A DNA stretch of 64,000 bases. It comes from a virus. Shown piece after piece: positions 1 through 64,000 of the stretch; position 1 is the first letter of the stretch; the number at the start of each line of letters is the position of its first letter. The notes under the pieces were generated by a model, which was not told the origin of the DNA, searched no databases, and saw only the letters and a list, made by a program, of their open reading frames with translations. Position numbers and translations under genes: made by a program. Location of the stretch: IMG/VR virus record IMGVR_UViG_3300021518_000005, positions 1 to 64,000 of that record; one strand, written 5' to 3'.

Positions 1-38
1 GAACCGGCCTTCTGCTATCCAGTGCAGAAGGCCGGTTC
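1..38. repeat. Perfect 15-bp inverted repeat inside tape measure gene
   Basis: Bases 1-15 and 24-38 are exact reverse complements around an 8-nt loop. The stem is GC-rich. It lies in an open reading frame (reading TGLLSSAEGRF), so it is coding and is not an intergenic terminator. It may pause ribosomes or simply be chance. Confidence 0.6.
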
Positions 39-3000
39 AACAGCGCAGCGGGCGCGATGGGCAATGCCACCGGCTTTCTAAGCAACATGCTTAGCACGGC
101 TGGTGGCTTTGTTGTGGGCGGGATTATTGAGAATCTTGCCGGGCAATTTGCGAATCTTGCAGGCGGAATGATCAGCGGGAATGCACAATTCGAGACCCTT
201 GAGGCATCATTTGCGACGCTTATGGGGTCTACAGATCGTGCGCGTGAACATCTCGCAATGCTGGCTGAGTTTGCCGCTACAACTCCATTTGAATTACCTG
301 AAGTGGCTCAAGCATCAAAACTACTCCTGACATTTGGCGGCGACGCACTCAACACATCTGAGAATCTGTCAATGGTTGGTAATGCCGCTGCCGCAACAGG
401 TAATGACATAGAAGGCGTCGCGTTTTGGGTAGGTCGCGCATACTCGGCCATTTCAGGCGGCCAGCCATTCGGGGAGGCTGCTTCTGAACTCCAAACGATG
501 GGTATTATGTCGGCCCAGACCCGACAGAAACTAGAGGAGTTGCAAGCAGCAGGGGCATCAAATGAAGAGGTCTGGCAAGCATTTACTGAACAAATTACCG
601 CGCCATCCGATGCCATGCAGAAGCTTGGTGAAACATTCACCGGGCGCATGTCTACACTACAAGATAATCTGTCGTTATTTTCGAGAACAGCCGGTGAATC
701 GTTATTTGCTTTTGCAGGTCAAGCTGTCGCCGCATTTAATAGTCCTGAAATTCAAGCAGCCCTGCAAGCATTTGCAACTAATGTTAACACCTTCATTGGT
801 GGGGTGATTACATGGTTAGTTGAGACCGCAATTCCGTGGCTTGTGGCGGCGTGGGCATTATTTGCACCTGTTGTTGCAAGTGCCATGACGGTACTGACAA
901 CAGCATTTGCATCTGTTCAAACAGCTGTGTTGGGTATGTCCGAAATAGTTTCAGGTGTGTTGGCAACCTTCGCCGAAACAATCATAGGGCCTCTGGGAAG
1001 TATAGAAGGTCTATTGGGCGCATTAGGTGGTGGACTTCTTGCGTTTGGCGCTCTATGGGCAGCACCAATCCTCATTGGTGCTATATCTTCTTTTGGTGTA
1101 TTAGTGTCGGGTGTTTTGGCTGCACTTCTTTCGCCCGTCGCGGCATTAATAGCCATTGGCGCGGTATTCGGCTCGATGTGGGCAACCAATTTTATGGGCG
1201 TGCGTGATAACACGACCGCCATGTTAAGTGCTATTGGCGATGCCATTTCAACCACCATAGGATTCTTAGGGCAGGTCATTGCCGATCTTGCACCTGCATT
1301 CCAAGCATTCATTGGCAACATGCAGGGCTTGGCACCAGCAGCAGCAGGTATCTTCAATTCTATCCTAAGCATTGTGCAATCGGTGTTTTCGGGCATTGCT
1401 AACACCATTGGCTGGTTCGGGCCGACAATGAGCAACGATCTTGGTACCTGGTTCATGGCTGCACAGGAAATTGTCAGTGGTGTTCTTGCAATCATTTTGT
1501 CAGTTGTGCAATCGGTGCTGTCGGTGGTACAGGGCTTTATTAGTGAACATGGTGCAAGTATCGCAAATTTGTTTATGCTCGCCTGGAATACCATTAGTGA
1601 TGTTATCAATGTAGCACTTGCCATTATCAATGGCGGCATTCAGAGTCTTTCTTTTGTTGCCGCATTCATAGCAAATCACACTGATACAATTACAGCGCTG
1701 TTCAGTGGTGCTTGGCTTGTGATTCAAGGGGTTATTACTGGCGCATTAAACATCATCCAAGGACTCATTAAAACCTTTACGGGAGTTCTTACGGGTGACT
1801 GGAATACTGCATGGGAGGGCATTAAACAGGCAACAAGCGGCGTCTTGGAAGCGCTTCATGGTGTAGTCGGGGGCGCTCTTACAGCGCTTGGCGGGGCAAT
1901 TAACCTTGCTATTGGCGGTATTGCGTTAATTGCCAATAGCCTCGGTGCGAATATTTCCGATGGTATTGTACAGGGCATTCAGAATGGTGTACAAGCCATT
2001 GTCGATGCTGCTGTAAGTGCTGCTAGTTCCGCGTTAGAAGCGGCTAAGAACTTTTTAGGCATTAAATCGCCGTCGCGTGAAGCTGCTGCACAAATCGGCG
2101 AGCCATTTGTGATGGGTATTGTAGGTGGCTTAGAAGCCATGACCCCATTACTCATTGACTCTGTTCGCACACTCGGCGATGAAATGCTTGAGGAACTGCA
2201 AGCTATTAGCGATCTTGCTACTGAGATCATGATGGACTCGGCGCGATCTACGCTCAGTGGCAACAAAAGCATGGCATCGCGCAACAGTCAAAACACAAAA
2301 GCCTTGCAAGCCATGACCGTTGATATTGAAAAATATCAAGATGCGCTCGAAAAAGCAACAGTAGACATGGAAGCATTTGCCGATGAGACGGCTGCCGGAA
2401 TTGATAAAATTCGCGATAAATATAAAGAAAAGCTTAATGGCTTTGATGCGGCGGCATTTGCACAGGAAACAAGCACGGGTGTTGCAGATATTGAATCGGA
2501 AAACCGCGCTAAAACCGCCGATATTCAAGCAGATAATCCTATTGAGGCAATTGATCAATCGGCATACGATGCTGAAACACTTAAAGAAATTGAGGCTATC
2601 AAGCTACGAATAACGGATAAAGCAGCAGAAGAACTAGCGATTGAAGAGTATAAAATTAGCCGTGCTGAAGAATGGGCCAAGACAGCAGAAGAACATGCCA
2701 ATCAAAAGGCAACACTCGAAAAGAAACTAACCAATCAGCAAGTCAAATATGAGAAAGAACTAGCCGATTATCGAGCAAAGCGTGAGGCAGAATACCTCAA
2801 GCAAACGCAAGATGTAGCCGATCAGCGCGCCAAGATGGAACAGGAGATCGCCGCATACCAGGCAGATCGCAATGCTGATTTAGCCGATGCCAAAGCCGAT
2901 GAAAAGGCTGCTCGTGACGAACTAGCAGAACAAACAGCACTTAAGAATACGGTTGATCAGATCGCGGCAAGTGCGCGACAGGAGCTTGATACAGCGCGTA

Positions 3001-3722
3001 AGCAGGCTGAAGAGATGCGAAAGTACGACGCTGATCTTGCTGCCGATTATTACAATATGCGCTCGAAAGACATTCTTGACTTGGCTGATCTGCAAAAGTC
3101 GATTGCAGAAGCGCAACAAGAAGGCGATATGCAGCGTGTAGGCGATCTCAGCGCGCAACTCGAATTATTACGGCAAGAACAAGATGCCAATGCAAAGCTC
3201 TTTTTCTTTGATGCGCAAGCAGAAACCGACACAATAGGCGACGATTCAACGGCACAATTGCAAGAGTTGCGCGACAAGCTACGCAAAGAATTGACAAGTG
3301 ATACGGATGATTTAACCGAGACACAACGCGATCTGGCTGAAGCGCAAAAAGAACTTGCTGCATTAAAAAAAGAGCCTCCGCCTGAAAATGACAAGGAGAA
3401 GGAGGACAGGGCTGCAAAGCGCGACGCATTACAGCAAGAAATCGATCAACTCATTGCCGATCAAGCGCGGTACCAGCAAGAGATTGCAGCGGGGAATACG
3501 GCTATTACAGAAGTGGAAAGCCAGCTAACGGCACTCTTGGCAACTATCGGCAATACACAAAATGGCCTGGGTGCCATTTTGGATACACTCCTTCAGCAGC
3601 AAATAACAGCACAAAATACCCCAACAAACCAGATCGTGTATAACATTCAGGCCAATTACGCATATCAAGAAGAGCGCACATTACGCGATGACATTCTTCT
3701 TCTTGGTATGCTGAACGGGTAA
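1..3722 (+). CDS. Tail tape measure protein, 5' end outside window
   Basis: Sets tail length and is threaded through the tail tube, from which it is ejected into the host at DNA entry. The frame is open from base 3, so the ATG at 57 is an internal methionine and the true start lies off the left edge. The first 240 or so visible residues match the tape measure N-terminal domain (FETLEASFATLMGS, then an ATTPFELPEV stretch). About 450 residues rich in Ala, Gly, Ile and Val follow, with many hydrophobic segments, then a Lys/Glu/Gln/Ala-rich coiled coil over roughly residues 740-1190. The long alternation of hydrophobic and coiled-coil parts is typical. It is 2 bases upstream of the distal tail gene, the usual siphovirus order. 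Confidence 0.93.
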   Translation, partial: TGLLLSSAEGRFNSAAGAMGNATGFLSNMLSTAGGFVVGGIIENLAGQFANLAGGMISGNAQFETLEASFATLMGSTDRAREHLAMLAEFAATTPFELPEVAQASKLLLTFGGDALNTSENLSMVGNAAAATGNDIEGVAFWVGRAYSAISGGQPFGEAASELQTMGIMSAQTRQKLEELQAAGASNEEVWQAFTEQITAPSDAMQKLGETFTGRMSTLQDNLSLFSRTAGESLFAFAGQAVAAFNSPEIQAALQAFATNVNTFIGGVITWLVETAIPWLVAAWALFAPVVASAMTVLTTAFASVQTAVLGMSEIVSGVLATFAETIIGPLGSIEGLLGALGGGLLAFGALWAAPILIGAISSFGVLVSGVLAALLSPVAALIAIGAVFGSMWATNFMGVRDNTTAMLSAIGDAISTTIGFLGQVIADLAPAFQAFIGNMQGLAPAAAGIFNSILSIVQSVFSGIANTIGWFGPTMSNDLGTWFMAAQEIVSGVLAIILSVVQSVLSVVQGFISEHGASIANLFMLAWNTISDVINVALAIINGGIQSLSFVAAFIANHTDTITALFSGAWLVIQGVITGALNIIQGLIKTFTGVLTGDWNTAWEGIKQATSGVLEALHGVVGGALTALGGAINLAIGGIALIANSLGANISDGIVQGIQNGVQAIVDAAVSAASSALEAAKNFLGIKSPSREAAAQIGEPFVMGIVGGLEAMTPLLIDSVRTLGDEMLEELQAISDLATEIMMDSARSTLSGNKSMASRNSQNTKALQAMTVDIEKYQDALEKATVDMEAFADETAAGIDKIRDKYKEKLNGFDAAAFAQETSTGVADIESENRAKTADIQADNPIEAIDQSAYDAETLKEIEAIKLRITDKAAEELAIEEYKISRAEEWAKTAEEHANQKATLEKKLTNQQVKYEKELADYRAKREAEYLKQTQDVADQRAKMEQEIAAYQADRNADLADAKADEKAARDELAEQTALKNTVDQIAASARQELDTARKQAEEMRKYDADLAADYYNMRSKDILDLADLQKSIAEAQQEGDMQRVGDLSAQLELLRQEQDANAKLFFFDAQAETDTIGDDSTAQLQELRDKLRKELTSDTDDLTETQRDLAEAQKELAALKKEPPPENDKEKEDRAAKRDALQQEIDQLIADQARYQQEIAAGNTAITEVESQLTALLATIGNTQNGLGAILDTLLQQQITAQNTPTNQIVYNIQANYAYQEERTLRDDILLLGMLNG

Positions 3723-3724
3723 TA

Positions 3725-4612
3725 ATGACAACCAAACTAGAAGCTATTGTCAATAATCAAATATTCGACCTTTCTGATAAGGTTCGTGTGGCGCACATTA
3801 GTAACGACGGGTGGGGATTGCCACCAATCGAACGATTCAGCGAGCAAGGTGCATTCCAAGATGGGACTACCGATCTTGGCTTTCGGTTACGACCGCGCTC
3901 CATTCAGCTTGTATTGTTGCTGCATGCCACGGATCAAACTGACTATTTCAATCAACGCGAATGGTTGACATACATCTTTGCACCGCGATCAGAGCCGTTA
4001 GTATTGCGTTTTACGTATGGCGATAAACAACGTCTCATTAAATGTCATTATGTTGATGGATTAAGTCTGAATTCCAGTGACAGGATTGCACCATATTCAC
4101 ATAAAGTTGGTGTGCAATTACAGGCAGACAACCCGCTCTTTTATACACCAGAAGATATTTCAATACCTTTTGGTATCGCTGTAACGCTTGCATCATTCTC
4201 GATACCATGGGCTATTCCCTGGGGAATTGGTGCCAGTACCATCAATGAACGTATTTCCATTACATATACCGGCACATACAAGGCACAACCAATTATCATT
4301 ATAGATGGGCCTATTACAAACGCTATTATACGCAATGAAACAACAAATGAAAAAATATCATTTCAGGGGCATACTATTCCCGCTGATGAGATGTACACCG
4401 TTGATACGCGATACGGGTATCGCACAGTAAAAAATAAAGCAGGCACTATTGTGACGCAATTTCTTTCCGATGATAGCGATGTAGCTACGTTTCATATTGC
4501 ATCGACACTTGAACGATCTGATGGTGTAAATAGTCTTCTTGTAACAGGCTCAAATACGAATACTGCTACACAGGTATATATTCAATACACAGAACACTAT
4601 ATTAGTTTATGA
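3725..4612 (+). CDS. Distal tail (Dit-like) phage tail family protein
   Basis: Likely forms the hub joining the tail tube to the tip and fibres. The 295-residue length, the position directly after the tape measure gene (2-base gap) and the N-terminal half (FRLRPRSIQLVLLL, then a QREWLTYIFAP stretch and LVLRFTYGDKQRLIKCHYVDGL) fit the siphovirus tail component (Sipho_tail) family. The C-terminal half reads as a beta-sandwich carbohydrate-binding-like extension (residues 150-295), common in larger Dit proteins. The stop TGA overlaps a possible ATG of the next gene region. Confidence 0.8.
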   Translation: MTTKLEAIVNNQIFDLSDKVRVAHISNDGWGLPPIERFSEQGAFQDGTTDLGFRLRPRSIQLVLLLHATDQTDYFNQREWLTYIFAPRSEPLVLRFTYGDKQRLIKCHYVDGLSLNSSDRIAPYSHKVGVQLQADNPLFYTPEDISIPFGIAVTLASFSIPWAIPWGIGASTINERISITYTGTYKAQPIIIIDGPITNAIIRNETTNEKISFQGHTIPADEMYTVDTRYGYRTVKNKAGTIVTQFLSDDSDVATFHIASTLERSDGVNSLLVTGSNTNTATQVYIQYTEHYISL

Positions 4613-4627
4613 TGGAGCGTGATCTTT

Positions 4628-5848
4628 TTGGCACAACGTAGTATGTTTTGGACAAGCAACGGTACTGGTGATGGAAGTGCTTATACACAAGCCCAAACCG
4701 TTGAATTCTTTCGCACGATTCTATCACCAGAAAATAACTTCTCTGGTGTCTTGCCGAATACTTTGAACAAGCTAACACCTTCGGCATCAGGCTTGAATGT
4801 CACCATCCTGAGCGGTGCAGCGATTGTCTATGGCTTTTGGTTCCATAGTGATGCAAACGAGGTTATCGCGGTACCACAGCCGACTATTGGCACGACCGGC
4901 CATCGTATTGTGGTGCGTGTGAATTGGAGCACACAGCAAGCACGGCTTACTTTACTTTCATCCTCGAATGGTGTCAGTGCTATTCCTGCTGCGGTGAGTA
5001 CGCCCGGCACCACGTATGATCTTACCATTGCAACACTCACGATTGCCACGGGCGGCGTGATTACACTTACTGATGCCCGCACGTATGCCACGTTCAGCAC
5101 GAATCATGTCAGGCGTACTGGCGATGTAATGACTGGCTCGCTCACCATTGATCGTACTAACTCAGTGGCAACCCAAGGCGATGAATTGGTTATCAATTCT
5201 GATCTGCCAGACATCCATCTCATCGATGCGGATGCTGCATCGAATGAAAAACGATGGGTGTTCTCCGTAAATAGTGGCGATTTCTCGATTGCAACACGCA
5301 CCGACGCCAATGCAGCAGGTGCAACGGCGATGGATGTTGTGCGTAATGGCACCGCAATTACAGAAGTCGATTTTCCCACCGGCGGTACTCACCTTAAATC
5401 TGGCGGCAACACGGTCTGGCACGCAGGTAATGACGGTGCTGGTAGCGGGCTAGATGCTGATACACTCGATGGATTGCAGGCAAGTCAACTATGGCGCATT
5501 GGGCAGCGCCAAGGCGGAAATGCATCAGATTTTACGGTAGCAGGGTCTACAAATTACACGTTTACTGGCTTGCGCCCACAGTTTGGTATTCTCTCCTATA
5601 CAGGCTCATTAAATCCTAGCGCCTATCCATCCGTTACTTTCCCATCTGCTTTTACTTCTAAGCCGCTTGTGATTATTACGTTGTTCGCGCCTGACTTGCC
5701 AACATTCGATCTATCTTTAAGCCTCTTCTCGGTGTCGGCGTCGGGTTTCACAGCACAAATCAAGTACCAAGGCGATGGTGTTGGGGGTACGATAACGAGT
5801 AGCGAGCCTGTATACATCGAATGGCTGGCGCTTGGGGTGATGGCATGA
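4628..5848 (+). CDS. Tail fibre or tip structural protein
   Basis: About 406 residues. The N-terminal 130 residues resemble fibre attachment domains (NNFSGVLPNTLNKLTPSASGLNVTILSG, then a VRVNWSTQQARLTLL stretch). The middle has the phage fibre signature LKSGGNTVWHAGNDG followed by LDADTLDGLQAS, as found in trimeric side tail fibres. The C terminus is a beta-rich tip that probably binds the host. The start is uncertain: a GTG at 4619 is only 1 base from GGAG (4614-4617), while the TTG at 4628 sits 10 bases from it, as does the TTG start of the amidase gene. TTG 4628 is therefore preferred. Confidence 0.75.
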   Translation: MAQRSMFWTSNGTGDGSAYTQAQTVEFFRTILSPENNFSGVLPNTLNKLTPSASGLNVTILSGAAIVYGFWFHSDANEVIAVPQPTIGTTGHRIVVRVNWSTQQARLTLLSSSNGVSAIPAAVSTPGTTYDLTIATLTIATGGVITLTDARTYATFSTNHVRRTGDVMTGSLTIDRTNSVATQGDELVINSDLPDIHLIDADAASNEKRWVFSVNSGDFSIATRTDANAAGATAMDVVRNGTAITEVDFPTGGTHLKSGGNTVWHAGNDGAGSGLDADTLDGLQASQLWRIGQRQGGNASDFTVAGSTNYTFTGLRPQFGILSYTGSLNPSAYPSVTFPSAFTSKPLVIITLFAPDLPTFDLSLSLFSVSASGFTAQIKYQGDGVGGTITSSEPVYIEWLALGVMA

Positions 5849-5854
5849 GATGTC

Positions 5855-5883
5855 TTGACAACGTTATAGGAATGAAGTATATT
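5855..5883 (+). promoter_or_regulatory. Strong sigma70-type promoter inside the tail operon
   Basis: TTGACA (5855-5860), 17-bp spacer, TATATT (5878-5883). It lies in the 76-base gap before the small secreted protein and lacks the palindrome seen at the twelve early promoters. It should therefore be read by host RNA polymerase even when the early regulon is silent. Confidence 0.8.
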
Positions 5884-5924
5884 TTGTTATGGAATTGTGC
5901 CAAAGGTATCCATAAAGGAGTTAC

Positions 5925-6167
5925 ATGAAAGTTCTAGTCGCGATCATGGTAGTGCTGGTATTGGGGACTACGCATCAATCTGTTCAGGAACAACCCCCCC
6001 CTTGCGAATTGCCATGTAATTCGCCCATCAGCACACCAATTGCCAGTACCCCTGTCACACGGGAAACACCACCAGCGCGCCCAACAAGTAGTGCGCCAGT
6101 GCCCAAGCTTACAAACACGCCCGATCCCGAAGTCCCATATTATATGTATTTGCCCATCATCCGATAG
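5925..6167 (+). CDS. Small secreted Pro/Thr-rich protein (moron)
   Basis: 80 residues. The N terminus is a signal peptide (MKVLVAIMVVLVLGTTH). The rest is Pro/Thr/Ser-rich with two cysteines (CELPC), and it ends in YYMYLPIIR. That ending resembles the YLPL(V/I) tail seen on many secreted Chloroflexota proteins, which is the main clue to the host. The Shine-Dalgarno AAAGGAG is 5 bases before the ATG, and the gene has its own consensus promoter at 5855. A cargo gene with a private promoter inside the tail operon is the classic moron arrangement, so expression in the lysogen and a role at the cell surface are likely. The specific function is unknown. Confidence 0.75.
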   Translation: MKVLVAIMVVLVLGTTHQSVQEQPPPCELPCNSPISTPIASTPVTRETPPARPTSSAPVPKLTNTPDPEVPYYMYLPIIR

Positions 6168-6181
6168 GATTGTGATGCCTT

Positions 6182-7258
6182 CTGTCATACTCCGAGTATG
6201 TTCTAATCCTCCGCAATAGTGCCGGTGCCAAGAAGGGCCTCATTGACAATTATCTGAGCATGCAATACAGCATGACGGTCAATGAGCCGGGCCTACTTGA
6301 ATTTAACGTTCTTGGCACACATTCCCTATTGTCTGGCTTGCAATATGGTGACTATATCGAGGTTCGTAGGCGTAATCGCGCCCACGGCCTCGATTGGTAT
6401 ACCGAATTCTATGCACTCTTTCAAAACATTGAATACCGCGCTAAACCGTATGATGTAGCTAAGATAACATGCCCTGGTATTTTACACCTTCTTACACATC
6501 GAACCGTATTGTATCCAAAATACATTGCTAATCTGTCTGCGTTTGATGTGGTAAAAGGCGAAACGGTGATGAAGCGCATTGTCAATTTTAACGCGGGCGC
6601 TTCAGCCACGACGGGTAATGGGCGACTACGCAACGGTGCTATCAGTACATTCAGTGTTGAAACTGATTTAGCGCGTGGCAACACCATTGATTACGAATGT
6701 GCATACAAGAATGTATTGAGCGCCGTCCAAGAAGTAGCTGTACTTGCTGGTGCTGATTTCAACATTGTTTCTACTACGCCTGGACAATGGCAATTTCGGT
6801 ATTATCCTGGACAACTAGGAACTGATCGTACCAGCACAGTATTATTTTCATTGGAACGCGATAATATCATTAATCCCGTGTTGACGGTTGATCGCTCAAC
6901 GCTTGCAACGGTTGCGGTTGCGGTTGGCGAAGGCGTTGGTTCAGATCGTATTAGTCGCGTTGAGACATCAAGCGAATTTCCTGGCATTGACATTGAACTA
7001 TATGTGGATGCGGGCGACAGGAATACGCAAACATCTTTACAAAACAAAGCCAAATCTGCGCTTGATACTACCAAGACATCCACGACGTTACAATTCAAGC
7101 CTCGGCAAGTACCATCCTCCATATACGGTGTGCATTATAAGCTAGGCGATAAAGTGAAAGCACGATATAAAGGCTTTACCATTACACCTAAAGTACAATC
7201 CATTACGGTGCGAATCAGTGAGAATGGTGAAGAAACGATAGATGGTGAGATCTACTAA
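6182..7258 (+). CDS. Gp37-like siphovirus tail protein, probable CTG start
   Basis: Related to the Siphovirus ReqiPepy6 Gp37-like family, a tail tip component. The conserved core DNYLSMQYSMTVNEPGLLEF straddles the first ATG at 6260. The family N terminus (EYVLILRNSAGAKKGLI) is encoded upstream in the same frame, which is open back to base 6176 but has no ATG, GTG or TTG. The best start is CTG 6182, 12 bases after AGGA. An ATG at 6175 is one base out of frame and would need a +1 shift. The moron directly upstream may have displaced the original start. The stop overlaps the next ATG by 1 base. Confidence 0.72.
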   Translation: MSYSEYVLILRNSAGAKKGLIDNYLSMQYSMTVNEPGLLEFNVLGTHSLLSGLQYGDYIEVRRRNRAHGLDWYTEFYALFQNIEYRAKPYDVAKITCPGILHLLTHRTVLYPKYIANLSAFDVVKGETVMKRIVNFNAGASATTGNGRLRNGAISTFSVETDLARGNTIDYECAYKNVLSAVQEVAVLAGADFNIVSTTPGQWQFRYYPGQLGTDRTSTVLFSLERDNIINPVLTVDRSTLATVAVAVGEGVGSDRISRVETSSEFPGIDIELYVDAGDRNTQTSLQNKAKSALDTTKTSTTLQFKPRQVPSSIYGVHYKLGDKVKARYKGFTITPKVQSITVRISENGEETIDGEIY

Positions 7259-8055
7259 TGGCTCTTGACAATGTACTGCGTACACTGACGGAAAAATTTG
7301 TTCAGCTCCGAAATGAATTTGACGAGTACAAACGGCGTGATACAATAGCTATAGATCGTACAACACGAACGCCGGTACTTCCCTCTCAGGCTACAGGTAT
7401 TGTATCGCTCAACGCTGACAAAGCACTCGTTAGTTCAGCCGCGTTTGCACATGATTCTGCTAATACAGCACTACTTCTAAATGCTGCTCGACTACAGCAT
7501 CTTATTACATCTGGCACATCATTTGCTCGTGTGTTTGTCGGCTACAACGCAACATGGAATTACACCACGAATGTATGGGATATTGGCGCTATTGGTGCTA
7601 ATGATTGTGGCGGATTATTGTTTGACAACAATTCGATCAATGTGCGATTGATTATACATCCAAGTACAGGTGCCACTGCTCGAACGATGACACATGCGCA
7701 GTTCCTTGATGGCACCGTTGCAATATTTAAGACAGCTGGACTACAGGATGAAGCATGGATTAATCCAACACTTCTCAACAGCTGGACTAATTACGGAAGC
7801 GGCTTTTATGATGTGCAATACCGAAAAACTGCTAATGGCCATGTGCAATTACGTGGCCTTGTCGGTGGCGGGTCTGTAAACACAACGATATTTACATTGC
7901 CAACAGGGTATCGACCTCTAAAACGCGCATTATTATCAACCATTAGCAATACAGGCGTTGCGCGTGTTGATGTTCACACAACCGGAAATGTTGATTTAAT
8001 CAGTGGCGGTACCACATTTGTAAGCCTCGACACACTTTTCGTTAATACTGATTAA
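7258..8055 (+). CDS. Minor tail or fibre protein with C-terminal tip domain
   Basis: 265 residues. The N-terminal 30 residues form a short coiled coil (VLRTLTEKFVQLRNEFDEYKR). The last 85 or so residues (YRKTANGHVQLRGLV, then FTLPTGYRPLKR and GNVDLISGGTTFVSLD) match the beta-structured tip domain often found at the end of phage fibres and baseplate proteins. It starts on the last base of the Gp37-like gene (translational coupling). A receptor-contacting role is inferred from the domain and position. Confidence 0.65.
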   Translation: MALDNVLRTLTEKFVQLRNEFDEYKRRDTIAIDRTTRTPVLPSQATGIVSLNADKALVSSAAFAHDSANTALLLNAARLQHLITSGTSFARVFVGYNATWNYTTNVWDIGAIGANDCGGLLFDNNSINVRLIIHPSTGATARTMTHAQFLDGTVAIFKTAGLQDEAWINPTLLNSWTNYGSGFYDVQYRKTANGHVQLRGLVGGGSVNTTIFTLPTGYRPLKRALLSTISNTGVARVDVHTTGNVDLISGGTTFVSLDTLFVNTD

Positions 8056-8057
8056 TT

Positions 8058-8417
8058 ATGGCGCGTCTCGACATATCTATTCATACAGGATACACATGGG
8101 CGCGTACATTTGTCTGGAAGGACAAAAATAATCAGCGCGTGCCACTGGCAGGGATGCGCGGCATTTTTATCTGTCGTCTCCATCCGCGTGGTGACATATT
8201 GTTTCAGGTGATAGCGCCCAACTTGCAATTGCAGCAAGAATCAGTGGATGGTGATGCAACGGGTGTTATCAGCCTTGTTATTCCTGGAAGTATTACAGTA
8301 CCCGTCCGGCATACATTTGGCTATCACGAATTGCGTTTAGAAATGGCCGATGATAGCGAGCCAAGTTTTCCCCTGTTGTATGGCGATGTGTATTTTCGAT
8401 TAGGTACTACCCCATGA
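8058..8417 (+). CDS. Small tail-operon protein, function unknown
   Basis: 119 residues, predicted all-beta, no signal peptide. Sequence such as GYTWARTFVWKDKNNQRVPLAG and the ending YGDVYFRLGTTP resembles small proteins often found between fibre genes, probably a beta-sandwich linker or upper-baseplate-like N-terminal domain. It is 2 bases from the gene before, and its stop overlaps the ATG of the collagen-like gene (ATGA), so it is part of the same structural operon. Confidence 0.6.
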   Translation: MARLDISIHTGYTWARTFVWKDKNNQRVPLAGMRGIFICRLHPRGDILFQVIAPNLQLQQESVDGDATGVISLVIPGSITVPVRHTFGYHELRLEMADDSEPSFPLLYGDVYFRLGTTP

Positions 8418-9889
8418 GCGATCCAATTATTATTACAGATGAAGAACAGGGGAGCATTACCGTTGTCTCTGCTGCCATCACACTGAACACTGGATCAGGC
8501 GGTGGTACTGGCCCTGTTGGGCCGCAAGGCCCGCAAGGTGTACCAGGCCCTAAAGGGGATAAGGGGGATACTGGTAATGTTGGCCCCCAAGGGGTACAGG
8601 GTATCCAAGGCAATGTAGGACTAACAGGGCCTCAAGGCGCGCAAGGTCTTAAAGGTGATACTGGTGATATTGGCCCACAAGGGCCTGTTGGAGCACAAGG
8701 TATTCAGGGTCTTAAAGGTGACACGGGCGATACAGGCGCTCAAGGGCCACAAGGCATACCAGGCCCACAGGGGTTGAAGGGTGACACGGGCGCATCGGGT
8801 GCAATCGGCCCTCAAGGATTAAAGGGTGACACGGGCGATATTGGGCCACAAGGTATACAGGGCGATATTGGCCCTCAAGGTATACCAGGGCCTCAAGGAG
8901 TCAAGGGGGATACCGGCGATCCAGGCCCGCAAGGCCCTGCTGGCTCAACAGGCCCACAAGGTGATACCGGCCCACAAGGTCTACAGGGAGTTCAGGGTCT
9001 TAAAGGTGATACGGGTGATGTAGGCCCTGCTGGTTCACAGGGGCCGCAGGGATTGCAAGGCCCGCAAGGCCCTGCTGGTACCACGAACTACAACGACCTA
9101 ACGAATAAGCCCGATCTCTCGATTTACTCGCAGATCGGGCATACACATAATGCCGATGCCATTACCACAGGTGTTCTGGGCGTTGATCGATTGCCTTTTC
9201 GCGGGCCATCCGCTTCCCGTATTTATGTGTTTGATCACTTCATGGCAGGTGTTAACTCTGGTGATCTTGGCTGGAATATTCTTCTTTCTGGTACTGGCGC
9301 TACTGGCTCAACAGCTGTGTTTACAGACTACAATGCCACAAACAAAGTTATCGGGGCGATGGGCGTGCGAACAGGTACCGCAGCGCCTGTTACGCGCTCA
9401 GGCGCTGCGCTTCGTGCCAATAGTCCTGGTGTAGATAATATTCCGCTAGCTTTTGGTGCGCTCGACATGACATGGCGCTGTGCGGTATCAGCATTATCCA
9501 CATCGGCAGAAGAGTATTTTGCTGCGTTTGGCCTCTATGATGTTGTACATCTTTCAAACACTGATGCAACCGATGGATTGTATTTCATCTACAATCGAGC
9601 GAGTCATGGAGATTTTTGGGTATGCTCCGTAGCGGATAATGGTACCGTTGTCAACACAGTTACATCTGTTGCAGTCAATGCGAATTTTCGCACATTCCGT
9701 ATTGTAGCAAATGCAACTTGGACATCTATTCAATTTTATATTGATGGTACTCTGGTGCATACACAAACAAGTGGTATTCCGGGAAATGCCCGCAATAGTT
9801 ATCTTGGCATGAAGGTGCAAAAAACGGTTGGTACAGGCCAGCGCGATCTCTATGCTGATTATATGGAATTCGTGTATGATATTACATGA
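8414..9889 (+). CDS. Collagen-like fibre protein with C-terminal lectin-like domain
   Basis: 491 residues. After about 33 residues there are roughly 60 uninterrupted Gly-X-Y triplets (to about residue 226), mostly GPQG, GLKGDTGD and GIQG, which form a collagen triple helix as in many phage fibres. A linker NYNDLTNKPDLSIYSQIGHTH follows, a common phage fibre joint. The C-terminal 240 residues (FDHFMAGVNSGDLGWNILLSG to YADYMEFVYDIT) read as a laminin-G/concanavalin-like beta sandwich likely to bind host sugars. It overlaps both neighbours by 4 bases. Confidence 0.85.
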   Translation: MSDPIIITDEEQGSITVVSAAITLNTGSGGGTGPVGPQGPQGVPGPKGDKGDTGNVGPQGVQGIQGNVGLTGPQGAQGLKGDTGDIGPQGPVGAQGIQGLKGDTGDTGAQGPQGIPGPQGLKGDTGASGAIGPQGLKGDTGDIGPQGIQGDIGPQGIPGPQGVKGDTGDPGPQGPAGSTGPQGDTGPQGLQGVQGLKGDTGDVGPAGSQGPQGLQGPQGPAGTTNYNDLTNKPDLSIYSQIGHTHNADAITTGVLGVDRLPFRGPSASRIYVFDHFMAGVNSGDLGWNILLSGTGATGSTAVFTDYNATNKVIGAMGVRTGTAAPVTRSGAALRANSPGVDNIPLAFGALDMTWRCAVSALSTSAEEYFAAFGLYDVVHLSNTDATDGLYFIYNRASHGDFWVCSVADNGTVVNTVTSVAVNANFRTFRIVANATWTSIQFYIDGTLVHTQTSGIPGNARNSYLGMKVQKTVGTGQRDLYADYMEFVYDIT

Positions 9890-10113
9890 CCATGGATGAG
9901 TATATGAATGCACAACGTAAATTACAATTTATTAGTGAATATCTGTACGAACGATTAGCAACACTTGAGCGAGAATTAGTGCGCCGTGAGCAAGGGGATT
10001 TAGCCTACAGCATTGAAGCACTTAATACGGATACCCGCGCATATTTTACGGAAATATTTACGCTATTGGAATGCCATCAATGTCGCAATCATTATACACA
10101 AGCAAGCAAATGA
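9886..10113 (+). CDS. Small helical protein of tail-lysis junction, unknown
   Basis: 75 residues, largely helical and charged (RKLQFISEYLYERLATLERELVRREQ), with a terminal CHQC pair. It starts 4 bases inside the collagen-like gene and its stop overlaps the next ATG, so it is co-translated. No family recognised. Confidence 0.55.
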   Translation: MTMDEYMNAQRKLQFISEYLYERLATLERELVRREQGDLAYSIEALNTDTRAYFTEIFTLLECHQCRNHYTQASK

Positions 10114-10544
10114 ACACACTTGAACGTACATTGGATAAACTACAACGCTTTCGCGTGACAAATATCACACTTATGCATCATTTGTTACACCATGCCGATC
10201 CTCGACCATCCGAGCTGTTCATTGGCTTACTCAGTATCATTTGGGGCATCGTATTTATTCTCCCCGCTAATACATTTGAAACGTCACAATCGTTCACGGC
10301 AATGGCCGAAACGATGCCTGAAGTGGCATGGGGTATTCTTTTTCTTACTATTGGCCTTAAAAGCATTCTTGTAGGCCGATCTACCTATTGGCGCAGCATA
10401 TCCGCATTGAGCATGTTTGTCTTATGGCTGTTCATGGCAATTATGTTTATGCGCAGTAATCCTATTGCTACCGGCCCGTTCACATCAATGCTGTATGCTC
10501 TTCTTGCCTATTGGCAATATGCTCGTATTAAATTCTATGAATGA
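10110..10544 (+). CDS. Membrane protein upstream of lysis cassette
   Basis: 144 residues from ATG 10110, which overlaps the previous stop as ATGA; longer in-frame starts lie inside the upstream gene. There are four hydrophobic segments (LFIGLLSIIWGIVFILPA, VAWGILFLTIGLKSILV, SALSMFVLWLFMAIMFM, FTSMLYALLAYWQYA). Its place just before the holin and amidase suggests a helper holin or another lysis role, but that is inference only. Confidence 0.6.
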   Translation: MNTLERTLDKLQRFRVTNITLMHHLLHHADPRPSELFIGLLSIIWGIVFILPANTFETSQSFTAMAETMPEVAWGILFLTIGLKSILVGRSTYWRSISALSMFVLWLFMAIMFMRSNPIATGPFTSMLYALLAYWQYARIKFYE

Positions 10545-10977
10545 GGCATCCATTGTTAGCATTATCACTGCCATCCTCACACTGACAGGCGTCATTGTTG
10601 CGAATTTGTATACGCTGCGTGCCAAGCGGGTTGAAATTGGTGGCAAAACATCAGAAGTAAGTGTCACGGACAAGATCGATGAGCGTACAAAATTGTGGGG
10701 ACGCATCGAGCGCCTAGAGGATGTTGTGCATAAGATCGGCCTTGAAAACGACACGCTTGTTATTAAAAATGCCGATCTTACCGCGCAACTGAGCCATGCA
10801 CAGGCTCAAATTGCCATGTTACAACGCGACGTGTCACAGTATCGAGACATCGGAAAGGAGCGCGATCAGTTACGTGATGAGCTGCATGCAGCTCGCCTAG
10901 AAGTGGCTCGTTTATCACAAGAAGTTGATCGATTGCGTGCCGAAATTGCGGTTTTACGACAATCAACATCAGAATAG
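10537..10977 (+). CDS. Single-pass membrane protein with coiled coil (spanin- or lysis-like)
   Basis: 146 residues from ATG 10537, which overlaps the preceding gene by 8 bases. One N-terminal transmembrane segment (VSIITAILTLTGVIVANLYTL) is followed by a charged coiled coil from about residue 45 to the end (WGRIERLEDVVHKIGLENDTL, RLSQEVDRLRAEIAVLRQ). This topology resembles inner-membrane spanins or lysis regulators, and the gene sits 15 bases before the holin gene. Assignment rests on topology and position. Confidence 0.6.
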   Translation: MNEASIVSIITAILTLTGVIVANLYTLRAKRVEIGGKTSEVSVTDKIDERTKLWGRIERLEDVVHKIGLENDTLVIKNADLTAQLSHAQAQIAMLQRDVSQYRDIGKERDQLRDELHAARLEVARLSQEVDRLRAEIAVLRQSTSE

Positions 10978-10992
10978 AAAAGGAGAACATTC

Positions 10993-11310
10993 ATGGACAT
11001 TGCCTATACATTTCTTCCGAGTGACGCCGGTTTGCTGTTGACTATGCTTGCAAGTTACGCCCTGCCCTTCATTGTGTCGTTTTTAAAGAAAGCCAGCTGG
11101 ACGCCATCGGCTAAGGTTGCACTCACTGTCTTTGTCTCGCTCGTGTTGGGCCTTTTGAGCGCGTATGCCGATGGTAAGCTAACAGAAGCACCGATGAGCG
11201 CATTGACGGCTGCCGCAATTGTTTTTACGGCGGCTCAGGCTAATTACGCAACCTGGTTCAAATCCCTTGGCCTTGACGATTACTTTAATCCTCCTGTGAA
11301 AGAGGGGTGA
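10993..11310 (+). CDS. Holin
   Basis: 105 residues with three hydrophobic segments (LLLTMLASYALPFIVSFL, VALTVFVSLVLGLLSAYA, ALTAAAIVFTAAQANYATW) and a short charged C-terminal tail. Size, topology and position 7 bases upstream of the amidase make it the main holin candidate, which would release the endolysin to the cell wall at lysis time. Shine-Dalgarno AAAAGGAGAA precedes the ATG. Confidence 0.8.
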   Translation: MDIAYTFLPSDAGLLLTMLASYALPFIVSFLKKASWTPSAKVALTVFVSLVLGLLSAYADGKLTEAPMSALTAAAIVFTAAQANYATWFKSLGLDDYFNPPVKEG

Positions 11311-11317
11311 CACGTTT

Positions 11318-12115
11318 TTGGATATTGTGCATGCTGAAAGCCCGAACCATGCAGCCCGCCCTGCCGGTGTAAAACCAGACATGATCGTACTCCATGCTAC
11401 GGCGTCTGGACTAACATCGGCGCTGAACTGGCTTCGCAATCCTCAGCGCGACAATCCAAGTCGCCGTGTATCGAGCCACGATCTTATTGCCAAAAATGGC
11501 ACGGTCTACGTATTAGTCGATGATGCACGAGAGGCATGGCATGCGGGCGCAAGCTTCTGGCGCGGTCGTAGTAATATCAATCGGTTCTCTATTGGCGTCG
11601 AGATCGTCAACCTGAATAACGGCAAAGACCCGTATCCAGAGGCGCAATACGAAAGTACCTTGCAGCGTGTTGTACAGCGCTGTAAGGTATGGACAATCGA
11701 GCCAACACGCGATACCGTTGTCGCGCATTACGACATCTCACCAGGCCGTAAAACCGATCCTGTTAGCTTTCCAATCGATCAGTTTGTACAGGATGTGCGC
11801 CACACGCTGAACCTAACGACAAGCGGCATTGTCGATGGCAACACAATTGACGCCTATTATGTGGTGCCTCAGAAGGCAAATATTCGACAGGCACCATATA
11901 CGGTATGGCCTACCGACTCGGATAAAGCAGGGGAGACGGTAGCCATTGCAGGCCAACTAGAGCGCGGCCACATGGTCTATATCGACGCTGTAGTAACAGG
12001 CGAACATGTCCTTGGCTCTGATCAGTGGATGCACATGGCCCATGTTACCGATCTGCAAGGTAAAACTGTGCAATACGATGCCGGATTTATTCACAGCAAG
12101 TTGCTAAGAAAGTAA
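11318..12115 (+). CDS. N-acetylmuramoyl-L-alanine amidase endolysin, TTG start
   Basis: 265 residues. Residues 1-160 form an Amidase_2 (type 2 amidase) domain that cuts the bond between muramic acid and L-Ala. Zinc ligands are visible as His26 (IVLHATAS), His137 (VVAHYDISPG) and Asp147, with AmpD-like spacing. The start is TTG 11318, with AGAGGGG 10 bases upstream. The C-terminal 90 residues (DAYYVVPQKANIRQAPYTVW) form an SH3-like wall-binding domain. It lies directly after the holin and before a strong terminator, so lysis genes end the late operon. Confidence 0.9.
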   Translation: MDIVHAESPNHAARPAGVKPDMIVLHATASGLTSALNWLRNPQRDNPSRRVSSHDLIAKNGTVYVLVDDAREAWHAGASFWRGRSNINRFSIGVEIVNLNNGKDPYPEAQYESTLQRVVQRCKVWTIEPTRDTVVAHYDISPGRKTDPVSFPIDQFVQDVRHTLNLTTSGIVDGNTIDAYYVVPQKANIRQAPYTVWPTDSDKAGETVAIAGQLERGHMVYIDAVVTGEHVLGSDQWMHMAHVTDLQGKTVQYDAGFIHSKLLRK

Positions 12116-12129
12116 CGCACATCGCACAG

Positions 12130-12167
12130 CAAAGCCCCTCGTTAGATTGTCCTAACGAGGGGCTTTG
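12130..12167. terminator. Terminator hairpin ending late operon
   Basis: 16-bp perfect inverted repeat (12130-12145 with 12152-12167), 6-nt loop, stem core AAAGCCCCTCG. It lies between the + strand amidase and the convergent - strand gene at 12184, so it can stop both. Confidence 0.8.
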
Positions 12168-12183
12168 TCGTGTCAAGTTGCAT

Positions 12184-12711
12184 TCACACCGACCGCGTGA
12201 GTACGCGCAAGCAGTCACCGACCGTGATGAGCTTGAGTATCTTCAACTCGTTATACAATTGTTCAACCCATTCCGGCATGTGTGCTACCATCATATGCCA
12301 CGTTCCAACCATCCATGTAGCGACGTGCCATGATGCGAGCGACACTTGTTCACCAAAGGCCGATGCACGCCAAATGCTAATCGGGTTGTTATTGTGATGT
12401 CCAAAAAAACCAAGCACCGCTGTATGCTCAAACCGCTTGAGCCACGAGACAAACAGAGACTCTTGATAATCGACATCAGTATATTCAATTTTCAATCGTG
12501 GCTCAAAGCGCATCTTTGTAATCACCCAACCGCCGCGTAGTCTCGATTCAAGCTCTTGATATGGCTCCTTCTTGCGTGTATTCGCGTATGCCAGCTGTGA
12601 CATACGCATAAACACGTCATAGGATACGCGCCGCGATTGTCCATCAATCTCCTTGACAAGCGCGTATCCTGATTCAAACACAATACCGTCCCGAGTCACA
12701 ATACAATCCAT
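12184..12711 (-). CDS. Unknown protein, early strand
   Basis: 175 residues, rich in Trp, His and Met in the C-terminal half (SIWRASAFGEQVSLASWHVATWM, MMVAHMPEWVEQLYNEL). No family recognised. Shine-Dalgarno GGAGG lies 6 bases before the ATG. It is the last gene of the leftward operon that probably once continued directly from the RNA ligase gene. The TnpB element now separates the two, so transcription must cross about 1.3 kb of inserted DNA. Confidence 0.6.
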   Translation of the reverse strand: MDCIVTRDGIVFESGYALVKEIDGQSRRVSYDVFMRMSQLAYANTRKKEPYQELESRLRGGWVITKMRFEPRLKIEYTDVDYQESLFVSWLKRFEHTAVLGFFGHHNNNPISIWRASAFGEQVSLASWHVATWMVGTWHMMVAHMPEWVEQLYNELKILKLITVGDCLRVLTRSV

Positions 12712-12763
12712 AAAAACCTCCGCAGGGGAATGCGGTCAATGCCACGACGTTGACCGCCGCGAC

Positions 12764-12792
12764 TTGCTTAGTGGCTATCTCTGTGGTACAAT
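12764..12792 (+). promoter_or_regulatory. Promoter of tnpB
   Basis: TTGCTT (12764-12769), 17-bp spacer, TACAAT (12787-12792), ending 8 bases before the tnpB ATG. That is close to leaderless, and no clear ribosome binding site is seen. Confidence 0.55.
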
Positions 12793-12799
12793 AGAACAT

Positions 12800-13996
12800 A
12801 TGAACGTACAACGCACGATAACGATATGCATTGCTGATGACCCTGACCTGCGGGCAACGCTTGCAGGGTTCCAGGGCATTCAGCAGCGCATCTCTCAGGC
12901 GTGCTACAACGACGGCAGCCCGCTGTCCGCGCTGGCGTTGCATCGTGCGGTGTACGCACAGATCAAAGGCACGATCAGCAGTCAGCTGACCTGTACGGCC
13001 ATCCGGCTGGTTGCCGGAGCGTACGCTAGTGCCAAAGCGAACAAGAAGCCCGCGCAACGCCCGTTTGCGTTCAAGCGGCCTACGGCGCTGTTTCTGGTTG
13101 GCGAGCGCGGGCGCGATGCGCGCTTGTGTGATGATGGCACGCTCTCGATCTGGACGGTCGCAGGGCGCAAGCGCATTGCCTACAGCGTGCCGGATGCCTT
13201 CAAGCAGACGCTTGCCGACGCCGTCGAGATCGACAGTATGACCGTGATCGAACGCGACGGACGCCTGCTTGGTCGCGTGGTTGTCACGCTGCGCGTCCCT
13301 GATCCGAAGGGCATTCATCCGGTTGGGATTGACCTGAACGAAACGAACGCCCTGGTTGCCGTCGATCCTGATGGCACCACCCTGTTCGTGAGCGGGCGGG
13401 CGTTTAAGGTGCGGAACACCCGCACCCGCAAAACCCGCCGCCGTCTTCAAGCACAGCTTGCGACCCACAAGGCACAGAAACACGATACCCGGTCGATCCG
13501 GCGCGTGTTGAAACGGCTTGGTCGCAAACAGCGCAACCGCACGCGCACCTTCTGTCAACAAACCGCTGCCAAGCTGGTTGCCTGGGCGCACACCGACTCG
13601 GTGTTGGTGTTCGAGCGTCTGACACTGCCGCAGACCTCTAAAAAGCTGCGGGTGCGCAAGGGTACCCGCCGACGACTCAGCCAGTGGCAGCGCCGCTTGA
13701 TGCGTCAAAGTGTCACGAACACTGCCGAGCGGCGCGGGCTGCTGGTGGATGATGTCAATCCAGCCTACACCAGCCAGGATTGCTCGCGGTGTGGGTTGCG
13801 TGGTATCCGAAAGCGTCACGCTTTCTCCTGTCCTCACTGTGGGCACGAAGCCCACGCGGATGTGAATGCTGCAATCAACATCCGTCATCGCTATACCGTC
13901 CTACGGGGCGGTGGGCCGCTGTCAACCGGCCCTGAAGCCCTGTCGTCCGTTGCGGACAATGAGGGCAAGCTTTCGTCTTTAGGCGACAGTCGTTGA
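12800..13996 (+). CDS. tnpB: TnpB RNA-guided endonuclease
   Basis: 398 residues from ATG 12800. TnpB is a guide-RNA-directed nuclease related to Cas12 that keeps IS605 elements at their donor site. The split RuvC site is intact: Asp178 (GIDLNET), Glu272 (VFERL) and Asp354 (HADVNAAIN). A zinc ribbon CSRCG...CPHCG sits at 328-347. The basic segment RTRKTRRRLQAQL (208-220) is the usual bridge region. Base composition differs from the phage genes around it, suggesting recent arrival from a GC-richer genome. With no TnpA, movement would need a partner in trans. Confidence 0.92.
   Translation: MNVQRTITICIADDPDLRATLAGFQGIQQRISQACYNDGSPLSALALHRAVYAQIKGTISSQLTCTAIRLVAGAYASAKANKKPAQRPFAFKRPTALFLVGERGRDARLCDDGTLSIWTVAGRKRIAYSVPDAFKQTLADAVEIDSMTVIERDGRLLGRVVVTLRVPDPKGIHPVGIDLNETNALVAVDPDGTTLFVSGRAFKVRNTRTRKTRRRLQAQLATHKAQKHDTRSIRRVLKRLGRKQRNRTRTFCQQTAAKLVAWAHTDSVLVFERLTLPQTSKKLRVRKGTRRRLSQWQRRLMRQSVTNTAERRGLLVDDVNPAYTSQDCSRCGLRGIRKRHAFSCPHCGHEAHADVNAAINIRHRYTVLRGGGPLSTGPEALSSVADNEGKLSSLGDSR
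13900..13996 (+). ncRNA. Probable omega RNA scaffold at tnpB 3' end
   Basis: In this family the omega RNA overlaps the 3' end of tnpB and its guide is the DNA just past the right end. Here the last 100 bases contain two hairpins (GTCCGTTGCGGAC at 13948-13960, and 13973-13992). The predicted guide would therefore start near 13997, inside the 3' end of the RNA ligase gene. The 5' limit is a guess. Confidence 0.5.
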
Positions 13997-15235
13997 CTAC
14001 GCTACTTCCTCGGTGTCTACATAATCCGCTTTATCCTTAATGTAACCCTCTAGGACTCCAAATTCCCAACTTTTTGCTTTGATGAATTGTGTGCCCTGAG
14101 TACTTTCGACACGCAAACAAACACCTTCTCGAATATGACGGCTATCAAGTTCGCTTGAGCCACTGATATGCGAATCGATAATCGTATCGACAATACTCAT
14201 CGTTTCTGTGTCATACACACACAACATGTCAATGTGCGGCACGGTCTGTAATCCAAGTTCTTGACAGCGCTGGTGCATCTGAAAATGAGACAATTCAGTA
14301 CCGTGTTGTGTGATGCGATAGACATACATACGACACGTTCCAGGCTCACAACCATAGGTGTAGCGCATGACCGGCCCATACTGCTCTAGTCCTGCTTTTT
14401 TGGTGTCGCCCTGCTCACCCATGATGAACTTCTCATCTGTCGTATAGCCGACGACCTCAAAATACAGAATCTCACCTGGCTTGAGTGTTATCCCGCTAAC
14501 GACATCGCGACGAAATTGCTCACTGCCATAATATCCGGCCTTGCCGTCTTCTAAGATCGTGCGTCGCGTCCCAATCACATACTGATATGTTTTAGCCTCG
14601 ACAGGGACACCGAGCCGCTGTAGCCAGCGCTCGTACCACTTTAGCGGGCGCTCCACTTCTACTAACCCATAACGCTGCGATGTGCCGTGCAACTTCTCGG
14701 AAACATACACTACGCTACCAGGCTGGATTGCATGCCGCGCATACTTGTACGGCTCTGTTTCGACATGCTCAGGAAAGGAGCTAATCACACGCTTCTGTAC
14801 GCGCTGGTGCTGTGCTTGCAGTGTCGCCGGTGTCATATATTTATTACAAATAGCAACACCCCCAAGACTATCGAGCGTGTCACCTTCTCGTAGCGTTTCG
14901 ATGGCGCTTGTATCAATTTCGGCAGCCGCAAGATACGACAACGGACACCAAAAGCCATCAGATTTGACGCCGCGCAATGACTGCGCTCGTACACGCCGGT
15001 TCTGCTCGAACATGCCACCGGCCTTATTGCCTTGCGCATCGACACGACGTACAAGATCGTTTGCTGCTGCAAATGCCTCCGATAGCTGTCCGTCTGTCGG
15101 AAAGAACAATCCGAGATCACCATCCTCTGCTGTCAATCCTACAACAACTTGATGGCCGTAAGCACTGGCAATTTTCAATCGATCTGCATTAGGATGAGGC
15201 CGCGTTGTAATACGGCACACAATAGCTTTATACAT
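13997..15235 (-). CDS. RNA ligase, Rnl5 (DraRnl)-like
   Basis: 412 residues. An ATP-dependent nucleotidyltransferase that seals nicked RNA. The adenylation motif I is SEKLHGTS with Lys181; motif III is ILYFEVVGYT; motif IV is EGVCLRVES; motif V is FIKAKSWE. About 150 residues precede the catalytic domain and read as an N-terminal OB fold (HPNADRLKIASAYGHQVVVG), the layout of the Deinococcus Rnl5 type. It could repair tRNAs cut by host anticodon nucleases, or seal RNA in RNA-DNA hybrids. Its stop codon begins 1 base after the inserted tnpB element, which may have altered its C terminus. Confidence 0.85.
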   Translation of the reverse strand: MYKAIVCRITTRPHPNADRLKIASAYGHQVVVGLTAEDGDLGLFFPTDGQLSEAFAAANDLVRRVDAQGNKAGGMFEQNRRVRAQSLRGVKSDGFWCPLSYLAAAEIDTSAIETLREGDTLDSLGGVAICNKYMTPATLQAQHQRVQKRVISSFPEHVETEPYKYARHAIQPGSVVYVSEKLHGTSQRYGLVEVERPLKWYERWLQRLGVPVEAKTYQYVIGTRRTILEDGKAGYYGSEQFRRDVVSGITLKPGEILYFEVVGYTTDEKFIMGEQGDTKKAGLEQYGPVMRYTYGCEPGTCRMYVYRITQHGTELSHFQMHQRCQELGLQTVPHIDMLCVYDTETMSIVDTIIDSHISGSSELDSRHIREGVCLRVESTQGTQFIKAKSWEFGVLEGYIKDKADYVDTEEVA

Positions 15236-15514
15236 TTATGTTTCTCGTACTACCTCCATACATTGCGCTACGGTCACATGCCGTAACCGCCAAATACCAC
15301 GCAAGAACGACCTTGCCCAAAGTGGCAAGGGAGACCAATTGGAGCTATCATCGTTGTAATAGCGTGTCGCGTAGACAGTAACATACTCATCGCAACGTAA
15401 GCGCCAGATCGACAACGGGTTGAAATCCGGTGTATTTTTGATAGAAATAACATCACATAGCTGCATTGTTTCAAGCCATGTGATAAAATCATCTTTACTC
15501 CAATTCATCGTCAT
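15236..15514 (-). CDS. Small protein of unknown function
   Basis: 92 residues from ATG 15514 (or ATG 15508), overlapping the end of the upstream gene by about 20 bases. It contains WSKDDFITWLETMQL and a C-terminal basic stretch LRGIWRLRHVTVAQCMEVV. Overlaps on both sides show it belongs to the leftward early operon. No family recognised. Confidence 0.5.
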   Translation of the reverse strand: MTMNWSKDDFITWLETMQLCDVISIKNTPDFNPLSIWRLRCDEYVTVYATRYYNDDSSNWSPLPLWARSFLRGIWRLRHVTVAQCMEVVRET

Positions 15515-15683
15515 CCAGTATGCTATCAACGGCTTCAATACCAGCTTGAATGTACTCCATGTTTCGAGCCATCGCCACAAGATCGGCAACGGCATCTAGT
15601 TGATCTTCCGTAACATCGTTAATACTGGTAAAATCTTCGACAATTCCCGACACGAGGAGTACTGCTTGTAATACATCACTCAT
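15495..15683 (-). CDS. Small acidic protein, unknown
   Basis: 62 residues from ATG 15683, 10 bases after GAGGAG, which lies in the end of the upstream gene. Highly acidic, ending DSILDDDELE; probably helical. Acidic mini-proteins of this kind in early regions often bind host proteins or mimic DNA, but nothing here proves it. Confidence 0.5.
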   Translation of the reverse strand: MSDVLQAVLLVSGIVEDFTSINDVTEDQLDAVADLVAMARNMEYIQAGIEAVDSILDDDELE

Positions 15684-15684
15684 T

Positions 15685-16032
15685 TTACAGTTGCTCCTCA
15701 ATTAATGTAGCAATTTCCTGAAATGACAAGTAAATCACGTCATTTAAGTGGATAAGCGAATTATTAGAGCTGGTGCCATATTTTAGTGTCGTTTGTATGG
15801 GTATTCCAGCCCATACAGCTACGTCATAGGGAAGATCATTCCAAGAACCACCAAACTCGCCATCTTCCTTAAACAATATATTGCCCACCTCTTGACTATA
15901 TAATTCACACAACACTCCAAGGCAGCAGTGCATATACCCATTGTCTGTCTTTTGGCGCAATGTTCCCATGCCTTGAACAAAATCGCCAGATCGCAGCATC
16001 CCAACCCATTTACGCTTAACTTCCTGGTTCAT
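15685..16032 (-). CDS. CCLGVLC-motif phage protein, paralogue of 42818 gene
   Basis: 115 residues. The core W..ML.SG.F..G...L...........CCLGVLCELYSQEVGN is shared with the product at 42818-43186. The motif belongs to a family of small phage proteins of unknown function widely seen in early regions. Shared residues include the Cys-Cys pair and the YxQExGN box; the C-terminal halves differ. Two copies in one phage suggest ancient duplication or separate acquisition. Confidence 0.65.
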   Translation of the reverse strand: MNQEVKRKWVGMLRSGDFVQGMGTLRQKTDNGYMHCCLGVLCELYSQEVGNILFKEDGEFGGSWNDLPYDVAVWAGIPIQTTLKYGTSSNNSLIHLNDVIYLSFQEIATLIEEQL

Positions 16033-16038
16033 TGTGTA

Positions 16039-16407
16039 TTACAGCTCCTTACCGATCATATCCGCCGAGGGAATGATAGCATAAAAATCCTTATATACCG
16101 TGCGCCATGATTTCATAGGCTTATCATCCACAAAGCGCGTATAGCGCACGACTTGATTATATCCATGATCTTTAAGCTCGATCCACTTGATGCTCGTAAC
16201 ACGCGCCAGAACCTTATTCATCTCGATAATATCACCAACGTTACAGGTGGCAAGCGTCGCCGTGGGCGTTATTTTTGGCTGGCCTTTAGGAGTAACAATC
16301 TGCTTTCCAGCTCCACCACATCCATAACACACGTCACCGTCCCTCAAATTAAATGAGTGCTTTCCCGTTCCATCGCAGCGAGTGCAAATGCGTGTGTTGA
16401 TGTTCAT
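16039..16407 (-). CDS. Zinc-ribbon protein with DnaJ-type cysteine repeats
   Basis: 122 residues. The N terminus has two CxxCxGxG-type repeats (CTRCDGTGK at 8-16, CYGCGGAGK at 27-35), which bind one zinc as in DnaJ cysteine-rich domains. The rest (GDIIEMNKVLARVTSIKWIEL, then KSWRTVYKDFYAIIP) is a beta-rich domain without assignment. First gene after the operator-type promoter at 16448. A separate J-domain protein is encoded at 19328. Confidence 0.6.
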   Translation of the reverse strand: MNINTRICTRCDGTGKHSFNLRDGDVCYGCGGAGKQIVTPKGQPKITPTATLATCNVGDIIEMNKVLARVTSIKWIELKDHGYNQVVRYTRFVDDKPMKSWRTVYKDFYAIIPSADMIGKEL

Positions 16408-16447
16408 TGGTGTGATGCCTTTCTTTGAAGTTTACGAACCTGTACAC

Positions 16448-16476
16448 ATCTTACCATGGCGGTAAGAACTTGTCAA
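16448..16476 (-). promoter_or_regulatory. Early promoter with operator palindrome
   Basis: On the - strand: TTGACA, 17-bp spacer, TAAGAT, with the palindrome CTTACCGCCATGGTAAG across spacer and -10. One of twelve such sites. Drives the operon starting at 16407. Confidence 0.85.
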
Positions 16477-16477
16477 G

Positions 16478-16511
16478 CCCTCACGAGTATTATTTTTGAT
16501 ACTCGTGAGGG
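16478..16511 (-). terminator. Hairpin between operons
   Basis: 13-bp perfect inverted repeat (16478-16490 with 16499-16511), 8-nt loop. It ends the operon whose last gene is 16539 and abuts the -35 of the next promoter. Confidence 0.6.
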
Positions 16512-16538
16512 GTTGCTAATACGTAAATCTTACCAAGA

Positions 16539-16841
16539 TTACAATGCCTCTCGCAGCCTCTCCTTCGCCGCCTTGTTAGCTGGTACCAATTGCCATGTGT
16601 GTATGCGGATACTATCAAGCGGTTCTCGTGTATACAAGTAGTCTCTTCCTGGATTAGTCGATTGCACAACAATGCCAACATTCCCAATCCAGTTTAACGG
16701 ACGGTAGAATGAGAAATAGCAATAATCGTATTCATTGTCAGCCAAATAGCGCTCTAGACCTTCCTGGAACTTTGGCTTATCTTGTATCTCTGCCTGCAAT
16801 GCCCAATCAAGATATTCTCGTTGTGATCGTGAAAGGCTCAT
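16539..16841 (-). CDS. Small protein, unknown
   Basis: 100 residues (RSQREYLDWALQAEIQ, then DYCYFSFYRPLNWIGNVGIV). No recognised domain. Last gene before a hairpin that separates operons. Ten bases downstream of the PP-loop gene at 16852. Confidence 0.5.
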   Translation of the reverse strand: MSLSRSQREYLDWALQAEIQDKPKFQEGLERYLADNEYDYCYFSFYRPLNWIGNVGIVVQSTNPGRDYLYTREPLDSIRIHTWQLVPANKAAKERLREAL

Positions 16842-16851
16842 GATTCATTCC

Positions 16852-17721
16852 TCATTTTCCACACAATAACCCACAGCTTACCACATGTAACATATCCGGC
16901 TTGTCTTCCTCGAATAAGTGTTGCTGCGTGCGCTGTACAATAAAATCGGCCACCTTTTTAGCCCGCTTTTGTTTTACCTCTGATGCTCTTGCTGCCAGTT
17001 CTCGCAAGCTTTCGCCTTGACGCCATGTGTAGTCTTGAGCACCGATCTGCTCTTCCATTTCAACCGAGCGCCAAAATAAATCGGGATGATGTTCTAATAA
17101 ACCCACCCACTCATAGGTGCGCTGGTAAAAGCAGTAATAGCAATTTGCGCGTGAACGCCATGCAAAAAGCTGCTGATATAGTGGTGAAGGCAACTCCTGC
17201 ACAAGATGCGCTTGTTCACCAAGTAACGAACAAACCTCATTGTAAAGCCAAATCCAATGAAATTGGGGGGGGGCAATGCCGTAATCGTGTACACCCTGCC
17301 AAACATGGGCAAGTGTCTGTTGCGCCTCCCGCAGTGGGTACACTGGTGTAATATTGTTGCGCCTACCACGTTGCGTATATCCAACACGATTTTCATCAGC
17401 ACGAATGCCAAGATAGAGCAACGCTGGATCGTCGCCTAGCCAATCTTCCATCGGATATATTTTCGCCATCCTTGTGCAATAGCGTGCCTTTATCGATGGA
17501 AGCATGCCCTGATCGTAAATGATTTCCGTCAAATCAGCGCCGATACGAGTAATTGATATATGAAGACGCTGCTCTACAGTACTGAGCCAGTCAAATACTT
17601 CTGGTGTTTCGGTACCAGTTGAATTAAAGATATACTCATAGGGTAGTTCTGGTTGGCGTTGCTTCTGAATAACTGCCGTCCATGCCGAGTCTTTCCCCGA
17701 AATTGGTATAATGTGTCGCAT
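16852..17721 (-). CDS. PAPS reductase-like PP-loop (adenine nucleotide alpha hydrolase) protein
   Basis: 289 residues. The PP-loop SGKDSAWTA at residues 8-16 binds ATP. The order PP-loop, FNSTGTETPEVFDWL, LGIRADEN and CYYCFYQR follows the PAPS reductase/DndC-like superfamily seen in many phages. Members reduce sulfonucleotides or take part in tRNA or DNA sulfur and other base modifications, so the substrate cannot be read from sequence. A second family member is encoded at 46782 and three DNA methyltransferases are present, which makes a role in DNA or nucleotide modification a reasonable inference. Confidence 0.75.
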   Translation of the reverse strand: MRHIIPISGKDSAWTAVIQKQRQPELPYEYIFNSTGTETPEVFDWLSTVEQRLHISITRIGADLTEIIYDQGMLPSIKARYCTRMAKIYPMEDWLGDDPALLYLGIRADENRVGYTQRGRRNNITPVYPLREAQQTLAHVWQGVHDYGIAPPQFHWIWLYNEVCSLLGEQAHLVQELPSPLYQQLFAWRSRANCYYCFYQRTYEWVGLLEHHPDLFWRSVEMEEQIGAQDYTWRQGESLRELAARASEVKQKRAKKVADFIVQRTQQHLFEEDKPDMLHVVSCGLLCGK

Positions 17722-17724
17722 TAT

Positions 17725-17976
17725 CTACTTTCTGTGATCCTGTCGCACCGATTCGATTTTTGAAATATCCCCATCAGCACGAAAATCAACAGCTCCATTC
17801 CATCCGACAACATAGCAGATGTAACCCGTAATGATAGAAATTATAACAGCGCCTAACACCATCATTGGATTGCCTGCAAAAAAATACGTAATGAATTCTA
17901 GGAATGCTGTCCCCAATTCAGGCACGATTACCATGAGAATGATGATTATCAGTGTTATCAAACCACATCCACGCAT
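17725..17976 (-). CDS. Small two-pass membrane protein
   Basis: 83 residues. Two hydrophobic segments (LITLIIIILMVIVPELGTAFL and MMVLGAVIISIITGYICYVVGW) and a charged tail (ISKIESVRQDHRK). It is 3 bases upstream of the PP-loop gene in the same operon. Function unknown. Confidence 0.55.
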   Translation of the reverse strand: MRGCGLITLIIIILMVIVPELGTAFLEFITYFFAGNPMMVLGAVIISIITGYICYVVGWNGAVDFRADGDISKIESVRQDHRK

Positions 17977-18022
17977 GATTGTTCCTCTCGTGTGCTAATC
18001 AAAATACACATCTGTATATATA

Positions 18023-18124
18023 TCATTCCCGCGCTGTACTGCCATTCAGAATTATTAGCTCACGGCGCTGATTGTGCAGTTCGGGTATGTTCGGACAATA
18101 CGCGGTGTAACTCACAATAAACAT
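18023..18124 (-). CDS. 33-residue mini-protein overlapping methyltransferase stop
   Basis: Reads MFIVSYTAYCPNIPELHNQR and continues to GSTARE. GGAGG lies 10 bases before the ATG, and the ATG overlaps the methyltransferase stop (TGATG), so translation coupling is likely. It fills part of the otherwise empty 147-base gap 17977-18123. Function unknown. Confidence 0.45.
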   Translation of the reverse strand: MFIVSYTAYCPNIPELHNQRRELIILNGSTARE

Positions 18125-18843
18125 CAGTATGTTACCTCCAATGGTAATCGATCCTGTTGTAACACCATATGCGGCACAGCATCAGGATCGGCTAGTAACG
18201 GTATTGGCCTGAACGGTGCATCTTCAGCAATCTTTGCACCATACTGCCATCGTAGCCAGCCGCCGCTATAACGAGATGGATACACACCTTTCTGCCAGAG
18301 GAATGTACTGTAACTCGTGGCATCGGTCTTACCATTCCCTGTAAAACTAGGCCGACGTGAGCATGTGTCTACCGCAATCGGTGTATGCTTTTGCCAGAAA
18401 TGATCGCCGCGCTCTTGGCCTTCTAGGAACGCTGTACGCAGCAGTTGCAACAAATACCCACCAGGCGCTAACATTGCCAGCGAGAGCCGTACAAACGCTT
18501 CTGTGTACTTGTATGGCGGGTTCCCCGGTATAAAATCGGGCTGCCGGAATTTGTGCCGCAAGGCATACGCAGCATAATGTTGAAAGCTCATGCCGCCGTA
18601 CCACGCATCATATGCAGCTGGCTTAGATGACGGCTGTAGCTCGACACCGATAATATACGCATGCGGCCATCGTTCACGAGCTACAGCACCCCACACGCCA
18701 GTACCGGCGCTATGATCTAAGATCACCTCTGGCATGTAATCGGCTGGCAGCAGATCTGTATGCGCAGCACGTACAAGCTCAGAAGGTGTAGGATAATGAT
18801 CATTGCGATCTCGCTGGCGCATGGTTTTGGATGTGACAATCAT
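18124..18843 (-). CDS. DNA adenine-type methyltransferase
   Basis: 239 residues. The SAM-binding motif I is DHSAGTGVWG (43-52) and the catalytic motif IV is GNPPYKY (109-115), i.e. an NPPY-type amino-methyltransferase acting on adenine N6. HYPTPSELVRA near the N terminus is the usual phage version of the X motif. No restriction partner lies nearby, so it is likely an orphan that protects phage DNA or marks it. Upstream it overlaps a membrane protein gene by 4 bases. Confidence 0.82.
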   Translation of the reverse strand: MIVTSKTMRQRDRNDHYPTPSELVRAAHTDLLPADYMPEVILDHSAGTGVWGAVARERWPHAYIIGVELQPSSKPAAYDAWYGGMSFQHYAAYALRHKFRQPDFIPGNPPYKYTEAFVRLSLAMLAPGGYLLQLLRTAFLEGQERGDHFWQKHTPIAVDTCSRRPSFTGNGKTDATSYSTFLWQKGVYPSRYSGGWLRWQYGAKIAEDAPFRPIPLLADPDAVPHMVLQQDRLPLEVTY

Positions 18844-19064
18844 ATGCCCAATGAGTTATTACGAAATAGGATAATCAAAACAACAAACAAGGCAAAACTA
18901 CACACAACACCGATCACACACACATATACAAGGTGATAAATGTTTGATGCCAATTCTGGCACCTTCCTAACTCTTTGCAGTAAAACAATCAGTACAACCA
19001 AAAGAACGCTAAACAAAAAAGATATGCCGCCTATGAGGAATGGAAGTAACAACGTAATCAACAT
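18840..19064 (-). CDS. Small two-pass membrane protein
   Basis: 74 residues with two long hydrophobic segments (LLLPFLIGGISFLFSVLLVVLIVLL and VCVIGVVCSFALFVVLIILF). Overlaps the methyltransferase start by 4 bases. Function unknown; one of several tiny membrane proteins in the early operons. Confidence 0.55.
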   Translation of the reverse strand: MLITLLLPFLIGGISFLFSVLLVVLIVLLQRVRKVPELASNIYHLVYVCVIGVVCSFALFVVLIILFRNNSLGI

Positions 19065-19091
19065 TTTCTCATGCTCCTTTATTGATTACAA

Positions 19092-19265
19092 CTACACTAC
19101 CACGCGCATTTCGACAATTTCATCACATATCACATCAAACACGGTTCGCCCGTTGACTTGATACTCCTTGACGCTGTATTCAAAATCAGGCACCGCGTCG
19201 ATGAATTCTTTAATTTTCGCTTGCGCCATCTCGACAGTAGTAACGCGGAATATAAAAGCAATCAT
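19092..19265 (-). CDS. Small protein, unknown
   Basis: 57 residues from ATG 19265, 8 bases after GAGGGGAA. A longer in-frame start at 19331 would run through the 19279-19319 hairpin and is rejected. Sequence MIAFIFRVTTVEMAQAKIKE... reads as an alpha-beta fold. Confidence 0.5.
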   Translation of the reverse strand: MIAFIFRVTTVEMAQAKIKEFIDAVPDFEYSVKEYQVNGRTVFDVICDEIVEMRVVV

Positions 19266-19278
19266 GAACTGTTTCCCC

Positions 19279-19319
19279 TCGACTCGGCTAGGCATTAGTG
19301 TCACGCCTAGCCGAGTCGA
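19279..19319. terminator. Perfect 15-bp hairpin
   Basis: 19279-19293 pairs with 19305-19319, 11-nt loop, GC-rich stem (core CTCGGCTAGGC). It sits between the J-domain gene and the next gene and could end or attenuate transcription there. Confidence 0.65.
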
Positions 19320-19327
19320 AATGCGTA

Positions 19328-19816
19328 TCACGCTAATGCCATTCGAGTTTTACCAGCTACCTTCCTGCTGCCGTGCTTATCACGAATATCATCCATATCC
19401 ATGGTGCCACGGCGCTTTTTGCGCTCACCCCCACCAGTGTGATACCACATCTTCTTTTGCCCGCTGAACAGGAAGCCAGCTGCCTTAAGCCGATCCTTGA
19501 CGGGATAGGTGTCACCACTTACCCATATCCAAGTACCACAAATTTCAATCTCGACACCAGGAAGCGCAATGATCTGATCGAGAATAGCCTGCAAGTTGAG
19601 AATGGATTCTTCTGTTTCACGGCTGTACTTCTCACCACTTTCAGCACGATATGCGCCTGTTACCAGCCATTCAAACTCATTGTTAATTCGCTTCATGTGT
19701 TCGGTATACACATCCTCTTCTCCACGATGTAAGTCAGGATGGTATTCCTTCACAAGCTTGCGATACTCGACTTTGATGTCCTCGACGGTGGTAGCGGCAA
19801 AGTATTGGCGTTGCAT
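19328..19816 (-). CDS. J-domain (DnaJ-like) protein
   Basis: 162 residues from ATG 19816. The J-domain fills residues 1-65 with the HPD motif at 26-28 (LVKEYHPDLHRG) that stimulates the ATPase of Hsp70 (DnaK). The C-terminal part (SGDTYPVKDRLKAAGFLFSG, then KKMWYHTGGGERKKRRGT) resembles a small single-strand or nucleic acid-binding extension. Phage J-proteins can redirect host DnaK to replication or assembly complexes. A longer in-frame start at 19885 is rejected because it would translate the promoter itself. Confidence 0.78.
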   Translation of the reverse strand: MQRQYFAATTVEDIKVEYRKLVKEYHPDLHRGEEDVYTEHMKRINNEFEWLVTGAYRAESGEKYSRETEESILNLQAILDQIIALPGVEIEICGTWIWVSGDTYPVKDRLKAAGFLFSGQKKMWYHTGGGERKKRRGTMDMDDIRDKHGSRKVAGKTRMALA

Positions 19817-19856
19817 GGTGGTATCCTCGTGACTAGTGCATCTATCAACTGATAGT

Positions 19857-19885
19857 ATCTTACCATATCGGTAAGAACTTGTCAA
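19857..19885 (-). promoter_or_regulatory. Early promoter with operator palindrome
   Basis: - strand TTGACA, 17-bp spacer, TAAGAT, with the exact consensus palindrome CTTACCGATATGGTAAG. Drives the J-domain operon. Confidence 0.88.
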
Positions 19886-19892
19886 GCACCAA

Positions 19893-19938
19893 AATACGAC
19901 ACGGCGGATGGGGTTTCGTCCATCCGCCGTGTCGTATT
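19893..19938 (-). terminator. 19-bp perfect hairpin between operons
   Basis: 19893-19911 pairs exactly with 19920-19938 around an 8-nt loop (GGTTTCGT). It ends the operon arriving from the right and lies 7 bases from the next -35. Confidence 0.75.
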
Positions 19939-19948
19939 TACCATGTCA

Positions 19949-20182
19949 TTAGCGTGTTATCATCACTTCACGATACTCGCAACTGCCAACCAAATTCCCG
20001 CTTTCAACCTCCTGGATGTAGACCACATAATCATTTGCATAATGCACTGATGCAGTACGTGCATTATGGATCGCCCACTCCCGATCTGAGTTGATGTAAG
20101 GCGGGCAAGCCGGAAGAGACTGGACAACACCCTCACCGATTGTAGCGCAGTTACGCACCTTCTCAATTTTGAGCTGATACAT
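19949..20182 (-). CDS. Small protein, unknown
   Basis: 77 residues from ATG 20182, which overlaps the upstream stop (TAATG) with AAAGGA upstream. Beta-rich (HYANDYVVYIQEVESGNLVGS). No family recognised. Last gene before a 19-bp terminator hairpin. Confidence 0.5.
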   Translation of the reverse strand: MYQLKIEKVRNCATIGEGVVQSLPACPPYINSDREWAIHNARTASVHYANDYVVYIQEVESGNLVGSCEYREVMITR

Positions 20183-20487
20183 TATCTTGGCGTCCTTTCG
20201 CTGTAATGATAGACGCAAAACATGTCGGGACGTGTGCGATCAATGCCGAATTCACTCTCAGCAATGCTTAGGGACAATTTACCGTCTGAGGATTCAAGCC
20301 AAGCATCGCGCCGATTCACGCAATCGGCTATGTTTTTACCCTGAAACGTAATGCGGGCAATTTCTAAATCGATATGATCCCCATACTTACCGGAAAGAAG
20401 ATAAGCAACTGCATGGTCTCTAGTCACAACTTGGCCGTCGATTACACTGTACGATGCCTTGTGTACATAATCTAATTTGTACGCCAT
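20182..20487 (-). CDS. Small protein, unknown
   Basis: 101 residues from ATG 20487. Contains YKLDYVHKASYSVIDGQVVT and a central ADCVNRRDAWLESSDG. No family recognised. Tightly packed between overlapping neighbours in the operon driven from 20781. Confidence 0.5.
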   Translation of the reverse strand: MAYKLDYVHKASYSVIDGQVVTRDHAVAYLLSGKYGDHIDLEIARITFQGKNIADCVNRRDAWLESSDGKLSLSIAESEFGIDRTRPDMFCVYHYSERTPR

Positions 20488-20491
20488 GAGC

Positions 20492-20737
20492 TTACTCCTC
20501 ATCCTGTGCTACATAATCCACAGACATAATGATGCCATCGCTGTCGTAGATCCATCCCTGCGCATTAGTGGCCTTGAAGTTCACGTCTACTAAGCCAGCC
20601 CCACAATCAACGGCCATGCTTCCCTCACAAGATACGGCACATGCACCTTGCACGAAACGCATATGCCCCTGCAATGTGTGATGAACTTCATAAGCAGATC
20701 GAGTAGTAAGCGTGTCGCGGTTGATGCGGATTGTCAT
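20492..20737 (-). CDS. Small protein, unknown
   Basis: 81 residues from ATG 20737 (GGGAG upstream). A longer in-frame start at 20809 would translate the promoter and is rejected. Contains MRFVQGACAVSCEGSMAVDCGAG..., predicted beta-rich. First gene of its operon. Confidence 0.5.
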   Translation of the reverse strand: MTIRINRDTLTTRSAYEVHHTLQGHMRFVQGACAVSCEGSMAVDCGAGLVDVNFKATNAQGWIYDSDGIIMSVDYVAQDEE

Positions 20738-20780
20738 GATTTTTCTCCCTAAACAGGATGCGGCGGATGCAACTGACAGT

Positions 20781-20809
20781 ATCTTACCACGTCGGTAAGA
20801 TACTGTCAA
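20781..20809 (-). promoter_or_regulatory. Early promoter with operator palindrome
   Basis: - strand TTGACA, 17-bp spacer, TAAGAT; palindrome CTTACCGACGTGGTAAG. Drives 20737 and following genes. Confidence 0.87.
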
Positions 20810-20818
20810 GCACCAAAA

Positions 20819-20850
20819 TAGCCCATTGGAAATGTTTTTCCAATGGGCTA
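20819..20850 (-). terminator. 14-bp hairpin between operons
   Basis: 20819-20832 pairs with 20837-20850, loop TGTT. It abuts the promoter at 20781. The remaining bases to 20902 hold nothing recognised. Confidence 0.65.
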
Positions 20851-20902
20851 AAAAGAAGCCAGTACGACTAATTTCCTTGAAGGATATTCAGTTCCTCTGC
20901 TG

Positions 20903-21190
20903 TTATAGTGTACAGGGTGAATGAACGATCTTTGTTTCAGCTACTTGCTCTATACCGCTTCGGTAGTACTTTCGCCACACGTCGCCATTTTCCTCACCAT
21001 AACCTGTTACCTGAAATGTGACACCAGGAAACAGGTACGACAATTTGATCATGCTCTCACTATGATCGTACCATTTGACTTTGACAGAGACGCAATCAAT
21101 GTATCCTGATATATCGGCAAGACGATCCCGCCACATTGCAGGCTCATTCCCTGCAATCACTTCGATTTTGTATGAGGTGTAGTATCCCAT
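20903..21190 (-). CDS. Small protein, unknown (MGYYT-type)
   Basis: 95 residues from ATG 21190, 5 bases after AAGGAG. The N terminus MGYYTSYKIEV is a recurring start in a family of small phage proteins of unknown role; the rest includes YLFPGVTFQVTGYGEENGD. Start choice rests on Shine-Dalgarno spacing. Confidence 0.55.
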   Translation of the reverse strand: MGYYTSYKIEVIAGNEPAMWRDRLADISGYIDCVSVKVKWYDHSESMIKLSYLFPGVTFQVTGYGEENGDVWRKYYRSGIEQVAETKIVHSPCTL

Positions 21191-21219
21191 CATTTCTCCT
21201 TGTGGCCTGACGCATACGA

Positions 21220-21426
21220 TCACTTCTCGATATACAACTGTGGCCGTGCTGGTGGATTTACAAGATCAACAGTCAATGTGTCGTACCGCTCCCCGAATGT
21301 CGGCAACCTATAGGAACCATCATTGATCGCATCCTGCACCACATCATCAAAGTCAGGAAAGGCATATCCGTGTTCGACATACCAGTTATCAGCCTCGATT
21401 TTATTAGCCTCGTAATCAGGTCGCAT
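21220..21426 (-). CDS. Small acidic protein, unknown
   Basis: 68 residues, acidic (EHGYAFPDFDDVVQDAINDG). No family recognised. Three bases after the stop of the 21429 gene. Confidence 0.45.
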   Translation of the reverse strand: MRPDYEANKIEADNWYVEHGYAFPDFDDVVQDAINDGSYRLPTFGERYDTLTVDLVNPPARPQLYIEK

Positions 21427-21428
21427 GA

Positions 21429-21878
21429 TCAGTTATCCTCCATCATAACTAGAATTGGTAATTTTGGCGGCGTAGATACACGCCATGTTTGCGGGTGTTC
21501 TGGTGGGCCAATGGGTTGCAATGCCTTTTTAGCCTCATATAGACCTTCTTCATAATCAAATGTACGCGCAGAAGGGTATTTTGTATAATATCCATTTACA
21601 TCCTCCGCCACTCTTTGATTGTGTAATGCGATTGATTCCGCCCAGGAAGATAACGACAAGTCAGGAGTTATTTCCTTGCCTGTTTCATCAAACACAGTAA
21701 CAAGACCAACCTCCAACTCATCATACTCGTCGTTATATACTAATTCGCTAGACACCTTAAACGAATGCGCCTTGTCGCCGTAGTATTCTCGTACAAAATC
21801 AGCATATGATTGCCAATGCAATGATGCACGCATAGCATACAATGCTGTTTCGATCTCTTGCTCCGTTAGTGTTTTCAT
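21429..21878 (-). CDS. Protein of unknown function
   Basis: 149 residues, acidic and partly helical (TEQEIETALYAMRASLHWQSYADFV). Overlaps the start of the DUF6915-like gene's stop by 4 bases. No family recognised. Confidence 0.5.
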   Translation of the reverse strand: MKTLTEQEIETALYAMRASLHWQSYADFVREYYGDKAHSFKVSSELVYNDEYDELEVGLVTVFDETGKEITPDLSLSSWAESIALHNQRVAEDVNGYYTKYPSARTFDYEEGLYEAKKALQPIGPPEHPQTWRVSTPPKLPILVMMEDN

Positions 21879-22234
21879 ACTTGGTCATCTTCTTCCGCGC
21901 TCAACTGCCGAGCGCCTTTCATCATCCATGGCTCGATTGCGATCGTTCCTAAACACTTCTCTAACGTTGGGATAAACCCGTAATCTTCCAGTACATGCTG
22001 CTCCGCAATTAATCGTGTTGGCACCTCCTTTGTATCTGATACTCGTGTTAGTGTGACACCAAAGATCTGCTCACACAGAAAAATACCAAATGAGTTGTGG
22101 AGCAATAACCGATGCCGACAATCAGCAAGATGCGCTTTTGTTTGATCGAACCAGTTGTGAATGTGTATGTAATCCTCTGGTTGACCACCGAACTTCCGCG
22201 CCGATGATTTTGCATGATAATATGGATGGCTCAC
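21875..22234 (-). CDS. DUF6915-like conserved phage protein
   Basis: 119 residues from GTG 22234. The GTGA overlaps the upstream stop, and ACGGAGAG is 8 bases upstream; an ATG at 22276 is less well placed. The sequence follows a conserved phage family: HPYYHAKSSARKFGG, then IHNWFDQTKAHLADCRHRLLLHNSFGIFLCEQIFGV. Conserved His residues suggest metal binding. Function unknown. Confidence 0.65.
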   Translation of the reverse strand: MSHPYYHAKSSARKFGGQPEDYIHIHNWFDQTKAHLADCRHRLLLHNSFGIFLCEQIFGVTLTRVSDTKEVPTRLIAEQHVLEDYGFIPTLEKCLGTIAIEPWMMKGARQLSAEEDDQV

Positions 22235-22437
22235 GAAAGACTCTCCGTAATAAATGTAATTGTGTATGTGTACCACAACCGACCGTATTCAGTTAATGTT
22301 ACAATCGTTTGCGGATGTACGCTAATAAGCCTCGTATTGTATTGCCAGTCATCATCTTCATGAACTAATTCCATAGCCTGCCCGATAGCTTCGTCCAGTT
22401 CTAGCCCTTCACCTGAAAATGCCCATGGAAGTATCAT
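22231..22437 (-). CDS. Small protein, unknown
   Basis: 68 residues from ATG 22437, 7 bases after GGGAGG. Reads MILPWAFSGEGLELDEAIGQ...; an alpha-beta fold of unknown role. Overlaps the DUF6915-like gene by 4 bases. Confidence 0.5.
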   Translation of the reverse strand: MILPWAFSGEGLELDEAIGQAMELVHEDDDWQYNTRLISVHPQTIVTLTEYGRLWYTYTITFITESLS

Positions 22438-22439
22438 GT

Positions 22440-22667
22440 TTAACCCTCCCTTGATTCGAGCACCATCATAAATTGATCCTCGGTCACAATACACACTGAA
22501 ATCTTGTGGTCTGTCCAGTTTTCATACGGGGAATATACGTCTAATGCTATCTCAATACCCCTGCGATGTGCCAGGAATTCACTTTCTGCTACAACAGTTG
22601 CGGCGCAACACCCCACCACTTGATCGCCTTTACGTGCCGATAACGCCAATCCATAAATATTCATCAT
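22440..22667 (-). CDS. Small protein, unknown
   Basis: 75 residues, MMNIYGLALSARKGDQVVGC..., mixed alpha-beta. Overlaps the upstream methyltransferase stop by 4 bases. No family recognised. Confidence 0.5.
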   Translation of the reverse strand: MMNIYGLALSARKGDQVVGCCAATVVAESEFLAHRRGIEIALDVYSPYENWTDHKISVCIVTEDQFMMVLESREG

Positions 22668-23644
22668 ACATCCTTATGAATACAGACAAGATACGTTGAT
22701 ACGCCAGTGGGTCTATCACTCTCCAAGAATGCCCCATCTGGTAGCTTTTCAGCGATACCACCAACCGCATCAAGCCATGTACGAAATGCCACCGCTTTTT
22801 TTGTCGCCTGGAAGAATGGCGATGCGCTCATGACACTTACCATTTTTCCGCCATGCTTAAGTAGATCATACATATGCTGGACATGGGCAACATCTTGTAA
22901 TTGCTCGAATGGCGGATTAGCAATGATTCGATTATAGATACCAGGCTGATCGAATTCCATAAAATCATCAGCAATCAGCACATGGCCTTTCAGCTCAAGG
23001 ATTTCGCGCAATCGCCAATTACACTCGATAACATCAAGCCGCGCATCAGGATAGGTAGATCGCACCTGATCGGCAATACTTCCTTTGCCTGCACTTGGTT
23101 CCAACACACGCATACCTGACTGAATATCTGCAAGCCACAACATCCGCGTAATAACCGATTGCGGCGTTGGGAAATAGCCTGGAATATCTAGGCCGACTAA
23201 GGCGCGCTCCCGTTGCACAATCTCACGTTCACGATCTGGCACCTGCGGCACATCCTGGGCTAACGCTAGGAGCATGACACGAGCAGCATCATACGTATGC
23301 TCATTCAGGCCCAACGCAAGCACTTTTGAATACGAATCATAGTGCGGCTTTGGACATTCTCCGTAGGTGCAAAGTAATTCCACGGCTGCCTTGGTTTTGA
23401 CTTCTGCCAGCAACGACGGCACAATACCAATGTCGTGCGCCCGTGCTAGCCCGCGTAGCAATGCTTGCAGCTGCTCCAATATATCAGCTTCGCGCTCCAT
23501 AGCATCAATGATACGCATGCGTCGCGCCGTAGGCCGCTGCTGCGCTGTGCTGCTATTTCGTTTCTGCTGAATGGTTTTGTCAAGTGTCTGAGCAGCTTTG
23601 TATAGCCGCTCAGACACCATTGACGTGCGTTGTGTTGTGGTCAT
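22664..23644 (-). CDS. DNA methyltransferase with helical N-terminal domain
   Basis: 326 residues. Residues 1-150 are helical without assignment. The C-terminal half is a SAM-dependent amino-methyltransferase: motif I EPSAGKGSIADQV (about 184-196), motif IV ANPPFEQLQD (about 230-239), so adenine N6 is the likely target. FPTPQSVITRML before motif I is the usual phage motif X. No restriction gene nearby. It overlaps dnaN by 4 bases, so it is co-expressed with the sliding clamp. Confidence 0.82.
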   Translation of the reverse strand: MTTTQRTSMVSERLYKAAQTLDKTIQQKRNSSTAQQRPTARRMRIIDAMEREADILEQLQALLRGLARAHDIGIVPSLLAEVKTKAAVELLCTYGECPKPHYDSYSKVLALGLNEHTYDAARVMLLALAQDVPQVPDREREIVQRERALVGLDIPGYFPTPQSVITRMLWLADIQSGMRVLEPSAGKGSIADQVRSTYPDARLDVIECNWRLREILELKGHVLIADDFMEFDQPGIYNRIIANPPFEQLQDVAHVQHMYDLLKHGGKMVSVMSASPFFQATKKAVAFRTWLDAVGGIAEKLPDGAFLESDRPTGVSTYLVCIHKDV

Positions 23645-24732
23645 CGTAAACTCATCGGCATAATCACATGGACATAATCGCTCATGTTACCAACAGGACG
23701 CACAACAAGCGGCTGTGTGCTACTTTGCGTCTCAATAGACACTGTTTGCGTATCAAGTCGTGCTAGCACTTCCAGGAAGTAGAGTACGTTAATGGCAATA
23801 ACCCCAACACCAGTAACGACAGCATCAACATCACCTTGATTATCGCCCACCTCAGCAGCATTAGCACTCAACGTAATACCATCCGATGCCATTTCGAGCT
23901 TGATAACGTTTTGCGCATTGACTGCAAACAACTTCGCAAGATTGACCGCTCGAATGAGTGCAAGCCGATCAACTACTGCCCGCGCCGTATACGAATCCGG
24001 CAGAATACGGCGGAAATCGGGATATTTTCCCTCGATTAGCCGAGACATGACTTGTGTCTCGTTGTCACTAAAAAAGACCTGATTAGCTGTCATGGCAACA
24101 TGGCACGTATCGCCATGTAAGACTGATGCAACGAGGGCCACGGTGCGCGCCGGAATAATGATCGGCGCATCCTCTTCGCCCTCAACTGCCAGCGTCTCTA
24201 CGGCCATGCGAAAACCGTCTGCTGCTGCAATACTCAGTGCATTGTTGCGGCGCTCTAAAAGCACGCCAGCGAGCACGGGGCGGCTATCATCAGTTGCCGC
24301 TGCAATACCGACGCGCTCAAATGCATGCAGCAGTAACGCGCTAGGAAATGTATCTACAAAATCAGTCGGCATCGCGGGAACGGATGGAAACTCATCAGCA
24401 TCAATACCCCTAATGCTTGTCTTAAATCTTGATGCCTGTACCTGCAATGTTGCTTTTGTATTATCCCATGCCAGTGTCACGTCACCCTCTGGCAGCGCAG
24501 ACACGACATCGGAGAGAAGTTTGAACGGAACAGTACCAGACCAATCCATAGTACTACGCGCCTGTAGTTTTGTGGTAATAGCCGTGTCGAGATTAGTACT
24601 ACTCAGCGTTAACGTACTATCCTCGACGCGCATGAGTACATTTGAGAGTACCGGCAACGTCGTTTTACCTGCGACCGACCGACCGACCAAGTTCAATTTT
24701 TTCTTAAACTCACCTTGTTGCACCGTTGTCAT
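23641..24732 (-). CDS. dnaN: DNA polymerase III sliding clamp (beta subunit)
   Basis: 363 residues, close to the usual 366. The beta clamp encircles DNA and tethers the polymerase. The sequence follows the family throughout: FKKKLNLVGRSVAGKTTLPVLSNVLMRV, ASRFKTSIRGIDADEFPSVP, ERVGIAAATDDSRPVLAGVLLE and the C-terminal VHVIMPMSLR, close to the bacterial YVVMPMRL end. No polymerase gene was found, so the phage clamp probably works with host Pol III. It lies in the operon driven from 25108. Confidence 0.93.
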   Translation of the reverse strand: MTTVQQGEFKKKLNLVGRSVAGKTTLPVLSNVLMRVEDSTLTLSSTNLDTAITTKLQARSTMDWSGTVPFKLLSDVVSALPEGDVTLAWDNTKATLQVQASRFKTSIRGIDADEFPSVPAMPTDFVDTFPSALLLHAFERVGIAAATDDSRPVLAGVLLERRNNALSIAAADGFRMAVETLAVEGEEDAPIIIPARTVALVASVLHGDTCHVAMTANQVFFSDNETQVMSRLIEGKYPDFRRILPDSYTARAVVDRLALIRAVNLAKLFAVNAQNVIKLEMASDGITLSANAAEVGDNQGDVDAVVTGVGVIAINVLYFLEVLARLDTQTVSIETQSSTQPLVVRPVGNMSDYVHVIMPMSLR

Positions 24733-24890
24733 TTTTGCTTCTCCGCAAGTGTTGCAAGACCGAAAAGTGTTGCGATTGCTAATGTAATAATAAGATGGCG
24801 TGATGTATCCGGAAAATCCAAAGCGTATGCCAGTAAGATGATAAAGACGAATCCGCCAATAAATCGCCGAATTTGACTACTGGCTGCCAT
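24729..24890 (-). CDS. 53-residue membrane protein upstream of dnaN
   Basis: Reads MAASSQIRRFIGGFVFIILL and ends LATLAEKQK; two hydrophobic segments. Its TGA overlaps the dnaN ATG (ATGA) and its ATG lies inside the upstream gene, so it is part of a tightly coupled operon. Function unknown. Confidence 0.55.
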   Translation of the reverse strand: MAASSQIRRFIGGFVFIILLAYALDFPDTSRHLIITLAIATLFGLATLAEKQK

Positions 24891-25080
24891 GTACTTCCTC
24901 GTATGCTAGCGCTGCATCCACAATGGATGCATAAATACGGCTAGCAGAGGCCAGCAACAAATCACGAACAGCCTGTTCAATACGATCCTTCCAGGCGTTG
25001 TAATCGCCCGACTGAATAGCATCACGAATAGTGGTGTCAAAGGACATTTCAGCTTCAATCATTGTTAATACCTTTCCCAT
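24877..25080 (-). CDS. Small helical protein, unknown
   Basis: 67 residues, mostly helical (DRIEQAVRDLLLASASRIYASIVDAALAYEE). Shine-Dalgarno AAGGAG precedes ATG 25080. First gene of the clamp operon. Confidence 0.5.
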   Translation of the reverse strand: MGKVLTMIEAEMSFDTTIRDAIQSGDYNAWKDRIEQAVRDLLLASASRIYASIVDAALAYEEVHGSQ

Positions 25081-25107
25081 ATCACTCCTTTCTGTTTACC
25101 TGAGAAC

Positions 25108-25136
25108 ATCTTACCATGTCGGTAAGAAAATGTCAA
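25108..25136 (-). promoter_or_regulatory. Early promoter with operator palindrome (clamp operon)
   Basis: - strand TTGACA, 17-bp spacer, TAAGAT; palindrome CTTACCGACATGGTAAG. Drives 25080 through dnaN and the methyltransferase. Confidence 0.87.
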
Positions 25137-25140
25137 ACAA

Positions 25141-25178
25141 AAAAGCGCGCAATCGTTATTTCACGAAAACGCGCTTTT
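25141..25178 (-). terminator. Hairpin between operons
   Basis: AAAAGCGCG (25141-25149) pairs with CGCGCTTTT (25170-25178). On the - strand the stem's own TTTT tail gives a terminator-like end 4 bases before the next -35. Confidence 0.65.
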
Positions 25179-25184
25179 CTATAA

Positions 25185-25463
25185 TTACGCTGGTTGCTGG
25201 ATGACCTCCTCCAAAATCTCTCCTATATCCTCGTGGCTCATGCCCAGAAACTGAGCACGCTTCACGAGAAACGCTAGCTCTGTCATGAGCCAGTAGCGAC
25301 ACTCTTCCGGCCCAACATCCATCAGCGTGTGCCTATAAAACGTTTGAAATTCCCCTTCAGCGGTCTCCACAATACTTAATTCACGATGCTTGATGTCCTC
25401 TGGCTTTGGCACGCTCCCCACAAGATACCCCAATGTCCGATGCGAACGAACCAGCTGTCTCAT
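25185..25463 (-). CDS. Small protein, unknown
   Basis: 92 residues; the C-terminal half is helical (FLVKRAQFLGMSHEDIGEILEEVI). Overlaps the upstream gene by 4 bases and ends 7 bases before a terminator. No family recognised. Confidence 0.5.
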   Translation of the reverse strand: MRQLVRSHRTLGYLVGSVPKPEDIKHRELSIVETAEGEFQTFYRHTLMDVGPEECRYWLMTELAFLVKRAQFLGMSHEDIGEILEEVIQQPA

Positions 25464-25678
25464 CGCAGCCCCCTTAATCGAGCCTCGTACAATAATCCCT
25501 TGGCATATTGTACCATGTCATCACCATGCGGCTTGCCAGTAATACGGCATAGTTCCAAATGTGTAGACTGTCGCTCTGAGTCCAGCACTCGCAGCTCTTC
25601 TAGGCTGTATTGGCCGCTTCCAATTTGCTGGACAAGATCGACATACTCTTGGCACATATCCAACAAATGAGTATCCAT
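25460..25678 (-). CDS. Small helical protein, unknown
   Basis: 72 residues, helical and charged (CQEYVDLVQQIGSGQYSLEELRVLDSERQ). Co-translated with the next gene. The 66 bases to 25744 hold nothing recognised. Confidence 0.5.
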   Translation of the reverse strand: MDTHLLDMCQEYVDLVQQIGSGQYSLEELRVLDSERQSTHLELCRITGKPHGDDMVQYAKGLLYEARLRGLR

Positions 25679-25744
25679 AAAAAGAGATTCCTTTGCAGCT
25701 AGAACAGCATCGCCATAGCGTGCAACTCTACCTACTTGCGAACT

Positions 25745-26680
25745 TCATCCATCGCTTGCTTGCGCTCCATATCCACGAGGAAACTCCTGTATCTGTAAAT
25801 CAGCTGGAATGTCATGCTCACCTTTGCCCGAAAATACAAAACTTCCCATTTGCTTCATAAAAAACGCAGTGCCTGCTAATTCACACTGGTTACGTATCGA
25901 GCGCGCCCATTGTGCTTCCATACGGCGCGCTTTGGTACCGCTCTCCCCGCCAACAATTACCCAATGAATTGGCCGTTCACACGCCAACTCTTTTTCAAAT
26001 CCGTCTTTCATCCAACGATAGCCAGAAAGCATATCCCAATATATTGCGCCATCACCGTATTCGTCGCCCTGGTGTTCTGTTACCGTGAAATCTATCGGCC
26101 CTAGCAGCGGCTCACAACTCAAAAATCGAACCTTTGCAGGAATTTGCACCAGATATGAGATGCGTTCCTCCGCCACGGACTGACTTTCAACAGATGTACC
26201 AACCCATACATTTGATGGCATCGTAGGACTGTTGTCTGCTGTAAACACAAACATATCAGCTCCCCAACGCGCTGGCATATAGCGCGCAATGTTTTGTGGT
26301 CGCTTAGTCAGCAACAACCAATCGAGATGTGGTGTTTCCTCAATAAGCGCCCATAAACGCACACGAGCGGCCTGTACAAGCGGCCATGCCTCTTCTGGCA
26401 TTGTTTCAGGCCCCTCAAAGACATCGGCCAATGAAGCACAAAAGACTCTGTGCCGTTCTCCTGCCTTCTCAGCGGTCTTATTCCATTTATGCGGCTGCCG
26501 CCAATAGGATTCAGACGCGATTACACGCGATCCCTGCACGCCCCAAACACCCAACACACCAGGATTACGCTTGCTCATCGCGTCAGCGTAACAGAATTTA
26601 CAGCCGTCCGATACTTTTGTACAGCCTCGCCACGGGTTGAATGTATGATGCGTCCATGAGATGTGACTGTTTTCTGCCAT
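25745..26680 (-). CDS. Phage Gp37/Gp68-family (DUF5131) protein
   Basis: 311 residues from ATG 26680, 9 bases after GGAG. The N terminus NPWRGCTKVSDGCKFCYA has three cysteines (20, 27, 30) resembling a radical-SAM iron-sulfur site, followed by W-rich motifs (ESYWRQPHKWN, LLLTKRP, WVGTSVESQSVAEERI, CEPLLGPI, WVIVGGESG) conserved in the family. Members occur in many phages; the reaction is unknown, though a radical-SAM fold is predicted. It starts 4 bases after the DHH-like gene and shares its operon. Confidence 0.82.
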   Translation of the reverse strand: MAENSHISWTHHTFNPWRGCTKVSDGCKFCYADAMSKRNPGVLGVWGVQGSRVIASESYWRQPHKWNKTAEKAGERHRVFCASLADVFEGPETMPEEAWPLVQAARVRLWALIEETPHLDWLLLTKRPQNIARYMPARWGADMFVFTADNSPTMPSNVWVGTSVESQSVAEERISYLVQIPAKVRFLSCEPLLGPIDFTVTEHQGDEYGDGAIYWDMLSGYRWMKDGFEKELACERPIHWVIVGGESGTKARRMEAQWARSIRNQCELAGTAFFMKQMGSFVFSGKGEHDIPADLQIQEFPRGYGAQASDG

Positions 26681-26682
26681 GG

Positions 26683-27561
26683 CTATCTGCTCCATAGAAA
26701 GTCAATAATCTGAGCCAGTCGAATAACGTCAATCGTTACCGCGTCTTCCCGTGGCGCTTTTGCTGTTCCCCTGCCAGCAAACCAGCCAGCCGGATGAAGG
26801 AACCATGTTGTTAATTCGTCGGCAATAGCACGATCCTCCTCTGACTTGTCAATGTACTGAATAGCATGCTCAATAAGCTTGCCTACGTGCGTTTCGCTCC
26901 ACTCTGTCGCACGCTGGATACCAATCGTATTTGTCTCGTAATTAACAAACATGACCATTCGAGCGCCATGCTCATAGGCCGCGCTTGTCGCAAAGGGCGG
27001 CGCATTCTCAAGTACCACAAAATACCCGTCATCACTTTGATATGTCATACTCGATACAAGTGCTTGCTGCGCCTGGTGACGCGCCAGCAACTGAGTATTA
27101 AGGGCATCGAGCACATCAAACGCCCATGTCGTCAACTGCTCATCATCCCACCTTGCGGCCTTGTGCGCGCTTAAAAGCGCATGGATGCCGATCTTTCGAG
27201 ACCAATCAGCACCATCCGCAGCAATACCAAGATCACCAGCTGTTACCATATTGATAAGCGGAATGAGATGCTGTACCGATGCTACGCCTGTCGAGATCAG
27301 GAAACTGTACACCAGTTCAGCAGCTGATGTATTAGCTTCGTGACCTGCCAACTGGTGATGATCGAATCGTAGTGTTTTGCGATCATAGACCTTTCCAGTG
27401 TCTACAACTGCCGTGGCATCTGCCAGAATAGCAGGATCAGGATTGCCCGTGTTGACAAAAATCAACTCAGCATCATTGAATTCAGGATAAAAACGAACAA
27501 GCTGCCATGCCGCTGTTAAACAATCCCAATCTGGCGACACGTGCAATACAATCGTTGTCAA
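26683..27561 (-). CDS. DHH-type phosphoesterase-like protein, TTG start
   Basis: 292 residues from TTG 27561, 6 bases after AGGGGG. The ATG at 27576 lies in a terminator stem and is rejected. Motifs HVSPDWDCLTAAW, VVDTG and RFDHHQ follow the DHH/MYG1-like superfamily, whose members cleave phosphodiester bonds in short oligonucleotides or cyclic dinucleotides with manganese. A role in clearing signalling nucleotides used in anti-phage defence is possible but not shown. Confidence 0.7.
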   Translation of the reverse strand: MTTIVLHVSPDWDCLTAAWQLVRFYPEFNDAELIFVNTGNPDPAILADATAVVDTGKVYDRKTLRFDHHQLAGHEANTSAAELVYSFLISTGVASVQHLIPLINMVTAGDLGIAADGADWSRKIGIHALLSAHKAARWDDEQLTTWAFDVLDALNTQLLARHQAQQALVSSMTYQSDDGYFVVLENAPPFATSAAYEHGARMVMFVNYETNTIGIQRATEWSETHVGKLIEHAIQYIDKSEEDRAIADELTTWFLHPAGWFAGRGTAKAPREDAVTIDVIRLAQIIDFLWSR

Positions 27562-27573
27562 TTGAAGCCCCCT

Positions 27574-27615
27574 CATGCGAACACAGCGAGCAGTTTAACT
27601 CGCTGTGTTCGCATG
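27574..27615. terminator. 17-bp perfect hairpin
   Basis: 27574-27590 pairs exactly with 27599-27615, 8-nt loop CAGTTTAA. It lies between the small membrane protein gene and the DHH-like gene and contains the rejected ATG. It may partly terminate or shield the start. Confidence 0.7.
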
Positions 27616-27620
27616 GACTA

Positions 27621-27779
27621 CTACTCTTCCGGCCAAAACACAATAACTGAAAACACAACCGCCGTTACGATCATCGCCGTGATTGCCATGATGTACACCT
27701 GGAACGACACGGTGTACACCGACACGAGAAACAGGCCTACAAGGATGAGCGCGAGTATGCTGATGATAAGAATCGGCAT
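27621..27779 (-). CDS. 52-residue two-pass membrane protein
   Basis: Reads MPILIISILALILVGLFLVS and ends FSVIVFWPEE; two transmembrane segments. AAGGAG lies 8 bases before ATG 27779. First gene downstream of the promoter at 27808. Confidence 0.6.
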   Translation of the reverse strand: MPILIISILALILVGLFLVSVYTVSFQVYIMAITAMIVTAVVFSVIVFWPEE

Positions 27780-27807
27780 CCGTGTACTCCTTCACTGAAC
27801 TTGATGT

Positions 27808-27836
27808 ATCTTACCATATCGGTAAGAACTTGTCAA
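27808..27836 (-). promoter_or_regulatory. Early promoter with operator palindrome
   Basis: - strand TTGACA, 17-bp spacer, TAAGAT; exact consensus CTTACCGATATGGTAAG. Drives 27779 through 25185. Confidence 0.88.
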
Positions 27837-27858
27837 GCCCTTTGTGAAGGCGTAAACC

Positions 27859-28020
27859 CTACTTGTACCGTGCAATAAGCCCGAACGCAGTAGCGATACC
27901 GACACTCATAGTTAATACAACGACCCATGCCATAGATACATCAACATAAACGCCAATAACGAGCGCCAGCATGCCAGATGCAAGTACTGCCAACAACCCG
28001 TACATCACTTTGTTTGTCAT
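27859..28020 (-). CDS. 53-residue two-pass membrane protein
   Basis: From ATG 28020: MTNKVMYGLLAVLASGMLAL, ending GIATAFGLIARYK; two transmembrane segments. ACAGGAAA is 9 bases upstream. Alone under its own promoter at 28062, next to the origin-like region. Confidence 0.55.
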   Translation of the reverse strand: MTNKVMYGLLAVLASGMLALVIGVYVDVSMAWVVVLTMSVGIATAFGLIARYK

Positions 28021-28061
28021 GTCCATATTTCCTGTAATAAAAAAGGAGGTATACCGCGTGC

Positions 28062-28091
28062 ATCTTACCACAGTGGTACGAGGCATGTCAA
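28062..28091 (-). promoter_or_regulatory. Early promoter, variant operator
   Basis: - strand TTGACA, 18-bp spacer, TAAGAT. The palindrome is degenerate on one side (GTACCACTGTGGTAA), so repression may be weaker. Confidence 0.75.
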
Positions 28092-28332
28092 CATTGCCAC
28101 CGTCTGAGACAAACGAGTGCAAGCAAAAGACCGTAACACCCCCTGCGTAAATCCACACCTACCCCTGTGCGTTTCCACACCCCCCCTGTGGATTCCCGCA
28201 CCCGCATTGCAAAGCCGTAAATCGCCAATTACACGGTATCATACGTATCTCTTCATGCCGTGAGAATGGCAGTATTCCGCGTCTCAATGCGAAGTGTGGA
28301 AACGCGCACCACCCCTGTGGAAATACACAGGT

Positions 28333-28393
28333 ATTTCGACCATTTCGTCGGAAATTTCGACCATTTCGTCGGAAATTTCGACCATTTCGTCGG
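28333..28393. repeat. Three 21-bp iterons
   Basis: Unit ATTTCGACCATTTCGTCGG plus AA spacer, starting at 28333, 28354 and 28375, identical in all three copies. The period of 21 places each on the same face of the helix, as expected for initiator or partition-protein binding sites. Confidence 0.9.
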
Positions 28394-28451
28394 TAGAAGT
28401 AATCGGGGTTTGCGCCATTTCAAAGCCGTAAAATGCCACAAAATTTTAAGG

Positions 28452-28490
28452 GAATCATATACATGAATCATATACATGAATCATATACAT
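28452..28490. repeat. Three 13-bp repeats, set 1
   Basis: GAATCATATACAT at 28452, 28465 and 28478, perfect tandem copies. AT-rich. Confidence 0.92.
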
Positions 28491-28495
28491 TTTTT

Positions 28496-28534
28496 GCATT
28501 TTTTTTGCGCATTTTTTTTGCGCATTTTTTTTGC
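28496..28534. repeat. Three 13-bp T-rich repeats, set 2
   Basis: GCATTTTTTTTGC at 28496, 28509 and 28522, perfect tandem copies, 5 bases after set 1. Likely the easily melted element (DUE) of the origin. Confidence 0.92.
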
Positions 28535-28837
28535 GGCACTAGCGCGCTGCGCTTGCTCGCTCACTGCGTTCGCGCTGCCCCAATTTCGCTTCGCTCTTTT
28601 TCCAGGCATTCCGGACATGCCTAGACAGGGTAATAGAGAGACTGGCAGAACGTACTTCCTTTATTTGGACGAAACGCATTTCATCCATGGGAAGAATAAA
28701 AACGATCCTCAACCTATTTGATGTACTACGCGCTTAATCTCTTACCATCTACGACAGGATCACCGGAACAGTATTCTATGTGTGTTTGTGAAATGTTTCA
28801 CCTCATAAACGTGGTGGAATTGAGCGGAATGCATAAT

Positions 28838-28865
28838 TTGACTCTATCACCACAAGTGCTACAAT
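28838..28865 (+). promoter_or_regulatory. Promoter of HTH/initiator operon
   Basis: TTGACT (28838-28843), 16-bp spacer, TACAAT (28860-28865). It lacks the early-operator palindrome, so replication genes may be expressed independently of that repressor. Confidence 0.7.
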
Positions 28866-28903
28866 AGCAACATATAGTCAGTTGAAAAACAGAGGGGGTG
28901 ATG

Positions 28904-29089
28904 ATGGAAGAGAAATTGAAAACGGGTGAAGCGGCTCGATTGATCGGAGTCCACATTCAAACGATACGACGATGGGCAGCTGCGGGACTGATTAAGACAT
29001 TGACATTACCAAGCGGGCAACGGTTGGTCTATCGTTCGGAGGTGGAACGCATTGTAGGAAAACGTGAGCATGTGGAGAAGGCATTGTGA
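28904..29089 (+). CDS. MerR/excisionase-type HTH DNA-binding protein
   Basis: 61 residues. TGEAARLIGVHIQTIRRWAAAGLIKTLTLPSGQRLVYRSEVERIV is the helix-turn-helix of the AlpA/Xis/MerR-like (HTH_17) group. AGAGGGGG lies 5 bases before ATG 28904 (ATG 28901 is also possible). It overlaps the initiator-like gene by 4 bases and follows the repeat arrays, so it may bind the iterons or regulate the initiator. Confidence 0.75.
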   Translation: MEEKLKTGEAARLIGVHIQTIRRWAAAGLIKTLTLPSGQRLVYRSEVERIVGKREHVEKAL

Positions 29090-29874
29090 ACGCCATTCGA
29101 CAAGACTATGCACAAATTGAACGCATTATGCTCCTTACGCGCAAGTTAGGGCCGGTTGAGAAAATTGTATGGAATGCCATGCGGTTATACGATTGGAGTG
29201 TGGGAAGTGTACATCCTTCGCTTGAAACGCTTTGTGAGGATATTAATGCCTGCAATCCTGACGATCTGGTTGATATTGAAACGGTTCGCCGAGCGACCAA
29301 GAAACTTGAAAAAGTAGGACTTATCACACAAGAAACGATCAAGCGCAGCGGCCAGCGATCATTTACGCGCTACATCATGAACGATATTCCCGCAAGTATC
29401 ACAGGCGGCGAACCTATTCCGCTGGTGTATCGAGAAGGTGGATGGTCTAATACCTCAAATAAACAAAAGCAGGAGCAACAGCAACCACGAGCGCAAGAGG
29501 CATCGCAGCAGAGCGTTACTGCTGTACCTGCCGCAAAAGAAGACTCGCTATGTGTAAGAACGTTCCGTGAAAGCTTGCAAGACATCGGTCTACCACGTCA
29601 TCTACATGACGATCAGAAGCGCCTCATTGACTCGGTAGAACCCGACGAAGTCCTGGCGTACACTATTCCACAGATCTGCGATGCATATGACGTTACTGAT
29701 GTGGATGTATTCATCGATCTGTATGTCGGTGGCAAGGATGCAGTAGATTGGTTTCTGGCTACTCGTTCGCAAAGAAAAAGCCCGGATGCTGCCAACATCC
29801 AGGCTTCCAAGTACTACCACGCTGCACAAGCACAAACACAAGCACACTCTTTAGACGATGAGCCTCCATTTTAA
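29086..29874 (+). CDS. Replication-initiator-like winged-helix protein
   Basis: 262 residues from GTG 29086. The N-terminal 110 residues (LTRKLGPVEKIVWNAMRLYD, SLETLCEDIN, ETVRRATKKLEKVGLITQETIKRSG) form a winged helix like those of phage and plasmid initiators. A Gln-rich linker (KQKQEQQQPRAQEA) leads to a C-terminal helical domain and the ending DDEPPF. It follows the iterons and shares the HTH gene's operon, so origin binding and helicase loading are inferred. Another DnaD/loader-like protein lies at 57699. Confidence 0.68.
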   Translation: MNAIRQDYAQIERIMLLTRKLGPVEKIVWNAMRLYDWSVGSVHPSLETLCEDINACNPDDLVDIETVRRATKKLEKVGLITQETIKRSGQRSFTRYIMNDIPASITGGEPIPLVYREGGWSNTSNKQKQEQQQPRAQEASQQSVTAVPAAKEDSLCVRTFRESLQDIGLPRHLHDDQKRLIDSVEPDEVLAYTIPQICDAYDVTDVDVFIDLYVGGKDAVDWFLATRSQRKSPDAANIQASKYYHAAQAQTQAHSLDDEPPF

Positions 29875-29950
29875 CGTACATTGGTATACGTGTCAAACAG
29901 AATAGTTGCGGTTGCCGGAAAATAAAATATCAGCCCCTCAGCGGGCTTGT

Positions 29951-30006
29951 GACGCACGAAAAGAGCACGAACGAGGAAATACCTGTTCGTGCTCTTTTCG
30001 TGCGTC
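29951..30006. terminator. 22-bp perfect inverted repeat
   Basis: 29951-29972 pairs exactly with 29985-30006 around a 12-nt loop. The stem contains AAAAGAGCACGAAC. Position after the initiator gene suggests a terminator or dyad element of the origin; there is no following T-run. The rest of 29875-30133 holds nothing recognised. Confidence 0.7.
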
Positions 30007-30133
30007 CTGAGCCTTCCTGTGACGTTCTAGGCGGTCTTGCAGGCGTGTATCGTGTAGATGTTCTCTGAATCGGCGAACTCTTACGCTTAAAAGTCGGTGT
30101 TTGCACCTCAATACAAACATTACAAAACGGTCA

Positions 30134-30162
30134 TTGACATTATCTTACCGATATGGTAAGAT
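30134..30162 (+). promoter_or_regulatory. Rightward early promoter with operator palindrome
   Basis: TTGACA (30134-30139), 17-bp spacer, TAAGAT (30157-30162); exact consensus CTTACCGATATGGTAAG. Drives the rightward cluster from 30201. Confidence 0.88.
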
Positions 30163-30200
30163 GTTTGTGTAAGAACAAGCGCACACGAAAGGACACGGCA

Positions 30201-30353
30201 ATGTACACGAAAGAAATCAAGTACGACAACATCACCAAGGACTTTGCCGCCTATCTCAATGGCTCACTTGTCGGCTTCTATCCTGATTACCAATCAGCCG
30301 AACAAGCACTTGACGCTCTCGTATATAAGGCGCTAACCGTGGAGGTGCTGTAA
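30201..30353 (+). CDS. Small protein, unknown
   Basis: 50 residues from ATG 30201 (AAAGGA 7 bases upstream): MYTKEIKYDNITKDFAAYLN..., ending ALTVEVL. Resembles small phage proteins with a YLNGxLVGFY core. Overlaps the next gene by 1 base. Confidence 0.55.
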   Translation: MYTKEIKYDNITKDFAAYLNGSLVGFYPDYQSAEQALDALVYKALTVEVL

Positions 30354-30562
30354 TGAGCAAGGAACTGTGCAATTGGTACTACGACTTCACCGAGGATAAG
30401 CAGTACACCAGCGATGATGAAGGCTGCTTAGTGCAGCTCTGCTGCAAACATGCACGCGATCCATTAGCTGCTGGTGACATTCAGTGGGCTTCACGCGGCG
30501 ATGAGAGTACCAGCTGTGAGCATCACGGCTGTACGGCACACAATAACCCACAGGGGCGATGA
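30353..30562 (+). CDS. Small Cys/His-rich protein, unknown
   Basis: 69 residues with LCCKH and SCEHHGC, which could form one zinc site. A 29-codon reading frame (ATG 30559 to 30648) bridges to the next gene but has no good ribosome site. Confidence 0.5.
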   Translation: MSKELCNWYYDFTEDKQYTSDDEGCLVQLCCKHARDPLAAGDIQWASRGDESTSCEHHGCTAHNNPQGR

Positions 30563-30620
30563 ACTTAGCGAGCGCGGTAGTTGCGGCTGCCGCGCTTGAT
30601 ACCAAACAGGAAAAACAGCA

Positions 30621-31007
30621 ATGTACAAAATTGGCGACTCACTCCTGACATGGGACGGTGTTGTATTCACAGTCAAAGGCGTGCAACGCGCTGAACAGGT
30701 ATATCGCGGCGATAGTGGTATCTGGTGCCACGAAAGCGATATTGTGTGCAAACTGGACATGCCAGCTTCACAGCATCGCGAAGCACTTGAAAGAGAAATG
30801 CGGATGGCTCTGGGCTGGCTGTGGGCAAAAGGGCAGCACGGTCTAGTCAAGCGCATTGAGAGTAACAAAGGTGTAGAGTTTCTTCGCCAAGTTGATCACC
30901 TGATTGATATTCTTGATCACGTTCCTGCTCAGTGGAACATGCCGATTAATTGGCCGAAGTCGTTACGCAAGCTCATTATGATGGAGGAACCTGTATGTAC
31001 GCCGTAG
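30621..31007 (+). CDS. Protein of unknown function
   Basis: 128 residues. The N terminus YKIGDSLLTWDGVVFTVKGVQ is a small beta barrel; the C-terminal half is helical (EALEREMRMALGWLW, FLRQVDHLIDILDHV). The next gene begins with a similar YAVGDHVLGID barrel motif. Confidence 0.5.
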   Translation: MYKIGDSLLTWDGVVFTVKGVQRAEQVYRGDSGIWCHESDIVCKLDMPASQHREALEREMRMALGWLWAKGQHGLVKRIESNKGVEFLRQVDHLIDILDHVPAQWNMPINWPKSLRKLIMMEEPVCTP

Positions 31008-31150
31008 GTGATCATGTCCTTGGTATCGACTACACCGCGTTTACCATTAGCCGCGTCGAGAGCGACGACAAGGAGGTAACGTATCATCGCATGGGATCGC
31101 GCATGCGGTATACGGCGAATGTACACAAAGGGCATTTTGACTATGCTTGA
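30995..31150 (+). CDS. Small protein, unknown
   Basis: 51 residues from ATG 30995 (GGAGG 7 bases upstream): MYAVGDHVLGIDYTAFTISR..., ending VHKGHFDYA. Overlaps the previous gene. A 27-codon frame (31144-31227) overlaps its stop and may couple translation to the next gene. Confidence 0.5.
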   Translation: MYAVGDHVLGIDYTAFTISRVESDDKEVTYHRMGSRMRYTANVHKGHFDYA

Positions 31151-31218
31151 GCAGATTCGGCATCCCACAGCTAGGATGCACTATAACTGGATACAAGCAC
31201 TTTGGGGGGATGTGCAGC

Positions 31219-31737
31219 GTGCCTAGCACGCCAACGCACGACAGAATAACGATTATCGCCGGGGCGCTCCTTGCTCCGGCGTATTCGTTTGCGCAGCAGC
31301 ATGCAGGCAATGAACATGCTGCAACATTGGGCCTTATCGCTGGCACCAGTTGTATTGTTTCAGGACTATGGTTCAGTCCTGATCTTGACCTTGACAGCTG
31401 GATACATCATCGTTGGGGCGCGCTAGCAGCACTATGGAAGCCATACAAACAGCTTGTACCGCATCGCCACTGGGTAAGTCATGGCTTTGTTATCGGCGCG
31501 CTGCTCCGGCTTGTGTATATTGCGTGCATCCTGTTGATTGTAGGGTGCCTGTACAGCCTTGCTGTAACACGAGGTCTTGCATTGGCGGGGATGTGGGTAC
31601 ACGAAATTGCAGCCGCCGCTGTACGGCACTCTGATGCGTTTTCCGCTGCGCTTTTTGGCTTCATTATTGGCAGTGACGCACATATTGCAGCCGACGTTAT
31701 TAGTTCCTCGTGGAAGCGCCGTAAGCGATTGACATGA
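31219..31737 (+). CDS. DUF2227-like membrane metal-binding protein
   Basis: 172 residues from GTG 31219, with GGGGGGA 8 bases upstream. Motifs THDRIT, FSPDLDLDS, HHRWG, WKPYKQLVPHRHWVSHG and DAHIAADV follow the DUF2227 family of integral membrane proteins with conserved His/Asp expected to bind metal (related to YdjM-type phosphatase-like proteins). About four transmembrane helices. Role in the phage is unknown. Confidence 0.72.
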   Translation: MPSTPTHDRITIIAGALLAPAYSFAQQHAGNEHAATLGLIAGTSCIVSGLWFSPDLDLDSWIHHRWGALAALWKPYKQLVPHRHWVSHGFVIGALLRLVYIACILLIVGCLYSLAVTRGLALAGMWVHEIAAAAVRHSDAFSAALFGFIIGSDAHIAADVISSSWKRRKRLT

Positions 31738-31758
31738 TGCTTCGTGTTGTGATATGAT
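31729..31758 (+). promoter_or_regulatory. Promoter upstream of 31792
   Basis: TTGACA (31729-31734), 18-bp spacer, TATGAT (31753-31758). It overlaps the end of the DUF2227-like gene and has no operator palindrome. Confidence 0.6.
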
Positions 31759-31791
31759 GTCTAGAAATGATGTCAGCAAGGGAGGTGATAC

Positions 31792-32790
31792 ATGGCAGCA
31801 TCGCAATCGAGTCAAGCACTCAGTCTGTTCACGTTCGACACAAGCATTTTATCGACGGCAGAAGCACAGCACGCGCATAAGATCGGACTATTGACAGCCA
31901 AAAGTGAGGCCCTACACAGCGCACAGCGCCTTGTAGGGGTGGGTCGGCCTTTGCTCTTTGGCGTCCTTCTCGTAAGTTTTGTCCATCTCTGGCACACAGT
32001 AGCATCAATTAAGCCAGGAGAAGTGCAGGATTTAGAACTGTGGGGATGGATCTATCACGTTGCAGCTGCGCTTCTTATCCTCTCGATTGATGCGACTGCT
32101 GCCTATCTGGTATCGGTTCGTGGTACAGCTCGTTATGCTGGTGACACGCGCCCTAATCATGTGGTCATCTTTTTTTACGTGCTTACAGGCATGCTCAATT
32201 TGCTGTTTGTGATGCGCTACAGTCCAGGACTGCCCGATATGGTTGGGGATTTTTTGCCGTTCCTGTCATTTGCAACAGGATTGTTACTTGCTCCACTTAT
32301 TCCGGTGAGCGTGTGGGCCATCGAGCACGCACGGCAAACAGCGGATGCGGCTCGACTTGCGTTACTCGTTGAAGTGACAACATTGAAAGGCATCATCCAA
32401 GCATCGAAAAACAAGGAGAAAGAGCAACACGAGATGAGTGTAAACGAACTTGAGGCATTGCGCGCTGAATTGCAGGCTGCACGGGAAAATGCAGCGCAAC
32501 TGAATCGTGAGAAGCAGCAGATTATGATCGAGTTACAGGCAGAGCATAATCGTGTTGTAGCGCAACAGCAACACGCACCGCTGATTACAACACGCTTACC
32601 AGTGGAGCGCGGGAAGCCATCCAAGCGCGATGCCGTGATTGCACTATTCGAGCGATACAATCATCAAGGCATATGGGTTGATGGATGGAGCGCAAAGCGC
32701 ATCGCCGATGAAGTATCGACCGATGCGGAGCCGGTAACAGCGCAGCGTGTCAGTGAGTACATTAGCAAATATAAGAAAGTGAGCGGATAA
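31792..32790 (+). CDS. Membrane protein with coiled coil and C-terminal DNA-binding-like domain
   Basis: 332 residues. Four transmembrane segments lie between residues 50 and 185. A coiled coil follows (roughly 205-255, NELEALRAELQAARENAAQL), then a C-terminal winged-helix-like part (KRDAVIALFERYNHQGIWVDG, SAKRIADEVSTDAEPVTAQRVSEYI). A membrane anchor joined to a predicted DNA-binding tail could tether phage DNA to the membrane. It heads a three-gene membrane operon that ends at the terminator at 33633. Confidence 0.6.
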   Translation: MAASQSSQALSLFTFDTSILSTAEAQHAHKIGLLTAKSEALHSAQRLVGVGRPLLFGVLLVSFVHLWHTVASIKPGEVQDLELWGWIYHVAAALLILSIDATAAYLVSVRGTARYAGDTRPNHVVIFFYVLTGMLNLLFVMRYSPGLPDMVGDFLPFLSFATGLLLAPLIPVSVWAIEHARQTADAARLALLVEVTTLKGIIQASKNKEKEQHEMSVNELEALRAELQAARENAAQLNREKQQIMIELQAEHNRVVAQQQHAPLITTRLPVERGKPSKRDAVIALFERYNHQGIWVDGWSAKRIADEVSTDAEPVTAQRVSEYISKYKKVSG

Positions 32791-32990
32791 TGAGACATAT
32801 CGTATTCTGGTTTGTTGTCGTGACATTGTGCCTCATCACACATGTGTTTGGTATCGAATTAACACATACATATCTCTTAGGTGATCGGCAGGATATGTAC
32901 ATGCTGGCAGTTACGATATGGTTTACGCTTTTTGTGTGTATCATTGTACCGTTGTATGTATGGAGTGCTCATGAACGCACCAGAGAATAA
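32790..32990 (+). CDS. Small two-pass membrane protein
   Basis: 66 residues with two hydrophobic segments (IVFWFVVVTLCLITHVFGI and LAVTIWFTLFVCIIVPLYVW). Overlaps both neighbours. Confidence 0.55.
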   Translation: MRHIVFWFVVVTLCLITHVFGIELTHTYLLGDRQDMYMLAVTIWFTLFVCIIVPLYVWSAHERTRE

Positions 32991-33609
32991 GGTTCAAACG
33001 CCCCCACATGGTTCAGGATCGCCAGTCATGCATGGCCCACGGGTTGCGCCTGTACGGGGCCACCAAGGGCAGCAGGCAACAAAACAGGCAGTAAAGCAGC
33101 AACCTGCTACCGCAGCGCCGCCTATACCGAATATGGATATTGCGAAGTGGAGCGGCGCGGTATTCTGGCTGTTTGGATTGACGCTCACGACCGCATTCAT
33201 ACACGGTCTTGCATTCGATATTCTTGTTAATCAATGGTATCGCTGGCCTGTAGAGATTGTGGTATCACTTGCACTTCAAGTGGCACTGACAAAGTTGGAG
33301 AGCCCGATCTGGCGCGGCTATGTGATTCACTTGCCCGGATTACTAGGGCTTGGCATTGACGTGTATATCAATCTGGCTGGTGCTTTTGCAATTGCCGATG
33401 GCATTGCAACATCTGAATCAACACGAGTGCTAGCGGGCTGGTACGGCTGGAATATGAATGAAATCAAGGCTGGAAACGGCTTTATGCTCACCACGGTATG
33501 TATTGCGGTGTTGATCGCCGCTCTGCCCGAGCTGTTATGGACACTGGATAAACGAGTAGCACAGTTTAAGCATGCGGTTCGTGGAAGGATGTATCAGAAG
33601 GAGGACTAA
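32971..33609 (+). CDS. Membrane protein with Pro/Gln-rich N terminus
   Basis: 212 residues from ATG 32971 (GGAG 5 bases upstream). The first 55 residues are a disordered cytoplasmic stretch (PPHGSGSPVMHGPRVAPV). Four hydrophobic segments follow (FWLFGLTLTTAFIHGLAF, WPVEIVVSLALQVALT, GLLGLGIDVYINLAGAFAIAD, MLTTVCIAVLIAALPELLW). Function unknown. Confidence 0.55.
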   Translation: MNAPENKVQTPPHGSGSPVMHGPRVAPVRGHQGQQATKQAVKQQPATAAPPIPNMDIAKWSGAVFWLFGLTLTTAFIHGLAFDILVNQWYRWPVEIVVSLALQVALTKLESPIWRGYVIHLPGLLGLGIDVYINLAGAFAIADGIATSESTRVLAGWYGWNMNEIKAGNGFMLTTVCIAVLIAALPELLWTLDKRVAQFKHAVRGRMYQKED

Positions 33610-33632
33610 TACACAAGCGACACGGCAACATC

Positions 33633-33663
33633 GAGACGGGCATTATCGCCCGTCTCTTTTTTT
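33633..33663 (+). terminator. Rho-independent terminator
   Basis: GAGACGGGC (33633-33641) pairs with GCCCGTCTC (33648-33656), followed by seven T. Ends the membrane-protein operon. Confidence 0.9.
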
Positions 33664-33673
33664 GTGTGTACTC

Positions 33674-33701
33674 TTGACAAAAATGGGAATATGCTTACAC
33701 T
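33674..33701 (+). promoter_or_regulatory. Promoter of translocase gene
   Basis: TTGACA (33674-33679), 16-bp spacer, TACACT (33696-33701). No operator palindrome. Confidence 0.75.
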
Positions 33702-33745
33702 AAAAAGAGCGATTTGTCAAGTGGATATATTGAAAGGGATGTTGT

Positions 33746-35431
33746 ATGGGCCTAGAAGGATTTGTTGTTATATTTTTCTTTGTACTGTTTATTGTGCTGG
33801 TTATTCGCTCGCTTTTGCGGCCTGAGACCGCACACAGCGAATACAGCCGTGTAACGCCTACTACAATGCCTGTAGAGCGCGTTGACGTGGCTGAATATGG
33901 CAATCCAGCACTAGCCATCCTTGCATGGCTTTGGGCTGTATTTCGTATCGGTCTGTTCCATCTACAGCGGCGTCGGGAGAGGCCAGCACCAGCGATTACA
34001 AGCCAGGAATCTGTGTATGTTGTACAAGAGCGTGAATCTATGCCACGAGAGCGTGAGGCTGCATCAGAAATCCGGCAGCCGCAGGAAGTAAAGCAACCAG
34101 CACATCAGGCATCAGAAGGCCGTGTAAAGGACGTAGATACACGCGCAAACACCAAGGATCGCATGGCGCAGTTGCCAGCACATGCGCCCGATCCTGTTGA
34201 TGACACGCGGGATCGCTTGAATATTCCTGTGCTGTTTGACGGCACACAGTATCTCTATCATCGCATGGGCAGCGGCCACAAAGCTGTTCTTGGCACCACA
34301 AATGGAGGGAAGGGTAACTTTCTTCGCTACTATGCGCTTATGTCGCTCCTAGCAGGGCCTGAGAACATGCGGCTTGTCGTGTTCGATGCAAAGGGCGGTG
34401 CTGATTACTGGTGGATTCATCAGATCGATCATGCCGAACTGTATTTTACAGGCCCTGAAATACTCGATGAAGAAAAACCGATTGATGCACTTGAGGAAGG
34501 TCTCAAGGTGTATGTGCGTTTGATGTTGGAGCGCGGCCAAGCATTACAAGCCGCGCACGTAGAGAAAATTGATCTGTATAATGAAAAAGTAAGAAATGGA
34601 AGTGTAAATGGTTTTGAATGGCCGTACATTGTGGTTATTGTTGATGAAATTGCAGACTTCAGTAAAGAGGCAAAGAGTCTTGTCTCGACACTGACACGCA
34701 TGGGCCGCGCTACTGGTTTTGATATTCTCGTAGCAACGCAGCATGCTACTGTTGAGGCGATGAGCACACAGATCAGTCGCAACCTGACAAACCGTTTTGC
34801 TTTCCGCCTGAACAGCTCCGAGGGTACAGCCGTCGCCCTAGCGCGCACCAGCAATGATTACGGCAAGTATGAACCGAGCGTAATTGATCGGCCTGGTGTC
34901 GCCGTGTGGCGCGGCATGGGCGGCAATGAACAAATGGGTCTTGTTCCATTTGTTGATCCGCTGATGGATGGCTTGCTTGCACAGTTGACAAGCAAGTATG
35001 GCAAGTCAAGTCAAGCAAGTATGGCAAGTCAAGTACTTGCACAAGCAAGTGCAAAAACAAGTGTCGTGGCAAGTCGAAAACAAGTACTTGACTTGCACGG
35101 GCAAGGCGAAGCAAGTGACACACTTGACGACGATGCAAGTGCATACTTGTCTGAAGTACTTACCATACAAACGACTGATGCAAGTCAAGCAATCAGTCAA
35201 GGCAAGTCAAGGCAAGCTCCAGGCAAGTCAGAAGGAAATACAAAAACAAGTCGATGGCAAGGACTTGTTAACCAAGAAACACTTGCACAAGCAAGAGAGA
35301 CTGTGCAAGAGATGGGTGATAAGGTAGGCGTCGTGGAACTGGCTCAGGCATTGTATGGTAAAAGCACGGGTATCTATTTTTATGCAGCACAAGAACTTCT
35401 TGCATTGTTGGAAGGAGAAAAATTAACTTAA
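33746..35431 (+). CDS. FtsK/TraB-like membrane DNA translocase
   Basis: 561 residues. Two N-terminal transmembrane segments (about 5-24 and 53-71), a charged linker, then an FtsK/SpoIIIE-type ATPase motor: Walker A GTTNGGKGN (about 183-191), DAKGGADYWW, Walker B VVIVDEIADF with Asp300-Glu301, and ATQHATVEAMSTQISRNLTNRF. The C-terminal 45 residues (ARETVQEMGDKVGVVELAQAL, FYAAQELLALLEG) resemble the gamma winged helix by which FtsK and actinobacterial TraB recognise short DNA repeats. Between motor and wing (about residues 415-515) the DNA is packed with CAAGT/ACTTG, giving many Ala-Ser and Lys-Ser pairs. It pumps double-stranded DNA; the biological role (partition or transfer) is inferred. Confidence 0.82.
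   Translation: MGLEGFVVIFFFVLFIVLVIRSLLRPETAHSEYSRVTPTTMPVERVDVAEYGNPALAILAWLWAVFRIGLFHLQRRRERPAPAITSQESVYVVQERESMPREREAASEIRQPQEVKQPAHQASEGRVKDVDTRANTKDRMAQLPAHAPDPVDDTRDRLNIPVLFDGTQYLYHRMGSGHKAVLGTTNGGKGNFLRYYALMSLLAGPENMRLVVFDAKGGADYWWIHQIDHAELYFTGPEILDEEKPIDALEEGLKVYVRLMLERGQALQAAHVEKIDLYNEKVRNGSVNGFEWPYIVVIVDEIADFSKEAKSLVSTLTRMGRATGFDILVATQHATVEAMSTQISRNLTNRFAFRLNSSEGTAVALARTSNDYGKYEPSVIDRPGVAVWRGMGGNEQMGLVPFVDPLMDGLLAQLTSKYGKSSQASMASQVLAQASAKTSVVASRKQVLDLHGQGEASDTLDDDASAYLSEVLTIQTTDASQAISQGKSRQAPGKSEGNTKTSRWQGLVNQETLAQARETVQEMGDKVGVVELAQALYGKSTGIYFYAAQELLALLEGEKLT
34993..35285. repeat. CAAGT/ACTTG pentamer cluster inside translocase gene
   Basis: I count 16 CAAGT and 7 ACTTG in about 300 bases, against less than 1 expected by chance. 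They run on through coding sequence, most often as GCAAGT with AGT serine codons. A second cluster lies at 35696-35930. See findings. Confidence 0.88.
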
Positions 35432-35634
35432 GTTTTTTCTGGAATGCTCAAAAAGGCCCTGAAATAGCCCATTTTGGGCGACTTAAGCCCCGCGAGATGA
35501 AACTTAAGTTTTTCTTTCGGGGCTTTCTTTTGGCTTTGTAGTCATTAAAATCGAGGCTTAAGTTTTTTATTAGGCGACTTAAGTTTTCCATGCGCTTTTC
35601 AAAAACTTAAGTCGCTTGTGGGCAAAAACTTAAG
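35427..35634. repeat. Seven CTTAAG palindromes
   Basis: CTTAAG at 35427, 35482, 35503, 35557, 35578, 35606 and 35629, usually extended to ACTTAAGTTTTT. The first contains the stop codon of the translocase gene. Two intervals are exactly 21 bases. The intergenic region between the translocase and the HNH gene holds no other gene. Confidence 0.88.
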
Positions 35635-35695
35635 TTTTTGCAGACCATTTCAATCGGGCATAATCGTGTGCAGCAGACAAGAATCTCATGCTTGT

Positions 35696-35930
35696 ACTTG
35701 ACTTGGCAAAAAACAAGTAGGGCAATGACTTGCACACTTGATACGCAATGCAAGTCAAACATTCTACTGGAACACTTGACTTGTTTTTCATCGAGCAATT
35801 CAGGCAAGTCAACTACTCATAAAGGCAAGTACAAAAACAAGTGAGGTGGCAAGTCCGGGCAAATCAAGTAGACAAGTCAAGCCTTGTTTCTTGACTTGCC
35901 AAAACAAGTACTTGACTTGTCTACTTGTCT
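35696..35930. repeat. Second CAAGT/ACTTG cluster
   Basis: I count 9 CAAGT and 10 ACTTG in about 235 bases downstream of the translocase gene, ending just inside the HNH gene's 3' end. Both orientations are mixed. Confidence 0.88.
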
Positions 35931-36252
35931 AACGAGACAAGGCGCGTAACCTGCACAAGCGATATACTTTGTACTCCATGTCGCGCTTGCCTCGATTGCA
36001 ACTTGCACAGCACGCTACCACATTGGCCTCAGTATATCCGTGTCGATTATTCACACGATCAATACCTTGATATACAACGGTGTTGATTTTGTATTGCGGC
36101 TGGCAGTACACGCCAGATGGAGCACAGCCGCAGTAGTGGCACAGCTGCTGAATGAGTGTATCGAACACATCCATATCAAGCTCGAATGACAGATCACGGC
36201 GCTTTGCGTCATACTTGTAACGGCGGAAAAGATGTTTGACGACTGGCAGCAT
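35929..36252 (-). CDS. HNH endonuclease
   Basis: 107 residues. LCHYCGC, IDRVNNRHGYTEANVVACCASCNRGK is the zinc-bound HNH core (two CxxC pairs, Asp-Arg, Asn-Asn and the Asn of EANVV). Free HNH nucleases in phages act as homing enzymes or in packaging and nicking. Its gene ends in the pentamer cluster and faces the translocase gene, so a nicking role at that locus is possible but unproven. Confidence 0.8.
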   Translation of the reverse strand: MLPVVKHLFRRYKYDAKRRDLSFELDMDVFDTLIQQLCHYCGCAPSGVYCQPQYKINTVVYQGIDRVNNRHGYTEANVVACCASCNRGKRDMEYKVYRLCRLRALSR

Positions 36253-36291
36253 GGTAATTGTCCTTGCTCGATATGTATGTTCCCTGACACA

Positions 36292-36321
36292 ATCTTACCA
36301 TATCGGTAAGATACTTGTCTA
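36292..36321 (-). promoter_or_regulatory. Early promoter with operator palindrome (HNH gene)
   Basis: - strand TAGACA, 18-bp spacer, TAAGAT; exact consensus CTTACCGATATGGTAAG. Divergent from the promoter at 36382. Confidence 0.82.
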
Positions 36322-36381
36322 GTGACAAAATACTCACATGATCAACCAAAACTCTTTACACTTGGCATTTCCTGAAGAAGT

Positions 36382-36409
36382 TTGACATTTCTTACCGCTA
36401 TGGTATACT
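36382..36409 (+). promoter_or_regulatory. Rightward operator-type promoter of the structured RNA
   Basis: TTGACA (36382-36387), 16-bp spacer, TATACT (36404-36409); half palindrome CTTACCGCTATGGTA. Start of transcription expected near 36416, at the beginning of the non-coding RNA. Confidence 0.85.
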
Positions 36410-36477
36410 GTGGGTGAGCCGAACGCAAGACTAGTCCCGAGGGTGCAGCGAGGTCATACGTTGATTAGTAGGCCCAT

Positions 36478-36567
36478 GGGAGCGCAGTAGGTTTCGATAG
36501 GGCGCGATGAGCACGAAAGCGCACAGCTCCGCTCTAGACGCGAGTGCAACTCTCGCCGCTTCCACCA
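36478..36567 (+). ncRNA. tmRNA-like tRNA domain without mRNA part
   Basis: The 5' end GGGAGCG-CAGTA-GGTTTCGATAGGG matches the tmRNA 5' pattern (acceptor strand, 5 bases, GGxxTCGAxxGG). The 3' end has a T arm GCGAG-TGCAACT-CTCGC followed by CGCTTCC and ACCA, close to the bacterial tmRNA 3' end. The 7-bp acceptor stem pairs fully with a G3.U70 wobble and A73, the alanyl-tRNA synthetase identity set. The two halves are only about 35 bases apart instead of about 300: no tag frame and no pseudoknots. There is no convincing anticodon arm. An aberrant tRNA-Ala is the alternative. Confidence 0.7.
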
Positions 36568-37036
36568 GTTAGGGCATACTAGGCATGTCTAGGTTAACCG
36601 CTTTGAATGGCACCGTGCCTCTCTGTCATTCAACCTGTATGGAGTAAGCAGGAACAAAGGGATGTAAACGCCTTGCTGTAGGTTCCTTGTGGGCCATGAG
36701 TAGAACGGATAAGACCGCCGTTGGAATGACGGCGCGGGATCGGTAATCCGCACTCGTAATCTCTGCCGATCTGCTGACAAGTGGAGAACTTGTCACTGTA
36801 CAGGTAATGATCGGTGCAGCGCGGTAAAAAAACAGCTATGTGTGCATGTGGGTGAGGCTGTCGGTGTTGGGCCGTAGGGAGTACTATATAACGATAGCGT
36901 TGTATAACCTGATCGTATCCGTCGCTAATCCAACTAGGCGAGGCGCATGCACACACCGCGCATTCACGGCGACACCTGCCAAGCATTCTAGATACTGCAA
37001 GTGGTGCGACACGTAGCGGAGAGACGCTACTCTTGC

Positions 37037-37126
37037 GGGCTTAAAGCGTAGTAGGTAAACTGCGTGCCGACTGATCAGCGGCCCTGTGTAAGACACGGGT
37101 AGAGGGTTCGAGTCCTTCAAAGCCCA
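37037..37126 (+). tRNA. tRNA-like gene with long variable arm, apparent GAU anticodon
   Basis: Acceptor GGGCTTA/AAAGCCC (last pair mismatched), D arm around AGTAGGTAAA, anticodon arm GCCGA-CTGATCA-GCGGC (apex anticodon GAT, U33 present), a 12-base stem variable arm CCTGTG/CACGGG, and a canonical T arm GAGGG-TTCGAGT-CCTTC. A long variable arm belongs to Leu, Ser or Tyr tRNAs, so an Ile anticodon is unexpected. CCA is not encoded. It directly follows the last hairpin of the structured RNA. Confidence 0.65.
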
Positions 37127-37169
37127 ACAATATTGTTATTATAAAAATCAAAGGAGTGACTGTATACGT

Positions 37170-37475
37170 ATGGCTGATGTGGTGGCTGCATTTGGGGATT
37201 TTGGTGTTTTTAGCCATGCCGCGCCAAATATGGCCGGTACTGTTCGTGAGCGTGATCTGGAATTTGTCGATGCAACGGTGTCGTTATCGAATGTCTCCCC
37301 GTCAAGTTCGATTGATCTTACTAATCCTGAGCTACTGACTTTCAAGGTTGCCAAAGATGAAGTGTTTGGTACGCTTTCTGCACAGTTGACGGTGCTGCTC
37401 ACGGGAGAGGAACAAAGAGAATTGAAGGCGATTGCAGAACGCATTGAGCGGCGTGTGAAGGCGCTTATCAGGTAA
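37170..37475 (+). CDS. Small protein, unknown
   Basis: 101 residues from ATG 37170, 13 bases after AAAGGAG. N-terminal part MADVVAAFGDFGVFSHAAPN..., C-terminal amphipathic helix (GEEQRELKAIAERIERRVKALIR). First gene after the structured RNA; may be transcribed with it. No family recognised. Confidence 0.5.
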   Translation: MADVVAAFGDFGVFSHAAPNMAGTVRERDLEFVDATVSLSNVSPSSSIDLTNPELLTFKVAKDEVFGTLSAQLTVLLTGEEQRELKAIAERIERRVKALIR

Positions 37476-37488
37476 CATGTTTCCTCTT

Positions 37489-37524
37489 TGTTGGGATGGT
37501 TGACGATAACGCTAGCCATCCCAA
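37489..37524 (+). terminator. 10-bp inverted repeat after 37170 gene
   Basis: GTTGGGATGG (37489-37498) pairs with CCATCCCAAC (37515-37524), 16-nt loop. Probably ends the RNA/37170 transcript; it lacks a T-run. Confidence 0.5.
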
Positions 37525-37567
37525 CTATTGAAATAATCCTAGAATATCTCCAAGGAGTTGATGATCT

Positions 37568-39142
37568 CTGAATCGCACTGGGATTGCTGGTGCTGTCGCC
37601 GCCGTTATTGTTACTGTTGTTATTGTTCTCCCGCATGGTTCCTCGACTGATGCGCCTCCGCCTGTATTTGTGACAGCTCACGTCATAACGGCTACAGCAG
37701 AATTGACCACTACACATCACGAAGATCCTACAAACACGCCAGAAGCGCCTACAGCCACCGAAACAGCTACGCTAGAGCCAACACACACCACTGAACCTAC
37801 AATCCCTCCTGGGCCGTCTGAGAAACCTACGGAAGTCGTTACAAGCACTGCTACGACCACGACAACAAATACCGTAGATTCGACAGCAACATCTACGGCT
37901 GCCGCAACTTTTACACCCACGTCAGAAGCCTCTATAACGCCCACAGAAACACCTACAGCGAGCGCCACGGCCACTACGACGCCCACGCCTACGGCGGTTC
38001 CTACAGCCACTCCTGTGGTGTTCCTGGAAACGTTTGACGGATTGCCATCACAACCATTAGCCTTCTCAAGCAGCCAATGGGATATTATGGCGCACAGCCG
38101 TGATCCGTTGTATCGACAAGTTCCTGAGCCAATGGATGCGCAACATGACGGTGCAACATGCGATGTCCATGGCGCGCACACGATCACAACCTACACACAA
38201 ACCGCGTTCATCTGCCGTAATCATCTCATGACGGCTATTAAGGGAACTGACTACGCGATTGTGTACCTTGCGCCTAATGCCATGCTCGATTGGTCGCAAA
38301 ACACAGCTACACTGCGTTTTGACGTTTCAACCATGCGAACGACAAGCCGCGATTGGTGGGATATTTGGATCACGCCATGGGGCGATGTGTTGTCGTATCC
38401 CTCTGATGGATCGTTTCCCGATGGGAATGGCGAGCCGCGCAACGCCATCCACATTCGCATGAATCAGTTCAACGGCAAGACCACGTTTAACGTCAATCAA
38501 GTCGTGAATTATGTCTCATCGCCGGTGCCTGGTTCCATTGTCGGTGGCCGCGTCTACGAGAATGTATTAACACCGGATTATGTGCGGCGCGACACGTTTG
38601 AGCTACGCCTATCGAGCACACACATCTCGTTTTGCATGCCCGACTATACTCACTGTTGGGCTGATAATCTACCGTTGGCTACGTCGCTCGACTGGAATAG
38701 CGGCGTGGTACAGATCGGTCATCACTCCTACAATCCGCTGAAGGGCTGCATCGCGGGGCGTACACCATGTCAGCCAAATACCTGGCATTGGGATAATGTC
38801 CGCATGGAGCCAGCATTGCCATTCCAAATCATTCGCAGCGCGCCGCGTGCCGCATCGCTCACAATTACGAACGACACATTGACACTTGAGCGGCCTGCAC
38901 CAGCAGGCGCTATCGTTCGATTTTTGGCTATCGGGAATGCTATCGAGGTGTCATTCGACGGTGGCAATACATGGCAACCAGCCGTCAAGCGTGAGCAGGA
39001 AAACAATCAGCCGGAACGGTTCAGCTCGTATTGGATGCCGATACCGGAAGGCACCACAGCAATCAAGGTTCGCGGCCAACGTTGGACAAGCAGCAGCGCA
39101 GGTGATTGGTGGGTTCACTCGCTCAGTGTGTGGGCGCGCTAG
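37568..39142 (+). CDS. Secreted Thr/Pro-linker protein with lectin-like C terminus, probable CTG start
   Basis: About 524 residues. The frame is open from 37565 and encodes a clear signal anchor (RTGIAGAVAAVIVTVVIVL) upstream of the first GTG at 37670. The best start is CTG 37568, 10 bases after AAGGAG. Residues 45-155 are a Thr/Pro/Ala-rich linker (for example PTETPTASATATTTPTPTA), typical of exported Chloroflexota proteins. The C-terminal part (ETFDGLPSQPLAFSSSQWDIM to AGDWWVHSLSVWAR) is Trp- and Cys-containing and beta-rich, like carbohydrate-binding or glycosidase-type domains. It lies between the structured RNA and attP, a usual place for lysogenic conversion genes. Confidence 0.7.
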   Translation: MNRTGIAGAVAAVIVTVVIVLPHGSSTDAPPPVFVTAHVITATAELTTTHHEDPTNTPEAPTATETATLEPTHTTEPTIPPGPSEKPTEVVTSTATTTTTNTVDSTATSTAAATFTPTSEASITPTETPTASATATTTPTPTAVPTATPVVFLETFDGLPSQPLAFSSSQWDIMAHSRDPLYRQVPEPMDAQHDGATCDVHGAHTITTYTQTAFICRNHLMTAIKGTDYAIVYLAPNAMLDWSQNTATLRFDVSTMRTTSRDWWDIWITPWGDVLSYPSDGSFPDGNGEPRNAIHIRMNQFNGKTTFNVNQVVNYVSSPVPGSIVGGRVYENVLTPDYVRRDTFELRLSSTHISFCMPDYTHCWADNLPLATSLDWNSGVVQIGHHSYNPLKGCIAGRTPCQPNTWHWDNVRMEPALPFQIIRSAPRAASLTITNDTLTLERPAPAGAIVRFLAIGNAIEVSFDGGNTWQPAVKREQENNQPERFSSYWMPIPEGTTAIKVRGQRWTSSSAGDWWVHSLSVWAR

Positions 39143-39262
39143 TACAACAACGTTACAACAACACCGACGTACACACACAATCACCCACGGAATGTGGATA
39201 GTCGATATTGCTCATTGTGTCGCCATAAACGACACACGCGGATACACACAAACAAGCAATGA

Positions 39263-39311
<49 letters not shown>

Positions 39312-39318
39312 GCATTAG

Positions 39319-39355
39319 AAAGCCCTCGATCGATTGTCGAACGAGGGCTTTTTTT
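39319..39355 (+). terminator. Rho-independent terminator after tRNA-Gly fragment
   Basis: AAGCCCTCG (39320-39328) pairs with CGAGGGCTT (39342-39350), followed by a T7 run. It may belong to the carried host tRNA unit. Confidence 0.85.
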
Positions 39356-39389
39356 CTTGCGTTACAACAATGTTACAACAACCAAGACC

Positions 39390-39677
39390 TTACTTGCAGG
39401 CTAACACATGCCACCCGTTAGGGCTGCAATGCCAGTCCACAATCTCATTTTGCTCGTTTCGGAGCCGAAATCCATGCTCAGGATCTAACGCAATTGCATT
39501 GCCAGCAAGTGCATGCCATTCAACCCGTACATCACCATGGTCTTCATGCCAAATTGCAACTACATAGAAGTTCAGAAACGACCACGCGATGAGTTCACCT
39601 CCGAGCGTGTCCTCTCTTGGCATTCCGTGATTACCCGGCAATATCCATTCCCCGCGCTCAAAATGTTGTAGTCTCAT
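39390..39677 (-). CDS. Small protein, unknown
   Basis: 95 residues, Trp/His-rich (GGELIAWSFLNFYVVAIWHEDHGDVRVEW). Overlaps the upstream gene by 4 bases; lies next to attP. No family recognised. Confidence 0.5.
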   Translation of the reverse strand: MRLQHFERGEWILPGNHGMPREDTLGGELIAWSFLNFYVVAIWHEDHGDVRVEWHALAGNAIALDPEHGFRLRNEQNEIVDWHCSPNGWHVLACK

Positions 39678-40006
39678 AGTGCTTTCTCACAAGTATATGC
39701 AAGTTGCTCACGCATTGACTCTTCAACATAAGCCATGGCAAAGCTCAAATCTACATTTTCCCCGTATGTGTCCATGTCGTTGATCGTGTCCTGATCAAAC
39801 TGAGGGATACTCAGCAGGATACCAGGACTATAATACTGATTTCCAATCATACCATCCCATAGCACCCTGAACGTTCCATCCTCACACAATTCAACCGTGT
39901 AACCACTACCGTTAAACCCTGCCGTTGTTGAGGATTTTACCGCTTCCTCAAATGTCTTCCCACCATCATCGGCAATAAAGTGCTCAAACGCCTGTTGGAC
40001 AGTCAT
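39674..40006 (-). CDS. Small acidic protein, unknown
   Basis: 110 residues (MTVQQAFEHFIADDGGKTFE..., then VELCEDGTFRVLWDG). No family recognised. Driven by promoter copy A at 40023. Confidence 0.5.
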   Translation of the reverse strand: MTVQQAFEHFIADDGGKTFEEAVKSSTTAGFNGSGYTVELCEDGTFRVLWDGMIGNQYYSPGILLSIPQFDQDTINDMDTYGENVDLSFAMAYVEESMREQLAYTCEKAL

Positions 40007-40022
40007 AGTATTCTCCCATGTA

Positions 40023-40102
40023 CAATTGCTTCGACCTGAACACAGTATAAATCAAACAGCTTGGTTGTTGAATGATAAATACCTGATAAAGAGGTGATAA
40101 TT
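40023..40102 (-). promoter_or_regulatory. Duplicated promoter-operator, copy A
   Basis: - strand TTCAAC, 17-bp spacer, TATACT, with an AATCAA/TTGATT-type dyad in the spacer (one base changed here). It is an 80-bp direct repeat of 41313-41392 with 75 of 80 bases identical by my alignment. Confidence 0.8.
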
Positions 40103-40587
40103 CACTTCATTCGCCCGTTTGGTGGCTTAATTTTGCCATCCAAATACGCTTGCCAGTTATCAATGCATTGCTGCCAATACACAGCACGACGGGCATAGCG
40201 CGGTTTATCTCCGAGTTTCAAAAGATTTCGATGCATGCCCGACAGAGCTAGCGCACGTTGATAGCGCTGCCTGTCAGGTTTGGGCGACGGCACAGCTACC
40301 CGCCATGGCTCGTGCTCGTGCTTGCCTTGTGGTCTGCCAGCGCCAGATCGTATGCCGCCACGGTCTACTGCCGCGCTCGTGTGTACTGCAACGAGATGAC
40401 GGCGTGCTGTGGTTGGATGGCAATTGATACGCGCTGCCAATTCACTGGCAAGATGACGTATTACTTCAACAGGCAATGCATCACCTTGCTGAATATTGTG
40501 CTCGACAAGCAGCAAGCGCGCAGCGACTCGGATAGAGTCGCTGCGCGCCTTTGTGTTTATACTTTCACTCATTGATTGCATTACCAC
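40102..40587 (-). CDS. HTH-containing DNA-binding-like protein
   Basis: Up to 161 residues. LASELAARINCHPTTARRHLVAVH (about 45-69) reads as a helix-turn-helix. The C-terminal part is basic (RPQGKHEHEPWRVAVPSPKPDRQRYQRAL). The first 30 codons contain a perfect hairpin (40516-40548), so the true start may be further in. One of the few regulator candidates in the window. Confidence 0.55.
   Translation of the reverse strand: MVMQSMSESINTKARSDSIRVAARLLLVEHNIQQGDALPVEVIRHLASELAARINCHPTTARRHLVAVHTSAAVDRGGIRSGAGRPQGKHEHEPWRVAVPSPKPDRQRYQRALALSGMHRNLLKLGDKPRYARRAVYWQQCIDNWQAYLDGKIKPPNGRMK
40516..40548. repeat. 14-bp perfect hairpin near the HTH gene start
   Basis: GCGCGCAGCGACTC (40516-40529) pairs with 40535-40548, 5-nt loop. 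May end the upstream transcript or attenuate the HTH gene. Confidence 0.65.
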
Positions 40588-41012
40588 CCGTGCCCTGTTG
40601 GGCCGTCTAGATCTTCCTCTTCCTGTATTGCCTTGGCATGTGCTGCAAGGCGTGCATTGGTCGCCGCTTTCGCCGCTTCCTTGTCGGCTTGCACCTCTTG
40701 CTCCATGGCGATGACGCGACGACGATGAATTATTAGCTCGATTGCACGCTCACCTTGTTCATAAGCCGAAATATCAAAATGCGAATCGCCGTAATCAAAT
40801 TGCGTTTTGGGTTGAACGCCATACGTCGCGCACAACTCCTCGTAGCGCTTGCGGTTTGGTGTTTCGCGCTTGATTACCTCCATGATCTCGACAATACGCC
40901 AATACGCTTTTTGCGCCCCTGCTTCGGTGCTGAATACCTCGTTGGATTCTGGCTGTACGTGTGGTGCCGTGTACGTGTATCCGCTTTCACATAGTCTAAT
41001 ATCACCAAACAT
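40581..41012 (-). CDS. Coiled-coil protein, unknown
   Basis: 143 residues from ATG 41012 (AAGGAG upstream). MFGDIRLCESGYTYT..., helical middle with QEVQADKEAAKAATNARLAAHAKA near the end. Between the zinc-finger gene and the HTH gene. No family recognised. Confidence 0.5.
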   Translation of the reverse strand: MFGDIRLCESGYTYTAPHVQPESNEVFSTEAGAQKAYWRIVEIMEVIKRETPNRKRYEELCATYGVQPKTQFDYGDSHFDISAYEQGERAIELIIHRRRVIAMEQEVQADKEAAKAATNARLAAHAKAIQEEEDLDGPTGHGW

Positions 41013-41020
41013 GATCGTGT

Positions 41021-41290
41021 TTACTCCTTGATATTGGTTCCCATTGTTCCACCACAGCAGTTGCTGTAGCCACCAGCACCGTTGCCTCCGTCGCATCCGC
41101 ATACAGAACAATCGGTGCCATTATCATAGGCACACGTTGAGCAAAAGAATTTACCAATTGCGTATCCGTCTCCACGAATGTCCTCACCGCAGGATGCACA
41201 GAATGCATCCATATAATTTTCGTAACCTTTAACTGCGATACGTTGGGCTGCCGACAATTGGGAAAGCTCTTGAAAACGATTGGCGTCCAT
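41021..41290 (-). CDS. Cysteine-rich zinc-binding protein
   Basis: 89 residues. FCASCGEDI, FFCSTCAYD and CSVCGCDGG give several CxxC pairs, enough for two zinc sites, followed by a Gly-rich tail. First gene after promoter copy B. Confidence 0.55.
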   Translation of the reverse strand: MDANRFQELSQLSAAQRIAVKGYENYMDAFCASCGEDIRGDGYAIGKFFCSTCAYDNGTDCSVCGCDGGNGAGGYSNCCGGTMGTNIKE

Positions 41291-41312
41291 GTCTTTTACT
41301 CCTTGATGAGTT

Positions 41313-41392
41313 CAATTGCTTCGACCTGAACACAGTATAAATCAAACAACTTGATTGTTGAATGATAAATACCTGATATTTAGGTGATAATT
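41313..41392 (-). promoter_or_regulatory. Duplicated promoter-operator, copy B
   Basis: Same organisation as copy A: TTCAAC, 17 bp, TATACT, with the perfect dyad AATCAA-ACAAC-TTGATT. It overlaps the integrase stop codon and drives 41290 leftward. Confidence 0.8.
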
Positions 41393-42497
41393 ACTCAGAT
41401 GTGTCCTGCAACTTCCTAGCCACATCCTCCAATGCGGCGCGCTCATCAGCGCTGTACGAATGGATGTACACGCGCTCCGTGATGCTGGTAGTGCTATGGC
41501 CGAGTACATCACGCGCCACTGTCGAGGCATACCCGCTTTGGGCGATAAGCGATGCTACCGCATGGCGAAGATCATGTAATCGGATCGATTGCGGCAGCCC
41601 GATTCGCTTCAAGTCGGCCTTGAACGACCGCCAGAGATTATGCGGGTTGTACGGTGTGCCAACTTCAGATGGAAATACAAGTTGATGATCTTTCCATCCT
41701 GGTGCATCGCGCTCCTCATTTTGCACAGCCCTATGCACCTCAAGTGTTTGTACAAGCCACGGCGCAAGCGGAAGCGTTCTAACACCGCTCTCGGTTTTTG
41801 CATCAGCAATATGCAGCGTGCCAGCTTGCATATCAACATCGGCCCACTTCAGCGCGATTAATTCGCCACGTCGAAGGCCGAGTGATGCGCCAATGACATA
41901 GAGTGCATAGCGCCGTGTACCGCGTGCGCCATCGAGTAGTTGTCGGATATGCTCAATGGATACCGGCTGCACTTTGTACTTTCTTGGTTTTGGCACATCA
42001 ACATGTTCAGCCACGTTCCGTTGCACCATTTCGAGACGTACACCGTCGTTGAGTGCTCGACTCAAAACACCATGCGCGTATTCGATGGTACGAGTACTCA
42101 AGAGTGCGTCACGTTTCTTAGAACGCTTGTCACGCAGTTCTGAGAGCCAATGCTGTATATCTTGTGGCCGGAGCTTTACAAGTTTGATATGGCCGATATG
42201 CGGCTCGATATGCAGTCGAGACATATCACGGTAGCTTTCGTAGGTTCGCGCCTTGCCTGGTTTGACCGTATGCTCTAGCCAATACGCCATGTACTGCGTG
42301 ACTGTCATTTTATTGTCGATTGGCTCAGAGCCACGATTAAGTTCAGCCAAGATATTCGCTTGCCAGGTTGCAACTTCCTTGCGTGTCTTGCCGTATTTCC
42401 ACTTGCGTTTCCCATTGCCAAGTGATACAGCTGCGTACCATGTCCCGTCTTTGCGCTGCCCAATAGTGCCTTCATTTTGACCGCGTTTCTTAGGCAT
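41391..42497 (-). CDS. int: Tyrosine-type site-specific integrase
   Basis: 368 residues. N-terminal arm-binding domain (RKDGTWYAAVSLGNGKRKWKYGKTRKEV), core-binding SAM-like domain (VTQYMAYWLEHTVKPGKARTY) and catalytic domain with Arg209 (GLRRGEL), His308 and Arg311 (HDLRH), His334 (LGHSTTS) and the nucleophile Tyr344. It should recombine the attP tRNA-Gly core with the host gene. Its ribosome binding site GGAGG is inside a 28-bp palindrome just upstream (42502-42529). Confidence 0.93.
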   Translation of the reverse strand: MPKKRGQNEGTIGQRKDGTWYAAVSLGNGKRKWKYGKTRKEVATWQANILAELNRGSEPIDNKMTVTQYMAYWLEHTVKPGKARTYESYRDMSRLHIEPHIGHIKLVKLRPQDIQHWLSELRDKRSKKRDALLSTRTIEYAHGVLSRALNDGVRLEMVQRNVAEHVDVPKPRKYKVQPVSIEHIRQLLDGARGTRRYALYVIGASLGLRRGELIALKWADVDMQAGTLHIADAKTESGVRTLPLAPWLVQTLEVHRAVQNEERDAPGWKDHQLVFPSEVGTPYNPHNLWRSFKADLKRIGLPQSIRLHDLRHAVASLIAQSGYASTVARDVLGHSTTSITERVYIHSYSADERAALEDVARKLQDTSE

Positions 42498-42501
42498 AAA
42501 A

Positions 42502-42529
42502 AATCCTCCAAGAACGTTCTTGGAGGATT
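42502..42529 (-). promoter_or_regulatory. Perfect 28-bp palindrome holding integrase ribosome binding site and -10
   Basis: Half-site AATCCTCCAAGAAC repeated as its exact reverse complement with no spacer. On the - strand the right edge overlaps TGCTATAAT (an extended -10), and the left half contains GGAGG 7 bases before the integrase ATG followed by six T. It can act as operator, terminator or both. Confidence 0.8.
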
Positions 42530-42563
42530 ATAGCATTTTTTTGTGTATCTGTTTGAATGTACC

Positions 42564-42818
42564 TTAAAATCCAGTTACCCTGACACCAGTAAGATCGAAC
42601 GCATGATTAAACCGTTCCCGATCCTGGCCTTTGAATACCAAATAGATGGGCTGTCCATCTTCATCTGTTGTGTTCAAATACACGGCTACATAGGGCTTAA
42701 TTTCACCCCCAGCCCGTGCTTCATCAGGATTTAACCACATCGGCCATTCCTCTAGCTCTTCAATGTGCGTTACGTGTTCTAGATTGATACGTATATTTCC
42801 AACACGAATCCAATTCAT
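42564..42818 (-). CDS. Small protein, unknown
   Basis: 84 residues, MNWIRVGNIRINLEHVTHIE..., a PH-like or small beta-barrel fold (KPYVAVYLNTTDEDGQPIYLVF). Its ATG overlaps the upstream stop. No confident family. Confidence 0.55.
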   Translation of the reverse strand: MNWIRVGNIRINLEHVTHIEELEEWPMWLNPDEARAGGEIKPYVAVYLNTTDEDGQPIYLVFKGQDRERFNHAFDLTGVRVTGF

Positions 42819-43186
42819 TACAAATACTCCTTAATAAATGCGATAGCAGGGCCGTAGTCCCGAGCACTGTCATTGATTTCTGTCAATACGCCTCCATCAT
42901 AACTTATTGGGCTGGAAGACAATTCGGCCCATTCAGCAACAGGAAGTGGTAAAACACTTCCTTCCGGATCGTCATCAATATCTACACCAAAAGCATATAT
43001 TTCAACGCCGTAATCATCACTGTACATGCGTTCCCATCGCAAATTTCCCGTTTCTTGCTGATACAAATCACAGAGTACACCTAAACAACAGTAAGTGTCA
43101 TTACTCCAATGCAGTGCGTTAATACCATGTTTGTATTTGCCACTTTCCAGCGCGTCTAGCCACAACTGCTTAATGCGTGCATTCAT
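42818..43186 (-). CDS. CCLGVLC-motif phage protein
   Basis: 122 residues, paralogue of 15685-16032. WLDALESGKYKHGINALHW, YCCLGVLCDLYQQETGN. The acidic middle (FGVDIDDDPEGSVL) differs between the copies. Overlaps the excisionase gene. Confidence 0.65.
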   Translation of the reverse strand: MNARIKQLWLDALESGKYKHGINALHWSNDTYCCLGVLCDLYQQETGNLRWERMYSDDYGVEIYAFGVDIDDDPEGSVLPLPVAEWAELSSSPISYDGGVLTEINDSARDYGPAIAFIKEYL

Positions 43187-43349
43187 TTTCCATACTCCTA
43201 AGCCATTGCTCTAATGCCTCGTGTCGAATAAAACGCCGTCGCCCACACTTGCCATAGCGCAACAGGCCACGGTTCATAGCCTCGTAGAGTGTAGTGCGAC
43301 AGAAGCCAGTTAGGATACTGGCTTCTGTGATCGTGTACGATAGTTTCAT
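43170..43349 (-). CDS. xis: Excisionase-type HTH protein
   Basis: 59 residues: MKLSYTITEASILTGFCRTT..., then GLLRYGKCGRRRFIRHEALEQWL. This is the winged HTH (HTH_17/AlpA type) of phage excisionases, which bend DNA at attL/attR and set integrase direction. It starts at ATG 43349 and its 3' end overlaps the next gene. It lies 0.7 kb upstream of int on the same strand. Confidence 0.78.
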   Translation of the reverse strand: MKLSYTITEASILTGFCRTTLYEAMNRGLLRYGKCGRRRFIRHEALEQWLRSMENECTH

Positions 43350-43933
43350 GCGGCTTCACTGAGGATTTTTAACAGTGTATCGCGCTGCCATATTCGAGCA
43401 TCAGCAGCAGCAGCAGCATCAGCATCAGCACGCCACTCACTGTTAGACGGCTGATCGCCATCAATATACCGCTGATACAGATTAGCCACATGCTGTACCG
43501 CTTCTTTGTCGCGTGCATACCGGATAACGCCGTGTTGCGAATCAGTCAGCATGGCCACGACAAAGCGCTGCCACACATATCGAAGATCAACTCCAACCGG
43601 CATGGCTTCCCAAAATTGTACCGGCCAGTTTTTGGCCTCATGATTAGGCAGGCGCTCAAAAATACCATCTTGTAATCGCGCAATAACACGCGGAATACCA
43701 ATATATTCATATGCGGCATGATCGCTGTAATCGAACGATATACCAAGTACGTCGTTCATGTCGTACAGACTACACCCCACTGCGCAACCACGAAAACGAT
43801 TGTAATCAAAGTTTCCATAGGAACCTTGAACGTAATCATCCTGTGCTCGATGCTGCTTTGCCCGTGCAACCAGTTGTGCCTTGAGATTATAATCATCATT
43901 AAACGTTGTCGTGGACAGTTCCCATGTGTACAT
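43346..43933 (-). CDS. Protein of unknown function
   Basis: 195 residues (YGNFDYNRFRGCAVGCSLYDMND, IGIPRVIARLQDGIFERLPN, PVQFWEAMPVGVDL). Follows a family of phage proteins with a GCAVGCSL box; function unknown. Ends 4 bases inside the excisionase start. Confidence 0.55.
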   Translation of the reverse strand: MYTWELSTTTFNDDYNLKAQLVARAKQHRAQDDYVQGSYGNFDYNRFRGCAVGCSLYDMNDVLGISFDYSDHAAYEYIGIPRVIARLQDGIFERLPNHEAKNWPVQFWEAMPVGVDLRYVWQRFVVAMLTDSQHGVIRYARDKEAVQHVANLYQRYIDGDQPSNSEWRADADAAAAADARIWQRDTLLKILSEAA

Positions 43934-43975
43934 TGATTACTTTCCCTTGCTAAATACGTATACCGTTTCCGATGT

Positions 43976-44107
43976 TTACTTGCTTTCCTTTTCTGGCTCT
44001 GGCTCTGGCTCTGGCTGAATGTAAGGATACAGCCGATCAAAGCAATAGTTACAAAATGCACCCACCTCTGGATGCAGCTCGCCACAATTAATACAGTTAC
44101 TCCACAT
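43976..44107 (-). CDS. 43-residue zinc-ribbon protein
   Basis: From ATG 44107 (GGGAAGG upstream): MWSNCINCGELHPEVGAFCN..., CxxC-CxxC zinc ribbon followed by an acidic proline tail (QPEPEPEPEKESK). Directly under the operator-type promoter at 44145. Confidence 0.6.
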   Translation of the reverse strand: MWSNCINCGELHPEVGAFCNYCFDRLYPYIQPEPEPEPEKESK

Positions 44108-44144
44108 AGTAGATGCCTTCCCAGGTACGTTGTTACCTGACAAC

Positions 44145-44173
44145 ACATTACCACATCGGTAAGATATTGTCAA
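44145..44173 (-). promoter_or_regulatory. Early promoter with operator palindrome
   Basis: - strand TTGACA, 17-bp spacer, TAATGT; palindrome CTTACCGATGTGGTAA. Confidence 0.83.
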
Positions 44174-44196
44174 TACCCCCATTTTAAGCAAAAAAA

Positions 44197-44228
44197 ACAC
44201 GCCCATGGTGATTGTGCCATGGGCGTGT
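44197..44228 (-). terminator. Rho-independent terminator
   Basis: ACACGCCCATGG (44197-44208) pairs with 44217-44228; on the - strand a run of seven T follows. Ends the nucleotide-metabolism operon coming from the right. Confidence 0.85.
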
Positions 44229-44241
44229 CCGGTGATTAAAG

Positions 44242-44835
44242 TTACTTTTGTTTAATCATTGCGCGAATGGTGTTTGCAAGAGCGCCCTGTGTGTCAGCAG
44301 TTAAATCCCAAAAGATTCGACGGTTACTCCATGTCCAAACATAATCTTTTACGGCCTGCTCCGTCATGACCGGCCTACGTTTCAGTACATCGATTTCGTT
44401 GCGCAATGCCTTGACTTCTCGCTCCATTTGCGCTCTCAACTCGCTTATCTGTTGCCGTGCTGTGGCATCTACGGTGCTGGCTGGCTGACTCGGTGCAGGC
44501 GGAAGTGGTGCAACTTGTTGCCCGTTTGACGGATAGCCAGGTGTTACATAGCCAGGTACTTTGTAACGCACAAGTGCCTTTGCATCAGCAGACGGCCACG
44601 ACACATACAAGCCATCTGGCTCCACCGCGCAACCAGCGCGCCCCTCAAAAAACGAAGGAAGGTCGATATACTCAGCCCTATTAGGAGTAAAACACCGTAC
44701 AATATGCGTACCGAATTTGTGTCCAGTTCGTTCACCGCAATACACAATAAATACCGTGTTATCATCTGAACGAAACGACATGAGATCAGCACCACCGTAA
44801 ATTTCACTACCACCAGGAAGATTGTAGACCGTCAA
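44242..44835 (-). CDS. Protein with coiled coil, unknown
   Basis: 197 residues. N-terminal beta domain (MTVYNLPGGSEIYGGADLMS), Pro-rich linker (VAPLPPAPSQPAS), then a coiled coil (RQQISELRAQMEREVKALRNEIDVL) and a Trp-rich tail. Last gene before the terminator. Confidence 0.5.
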   Translation of the reverse strand: MTVYNLPGGSEIYGGADLMSFRSDDNTVFIVYCGERTGHKFGTHIVRCFTPNRAEYIDLPSFFEGRAGCAVEPDGLYVSWPSADAKALVRYKVPGYVTPGYPSNGQQVAPLPPAPSQPASTVDATARQQISELRAQMEREVKALRNEIDVLKRRPVMTEQAVKDYVWTWSNRRIFWDLTADTQGALANTIRAMIKQK

Positions 44836-45258
44836 TCACACATCACACTCCTTAATATTAATACCTGATTGTTCCAACATTTCAGTAGCTAACGGATGGA
44901 TACGATAGCCCTCTCGATACACAATGCGCTGTATGCCTGCATTGATCAGCGCCTTGGTACAGCTCAGGCATGGAAAATGAGTCACATACAACACGGCTCC
45001 ATCTGTTGCCCGACCGACATACGCGGCTTGAATAATGGCGTTGATTTCTGCATGTACCGACCGCACACAATGCCCATGTTCCAAGATGTGCCCAACATGA
45101 TCGCAATCGGCAAGACCACGCGGCGCACCATTATAGCCCGTCGAAAGGATAATATGTTGACACACAAGTACCGCGCCGACATGCGCCCGATCACACGTTG
45201 CGCGCTGACTTACTGCCTGAGCAATCGTCATAAAATACGAGTCCCAATTTTGCCGCAT
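44836..45258 (-). CDS. dCMP deaminase
   Basis: 140 residues. Converts dCMP to dUMP, feeding thymidylate synthesis by ThyX (55219). Zinc site: His69-Ala-Glu71 (SVHAEINA) and Cys97-xx-Cys100 (PCLSC), the deoxycytidylate deaminase pattern; YNGAPRGL is the substrate loop. Ends 1 base from the next gene and overlaps the glycosidase-like gene's stop. Confidence 0.88.
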   Translation of the reverse strand: MRQNWDSYFMTIAQAVSQRATCDRAHVGAVLVCQHIILSTGYNGAPRGLADCDHVGHILEHGHCVRSVHAEINAIIQAAYVGRATDGAVLYVTHFPCLSCTKALINAGIQRIVYREGYRIHPLATEMLEQSGINIKECDV

Positions 45259-46073
45259 TAGCGCACCGCAAATACCTGCACATCTGTATGTGCAATATGA
45301 TATTCTGGATAGTTCTTATCCTGTGCAGCGCCGTAGTTAACATGGAAAAACGTAGCGCCAATGACATTACCGCGTGCATATTGGCGTGTCCACTCGATAT
45401 ACTCTCGTATCTTTTGCGCCGTAGGGATCTTTGGATTGTTAATCCCATACTCACTCAGCACCCATGGCTTATCAGCAAAGTACTTCAGGTGCAGTGCCAG
45501 CGCGTCATCGGCCTGTCGTGTTCGTGGCCCTGGATAGTTTACAACAAGGCTGTCATACTCGTACACATGTACGCCAACCGCATCACAACGCCGTATTGCG
45601 GCTGCCGCAATTTCGAGCCACAACGCCTCTCGATACGTAGTACGAACGCCGTGTGAAGTCATGAGCATAGCCGGTGAGATGATGCGGGCATACGGCATCT
45701 GCTTACGTATTTCGGTGATTGTCCTGTCAAGATGCCATGCCCATCCATGAATTTCACTCTCACTCAAGGAGCGTACATTTGGCTCATTCCCTAGTTCAAT
45801 CCAAATATGCGGCTTAATCGCGTACCACGGTGCTATTTCCTGTACTACTTCCTCCGTATGTAGGAACACCGACCGACCGGATGCGGGATCGCCCACAGCT
45901 GTACGCACAATTGTATGGTCTGTTGCTGCACATACACGCGCTCGTGTTGTCGAGTTCCAACCCTCAACGAGTCCCCATGCCGTTACTACCTTAATACAAT
46001 CAAGTTTACCGATCTGTGTCATGGCATACAGATCGTCTAGTCTTGCATGTGTTAAAACAGGCCCATGAAACAC
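45258..46073 (-). CDS. Glycoside hydrolase-like TIM-barrel protein
   Basis: 271 residues. ELGNEPN with Glu97 and LSEYG with Glu208 look like the acid/base and nucleophile of clan-A (beta/alpha)8 glycosidases. No signal peptide. Placed among nucleotide-metabolism genes rather than tail genes, which is unusual for a polysaccharide-degrading enzyme. Substrate unknown; it could act on glucosylated DNA, host glycogen or cell-surface sugar after lysis. Confidence 0.7.
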   Translation of the reverse strand: MFHGPVLTHARLDDLYAMTQIGKLDCIKVVTAWGLVEGWNSTTRARVCAATDHTIVRTAVGDPASGRSVFLHTEEVVQEIAPWYAIKPHIWIELGNEPNVRSLSESEIHGWAWHLDRTITEIRKQMPYARIISPAMLMTSHGVRTTYREALWLEIAAAAIRRCDAVGVHVYEYDSLVVNYPGPRTRQADDALALHLKYFADKPWVLSEYGINNPKIPTAQKIREYIEWTRQYARGNVIGATFFHVNYGAAQDKNYPEYHIAHTDVQVFAVR

Positions 46074-46559
46074 TTACAAAACACCCCTCTCTACCATGAT
46101 GCGGATAATATCCAGCCAATACTCAACGCGCACTCGTGTACGCTCGTGAAGCATATAGTGCGTTGCTTTGCTGTAGTACCAATCAGACGGATCGAATCCT
46201 TGCCCTTGTGCCATGCTTGCACCCGCCCAATCTGCTACCATCTCCTTGATATATTTCTCTGGCATGTCTAGCGCTTTTGTTTCGCCGCGATCAAACGGCA
46301 AAAGCCAGTATTGCCAGTGATGTGGTTGACGTTTGACATGTGCATTCCAAGCATGTTGAAATGTGTCGGTCTCGACATAGTGCCTTGAACCATCTGGCTG
46401 ATAAAATGTTTGTGCATATGGAATGAGTTCAGATGGCAGAAACTTACTCCAATCATGCGTAAGTGCTTGCCACCAATGCACGCCAATTGCCATGCAAGCC
46501 CGCCATACATAGTATTTATGCGTAATGACGTAGCGCAAATAGGCAGTATATCGCTTCAT
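46074..46559 (-). CDS. DUF5662-family protein
   Basis: 161 residues. LRYVITHKYYVWRACMAIGV, ALTHDWSKFLPSELIPYAQTF, HPHHWQYW-type His-rich core (VKRQPHHWQYWLL) and MPEKYIKEMVADW match a conserved phage family with HD-phosphohydrolase-like His/Asp residues. Function unknown. Confidence 0.72.
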   Translation of the reverse strand: MKRYTAYLRYVITHKYYVWRACMAIGVHWWQALTHDWSKFLPSELIPYAQTFYQPDGSRHYVETDTFQHAWNAHVKRQPHHWQYWLLPFDRGETKALDMPEKYIKEMVADWAGASMAQGQGFDPSDWYYSKATHYMLHERTRVRVEYWLDIIRIMVERGVL

Positions 46560-46768
46560 GTAGTATCCTCGGCCAATGCTTCATTCACAATATCGACTAC
46601 GTGTTCAATGGGGGTCGATGTGATAAACCAACTGACAGCACCATTTGGTTCGTCATAATACACTTTCGTATTCCCGTTTTCCACTACTTCACAATACCGA
46701 ATGACATCAGACCGAATTGCATGCGTGCGATCTCGATCATTAGTTCCAGGGAAATGAAGTAATTTCAT
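46556..46768 (-). CDS. Small protein, unknown
   Basis: 70 residues: MKLLHFPGTNDRDRTHAIRS..., acidic tail. Overlaps the DUF5662-like gene by 4 bases. No family recognised. Confidence 0.5.
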   Translation of the reverse strand: MKLLHFPGTNDRDRTHAIRSDVIRYCEVVENGNTKVYYDEPNGAVSWFITSTPIEHVVDIVNEALAEDTT

Positions 46769-46781
46769 TAGTGCCTCCTAA

Positions 46782-47576
46782 TTACATAAAACAATATCCC
46801 GAATCACACACATCGTCATCTAATTCCGTCATTATTGCTTGACCACCCACAACCCGATCAAGTGGTCTTGATGTTCGCGTAAGATACACGTTCTTCCCAT
46901 GTAGTCGCTGTGCTTTTGCTTGAACCGCCTTTTCAAACACAACAGCTTTCTGAAATGTATCTGGATCTTCCGAGGCAAGGCGTTGCCACTCACTCAAGCG
47001 CGTAAATGGACAAAAGTAGCAAGCACTTTTAGGTGGCACGGGCAATCCAGCTTGAACAATAATATTAATACAATCCTGTCGTGTTAGACGCAGATCGAGT
47101 AACGGATACACATTTACCGTATATTGGTTCTGTGTGTTCGAGTTGGCCCGCATGAACTCATCCATACTGATTCCTAAGCCGATAGAGGCGGGCTTTTTCT
47201 TTGTTGCACCGCGCTCCCGTGCCACATATGAAACAACTCGTATTTTCCACTTTGCGGTGCAGCTGCGCTGCCAAGGCCCGCCCGTGCCAGGGAAAACGGG
47301 GATCGGTATCGATTGTGTATCGCCCAATGTTTCCTCGGCAACAGTTGGGGCGACTTGTCCATTGTGTGTCACTTTCACACGTTCAATAAACTCAATACCG
47401 TGTTTGTGTGCATACGGCATGGCAATATCACGTACATATGCTAGCGTTTTTGGTGCTTCGCTGTCGTCACCCGTATTAGCAAATACATGCAGTGGGAAAT
47501 CGATAACTCGTTGCGCGCTCAGGACAAGTGCCGCGATACTTTGTACACCCCCCCCACTACTAAACAATCGTATCAT
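46782..47576 (-). CDS. PAPS reductase-like PP-loop protein, second copy
   Basis: 264 residues. PP-loop SSGGGVQSIAALVL (6-19); FANTGDDSEAPKTLAYV; CTAKWKIR; CYFCPFTRLSEW. It differs in sequence from the 16852 protein but shares the fold and motif order. Phage members often take part in nucleobase or sulfur modification; which one cannot be told here. Confidence 0.75.
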   Translation of the reverse strand: MIRLFSSGGGVQSIAALVLSAQRVIDFPLHVFANTGDDSEAPKTLAYVRDIAMPYAHKHGIEFIERVKVTHNGQVAPTVAEETLGDTQSIPIPVFPGTGGPWQRSCTAKWKIRVVSYVARERGATKKKPASIGLGISMDEFMRANSNTQNQYTVNVYPLLDLRLTRQDCINIIVQAGLPVPPKSACYFCPFTRLSEWQRLASEDPDTFQKAVVFEKAVQAKAQRLHGKNVYLTRTSRPLDRVVGGQAIMTELDDDVCDSGYCFM

Positions 47577-47611
47577 TTTTCATTCCTTTGTATCAAATTC
47601 GGCAGCCGCCA

Positions 47612-48067
47612 TTACGGTAATACATACACACATACATGTACACTCGATAAATACTGATCAATCATTGGTTCAATCTTGCGCCAGTCACCACCGGCAAGAC
47701 CTGTACCAATCTTCGGCATATGCACATCAAGGCCGCGTTCCGTTGCTTCTCGTTCGAGAAACATAAGACATGTACGCAATGCCTCATACCTCAATGGTAC
47801 TTTATTTTGAGGCGAACGCAAACCGGATTGTGCAATCATATTGCAGACCCATATCTCGTTATGAATATGTACCATTTGTATATCACCAAGATATAGTCCA
47901 TGTTGTTTTCGCGCTTGATGATAGTCCAATTCAGGTTTTTTCCACTGTCTTGAGAGAGCAGTAACAAAACCTTTTCCCCACGCCCCTTGATCGTTGCATA
48001 CATGCGCCACAATTGCGCGTTCACTACCAATATGTTGAAAAAGGTCGCCTGTAATATATGTGATCAT
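47612..48067 (-). CDS. Macro domain (ADP-ribose-binding) protein
   Basis: 151 residues, a single macro domain. MITYITGDLFQHIGSERAIVAHVCNDQGAWGKGFVTAL contains the ADP-ribose contact HxCNxxGxWGxGF; the C-terminal loop PKIGTGLAGGDW closes the site, as in TARG1/DarG-like hydrolases that remove ADP-ribose. It may reverse ADP-ribosylation of phage DNA or proteins by host toxins such as DarT. Neighbouring genes give no toxin. Confidence 0.85.
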   Translation of the reverse strand: MITYITGDLFQHIGSERAIVAHVCNDQGAWGKGFVTALSRQWKKPELDYHQARKQHGLYLGDIQMVHIHNEIWVCNMIAQSGLRSPQNKVPLRYEALRTCLMFLEREATERGLDVHMPKIGTGLAGGDWRKIEPMIDQYLSSVHVCVYVLP

Positions 48068-48074
48068 GATTGTA

Positions 48075-48103
48075 TGGAAGTGTAAGATAGTCTTACACTT
48101 CCA
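48075..48103. repeat. 13-bp hairpin between nrdJ and macro-domain gene
   Basis: 48075-48087 pairs with 48091-48103 (TCTTACACTTCCA), 3-nt loop. Terminator for nrdJ or operator for the macro gene. Confidence 0.6.
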
Positions 48104-48117
48104 CTACTTTTATACTC

Positions 48118-50826
48118 CTAGCACGCGGTATACTCACAGGCTGTACACTTTGTACAGCCCTCCGATTTCATGAGACTAAATTGCTTGCGCGGGCATGGGC
48201 ATAGCATCCCCGTAGCCTTGTGTGGCGTTTTAGCTACTGGTGTCTCTGCCTCGACTGCCCGATATGTGGTGCTGTACTCCGCTAGCACCTTGCCTATTGC
48301 ATCCGGCACACTAGCTACCCGATTCAGCCCAAAACCAATGCTAGTACTTCCGCCGATTCCACGCAATTGCTCGCTAATCAAGTCAACACCAATGCCACAA
48401 CGCAGCGCAAGCGACACGAGACGGCCTAGCGCCTCGGTGAAAGCACTCAAGTCACTTCCTGCTCTTCCGATAACTGCAAACGTCTCGACGGGCGCTCCAT
48501 CCATCTCTGTCACAAACAGATGGAGATCACCTAATGGTGTTCTTACGCGATGCGCGGTCGCTGGTAGCTCATCAGGCACATCAATCGGCCATGACCGTAG
48601 CTCCTGTACCTCGACAATTTCCGGCCATTCTGCTGATTCAGTACTGCTTGTTGTGTTGCCTGTTGATAACACCTGCCCTGAGCGTGAGCCGTCTCGATAG
48701 ACCGTAATACCCTTACATCCGAGCCGATATGCTAGCTCGTATGCCTGTACAACATCCTCAATGGTAGCTGATTGCGGCGCGTTAATTGTTTTACTGATGG
48801 CACTATCAACATGGCGCTGAAATGCGGCCTGCATGCGTACATGCCACGACGGATCAATCTCGTTTGCTGTTCGGAATAGGCGTTGCACGGCTGCCGGAAT
48901 TTCAGGATGTTGAATACTTCCCGTGGCTGCAATGCGCTCCATTAACTCATCAGTGTACCATCCCTCCCGTTGAGCGCGTGCCACAAAATCAGCATGCACA
49001 TCAGGAAGCTGCATACCGGCCTGGTTACGCATAAACGCCACGGCAAATAATGGTTCGACACCACCTGAGCAGCCAGCAATGATACTGATACTGCCAGTCG
49101 GTGCAACAGTCGTCACATTACAATGCCGCATCTCGATATGTGGGTGAATGCGCCGCCCTTGACTATCTCTTGCACATGTCTCATCCGGCCCCCAGGTGCT
49201 TTCGATCCATTCAGGAAACACGTTGCGTTCATCGGCAAGATCGCTACTGGCGGCATGTGCTATAGTCTGAATACGACTCATCACATAATCAGCAAGTTCA
49301 AGCGCATCCTCACTATCATACGGAATATTGAGTTTAATCAAGGCGTCGGCCCAACCCATCACACCAAGGCCAATGCGCCGAATGCTCTGTGCCAAACTTG
49401 TAATAGCTGGCAGTGGATAGGTATTTGCGTCAATGACATTATCGAGGAAGCGAACGGCAATACGTACTGTATCCTCCAATCCTGTCACGTCTATCGAGCG
49501 CGTATCCTCGTCAACAAATGCACTGATATTGATACTGCCAAGATTACATACATCATTTGCAAGAAGCGCTTGCTCACCGCAATTATGTACCAAAAACCCT
49601 GTCACCAAGGAGCCATTATGGGCTTTCTTGTCACATATAAAGAAATTATGCGCCTCCTCCACAGTGCCATCATAAACATCGGCGCAACCATCAGGAATGA
49701 CCGACATAACAACATGGTTGCTATTGCATTGCTCAATAAAAGATCTTTCACTGCCAAATAAACGCGCTAAAACCTTACGACCGGGCAGGTTTTCTTTACG
49801 TGCGTGCGCAAGCCATTCGGTTAATGTAATAGGCCGACCAAGAACATTTGATAGTTTCACGCCCTGATGTAGTACATCATCGGCCTGAACATCCTTGTAT
49901 TGGCTATTCATTGCACCTAACGCATGAAACTGCTTGTGTTCCTTGCTTCCCATAACCGTCAAATTATCCAGTCTGTTGTCTGTAAAGTCACCATTGACGT
50001 GATGAACAACCTGATCAATTGATAGAGTTTCCCCTGTAACGTACTCCATGAGTAAACGATAATGGGGACGGAACACGCTCAAGCCATTGCGCACCATCAT
50101 ATCTCCACGACGTGCGCCTTGCTTAATGAAATGAGGGTAGAGTCGATCACCAACGCAAAGATCACTCGCCTTCTTCCATGTACCATCACGCAACATAAAC
50201 AAATGATCGGGCGTACATTGTACAAAATCTAAATCACGACCAACAGTAGTGCCTCCGCGTTTGTCATACGTTACACGTACAAGTGGCTTGTTTTTGCCTG
50301 TTTTGTGAATATTGTACATGCGTCGAACAACAGTTTTGTCGTTCAACAGACAGTACACCAAAGGTTCTGTGCCAACAAGATCAACAAATGGCTTTGGCCC
50401 TTCCACAGTTGAAACAAGTGTGTCGCCCGTAAAGCAAGGATTACACGCCTCGTAACGTCCGAGATGCGGCACGGGATTGTAGTAGTTTACTCTATCAATA
50501 AAGAATAATCCTGGTTCACCCGTTTCCCATGCACATTGTGCAATAAGACTAAATACAAGACGCGCTTGAATGATAGCAGGATAGCCCGCTTGAACCAAGA
50601 CATCACCTGTAAGTGGATGAGTCATTGTCTCGTTTGGTACATGCACATCGCCTGTACGCGGATTCATTAGCATGTACGGCGCATCATCATATACGGCCTG
50701 CATAAAATCATCAGTGATAGCCACTGAAATGTTGAAATTCGTCAGCTTTGTTGTGTCGCGCTTGCATGTGATAAACCTCAGAATATCAGGATGTGTACAA
50801 TGCAGGATCGCCATGTTCGCCCCACG
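48118..50826 (-). CDS. nrdJ: Class II ribonucleotide reductase NrdJ, 3' exon with intein
   Basis: Reduces ribonucleotides with adenosylcobalamin. After removing the intein (residues 132-416) the exon encodes about 617 residues: RYEACNP|CGEQALLANDVCNLGSINIS, then PTGSISIIAGCSGGVEPLFA, the class II core including the CGE site, and a C-terminal zinc or thiol tail CPCPRK...CTKCTAC. The exon begins at CGT after the intron; the ATG at 50829 is intron sequence and not a real start. Joins exon 1 (52059-52604) as GGVR-RGANM. Confidence 0.92.
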   Translation of the reverse strand, partial: RGANMAILHCTHPDILRFITCKRDTTKLTNFNISVAITDDFMQAVYDDAPYMLMNPRTGDVHVPNETMTHPLTGDVLVQAGYPAIIQARLVFSLIAQCAWETGEPGLFFIDRVNYYNPVPHLGRYEACNPCFTGDTLVSTVEGPKPFVDLVGTEPLVYCLLNDKTVVRRMYNIHKTGKNKPLVRVTYDKRGGTTVGRDLDFVQCTPDHLFMLRDGTWKKASDLCVGDRLYPHFIKQGARRGDMMVRNGLSVFRPHYRLLMEYVTGETLSIDQVVHHVNGDFTDNRLDNLTVMGSKEHKQFHALGAMNSQYKDVQADDVLHQGVKLSNVLGRPITLTEWLAHARKENLPGRKVLARLFGSERSFIEQCNSNHVVMSVIPDGCADVYDGTVEEAHNFFICDKKAHNGSLVTGFLVHNCGEQALLANDVCNLGSINISAFVDEDTRSIDVTGLEDTVRIAVRFLDNVIDANTYPLPAITSLAQSIRRIGLGVMGWADALIKLNIPYDSEDALELADYVMSRIQTIAHAASSDLADERNVFPEWIESTWGPDETCARDSQGRRIHPHIEMRHCNVTTVAPTGSISIIAGCSGGVEPLFAVAFMRNQAGMQLPDVHADFVARAQREGWYTDELMERIAATGSIQHPEIPAAVQRLFRTANEIDPSWHVRMQAAFQRHVDSAISKTINAPQSATIEDVVQAYELAYRLGCKGITVYRDGSRSGQVLSTGNTTSSTESAEWPEIVEVQELRSWPIDVPDELPATAHRVRTPLGDLHLFVTEMDGAPVETFAVIGRAGSDLSAFTEALGRLVSLALRCGIGVDLISEQLRGIGGSTSIGFGLNRVASVPDAIGKVLAEYSTTYRAVEAETPVAKTPHKATGMLCPCPRKQFSLMKSEGCTKCTACEYTAC
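49582..50436 (-). mobile_element. Intein with HNH homing domain in NrdJ
   Basis: 285 residues. Splice junctions: Cys1 (NP|CFTGDTLVST) and C-terminal FLVHN followed by Cys of CGEQ. Block A CFTGDTLV, block B-like CTPDHLF, HNH core VVHHVNGDFTDNRLDNLTV and block F/G VYDGTVEEAHNFFI, HN. It interrupts the catalytic CGE motif, so NrdJ is inactive until splicing. Confidence 0.9.
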
Positions 50827-50906
50827 CATATGTGTTACACTGCATAAGCAGGACTAGATCATTTCTGTCTAGTTCTTGCGTTTTCACGCAAGATCGGATC
50901 ATATCA

Positions 50907-51827
50907 TCAGGTTACACTAGTAAATTTTGCCCTTTTGCGCTCTAAGTGTATACTTGAACACCTATACATCATTGAACCAATTGCGTCGATAGTCTTGGGA
51001 TTGGAAAATTCTATTAGGCTGGTACCCTTTTTGGGTTGGATACCACCCCGTAACACCAGAATGCCCTGCTCTGTCAGGAATTGGGCTAAACCACTTACAA
51101 ATGGTTGACCACATGTAAAGGATAGTTTACATTTCTGATATGGCCCATATGTTTTATCTCTAACAGTATGAAAGCGCTTGTATATCGACAAACACCCATC
51201 GGCATCAAAAACACCCCGAATATAAGCCCAAGAAAGTATATGATCTGAAAATGCAATAAATGGTTCATTGCCGGATTTACGACCGCATGGCATGCCAGCA
51301 CTGATTAAGTCGTTGCAAATTTGCGTATTATTTACGCTTAATCTCCACTTTGCTTGCTCTGTGGGATGGCCTAATGAAGACACAACAAGTCGCACCGCAT
51401 CTGAATCCCCCAAGCATGTGGCAATGCGCTGAAGATGAGGCGCATCAACATCGGCCACTTGCAAAGACAGCCGTTTGGAAGTTTTTCGATCTGTTATATG
51501 CCCATCGGCTGTAAGAAAACCCAAAAGATAGGCTTGTTCGTCATTGGTAATGTCGTGGAAATAGTGCGTATTAAATGTTCTGACAACCGATTTTAATCTA
51601 CCCGCAATGCTTGGTTGTCGTCTAGGTAGGCCATACAGTTCCATGTATGATACCACTGTATTGCGTCCTACGCCATAAAAACGGGCTATATCCACCGTAG
51701 ACCACTGTTCAATGATATATAGTTGTTCAAGTACATCTCGCGTAAGCACATGAGCCAATTTTCGTGCAATCCCGTCGCGTGCCAACTGACCTTGAATATT
51801 GTCAGCCCCTACTTTCAACTGTTTCAT
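50907..51827 (-). CDS. LAGLIDADG homing endonuclease in intron
   Basis: 306 residues. Two LAGLIDADG-type helices: YLLGFLTADGHI and YIRGVFDADGC. The N terminus (IARFYGVGRNTVVSYMELYGLP) is a helix-turn-helix. It should cut intron-less nrdJ to spread the intron. It has its own operator-type promoter (51855) and a GGGGGG ribosome site. Confidence 0.9.
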   Translation of the reverse strand: MKQLKVGADNIQGQLARDGIARKLAHVLTRDVLEQLYIIEQWSTVDIARFYGVGRNTVVSYMELYGLPRRQPSIAGRLKSVVRTFNTHYFHDITNDEQAYLLGFLTADGHITDRKTSKRLSLQVADVDAPHLQRIATCLGDSDAVRLVVSSLGHPTEQAKWRLSVNNTQICNDLISAGMPCGRKSGNEPFIAFSDHILSWAYIRGVFDADGCLSIYKRFHTVRDKTYGPYQKCKLSFTCGQPFVSGLAQFLTEQGILVLRGGIQPKKGTSLIEFSNPKTIDAIGSMMYRCSSIHLERKRAKFTSVT

Positions 51828-51854
51828 ATCCCCCCTTTACGGTTTGTATTTTGT

Positions 51855-51883
51855 ATTATACCGTATCGGTAAGAAATGATCAA
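51855..51883 (-). promoter_or_regulatory. Early-operator promoter inside the intron
   Basis: - strand TTGATC, 17-bp spacer, TATAAT; half palindrome CTTACCGATACGGTA. Drives the homing endonuclease. Confidence 0.85.
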
Positions 51884-52058
51884 GTTGATTTTGGTGATCT
51901 CTGAACGTTTTACCGTGTCACCACGGCAACTTCGCTGCTGATTGTCCAATCCCCATATTTTTCAAACAATCACGCTTGCCATTACTAGCTACGTTGTTGC
52001 AATGAGGCTCTAAGGATGTTCCAGCAATTCACGCGATTTATCGTGCGCCAGTAGGTTA

Positions 52059-52604
52059 ACGCACTCCGCCTTGTTTCACCGCTTCTGTTGCGGCATTAAA
52101 CACTTCCAGGAAGCTTATCGGCCCTGATGCAACTCCACCTGTTGAGCCAACAGGATCACCGGCAGGACGCAACTTGCTGAAACTGTAGCCAACACCCCCG
52201 CCCGATTTGTGAATAAGTGCAGCGTTTTTCATGGTCTCGAAAATACCAGACATATCATCAGGAATATCCAACACATAGCAGGCGCTCATCTGAACCCCTG
52301 GCTTGCCTGCATTTGTCAGTGTTGGGCTGTTGGGCAGAAACTTGCGCGTTGCCATGATCTCGTAAAATGTGTTACGCCAGCGTAGTTTGTCTTGCTCACT
52401 TGCGCCATATACATCACGTTCAACATCACTTATTGCTGTAGCTACCCGTGCTAGCATATCCTCTGGCGTTTCCTGCGTGCCATCTTCATGCTTCCACAGA
52501 TAGCGCTTTGCCAAAATCTGCTCTGCGACATCCGTTAGTTCGATTCGTTGCACACGTTCCCCCACTGTTCTTGTTTCATGCGCGCCCGATGGCGCTGGTA
52601 CCAC
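52059..52604 (-). CDS. nrdJ: NrdJ exon 1 (N-terminal part of ribonucleotide reductase)
   Basis: N-terminal part of the class II reductase (LTDVAEQILAKRYLWKHEDGTQETPEDMLARVA, then FLPNSPTLTNAGKPGVQMSACYVLDIPDDMSGIF, IHKSGGGVGYSFSKLRPAGD). Ends GGVR, where the group I intron begins. The start is uncertain: ATG 52604, or GTG 52565, or GTG 52553, which lies 4 bases after GGGGGA and fits the family start best. Confidence 0.88.
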
Positions 52605-52783
52605 TTGCGGCGTTCTTCTCGATGTGACTCGTAATAGCGTTTGTTTTTACATTGCGTGTATGCCGATGTACCTGCTAGTGCGCCACATCCGCATACGCAC
52701 AGACGGCGTTTATTCTTGATAGGTCTTCCCGTCGAATAGCTTAGATAAGATCCCACACTTCCAGAAGAGTCGCATGTTTCCAT
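52535..52783 (-). CDS. Small zinc-binding protein
   Basis: 82 residues from ATG 52783. RRLCVCGCGALAGTSAYTQCKNKRYYESH resembles a small treble-clef/HNH-like zinc motif. The basic C terminus (REERRKWYQRHRARMKQEQ) may bind nucleic acid. Overlaps nrdJ exon 1. Confidence 0.55.
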   Translation of the reverse strand: METCDSSGSVGSYLSYSTGRPIKNKRRLCVCGCGALAGTSAYTQCKNKRYYESHREERRKWYQRHRARMKQEQWGNVCNESN

Positions 52784-53262
52784 GGTAAATCCTTCTGCTT
52801 TTCTAGCTTCACCAACCATTCTAATTGCTCCGTATTATCATTCCAACACAACTTTGCTCGTTGACACGCATCTTTTGCTACTTTGTCAAATGCATCAGCA
52901 TCATGCTTGCGCGTTCCTTTCCCGTACAATACCGTCATCGAGATGCGGCGCTTTTGCGGTGCTGCTAGTGGTTTATATGCTATTTCAGTGCCGTAGACCT
53001 TAATCAGTACCTCCATATTTCGCTTACCTTCCTCACAGATGTATCGTGCGCCCTGACTGCCAACCCACTCATTTGCTGCCAATGGCCGAAAATCAGGAAT
53101 AAAGATACGCTGATAGGAATTTGGTACACACTGCAAGGACGTTGCATATTCTACGATAGTAGTAACATGTTGCGGCTGAAACAGCGCGTCAAGTACCGCA
53201 TTTGGTGTCAATGCCGGTATCGACTGTAGAATACGCTCTAATTGTGTGCGATGTGTATGCAT
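52741..53262 (-). CDS. RusA-like Holliday junction resolvase
   Basis: 173 residues. The segment MTVLYGKGTRKHDADAFDKV, then KDACQRAKLCWNDNTEQLEWLVKLEKQK matches the RusA pattern (basic-D-x-D-x-x-x-K ... D...DD-like ... Q ... K), with metal-binding acids in place. RusA cuts four-way junctions during recombination or replication. The 94 N-terminal residues are longer than in plain RusA. Assignment is by motif only. Confidence 0.68.
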   Translation of the reverse strand: MHTHRTQLERILQSIPALTPNAVLDALFQPQHVTTIVEYATSLQCVPNSYQRIFIPDFRPLAANEWVGSQGARYICEEGKRNMEVLIKVYGTEIAYKPLAAPQKRRISMTVLYGKGTRKHDADAFDKVAKDACQRAKLCWNDNTEQLEWLVKLEKQKDLPWKHATLLEVWDLI

Positions 53263-53558
53263 TACTCATTTTCACGACGAAGGCAAACAAGGATAAGCGC
53301 ATACGCAGCAAGATCCATGAGCGTATCGTCAATACTTTCCCCAACTTGCTCATTACGCGGATTCTTCCAGAGATTTGTTAGTCGCGCCCATTTATCAGAC
53401 ATGCGCGTAAGTACACCTGCTTGAGCAGAAACACCAAAGACCTCGCAGTTGCGGAAATTTGCCCACGAATCGGGATTATCACCGCTGTAACCTGCATTTT
53501 TGCGCTGATGCAGATCGGCCATATCCTCTAGGAGCTTCAAATACTCAGTTGAGACCAT
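53262..53558 (-). CDS. Nucleotide modification-associated (Nmad1/DUF1599-like) protein
   Basis: 98 residues from ATG 53558. KNAGYSGDNPDSWANFRNCEVFGVSAQAGVLTRMSDKWARLTNL matches the family of small all-helical phage proteins (Nmad1, MazG-like) proposed to process modified nucleotides. Supports the idea of phage-specific dNTP handling. Confidence 0.72.
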   Translation of the reverse strand: MVSTEYLKLLEDMADLHQRKNAGYSGDNPDSWANFRNCEVFGVSAQAGVLTRMSDKWARLTNLWKNPRNEQVGESIDDTLMDLAAYALILVCLRRENE

Positions 53559-53772
53559 AACCATCCTCTTGATCGATACCGTATTTACGCACAATACTAA
53601 AAACGACCGGCGCAATGTAGTCGAGTTGAAACGTAAGAATACCAATTGCTAATGGTGGACATATAGTACGAAACATATGCGCTAGGCCATGACCGATACG
53701 AAGAACAAGCCCACAACCCTGTAATAGCATGGAATCAGAGACAATACGTACAATCTGGATGTGTTTACACAT
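53545..53772 (-). CDS. Small protein, unknown
   Basis: 75 residues with a hydrophobic middle (ICPPLAIGILTFQLDYIAPVVFSIV). Overlaps the Nmad1-like gene. No family recognised. Confidence 0.45.
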   Translation of the reverse strand: MCKHIQIVRIVSDSMLLQGCGLVLRIGHGLAHMFRTICPPLAIGILTFQLDYIAPVVFSIVRKYGIDQEDGYGLN

Positions 53773-53774
53773 AC

Positions 53775-54224
53775 CTACTCGCTCTCCAATCGAATACTTG
53801 CGCTTGGCTGATTACCTATCCCGTCAATGGTGCCAGCTTTGCGTAAATACTTCTTCACTCGTGTTGTGTTGATCTTGAGATCAACTAACAGTTGCCCATC
53901 AATAGCATACCCGTCTTGAATTAACTGTAACGCCAGATCAATGTACTCCCGTGTCCCCTCATCTGGCAATACAAGCTCACCGACACGATCCTCGACAAGT
54001 GTTACACCACCAAAAGCTTTAACACCACCTGCCTGCATGTCTTGTGTAAGTGTTGCACGCAAGGCGCGTTCTTCCGCCTTTAACTCATTGACTCGTGCTT
54101 TATACGGTGCTATTTCTTCCTCTACATCAGCTTTGATGTGTTTGATGTATTGCTCACTGTCCTTAATCGTTTTTACAACATCGCGCAAGCGTGCTACCTT
54201 TTGATGGAACACAAACTCACTCAT
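53775..54224 (-). CDS. Coiled-coil protein (Gp157-like?)
   Basis: 149 residues. N-terminal coiled coil (DVVKTIKDSEQYIKHIKADVEEEIAPYKARV), then a small beta domain. The form recalls Siphovirus Gp157-type proteins near replication genes. Role unknown. Confidence 0.5.
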   Translation of the reverse strand: MSEFVFHQKVARLRDVVKTIKDSEQYIKHIKADVEEEIAPYKARVNELKAEERALRATLTQDMQAGGVKAFGGVTLVEDRVGELVLPDEGTREYIDLALQLIQDGYAIDGQLLVDLKINTTRVKKYLRKAGTIDGIGNQPSASIRLESE

Positions 54225-54441
54225 CGGTTTTAACCTGGAACTTTAATGCCTTATCGCCATAGAATACATCGTTTGCAAGCGCGGGCAGCTTCCAATTTCC
54301 TTGATGCTTCACGGGACGGCATGGTGCAGGACGCCCATGCACTTGCTCGAAAAATGCCATGACTTCTTCTGCTGAATACTCTCGCTTTGTCGTTACATAC
54401 GTGTGACAATAACTTTGCACCCATGCCGGTGTGTCTTCCAT
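54217..54441 (-). CDS. Small protein, unknown
   Basis: 74 residues, MEDTPAWVQSYCHTYVTTKR..., possible helical wHTH-like. Overlaps the methyltransferase end by 1 base. Confidence 0.45.
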   Translation of the reverse strand: MEDTPAWVQSYCHTYVTTKREYSAEEVMAFFEQVHGRPAPCRPVKHQGNWKLPALANDVFYGDKALKFQVKTDE

Positions 54442-55235
54442 TATGCAACCATCTCCTGTAGCATACGTTGACGCATCATGTCAACGTATTCCATATTACT
54501 ATCCCCGAGAAACATAGATCCATGCAGCCCTGGCACGCGCCATGCTGCTACACCCGTCGAACCAGAACCCGCAAACGGATCAACAATAAGCACACTCGTT
54601 TCTTTTGGTGTATACGCATCAATCAAAATTTGCAATAAGCTAATCGGCTTTCTACTTGGATGTTTCCATGTGGCACCGACCCATGTTTCAGCCGGTAGCA
54701 CGAAATAGTCACGAAGGTTCTTCAACGGCTCGCCTGTTACACCGATAAGTGGGTACCGTTCAGCGACTGTTTTATCGTAGTAACTCGATTGCTTCTTGCT
54801 ACCACGAATAACTAGCACGCTCTCTGTTGAAGCCGTGAATTGTGTTCCTGCCATGTTGGGATATGGATTGCTCTTGCACCAGTGCAGCGCCTGCACACAC
54901 CACATGCCAAGCTCATCTACAGCCCGTCGAATATGGTGCAGATTATGGATAAATGTCCCGAATACAAGAAGGTTGCCCCTCGTGGCAAGTACGCGCTGCG
55001 CTTCACGCATCCAATCCAGCGTGAATGCATAATAATCAGGAATAACATCCCATGCAGCGCGGAAATTCTGCCAATTCTTTGCCTTCATGACCTCACTGAA
55101 TGTATATTGCGCTGTTCTATCACCGTCGCCAATACCATACGGCGGATCGGTAATAATCAGATCAACACTTGTATCGACAAGACCGCGCAACAGATCGTCA
55201 GCTGTCGTACACTGAATATTACAAGCCAAACTCAT
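54441..55235 (-). CDS. DNA methyltransferase (beta class, N4/N6)
   Basis: 264 residues. Motif IV TDPPYGIGDGD (29-39) precedes motif I VDPFAGSGSTGVAAW (about 220-234), the permuted beta-class order. YTFSEVMKAKNWQNF and FVLPAETWVGATWKHPSRKPISL lie between. Target base (adenine or cytosine N4) not readable. Third methyltransferase of the phage; no restriction partner. Confidence 0.85.
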   Translation of the reverse strand: MSLACNIQCTTADDLLRGLVDTSVDLIITDPPYGIGDGDRTAQYTFSEVMKAKNWQNFRAAWDVIPDYYAFTLDWMREAQRVLATRGNLLVFGTFIHNLHHIRRAVDELGMWCVQALHWCKSNPYPNMAGTQFTASTESVLVIRGSKKQSSYYDKTVAERYPLIGVTGEPLKNLRDYFVLPAETWVGATWKHPSRKPISLLQILIDAYTPKETSVLIVDPFAGSGSTGVAAWRVPGLHGSMFLGDSNMEYVDMMRQRMLQEMVA

Positions 55236-55845
55236 GACGCACCTGCTCAGGAAGAATAAAACGTTGATCTTCTGGAATGGCTTGCACCATCAGGCCAGCA
55301 ACATGACGAATCTCAAAATGGGCATGACTTTCGGTGCGTAGCGCAGCAAAGTTAGCAAACGACCGCGCATTCATATGTACCACTGCGTTTGTTCGCCACG
55401 ACTCAGGAAGCAGATACTTTATTTCATCTTGCTTATACGACTGCTCTAGCAATTCATGCGCATGCGCCATAAAAGATACTGCCGTTTGATATACATACGC
55501 GGCAAGGGCATCATCGACAGTTCCATTGCGCATAGGTGTCACAAAGAACTCGTGAAGGTCTGCACCTTCCTGATGCTTCTGTAGTGCCTTGCGCAGTGTG
55601 TAGCGCGTGCTCTCAACTGAATAACTCGCGATGCGATGCCGTGTCATTTCCATCAAACACAGACGCGACATACCCCGAATGTCAAACCAGTACCCAAGAA
55701 ACTCCGCCTCACTCGTATGCTTTTTGACGGCAATAACCCGTTCAGCGCGCCCCTCAACTGGTTCGTGCTGATATGGCTTGGAGACAGCACGCTCGACAAC
55801 CCATGTGGGCGTGTGATGAAACAATTCGACTTCAATGTGCTGCAT
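55219..55845 (-). CDS. thyX: Flavin-dependent thymidylate synthase
   Basis: 208 residues from ATG 55845. Makes dTMP from dUMP with FAD and methylene-tetrahydrofolate. ThyX signature RHRIASYSVESTR; FLGYWFDIRGMSRLCLMEMTRHR before it; EIKYLLPES and FANFAALRTESHAHFEIR after. Works downstream of the dCMP deaminase at 44836. An upstream in-frame GTG at 55860 is possible. Confidence 0.93.
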   Translation of the reverse strand: MQHIEVELFHHTPTWVVERAVSKPYQHEPVEGRAERVIAVKKHTSEAEFLGYWFDIRGMSRLCLMEMTRHRIASYSVESTRYTLRKALQKHQEGADLHEFFVTPMRNGTVDDALAAYVYQTAVSFMAHAHELLEQSYKQDEIKYLLPESWRTNAVVHMNARSFANFAALRTESHAHFEIRHVAGLMVQAIPEDQRFILPEQVRHEFGL

Positions 55846-56182
55846 ACAGGATATTTCCACTCATCAATTCAATAAACAGTGTCTTTACAGTCTTGCCCTG
55901 CTCTGCAATTGTCCTTTTTGCTGCTTTATCGTGCGCTTGCTGGTACCGTTCCCGTAATGGTTGCTCGATAACAAGCCACAGCTCACAAATGACAGCACAA
56001 TGATCGACAATGGCACGATAGAGTTTGTTCTGAGCTGATTCCTCGCTTGTTGCCTCCAACTCACGTACACGCTTACGGCGCTCGTTATCACGCCACGATA
56101 TGATCTGTAATGCCTCCTGTAACTCATCTGATAATACCGGATCTTTGGCTTTGTGTTGCCGTGACATCATCCCCACAGCCAT
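55832..56182 (-). CDS. Helical protein, unknown
   Basis: 116 residues, charged and helical (VLSDELQEALQIISWRDNERRKRVRELEAT). AAGGTGG lies 7 bases before ATG 56182. No family recognised. Confidence 0.5.
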   Translation of the reverse strand: MAVGMMSRQHKAKDPVLSDELQEALQIISWRDNERRKRVRELEATSEESAQNKLYRAIVDHCAVICELWLVIEQPLRERYQQAHDKAAKRTIAEQGKTVKTLFIELMSGNILYAAH

Positions 56183-56229
56183 AGTATACCACCTTTTCTT
56201 CGTATCGTCAATTGATATTATAGTATGGA

Positions 56230-57654
56230 CTAATATCCTTCAGCTGCTCGATACGTATTAACACGATAATCATAACGATTCGGGATAATCGGCAATGTCC
56301 AGGAACCAAGACGGCCACCCATGCGATTTTTGAGTACCTGCCCGTGGATGGCCTTTTCCCATCCCTCTGGTACCGTGTCGTCATTACCGTCATGATGCCG
56401 TACTTCGGCTGTGCGCGGGTTGTACAACACCGTTTGCAGTGCTGTAATACCCCATGCATCTTGCTCAAGATGTCCTGATCCGCGCAACATTTCCTTGGTG
56501 TACTGTAACGGCCCACCTCCCTCGGATGTCGCATCCTTGCGACTACGATTTAACTGAAGATTGGCCCATATTGGCGTACCCGTGTCAGCAGCAATCTGCA
56601 TACACCATTTTGATGCAGCACTCGGTAGTTCAAATTCCCCAACAATACGACGCCCGCGTTCATCATCTACCTTAGCAATATTAAGATGATCAATTACTAG
56701 AAGATCAATCTCTCCCTTGACACGCAATTGTCGAACGTAGCTATAGACCTCGTTCAGGGTTCCAGCATCTTGGCCGGTAAGAAACCGAATATTGCCTATC
56801 CAGTCAGCAATCGACTCAAGTGCTGCCTTGACTGCTGCCGTCTCTGCTGCTGCAAGTGCAAAGTCTTCTGGCAGCATGCGTGCCATCACAAGTGATTTAT
56901 AGTCAATGCCGGTAATGCGGGTGATCAGCATATCAAGAAGATCTGTGGCGGTCATCTCCCATCCAAGCCACAAAATCCTACCACCAGCCTTCGCAAACTC
57001 ACACGCATACCACCAGGCAGCAACCGTTTTACCCGTAAATGGCGCAGCTGGAAAGAGATTGACAACACCCGGCAAAAATGGCGTTGCCGTAAACTCAGAC
57101 CCACCGCTCCATACAAAGAGCTTCGGGTACCGATCCCATGGCCCGGCCTTGCCATACTGCGAAACAATATCCGATCCCGACAAACCAGGATCTTTGGAGA
57201 CCACCGCAATACCAGCAATACGACTCAGGCCATCGCTAATAAGTGACTCAATAGAGCGCTCTGGTAACTGTACTTTCGCAATGAGGCTGTTGCAATGTTT
57301 TTGATATGATCGTCGCTGCGCGGCCTCAATAATACGATCTACGGCTGCCTGAATTTCGTGGACGGGAAGATTAAAGCATTGAAAATAGGGCTGTAGATCA
57401 CTTCTCGGCACACTGAGATAATCACTCATAGCGGCGGTTGACGCATATAGATACCGATTACCCTGACGAATCAGACCGGCGCGATAGATGCGCTCACTCA
57501 GGCTTTCACCGTCCTCGCTTGGTGCGAAACATCGAGCAATGGTATCGTTCAGGAACTGATCACGCTCATCATCAAACCTTGGACGCATCGCAACAGACGC
57601 AACAATCAACTCGGCTTCGGGCGCATAGAGAGGCGAAAGTATTTCGTTGCTCAT
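56230..57654 (-). CDS. dnaB: Replicative DNA helicase (DnaB-like)
   Basis: 474 residues. N-terminal helical domain to about residue 170, then the RecA-like motor: Walker A PAAPFTGKTV (about 204-213), ILWLGWEMTATDLLDMLITR, Walker B DLLVIDHLN (about 318-326) and IWANLQLNR...GSGHLEQDAWG (motif H4/R-finger region). Unwinds the fork ahead of the phage primase at 58542. Expressed from the operator-type promoter at 57661. Confidence 0.88.
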   Translation of the reverse strand: MSNEILSPLYAPEAELIVASVAMRPRFDDERDQFLNDTIARCFAPSEDGESLSERIYRAGLIRQGNRYLYASTAAMSDYLSVPRSDLQPYFQCFNLPVHEIQAAVDRIIEAAQRRSYQKHCNSLIAKVQLPERSIESLISDGLSRIAGIAVVSKDPGLSGSDIVSQYGKAGPWDRYPKLFVWSGGSEFTATPFLPGVVNLFPAAPFTGKTVAAWWYACEFAKAGGRILWLGWEMTATDLLDMLITRITGIDYKSLVMARMLPEDFALAAAETAAVKAALESIADWIGNIRFLTGQDAGTLNEVYSYVRQLRVKGEIDLLVIDHLNIAKVDDERGRRIVGEFELPSAASKWCMQIAADTGTPIWANLQLNRSRKDATSEGGGPLQYTKEMLRGSGHLEQDAWGITALQTVLYNPRTAEVRHHDGNDDTVPEGWEKAIHGQVLKNRMGGRLGSWTLPIIPNRYDYRVNTYRAAEGY

Positions 57655-57660
57655 AGCTGT

Positions 57661-57689
57661 ATCTTACCATATCGGTATACAACATGCAA
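57661..57689 (-). promoter_or_regulatory. Early promoter with operator half-palindrome (helicase)
   Basis: - strand TTGCAT, 17-bp spacer, TAAGAT; ATACCGATATGGTAAG. The -35 is weaker than at the other sites. Confidence 0.75.
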
Positions 57690-57698
57690 AAAAAAGAG

Positions 57699-58541
57699 CT
57701 AGAACGTGATCCCGTATCCTGGTAGTGGATCACCATGCCGTCGCGTGTTCATTTTCCGATAGTGTGCTTCACGATCCCAAATGTATGGCTTATGTTCCTC
57801 TTGCTTTTTCTCAGACTCAACTGCGCCATTCACGCGCCATCCACCAGCTTGATAGGCTTGAAGAAAATTATCAACATTGCCCGCGAAATATCCTTTGAGT
57901 GCTCCCTTTTTGACAATAGCCTTCCACAACTCAATATCGGTCACTGTCTCCGTAATAGCCCTCCGTTGCGGCCCGCTCACCTTGTAATACTCGGTTTCAT
58001 CATAAAACACCTGGACAGCAGGCGATACATCCTCACGCGGCTTACGCACCTTTTTAGACTTAGACGGTTCTTGCGCCTTTGGTTCCGGCTGTGCGTCTAG
58101 CTCCATCTGCACATCAGGTGCTGGCTCAGGTTGTGGCGGATGAGATGGCGCATCCATCACCTCAAACCAAAGCGCCATGAACACATCCCAATTGATACGA
58201 TAATGGTTTACGCGATGGCCGTTCTCAAGCATTCGAGCTTCGACTTCAACCCCTACCGCCTTGGCCTTCTCGATGCAGGCACGAACTTGCGACTCTGAAA
58301 GCTCCGTCGCTTCGGCCCATTGCTCATGTGAGTTGTAAACCCAACCCTCTTTATTTTTTGTAACACCAGACCAGAAGATGAGCTGCCAGAGCCAGACCGC
58401 CGTATCGTAATCTGCTCGATAGACGGGCTTATCAGCGTTTCGTTGCTCAAGTGCCTTCAAAAAGCGTACAATAGGCCGTGGCACCGTGAGCGTATTACCC
58501 TGTCCACCTAGTTGCTGAAATAATCTCACTGCCTGATTCAT
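57699..58541 (-). CDS. Replication protein, helicase-loader/DnaD-like
   Basis: 280 residues. Winged-helix N terminus (YDTAVWLWQLIFWSGVTKNKEGWVYNSHEQW, ATELSESQVRACIEKAKAVGVEVEARM), Pro-rich acidic linker (PPQPEPAPDVQMELDAQPEP), helical C terminus with AVQVFYDETEYYKVSG and WKAIVKKGALKGYFAGNVDNFLQAY, as in phage replisome organisers. Between helicase and primase genes. Confidence 0.7.
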   Translation of the reverse strand: MNQAVRLFQQLGGQGNTLTVPRPIVRFLKALEQRNADKPVYRADYDTAVWLWQLIFWSGVTKNKEGWVYNSHEQWAEATELSESQVRACIEKAKAVGVEVEARMLENGHRVNHYRINWDVFMALWFEVMDAPSHPPQPEPAPDVQMELDAQPEPKAQEPSKSKKVRKPREDVSPAVQVFYDETEYYKVSGPQRRAITETVTDIELWKAIVKKGALKGYFAGNVDNFLQAYQAGGWRVNGAVESEKKQEEHKPYIWDREAHYRKMNTRRHGDPLPGYGITF

Positions 58542-59555
58542 TTATAATCCCCTTTTTAACTTTAATGCTTTTGCCATATCCCAACCGGCATTCAGTGCGT
58601 CGTCAATCTTTAGTCCAGCCTGTACCATGGCATCAGGAAGATGGATAACCCTGGCATACCAGCCAACCGACTCCATAACACGCTGTACGAATTGCGCGCC
58701 AGCAGCATCAGGATCGGCAGCAATAAAGACATCGCCCGTAATGTATTCCGCCCATTCCGGCTTCCATTGCCCCTCACCTGTCGTTGGAGAGAGCACACAC
58801 ACATCGTAGTCTAAAAGTGCTTGTGCGACTCGAATCGCTTTAATCTCCCCACCAACAATAAAAAACAGCTTTGGCGAAGGACTTGTATAGATGCTGTACG
58901 GCACAGCAACAGCCCTCCCATCATCAGCGGGCTTCCAGGGCCGATACGCACGCTTGCCCTGTGTTGATCGCTTTCGAGCGCCCACATAGCCTTGTACGTC
59001 ATAATCCATCGGCGGCGTAATGGGAATTGTAGCCCAAGAGCGCCCATTCACATAGCCGCCCAACTTCAGATCATCCATTGTTGAGCGATGAATGCCACGA
59101 GACGCCCACCACGTCGATAACCATTCCTCATGCCCGTGCTCGTAGGTATGCGCAATGAAATCATCCAGATCTCGTGGCTCATAGCCACACACAGAGCAAA
59201 AGGCTGGTGAGTGCTCGTATTCTTCTTGTTGCTTTTTGGCCCTACCCGCACGATTTGGCTTTGGTAGTTCGCATCGCTCTATCGCGCCATTACTCAAGCG
59301 ATCAAGTACCTGCTTAAACGTCTCGCTATACTTCCACTGCGCAAAGTCAAATATATCGCCGTGTGCGCCGCAACCAAAACAATGATAGTGATCGCCATAG
59401 ATAGCAAGCGCCTCCGTGCGCGTGTTCTCGTGAAACGGACAAAAGGCCATAGCCGTTTTGCCTGTCATTTTTCCGAACTGCACACCATGCGCGGCCATAA
59501 AATCGGCTAAATCATAGCGGCGCTTCACATCATCTCGAATGTCGTTTGTGCTCAT
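58542..59555 (-). CDS. DNA primase (CHC2 zinc and TOPRIM)
   Basis: 337 residues. Zinc finger FCPFHENTRTEALAIYGDHYHCFGCG (about 38-63), then TOPRIM with VGGEIKAIRVAQAL and FIAADPDAAGAQF. There is no C-terminal helicase part; the separate DnaB-like protein supplies it. A second cysteine cluster CSVCGYEPRDLDDF lies between the domains, an unusual extra zinc site. Confidence 0.88.
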   Translation of the reverse strand: MSTNDIRDDVKRRYDLADFMAAHGVQFGKMTGKTAMAFCPFHENTRTEALAIYGDHYHCFGCGAHGDIFDFAQWKYSETFKQVLDRLSNGAIERCELPKPNRAGRAKKQQEEYEHSPAFCSVCGYEPRDLDDFIAHTYEHGHEEWLSTWWASRGIHRSTMDDLKLGGYVNGRSWATIPITPPMDYDVQGYVGARKRSTQGKRAYRPWKPADDGRAVAVPYSIYTSPSPKLFFIVGGEIKAIRVAQALLDYDVCVLSPTTGEGQWKPEWAEYITGDVFIAADPDAAGAQFVQRVMESVGWYARVIHLPDAMVQAGLKIDDALNAGWDMAKALKLKRGL

Positions 59556-59593
59556 GGATCATGCTCAATACATACACAGAAGAATGAGTAATC

Positions 59594-59616
59594 GGGGCGC
59601 GAAGTGAATGCGCCCC
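59594..59616 (-). terminator. Small hairpin after SSB gene
   Basis: GGGGCGC (59594-59600) pairs with GCGCCCC (59610-59616), 9-nt loop. Between ssb and primase. Confidence 0.55.
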
Positions 59617-59679
59617 CACTTCTTACTATGCTACCATGTCCTGCTACTTGATCAACTGCAAGCCTCGTTATTTGGCTCT

Positions 59680-60096
59680 CTAAAAGGGAATATTTTCGTC
59701 TTCCACTTCCTCTACGGGCTTCGACTGATTACGCGGTGCAGGCCGATTTGCTGGTGCTTGTGGAGCAATAGCACCCTGTTCTTTAGAGTCCAGCAGTACC
59801 AACTTCGTTACACGCCACTTGATAGCGCTGCGATCCTGCCCTGTCTGCTTGTCGTTCCAAGTTTCTGTTTTCGGTTCAGCCTCAAAATAGATTTTTGAGC
59901 CTTTCTTCGTGTACTTGGACAGTACTTCTGCTAACTTATCCCACGCGACAATCGATAGCCATTCGGTGTATTTATTGTCACCATAGCCCAAATTTGCGGC
60001 GACGCTCACTGATGCCACCGCGTTCCCGTTTGCTGTATGTCGCAGCTCAGGATCGCTACCAAGATTCCCAATAGCCGATAGACTTGCGTATGACAT
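59680..60096 (-). CDS. ssb: Single-stranded DNA-binding protein
   Basis: 138 residues: MSYASLSAIGNLGSDPELRHTANGNAVASVSVAAN is the OB-fold start; acidic tail VEEVEDENIPF (DDDIPF-type) binds partner proteins. Coats single-stranded DNA at the fork. Upstream 60097-60242 holds no gene. Confidence 0.92.
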   Translation of the reverse strand: MSYASLSAIGNLGSDPELRHTANGNAVASVSVAANLGYGDNKYTEWLSIVAWDKLAEVLSKYTKKGSKIYFEAEPKTETWNDKQTGQDRSAIKWRVTKLVLLDSKEQGAIAPQAPANRPAPRNQSKPVEEVEDENIPF

Positions 60097-60242
60097 TCGT
60101 ATTTCTCCTGTTTGTGATGCGGCACATGCCGCGCTTATCTGTACGTCAACATCATATCATAACGTGATATTATTTGTCAAATAATTGCTCGATACAAAAA
60201 TACTCAGCATTACAAAGCCATGCACTCAAAGCGGAATATCAT

Positions 60243-60270
60243 TTGACAACGTGAATTTCATGGATACAAT
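60243..60270 (+). promoter_or_regulatory. Promoter of phosphoesterase gene
   Basis: TTGACA (60243-60248), 16-bp spacer, TACAAT (60265-60270). No operator palindrome. Confidence 0.75.
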
Positions 60271-60306
60271 ACATATGGACATTTGTTTTTCTCACGAAAG
60301 GAACGT

Positions 60307-61332
60307 ATGGACGTATCGAGTAAACGTGCGCAATTTCGTAAGTTTTACGATTCACTTTCTGGTGCAGGGCTGCCGGAACATGAAATTCAGCGCATTATCA
60401 CCACACAAATGGATATTGCCGTGGGACGCTACCATGGCTACAAAACAGAACTCGGATTATCAAACGGTGGGCATGGCTATCATCGAGAGCCACAAGAGCG
60501 TATTGCTATCCCTCAGCCTGCACCGCGCCGATTTCCCGATCCCATTCGATTGCCAGATGAAAACGCGCTGATTGTTGGCGATCTCCATTGCCCGTATCAT
60601 CACTCACGACTGCTTGAAATTGCATTCCGCGTTGCACAGGCCATGGATATGGAGCGTATCGTATTCCAGGGTGACAGCCTGAATGCTGATGAGGTCTCAA
60701 CACACGAAAAAGATTTTTGGGTTGAAGATTTAGAGTTTGAAATGGCAACAAGCGGCGATGTACTGAAAGCTGCTGCACATCGTTTTAAGCAAGTCGTGAT
60801 CCTTCCTGGCAATCACGATCAGCGCATTGCAAAGCGCATGGATGCACATTTCCAGTTCAAGCGGCTGGTGCGTTCAATGATTGACGATGACTTGCCAGCT
60901 GAAATTTTAGTCAGTGAACACGATTGGATTAGCCTTGGAGAAACCTGGGATGTGGGGCATTTATCGCAATACAGCCGCATGGCTGGCAAGAAGGCTAGCA
61001 GTATCGGGAATACACGAAAACGCCACGTCGCAGTGGGGCATGATCACATGCAGGGCGCGGTGCTGACAAACGAAGGGTATTTAGGGGTTTCGGTAGGATG
61101 TATGCTTCATCCTGAGAAGTTTTTCTACAAAGAGCGGCGGCTAAACGATTATCCTGAATGGCAGAATGGTTTTTTGATTATCCGCGATGGAGCGCCGTAT
61201 TTGTTTAGTGAGTATGGTAGTTCGGTCTTGAACGGCTACGGCAAAAAGCCTTGGGCGTGGTGGGAAAGCATGTTAGGAATTGAACTTATGGAAGTGATGG
61301 AGGATGCCAAAGACGTACACCAAGCGGCGTAG
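60307..61332 (+). CDS. Calcineurin-like metallophosphoesterase
   Basis: 341 residues from ATG 60307 (AAAGGA 6 bases upstream). Two-metal site: GDLHCPYHH, GDSLNADE, GNHDQRI, VGHDHMQG. The N-terminal 90 residues contain an HTH-like segment (GLPEHEIQRIITTQMDIAVGRYHGY). Could act on nucleic acid or cyclic nucleotides. Overlaps the next gene by 29 bases. Confidence 0.85.
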   Translation: MDVSSKRAQFRKFYDSLSGAGLPEHEIQRIITTQMDIAVGRYHGYKTELGLSNGGHGYHREPQERIAIPQPAPRRFPDPIRLPDENALIVGDLHCPYHHSRLLEIAFRVAQAMDMERIVFQGDSLNADEVSTHEKDFWVEDLEFEMATSGDVLKAAAHRFKQVVILPGNHDQRIAKRMDAHFQFKRLVRSMIDDDLPAEILVSEHDWISLGETWDVGHLSQYSRMAGKKASSIGNTRKRHVAVGHDHMQGAVLTNEGYLGVSVGCMLHPEKFFYKERRLNDYPEWQNGFLIIRDGAPYLFSEYGSSVLNGYGKKPWAWWESMLGIELMEVMEDAKDVHQAA

Positions 61333-61606
61333 GCCGATACATCCCGATGCGCAATTACAACAATTAGCCTGGAATATGATTGTAGTCGCCATTAAAGATA
61401 TTGCCAAGCCGAAATTAACAAAATTTTATACAAACGCTGACTACGAACAAACAGTCGATGAAATTCTCGACTGGATAGGAACTAAGCATTTTTATGCCGT
61501 GTGTCTCGTAGCCGGACTTAATCCTGGCAAGGTTCGCGGCATTATCGAACAAGCAAGCGGTATCACGCCAGATTTTATACATAATGGCATGCCGTATTCA
61601 GTATAA
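61304..61606 (+). CDS. Small protein, unknown
   Basis: 100 residues, basic N terminus (PKTYTKRRRPIHPDAQ), C-terminal helix-turn-helix-like (HFYAVCLVAGLNPGKVRGIIEQ). Possibly a DNA-binding partner of the phosphoesterase. No family recognised. Confidence 0.5.
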   Translation: MPKTYTKRRRPIHPDAQLQQLAWNMIVVAIKDIAKPKLTKFYTNADYEQTVDEILDWIGTKHFYAVCLVAGLNPGKVRGIIEQASGITPDFIHNGMPYSV

Positions 61607-61608
61607 AA

Positions 61609-61638
61609 CAAGGCCGGTAGATAATCCTACCGGCCTTG
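61609..61638. terminator. Bidirectional terminator
   Basis: CAAGGCCGGTAG (61609-61620) pairs with 61627-61638, 6-nt loop; between convergent genes at 61304 and 61641. Confidence 0.8.
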
Positions 61639-61640
61639 CT

Positions 61641-62024
61641 TTACTCTTCTGGCTTTTTGCGCGGGCGATACTGGCGATAGCATCGCACAAGATCATCGAC
61701 AAACACAAGCCGATCTCTATCGGTTAGTCCTTCAAGTACCGGCAAATGAATACGTCCCTTCCCTGGCTTGCCTTTTGTCCAGCTATCGATAGTCGCTGCC
61801 GGAACCTTCAACAAGCGGGCTGCACGCGGGATACTGATGATGTACGCCCCAAGCGTGCCAGCCTGGTATAACTGCTTCAAAAATCCAACAATCGGATCGC
61901 GATCAGGATCGTACTGATCAATATCGTACAATGGCCCTGATGGTTTCACATCATCACTGCTCATTACCGCACCCACATGCAGCACAACGCGGGGCTGCAC
62001 ACTAGACACTCGTTTTTGTTTCAT
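61641..62024 (-). CDS. HTH-like regulator candidate
   Basis: 127 residues. ISIPRAARLLKVPAATIDSWTKGKPGKGR (about 63-90) fits a helix-turn-helix with wing. It is convergent to the phosphoesterase operon. A possible early-regulon repressor, but nothing links it to the palindrome. Confidence 0.5.
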   Translation of the reverse strand: MKQKRVSSVQPRVVLHVGAVMSSDDVKPSGPLYDIDQYDPDRDPIVGFLKQLYQAGTLGAYIISIPRAARLLKVPAATIDSWTKGKPGKGRIHLPVLEGLTDRDRLVFVDDLVRCYRQYRPRKKPEE

Positions 62025-62081
62025 ATTGTCTTATCAAGCCTGTATATGATACGCGGTCTTGCGCACCTTGTCAACGACCAA

Positions 62082-62306
62082 TTAGCGCCGCTTGCCCTGT
62101 GGAGCCGCGTGCTTGAGTTCACGCCAGACATAAAACGAGATAAAGCCTACATCGGACTCGCTTAAATCTGCGGTGCTGTCGTCTCGAATAAGTCGATCAA
62201 TATCCACGAGTGCTAACTCAGCAGCAGCATCACCGATACTGGCGTACAATTCCAGAGCAAACAAATCACCAGCCTGAACAAGGACTTCATCTCGTGTCGT
62301 TCGCAC
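62082..62306 (-). CDS. Small protein, unknown
   Basis: 74 residues, acidic and helical (MRTTRDEVLVQAGDLFALEL...). Starts inside the end of the membrane protein gene. No family recognised. Confidence 0.45.
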   Translation of the reverse strand: MRTTRDEVLVQAGDLFALELYASIGDAAAELALVDIDRLIRDDSTADLSESDVGFISFYVWRELKHAAPQGKRR

Positions 62307-63264
62307 CGTCTACCTCCTGGACATTCAGTAATCGTGTAATTGTCTGCTGATCGCGTGCTTCCTGGGCGCGCTGTTGCCGTTTCGAGACCGTTACCGGCCC
62401 CTGCTGCTCCATTTTTTTGCCAATCTTCATCAGCGCTTGCCCGCGTGCTGTGCTATACTGCTCTTCACTCAGCAGCGGCTCTCGTGGCACATCAAGTGCA
62501 TCCTCAATACTGCCCATCCATTCCCCAAGCACATCCGAATCTTTGAGTTGAAATTTAATGGCGCTTTTTGAGACTAATTCAAACCCGCCACCAAGATCAA
62601 TAAGTGTTTTCTGGATACCTTGATACAGTGCTTTCCCAAACAACGCAATCTGCTTGCGCTCTTCGGGAAGCAGTTCAGCCCAATTTTTCATACACAACAT
62701 TTGATACTGGATAAGCTGCGCCCGAAGCGAGGCAAGATCAGCCTTAATCATCATCTCGTAGCGTGTTACTTGATGCGCTTGATCAATGTGGCTCACAAAC
62801 TCTTTCATACTCACAGGAGTCCACACCAGTGCAGGCATGCCAATAAAGCCGACAACGCCAATAACAACCATCCAGACTTCCATCTGACTAGCAACGATTG
62901 CGGGCTGTGCAAGCCAGAACGAATACGACACATGCACACTGTACCCAAGCAGGACAAAAAACATCGTTGCAGCAGCGATTTGGCCGTATGTTTTGCTGCG
63001 TGTTTTAGCGAGCAGCATACCAGCCGGACTCCATGGCAAGAAAAAACTCGCTAGTCCTGGCGTACCAAATACAATGATCGCCGTGAATGCAACAGCGAGC
63101 ACCACATTACCGCCCATCAACATCCAATGAATAGCACCCCAATATGCTGCACTTGCACAAATACCAAGCGCAGCGAGCCAATGCAACAACGTTTGACTTG
63201 TCCACCCTTCATGACTTGCGCGCTCCCGTCGCGCATACTCTAGATAGCGTTGCAATCCCCCCAT
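62287..63264 (-). CDS. Membrane protein with cytoplasmic coiled-coil domain
   Basis: 325 residues from ATG 63264 (GGAG 6 bases upstream). Four transmembrane segments (about 27-155), then a cytoplasmic domain with helices (YEMMIKADLASLRAQLIQYQML). Similar layout to the 31792 protein (membrane block, then soluble C terminus) but different sequence. Function unknown. Confidence 0.6.
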   Translation of the reverse strand: MGGLQRYLEYARRERASHEGWTSQTLLHWLAALGICASAAYWGAIHWMLMGGNVVLAVAFTAIIVFGTPGLASFFLPWSPAGMLLAKTRSKTYGQIAAATMFFVLLGYSVHVSYSFWLAQPAIVASQMEVWMVVIGVVGFIGMPALVWTPVSMKEFVSHIDQAHQVTRYEMMIKADLASLRAQLIQYQMLCMKNWAELLPEERKQIALFGKALYQGIQKTLIDLGGGFELVSKSAIKFQLKDSDVLGEWMGSIEDALDVPREPLLSEEQYSTARGQALMKIGKKMEQQGPVTVSKRQQRAQEARDQQTITRLLNVQEVDGANDTR

Positions 63265-63396
63265 GACAACTCCATTACTAAATATCATACCTATATATGA
63301 TGGTATCATGTCTACAAATGATTGTCAAATGGTACTATAAAGCGCCCTGCAATGCGTATTACAGCATCACAAGGCGCTACAACGTGTTCAACTAAT

Positions 63397-63948
63397 CTAA
63401 TTCACGCCGTAAATACTCATGTAGTCCAGTGGATTAACATTAACCCCATTTCTCCATAGCTCGAAATGAAGATGCACGCCGGTTGACATGCCTGTAGATC
63501 CCATCAAGCCCAATACATCACCCGGCCTTACCTGTTGCCCGTCCTCTACTTTGATATGTGACAAGTGACAATACTTCGTCATCCATTCATCGCCTTGCAC
63601 GATAACGCAATTACCACCCGGCCATGTATCGTGATGCGCCGCTACTGTACCAGCATGCACGGCATACAGTGGTGCGTCAACACTTAACGCCGGTATACCA
63701 GCGACAATTACATCAATCCCGCCCCACGCCGCGCCCTGTGCCGCATGTGTCGGCCCATAGTAATCCTGTGTCATAAACGCCTGTTGTGGCCCGAGCGGGC
63801 TTTGAAATGGCGCTACGTGGCTTGAGGCTTTCACTTCGCCCATTATACCTTGTAGGCTCTGATATGGTACCGACCATCCTAGCATGTTCGGATTCGCACA
63901 GCCGTACACGAGAAAAAGTACAACTGAGATAGTAATAATGTTGCGCAT
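63397..63948 (-). CDS. M23-family peptidase-like lipoprotein
   Basis: 183 residues. Signal peptide with lipobox LVYGC (Cys16). M23 (LytM) domain: TKYCHLSHIK, GDVLGLMGSTGMSTGVHLHFEL with HLH zinc ligands. The usual first ligand (H in HxGID) is replaced: the sequence reads AWGGID. The active site may therefore be incomplete, making this a wall-binding or regulatory protein. Membrane anchoring is unusual for a phage peptidase; superinfection exclusion or tail-like entry are possibilities. Confidence 0.72.
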   Translation of the reverse strand: MRNIITISVVLFLVYGCANPNMLGWSVPYQSLQGIMGEVKASSHVAPFQSPLGPQQAFMTQDYYGPTHAAQGAAWGGIDVIVAGIPALSVDAPLYAVHAGTVAAHHDTWPGGNCVIVQGDEWMTKYCHLSHIKVEDGQQVRPGDVLGLMGSTGMSTGVHLHFELWRNGVNVNPLDYMSIYGVN

Positions 63949-63953
63949 AGAAT

Positions 63954-63984
63954 AAAAAAGCGCCGGAGTGTTCCGGCGCTTTTC
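63954..63984. terminator. Bidirectional terminator
   Basis: AAGCGCCGGA (63958-63967) pairs with 63972-63981, 4-nt loop, A-run before and T-run after. Between the M23 gene and the right edge. Confidence 0.85.
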
Positions 63985-64000
63985 CTTTCTTCTCCCATTT

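What the first reader, a model, noticed from the sequence alone, without database searches (positions are those of the whole stretch)
34993..35930. DNA translocase whose own gene carries its presumed recognition repeats
About 42 CAAGT/ACTTG pentamers in two clusters (23 in about 300 bases inside the gene, 19 in about 235 bases beyond it), far above the roughly 1 per 500 bases expected. The protein is FtsK/TraB-like with a C-terminal winged-helix-like tail. In actinobacterial conjugative plasmids TraB pumps double-stranded DNA after its gamma domain binds 8-bp repeats at clt, sometimes inside traB. The parallel suggests a phage-borne double-strand transfer or partition system with a pentamer code. 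This is the best candidate for an undescribed system.
Basis: partly seen in the sequence, partly recalled or inferred. Interest (0 to 1): 0.88.

Follow-up and report, generated by a model that had tools for sequence, protein, structure and literature searches.

The report
Phage FtsK with clt-like repeat array
A phage carries a gene for a DNA-pumping motor whose own 3' end, and the DNA just beyond it, hold 42 copies of one short word, closely resembling the start-here signal that plasmids of filamentous bacteria use to pump double-stranded DNA between cells; similar word arrays sit next to the same motor gene in several unrelated phages.

Summary
In detail: 23 CAAGT/ACTTG sites at 34993-35285 inside an FtsK/SpoIIIE-type gene (33746-35431) and 19 at 35696-35927 beyond it, about 30 times the rate elsewhere in the 83-kb phage contig. 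Synonymous recoding does not explain it (23 seen; mean 3.1, maximum 10 of 20,000). The sites use all three frames and both strands. The unit is longer than the pentamer: 41 of 42 fit the 8-mer DDCAAGTV, against 115 of 217 elsewhere. Best reading: a plasmid-like TraB/clt-type module in a temperate phage (candidate iteron origin, Rep, membrane-coil-HTH protein resembling SpdB2 in layout only, FtsK, array at the FtsK 3' end). The position equals the documented clt of plasmid pWTY27. Among 34 FtsK-bearing viral contigs, the nine strongest word clusters lie within 4 kb of FtsK in eight cases, each with its own word (expected 1.1, P about 5e-6). Binding, transfer and host are unproven. New variant of a known kind.

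The parts
33746..35431 (+). FtsK/SpoIIIE-type DNA translocase, 561 aa: two N-terminal TM-like helices (about 4-23, 54-76), disordered region in place of the FtsK alpha domain, RecA-like motor (about 155-418) with Walker A GTTNGGKG and Walker B VVIVDE, Q/S/A-rich linker, C-terminal HTH-like tail
34993..35285 (.). Array block 1: 23 CAAGT/ACTTG sites (8-mer DDCAAGTV) written into the coding sequence of the linker
35246..35428 (+). Codes for the C-terminal three-helix, winged-helix-like tail of the FtsK
   Evidence: weak Pfam winged-helix hits; model helices 510-527, 529-538, 542-556 at low confidence; not canonical gamma
35425..35641 (.). Intergenic block of seven CTTAAG palindromes, mostly extended to ACTTAAGT with flanking A/T runs; strong hairpin potential
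   Evidence: ssDNA fold z -4.4
35696..35927 (.). Array block 2: 19 CAAGT/ACTTG sites downstream of the gene
31792..32790 (+). Membrane protein: four TM-like helices, long coiled coil (169-260), C-terminal HTH (278-331); same layout as SpdB2/DUF2637 of Streptomyces plasmids but no detectable sequence homology
32881..33609 (+). Membrane protein of unknown family directly upstream of FtsK
   Evidence: no Pfam hit
28140..28535 (.). Candidate plasmid-type origin: three 21-bp iterons (28333-28395), TGTGGAAA/TTTCCACA-type inverted repeats, two sets of three 13-bp repeats
28898..29089 (+). MerR/HTH_17 excisionase- or Cop-like protein
29086..29874 (+). Replication-initiator-like protein (HTH_36; PHROG replication initiation)
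41391..42497 (-). Tyrosine integrase

Best explanation
A temperate, probably plasmid-capable phage carries a module that works like the TraB/clt double-strand DNA transfer system of Streptomyces plasmids. A membrane-anchored FtsK-type motor is recruited to a dense cis-acting array of 8-bp sites (DDCAAGTV), written into the 3' part of its own gene and the DNA beyond, and from there pumps phage DNA across a septum or membrane, for spread between cells or compartments or for segregation of the extrachromosomal prophage. The most likely reader is the FtsK C-terminal helix-turn-helix, whose coding sequence directly follows the in-gene array; the next most likely is the HTH of the 31792-32790 membrane protein. 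Shown: array, DNA-level selection, 8-bp constraint, motor family, clt-like position, phage context, recurrence of arrays near FtsK in other phages. Inferred: binding, reader, loading, purpose.
For: Array excess over synonymous recoding and use of all frames and both strands; 8-mer constraint. Motor homology and fold, including a weak direct match to pWTY27 TraB with a shared GKG Walker A. The position equals the documented clt of pWTY27, and the same detector finds arrays at or just past the traB 3' end in pWTY27, S. anulatus, S. longwoodensis, S. zaomyceticus and pJV1 plasmids. In 34 FtsK-bearing viral contigs, 8 of the 9 strongest word clusters lie within 4 kb of FtsK (expected 1.1, P about 5e-6), each with its own word; seven of those eight contigs have tape measure or terminase genes. 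A plasmid-like Rep/iteron block lies upstream.
Against: No binding or transfer data. The FtsK tail is only a weak winged-helix match, modelled at low confidence, and unlike the canonical gamma. It falls far below the NCBIfam TraB model (28 bits against cut-off 800). In the eight comparison contigs the array is upstream, not at the FtsK 3' end. In one herellevirus-like contig the cluster lies by a ParM-type partition gene. No close relative of this FtsK was found in any collection, so conservation of this array could not be tested.
Confidence: 0.5

Rival explanations
1. The array is a centromere-like partition site for the extrachromosomal prophage, bound by an HTH protein, with FtsK as the segregating motor or a bystander; no cell-to-cell transfer is involved.
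For: Dense arrays without strand polarity resemble centromeres; in a herellevirus-like contig the cluster near FtsK lies by a ParM-type partition gene; a plasmid-like Rep block lies nearby.
Against: No ParA Walker motif in this contig or the eight comparison contigs; no partition NTPase recognised in the block; the arrays associate with FtsK across phages. This rival overlaps the best explanation if FtsK itself does the segregation.
Confidence: 0.25
2. The array is read by the SpdB2-like membrane protein (31792-32790), which tethers the phage DNA at the membrane, and FtsK acts on the tethered DNA without sequence specificity.
For: In actinophages and Streptomyces plasmids arrays lie inside the gene of a membrane-linker-HTH protein; words track that HTH and not the FtsK gamma.
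Against: Here the array is in the FtsK gene, not in 31792-32790; sequence homology of 31792-32790 to SpdB2 was not detected; pSVH1 SpdB2 is reported to bind DNA non-specifically (PMC4170104).
Confidence: 0.15
3. The array plus palindromes are a replication origin with iterons for the phage initiator.
For: Dense repeats, AT-rich palindromes and hairpin potential; Rep-like gene 6 kb away.
Against: A better iteron origin with AT-rich 13-mers lies directly upstream of the Rep gene at 28140-28535; the array abuts FtsK, as clt does.
Confidence: 0.06
4. A repeat expansion or low-complexity protein linker without function as DNA.
For: Short perfect tandem copies exist inside block 1 (23-bp unit x2 at 34989-35034).
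Against: All frames and both strands used; the same word occurs in non-coding block 2; constrained flanks in 41 of 42 sites; far above synonymous expectation.
Confidence: 0.04

Closest known systems
TraB/clt double-strand DNA transfer of Streptomyces conjugative plasmids (pSVH1, pWTY27, pJV1)
   Same: FtsK-type membrane-anchored motor with GKG Walker A; short repeats at the 3' end of the motor gene and downstream; 8-bp unit; neighbouring membrane-coil-HTH protein laid out like SpdB2; plasmid-type Rep and HTH genes
   Different: Lies in a tailed-phage genome; 42 sites instead of roughly 4-9; half of them inside the gene; no canonical gamma; distant sequence (about 21% over the motor core); transfer not shown
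FtsK/SpoIIIE with KOPS/SRS
   Same: Motor family; HTH-like tail after a linker
   Different: No strand polarity of the word along the genome, no alpha domain, sites concentrated in one 0.9-kb locus
Phage FtsK genes (PHROG 1358/3551; Bacillus herelleviruses, mycobacteriophages)
   Same: Phage-borne FtsK with a C-terminal winged-helix-like tail
   Different: No functional account or array found in the papers I could search; in the one herellevirus-like contig with a strong cluster it sits by a ParM-type gene
sps palindromes with SpdA (Streptomyces plasmids)
   Same: Repeated short palindromes in the transfer/stability region
   Different: Different sequence; no SpdA-like gene was tested for or recognised here
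TcpA of clostridial plasmid pCW3
   Same: FtsK-fold conjugation coupling protein, among the best structural matches
   Different: Part of a relaxase-type conjugation system (own knowledge)

Membership tests
FtsK/SpoIIIE motor family | FtsK_SpoIIIE ATPase domain | tested here: met
   PF01580 39.3 bits, cut-off 24; fold match to E. coli FtsK E 2.8e-14
TraB/clt system | Short repeat array at the 3' end of the motor gene and downstream | tested here: met
   same position as pWTY27 clt
TraB/clt system | C-terminal winged-helix domain | tested here: inconclusive
   Weak Pfam winged-helix hits, three helices at pLDDT about 55
TraB/clt system | Scores as plasmid TraB (NCBIfam NF041214) | tested here: not met
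   28.3 bits, cut-off 800
TraB/clt system | Accompanying SpdB2/DUF2637 homologue | tested here: inconclusive
   Layout matches; no sequence homology and no PF10935 hit
TraB/clt system | Motor binds the repeats and moves double-stranded DNA between cells | not testable with these tools
   Needs bench work
Chromosomal FtsK with KOPS | Polar words along the genome and canonical gamma domain | tested here: not met
   No polarity; hhalign to gamma profile probability 0.4%
ParABS partition | ParA-type ATPase | tested here: not met
   No KGG[VTS]GKT motif in the contig
ParM-type partition | Actin-like ATPase next to the array | not tested
   No such gene recognised in the block, but no ParM profile was searched
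Iteron replication origin | Array next to the Rep gene with AT-rich unwinding element | tested here: not met
   Such an element is at 28140-28535, not at the array

The most novel reading that the evidence does not exclude
Double-strand DNA transfer or spreading modules follow a rule: the array of binding sites is written inside the coding sequence of the linker just before the DNA-binding domain of the protein that reads it, and word and reader diverge together. Many tailed phages carry such FtsK/Spd modules and so can move their DNA between cells or compartments without a virion.
Probability: 0.3. Interest if true: 0.85.

Novelty: new variant of a known kind. Interest (0 to 1): 0.62.

Why it matters
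Phage FtsK genes are common but I know of no established role for them. Finding that the strongest short-word clusters of FtsK-bearing phages lie beside the FtsK gene, as clt does in conjugative plasmids, gives a testable function: site-directed pumping of phage double-stranded DNA. If true, some phages can spread or segregate without particles, which bears on filamentous and sporulating hosts and on how conjugative plasmids and phages exchange parts. The arrays inside spdB2 genes of classical Streptomyces plasmids, which I found no mention of in the papers I could search, suggest that a protein described as binding DNA non-specifically may have specific sites.

Tried and rejected
Single-protein scans for close relatives of this FtsK in IMG/VR and GTDB genomes found none, nor did the 23 contigs with related terminases, so the array could not be followed through close relatives. 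A host search with the transposase-like protein found nothing; relatives cannot be drawn for a virus record. The tape measure gave no relatives. Exact search for CAAGTCAAGCAAGT in IMG/VR gave many scattered single matches and no dense arrays. KOPS-like polarity was tested and rejected. ParA search was negative. Sequence comparison of 31792-32790 with DUF2637/SpdB2 proteins was negative, so only the layout is claimed. pIJ101 as a control gave no strong cluster, in keeping with its very small clt. PF04860 portal was found in only one of the compared contigs; tape measure and terminase were used instead. A raw comparison of FtsK loci with terminase loci showed only a modest excess of clusters, so I rely on the within-contig position test; its score threshold was chosen after looking, but the excess holds for k = 6-8 over a range of thresholds and is weak for k = 5.

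Full report
WHAT IS THERE. The window is the first 64 kb of an 83,227-bp virus record. A 126-bp overlap between its two ends suggests a nearly complete genome. It has a tape measure protein, a terminase (45% identical to Streptomyces phage terminases), a tyrosine integrase and a MerR-type excisionase-like protein, so it is a temperate tailed phage.

THE ARRAY. There are 42 CAAGT/ACTTG sites: 23 at 34993-35285 and 19 at 35696-35927. The remaining 217 sites of the contig are spread thinly. CAAGT gives the densest 300-base cluster of any 5-mer in the contig. Within the gene the word is used in all three frames on the coding strand and in two frames on the other. Resampling synonymous codons never gave more than 10 sites in 20,000 trials against 23. 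The same word continues in block 2, outside the gene. Flanking bases are constrained: 41 of 42 sites fit DDCAAGTV, against 115 of 217 outside (P 2e-9); part of this may come from overlapping or adjoining sites. Orientation is mixed (25+/17-). The gap between the blocks holds seven CTTAAG palindromes, most extended to ACTTAAGT with A/T runs, with strong hairpin potential.

THE GENE. 33746-35431 encodes a 561-residue FtsK/SpoIIIE-family protein (PF01580). The motor core is modelled with high confidence and matches FtsK and the conjugative coupling protein TcpA. It has two N-terminal membrane helices, no alpha domain, a Q/S/A-rich linker that carries the array, and a short helical tail with weak winged-helix matches. 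The tail is not the canonical gamma domain. Upstream lie a membrane protein (32881-33609) and a four-TM, coiled-coil, HTH protein (31792-32790). Further upstream are a Rep-like gene and a candidate iteron origin at 28140-28535. The block therefore looks like a plasmid replication-plus-transfer module inside a phage (inference from gene order).

IS IT GENERAL? I fetched whole or nearly whole contigs for 34 FtsK-bearing IMG/VR records and scored the densest 6-mer cluster against each contig's own rate. Nine contigs had a cluster above log10 P of 11. In eight of these it lay within 4 kb of FtsK, upstream of it, with words GACCCC, GCGGCA, CCGAAC, CACAGC, CGTTAC, GGGAAC, GGGTAA and GGTAAC; the expectation was 1.1 (P about 5e-6). 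The threshold was set after inspection, but the excess holds for k = 6-8 and for other thresholds; it is weak for k = 5. Seven of the eight have tape measure or terminase genes, and the eighth is a herellevirus-like contig with a ParM-type partition gene near its cluster. In at least four contigs (G025, G028, G040, G064) the array is inside the gene of a membrane-linker-HTH protein just upstream of FtsK. In G040 the word CCGAAC occurs 65 times in that gene, almost equally in the three frames (22/21/17 on the coding strand), against a synonymous maximum of 16.

CONTROLS ON KNOWN PLASMIDS. On Streptomyces plasmids the same detector recovers the documented pWTY27 clt (TGACACC, found as GTGTCA at 9805-9870, overlapping the traB 3' end) and the documented Rep iterons (TGGGAA; PMC3583192). 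It also finds arrays at or just past the traB 3' end in S. anulatus, S. longwoodensis, S. zaomyceticus and pJV1 plasmids. In addition it finds arrays inside the spdB2/DUF2637 gene: pJV1 GTGAGC (16, synonymous maximum 7-8), pWTY27 CGCGAA (16, maximum 6), S. anulatus CGTGAA (10, maximum 6), and likewise (not resampled) pSN22, S. zaomyceticus and S. alfalfae. I found no mention of these in-gene arrays in the papers I could search. The window's array has the clt position, at the 3' end of the motor gene.

WHO READS IT? In five actinophage-like contigs with five different words, the FtsK gamma domains are 59-87% identical but the membrane proteins' HTHs are only 8-28% identical, so in those the word tracks the latter. 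In the plasmids, related HTHs (GWSxGWVSxRR) go with related words. In both settings the array lies in the linker just before an HTH of the same gene. Applied to the window, this rule points to the FtsK tail, whose sequence is not the conserved gamma; the clt position points the same way. The alternative is the HTH of 31792-32790. This is inference.

FUNCTION. The most likely role is site-directed pumping of phage double-stranded DNA, either for spread between cells or compartments or for segregation of an extrachromosomal prophage. Sequence alone does not decide between these. A separate candidate replication origin nearby argues against the array being the origin. Lack of polarity and of canonical gamma argues against KOPS-type steering.

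VERDICT. TraB model scores are far below cut-off, SpdB2 homology was not detected, and binding is untested. Novelty: new variant of a known kind, with a wider pattern (arrays beside or inside FtsK/Spd genes of phages and plasmids) that deserves a census.

Noticed in passing
L370 666-1781 (pJV1), L371 5597-6694 (pWTY27), L372 around 5796-6278 (pSN22), L373, L374, L377: spdB2/DUF2637 genes of Streptomyces conjugative plasmids contain arrays of a short word (GTGAGC, CGCGAA, CGTGAG, CGTGAA, CGTTCA); in the three tested by synonymous resampling (pJV1, pWTY27, L374) they exceed expectation.
   Followed up: partly
window 28140-28535: Candidate plasmid-type origin: three 21-bp iterons, TGTGGAAA/TTTCCACA-type inverted repeats and two sets of three 13-bp repeats, upstream of Xis/Rep-like genes.
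   Followed up: partly
G055 (L292), about 50.3-51.9 kb: In a herellevirus-like contig the densest word cluster (GGGTAA) lies by a ParM-type partition gene (phrog_691), about 4 kb upstream of FtsK.
   Followed up: partly
window 19855, 27806, 57659 (- strand): A 19-bp motif TACCGATATGGTAAGATAC recurs at gene starts, in places read through as an N-terminal YRYGKI-like leader; possible phage promoter or operator.
   Followed up: no
window 36300-37130: Long non-coding stretch with a 90-base tRNA (called tRNA-Ile; weak tRNA-Sec model match) and a very weak tmRNA match.
   Followed up: partly
contig G000 positions 1-38 and last 126 bases: The contig starts with a 38-base hairpin; the sequence from base 14 repeats 126 bases of the contig end, suggesting an assembly artefact at the start and a circular or redundant genome.
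   Followed up: no
L376 2727-2800: An S. althioticus linear plasmid has seven AACTTG (CAAGTT) copies in 75 bases, containing the same pentamer as the window; probably coincidence.
   Followed up: no
window 31147-31737: DUF2227 metal-binding protein gene inside the plasmid-like block (PF09988, 126 bits); role there unknown.
   Followed up: no

What the first reader, a model, noticed from the sequence alone, without database searches (positions are those of the whole stretch)
36478..36567. Mini-tmRNA: alanine-identity acceptor domain without tag or pseudoknots
Matches both ends of bacterial tmRNA, including GGTTTCGA and the ACCA end, with a G3.U70 pair and A73, but only about 35 bases replace the mRNA domain. 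It could be charged with alanine and compete for SmpB or EF-Tu, or act as a decoy of ribosome rescue.
Basis: partly seen in the sequence, partly recalled or inferred. Interest (0 to 1): 0.85.

Follow-up and report, generated by a model that had tools for sequence, protein, structure and literature searches.

The report
Phage mini-tmRNA, a tag-less rescue-RNA mimic
This phage carries a 90-letter gene for a stripped-down copy of the bacterial ribosome-rescue RNA (tmRNA), with the end that gets loaded with alanine but no message to read, and it belongs to a large, mostly unannotated phage family that probably interferes with or short-circuits the host's ribosome rescue.

Summary
Window 36478-36567 (+) is a complete tRNA-like domain of tmRNA (acceptor stem with G3·U70, GGTTTCGA D-loop, H2 helix, GAC linker, T-arm, encoded ACCA). 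A 25-nt loop on H2 replaces the tag and pseudoknots. It scores 49.2 bits against Rfam tmRNA (cut-off 47). It scores 55 bits (E 6.5e-11) against a model I built from other phages' elements, where tRNAs and tmRNA 3' ends stay below 40. It is one of a family: at least 220 database contigs, nearly all viral, carry 154 distinct 69-98-nt forms, as do isolated Streptomyces phages (BRock, LuckySocke, Shaeky, pSt2308) and Stenotrophomonas phage Jojan60, unannotated. H2 and T-stem covary strongly. G3·U70 is invariant (41/41 sequences) where the search did not impose it. 190 of 190 tRNA genes near the elements lie on the same strand; some elements sit inside arrays of 20-27 tRNAs. No SmpB gene was found in 50 carrier records. 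The kind is not new: mycobacteriophage DS6A has a 'TLD-only' tmRNA, and a similar molecule was reported to inhibit tmRNA. New here are the window member, the family's breadth and unforced selection for alanylation. Best mechanism: a chargeable competitor using host AlaRS, EF-Tu and SmpB. This is inferred, not shown.

The parts
36478..36567 (+). TLD-only (mini) tmRNA gene, 90 nt
   Evidence: RF00023 49.2 bits; family model R1 55 bits, E 6.5e-11
36478..36484 (+). acceptor stem 5' strand GGGAGCG; G3 = 36480
   Evidence: sequence; 7/7 pairs
36485..36497 (+). D-loop analogue CAGTAGGTTTCGA (SmpB-contact region of tmRNA)
   Evidence: sequence; family conservation where not imposed; contacts described in PMC8363625
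36498..36504 (+). H2 helix 5' strand TAGGGCG
   Evidence: pairs with 36530-36536; covariation in family
36505..36529 (+). 25-nt loop that replaces the mRNA domain and pseudoknots; no tag reading frame
   Evidence: sequence; 22 unmodelled positions inside the R1 match
36530..36536 (+). H2 helix 3' strand CGCTCTA
36537..36539 (+). GAC linker (A334 equivalent = 36538)
   Evidence: this A is 82/82 in the family
36540..36556 (+). T-arm GCGAG-TGCAACT-CTCGC
   Evidence: T-stem covariation
36557..36567 (+). acceptor 3' strand CGCTTCC (U70 = 36561) and ACCA end
36382..36409 (+). promoter-like TTGACA-16-TATACT, 11 of 12 matches, TG before -10, upstream of the element
   Evidence: consensus match only
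37037..37126 (+). tRNA-like gene called tRNA-Ile(GAT), same strand, possibly same transcript
   Evidence: 19.7 bits vs RF00005

Best explanation
The element encodes a processed RNA of about 90 nt that is the tRNA-like domain of tmRNA and nothing else. Host AlaRS charges it through G3·U70; host SmpB and EF-Tu bind it through the D-loop/elbow and the acceptor/T arms; the complex competes with host tmRNA for SmpB and for stalled ribosomes. Having no message, it cannot tag nascent chains or restart translation, so trans-translation and tag-directed proteolysis are reduced during infection. Shown: gene anatomy, family membership, conserved helices, unforced invariance of G3·U70, conserved SmpB-contact positions, same-strand tRNA context, no SmpB gene found in carriers. 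Inferred: expression, charging, SmpB/EF-Tu binding, ribosome entry, inhibition and benefit to the phage.
For: (tmRNA and family scores well above tRNAs and tmRNA 3' ends). (covarying H2 and T-stem); with the acceptor left free, 41/41 distinct sequences have 7/7 acceptor pairs and G3·U70, while pairs 5 and 6 vary with compensation; the A334 equivalent is A in 82/82; U17 and G19 mostly kept. (PMC8363625): A15, U17 and A334 form the SmpB Trp122 pocket; G·U pair 3 specifies alanine; no SmpB gene in 50 carriers or in G000, so the host protein would be used. (PMC4131195): DS6A is 'TLD only' and a similar molecule strongly inhibits tmRNA, perhaps by titrating SmpB; elements inside or beside phage tRNA arrays, tRNAs always on the same strand in the representatives.
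Against: No expression, charging, binding or inhibition data. Two of 50 carrier records also encode a full tmRNA, odd for a pure anti-tmRNA factor. The reported inhibition did not need charging, so a simple SmpB sponge does not explain why G3·U70 is invariant; that favours a role inside the ribosome. A small subgroup has lost the UUCG D-loop core (L310, L348, L367, L390). Folding energy of the window element is ordinary.
Confidence: 0.55

Rival explanations
1. Minimal rescue RNA: alanyl-mini-tmRNA with host SmpB enters stalled ribosomes and takes over the nascent chain; ejection of the broken mRNA and spontaneous or factor-driven release then free the ribosome without tagging, sparing phage proteins from tag-directed proteolysis.
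For: Selection keeps the full alanine identity and CCA end, which a mere SmpB sponge would not need. Mitochondrial tmRNA also lacks a tag frame yet persists with SmpB (PMC11915505). Two carriers keep a full tmRNA as well.
Against: No stop codon or release function is conserved in the loop; the stop-codon idea failed. No release-factor-like GGQ protein near the elements in a motif search.
Confidence: 0.2
2. Alanyl donor or AlaRS/EF-Tu titrant unrelated to ribosome rescue.
For: Strict G3·U70 and tRNA-array context.
Against: The D-loop core and A334, which serve SmpB contact, are conserved; several arrays already contain a normal tRNA-Ala (L175, L282, L288, Shaeky).
Confidence: 0.1
3. Remnant of a tmRNA gene (integration scar, att site or decayed copy) without function.
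For: tmRNA 3' ends do occur beside integrases in other phages (L299, L302), and one isolate, Alone3, has a mini whose T-stem is broken.
Against: Both acceptor strands are complete, with compensatory changes in H2, T-stem and acceptor across 76 similarity clusters; the window phage has a different attP candidate, a tRNA-Gly 3' half at 39238-39309.
Confidence: 0.08
4. Tag-less tmRNA whose loop carries a bare stop codon for immediate release-factor recruitment.
For: Many loops carry UAA, UAG or UGA at one aligned place.
Against: The first base of that motif is U in only 56 of 82 matched loops, otherwise A, G or C; 69-73-nt members have very short loops, some a UUCG tetraloop.
Confidence: 0.03
5. 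Divergent canonical tRNA.
For: Size, tRNA neighbourhood, CCA end.
Against: No D-arm or anticodon arm; no RF00005 match at this place and no ARAGORN call at default settings; tRNAs score far below minis on the family model.
Confidence: 0.02

Closest known systems
TLD-only tmRNA of mycobacteriophage DS6A (PMC4131195, PMC11915505; experiment attributed to Mao et al. 2009)
   Same: [quoted passage not shown] a similar molecule inhibits tmRNA.
   Different: Unrelated phage; DS6A was the only phage example named, whereas here at least 220 contigs and several isolates carry one. I could not fetch the DS6A sequence or the Mao paper, so no direct alignment was made.
Standard bacterial or phage tmRNA (RF00023)
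   Same: Acceptor with G3·U70, D-loop, H2 position, GAC linker, T-arm and ACCA.
   Different: No tag reading frame, pseudoknots or H5; 90 nt, against 376-392 nt for the two full phage tmRNAs read here.
Permuted (two-piece) tmRNA (RF04321; phage Melnitz, PMC9004378)
   Same: tmRNA found in phages.
   Different: Here both acceptor strands lie in one uninterrupted 90-nt piece in normal order; no coding piece.
CDS-less plastid tmRNAs of Mallomonadaceae (~65 bp, PMC11915505)
   Same: Tag-less, TLD-sized tmRNA.
   Different: Organellar, and probably reduced in place.

Membership tests
TLD-only (CDS-less) tmRNA | Complete tmRNA acceptor, T-arm, D-loop and H2 in one piece | tested here: met
TLD-only (CDS-less) tmRNA | Alanine identity G3·U70 with A73 and CCA | tested here: met
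   41/41 in family with acceptor unconstrained; A73 and CCA were imposed by the search patterns
TLD-only (CDS-less) tmRNA | No tag frame or pseudoknots | tested here: met
   Loop of 25 nt; RF00023 match spans only 90 nt
TLD-only (CDS-less) tmRNA | Alanylation and SmpB binding | not testable with these tools
   Needs biochemistry; contact positions conserved in the family
TLD-only (CDS-less) tmRNA | Inhibits trans-translation | not testable with these tools
   Reported for a similar molecule
Standard tmRNA with tag | Resume codon, tag ORF and stop within the RNA | tested here: not met
   No room; no full tmRNA elsewhere in G000
Permuted two-piece tmRNA | 3' half precedes 5' half, with a separate coding piece | tested here: not met
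   Normal order in one piece; RF04321 scores 11.1 bits, cut-off 47
Canonical tRNA | Cloverleaf with anticodon arm | tested here: not met

The most novel reading that the evidence does not exclude
Phages of several bacterial phyla carry an under-recognised class of chargeable, message-less tmRNAs that enter stalled host ribosomes as alanyl-RNA·SmpB·EF-Tu complexes and switch trans-translation off, or convert it into untagged rescue: a widespread viral counter-system against ribosome quality control, delivered together with phage tRNAs.
Probability: 0.45. Interest if true: 0.88.

Novelty: new member of a known kind. Interest (0 to 1): 0.72.

Why it matters
Annotation programs miss these genes, so one odd phage RNA (DS6A) has remained a footnote. 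A family with 76 similarity clusters and strict retention of alanine identity makes the question 'do phages disarm or rewire trans-translation?' testable with isolates in hand, for example Streptomyces lividans phage LuckySocke. If the decoy works, it is a natural inhibitor of ribosome rescue, which is essential in some bacteria.

Tried and rejected
Stop-codon-in-loop (tag-less termination) idea: rejected, because the first base varies and the short members have no such site. RF-1/ArfB partner gene idea from phage Tunturi_4: that locus proved to be an ordinary tmRNA 3' end, and the motif search found no release-factor-like GGQ protein near minis. Phage-carried SmpB: none in 50 carriers or in G000. 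First pattern scan: 71 of its 122 extracted matches failed the strict acceptor test; most of those are 3' ends of ordinary tmRNAs, a few are minis with longer D-loops. Thermus and Nibb hits lie beside integrases and look like integration-site tmRNA ends, not minis. Close relatives of the window phage through its FtsK-like protein: none found (remote FtsK matches only). BLAST with the window region: nothing. DS6A record and Mao 2009 not available.

Full report
CHECK. The acceptor strands GGGAGCG and CGCTTCC pair 7 of 7 with a G3·U70 wobble, followed by ACCA. GGTTTCGA lies where tmRNA has its D-loop; TAGGGCG/CGCTCTA forms H2; GAC and a five-pair T-arm follow. The predicted fold has these three helices and no anticodon arm; its energy is ordinary (z -0.05), so energy is no evidence. 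Rfam tmRNA scores 49.2 bits over exactly these coordinates (cut-off 47). The fast cmscan filters and ARAGORN miss it. There is no other tmRNA and no SmpB gene in the 83,227-base record.

A FAMILY. Reading the matches separated ordinary tmRNA 3' ends from elements with a complete 5' acceptor strand. Further scans bring the set to 220 contigs and 154 distinct sequences of 69-98 nt, in 76 clusters at about 86% similarity, apart from the window's own. A scan of 84,980 bacterial and archaeal species genomes gave only 12 stretches, about half of them true minis; one of these is a 130.6-kb Prochlorococcus single-cell contig that IMG/VR also lists as viral. Isolated phages with clear members are Jojan60 (73.7 bits), pSt2308 (67.7), LuckySocke (63.8), Shaeky (62.9) and BRock (60.7). 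In the records read none is annotated as an RNA; in Shaeky the element fills a gap between tRNA-Phe and tRNA-Leu. A covariance model from 16 other members finds the window element at 55 bits, E 6.5e-11. In a mixed test, minis score 55 or more, apart from a decayed copy in phage Alone3 at 40; ordinary tmRNA 3' ends score 39 or less and tRNAs 36 or less.

CONSTRAINT. H2 pairs 1-6 are standard in 89-99% of 155 sequences with up to six pair types, and T-stem pairs always match with free exchange at pairs 1 and 2 (independent alignment). The first scans imposed U70. When a scan left the whole acceptor free, all 41 distinct sequences had 7 of 7 acceptor pairs and G3·U70, while pairs 5 and 6 varied with compensation. 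A wobble kept invariant beside freely covarying pairs is what selection for alanylation predicts. When the D-loop core and linker were left free, the A334 equivalent was A in 82 of 82, U17 in 71 and G19 in 74 (that set mixes unbiased hits with loci fetched earlier by TTCGA patterns; among the 29 new ones the counts are 29, 19 and 22). In E. coli tmRNA, A15, U17 and A334 form the SmpB Trp122 pocket (PMC8363625).

CONTEXT. In 77 representatives (76 clusters and the window), 23 have tRNA genes within 5 kb, 17 within 150 nt, and eight have ten or more (up to 27); all 190 tRNAs lie on the element's strand. Other elements sit among head-packaging, helicase or ribonucleotide-reductase genes, so the family spans different phages. 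Known or recorded hosts include Streptomyces, Stenotrophomonas, Prochlorococcus and Bacillota. None of 50 carrier records encodes SmpB. Two of 50 also encode a full tmRNA of 376 or 392 nt with a different TLD sequence.

MECHANISM. The RNA would use host AlaRS, EF-Tu and SmpB. Without a message it can only compete with tmRNA, occupy stalled ribosomes, or take a nascent chain without tagging it. The literature reports that a TLD-like molecule strongly inhibits tmRNA whether or not it can be charged (PMC4131195 citing Mao et al. 2009). That makes the competitor reading best supported. The invariance of G3·U70 is not explained by SmpB titration alone and points to action in the ribosome; minimal tag-less rescue is therefore the main rival. 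Expression, charging, binding and effect are all inferred.

KNOWN AND NEW. The kind is known: mycobacteriophage DS6A was listed as 'TLD only' in 2014 and again in the 2025 tmRNA database (PMC11915505). Searches of the held open-access library found no report of a wider family; subscription papers are not covered. The window element is thus a new member; the breadth, the tRNA-array habit, the co-occurrence with full tmRNA and the unforced G3·U70 conservation appear to be new information.

Noticed in passing
window 37037-37126 (+): The tRNA called Ile(GAT) is 90 nt with a long variable arm (class II shape, matched by the tRNA-Sec model at 23.5 bits, RF00005 only 19.7) and ends AACA rather than ACCA; class II with an Ile anticodon is unusual.
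   Followed up: no
window 36568-37036 (+): 469-nt intergenic stretch between the mini-tmRNA and the tRNA folds somewhat better than shuffles (z -1.93) and matches no Rfam family of its own; possibly a larger structured RNA.
   Followed up: partly
window 39238-39309 (+) and 41391-42497 (-): A tRNA with a Gly(TCC)-type anticodon, an intact 3' half and a degenerate D-arm region lies about 2 kb from a tyrosine integrase: likely attP of a temperate phage.
   Followed up: partly
window 48118-50829 (-): Ribonucleotide reductase large subunit with an apparent intein carrying an HNH endonuclease (weak Pfam intein match).
   Followed up: no
window 8414-9889 (+): Collagen-like repeat protein, perhaps a tail fibre.
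   Followed up: no
L305 2066-2441 and L306 1862-1934; L307 2089-2480 and L308 1987-2068: Two phage records each carry both a full-length tmRNA and a mini-tmRNA with a different TLD sequence.
   Followed up: partly
L403 1478-1557 (Streptomyces phage Alone3): Apparently decaying mini-tmRNA (broken T-stem, altered D-loop, 40 bits) next to intact copies in related phages LuckySocke and pSt2308.
   Followed up: partly
L073 6963-7059 and relatives L254, L262, L264, L267: 97-nt subtype whose H2 loop is made of GTGTCAC/GTCACA-type repeats; function unclear.
   Followed up: no
L303 2118-2465 (Tunturiibacter phage Tunturi_4): RF-1-domain (ArfB-like GGQ) gene whose 3' end overlaps or abuts a tmRNA 3' end: a possible phage rescue locus of another type.
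   Followed up: partly
family members of 76-84 nt, e.g. L007, L097, L143: Conserved purine-rich NARNN(C/T)(C/T) internal loop between H2 and a short apical hairpin, found in 82 of 108 members; role unknown.
   Followed up: partly
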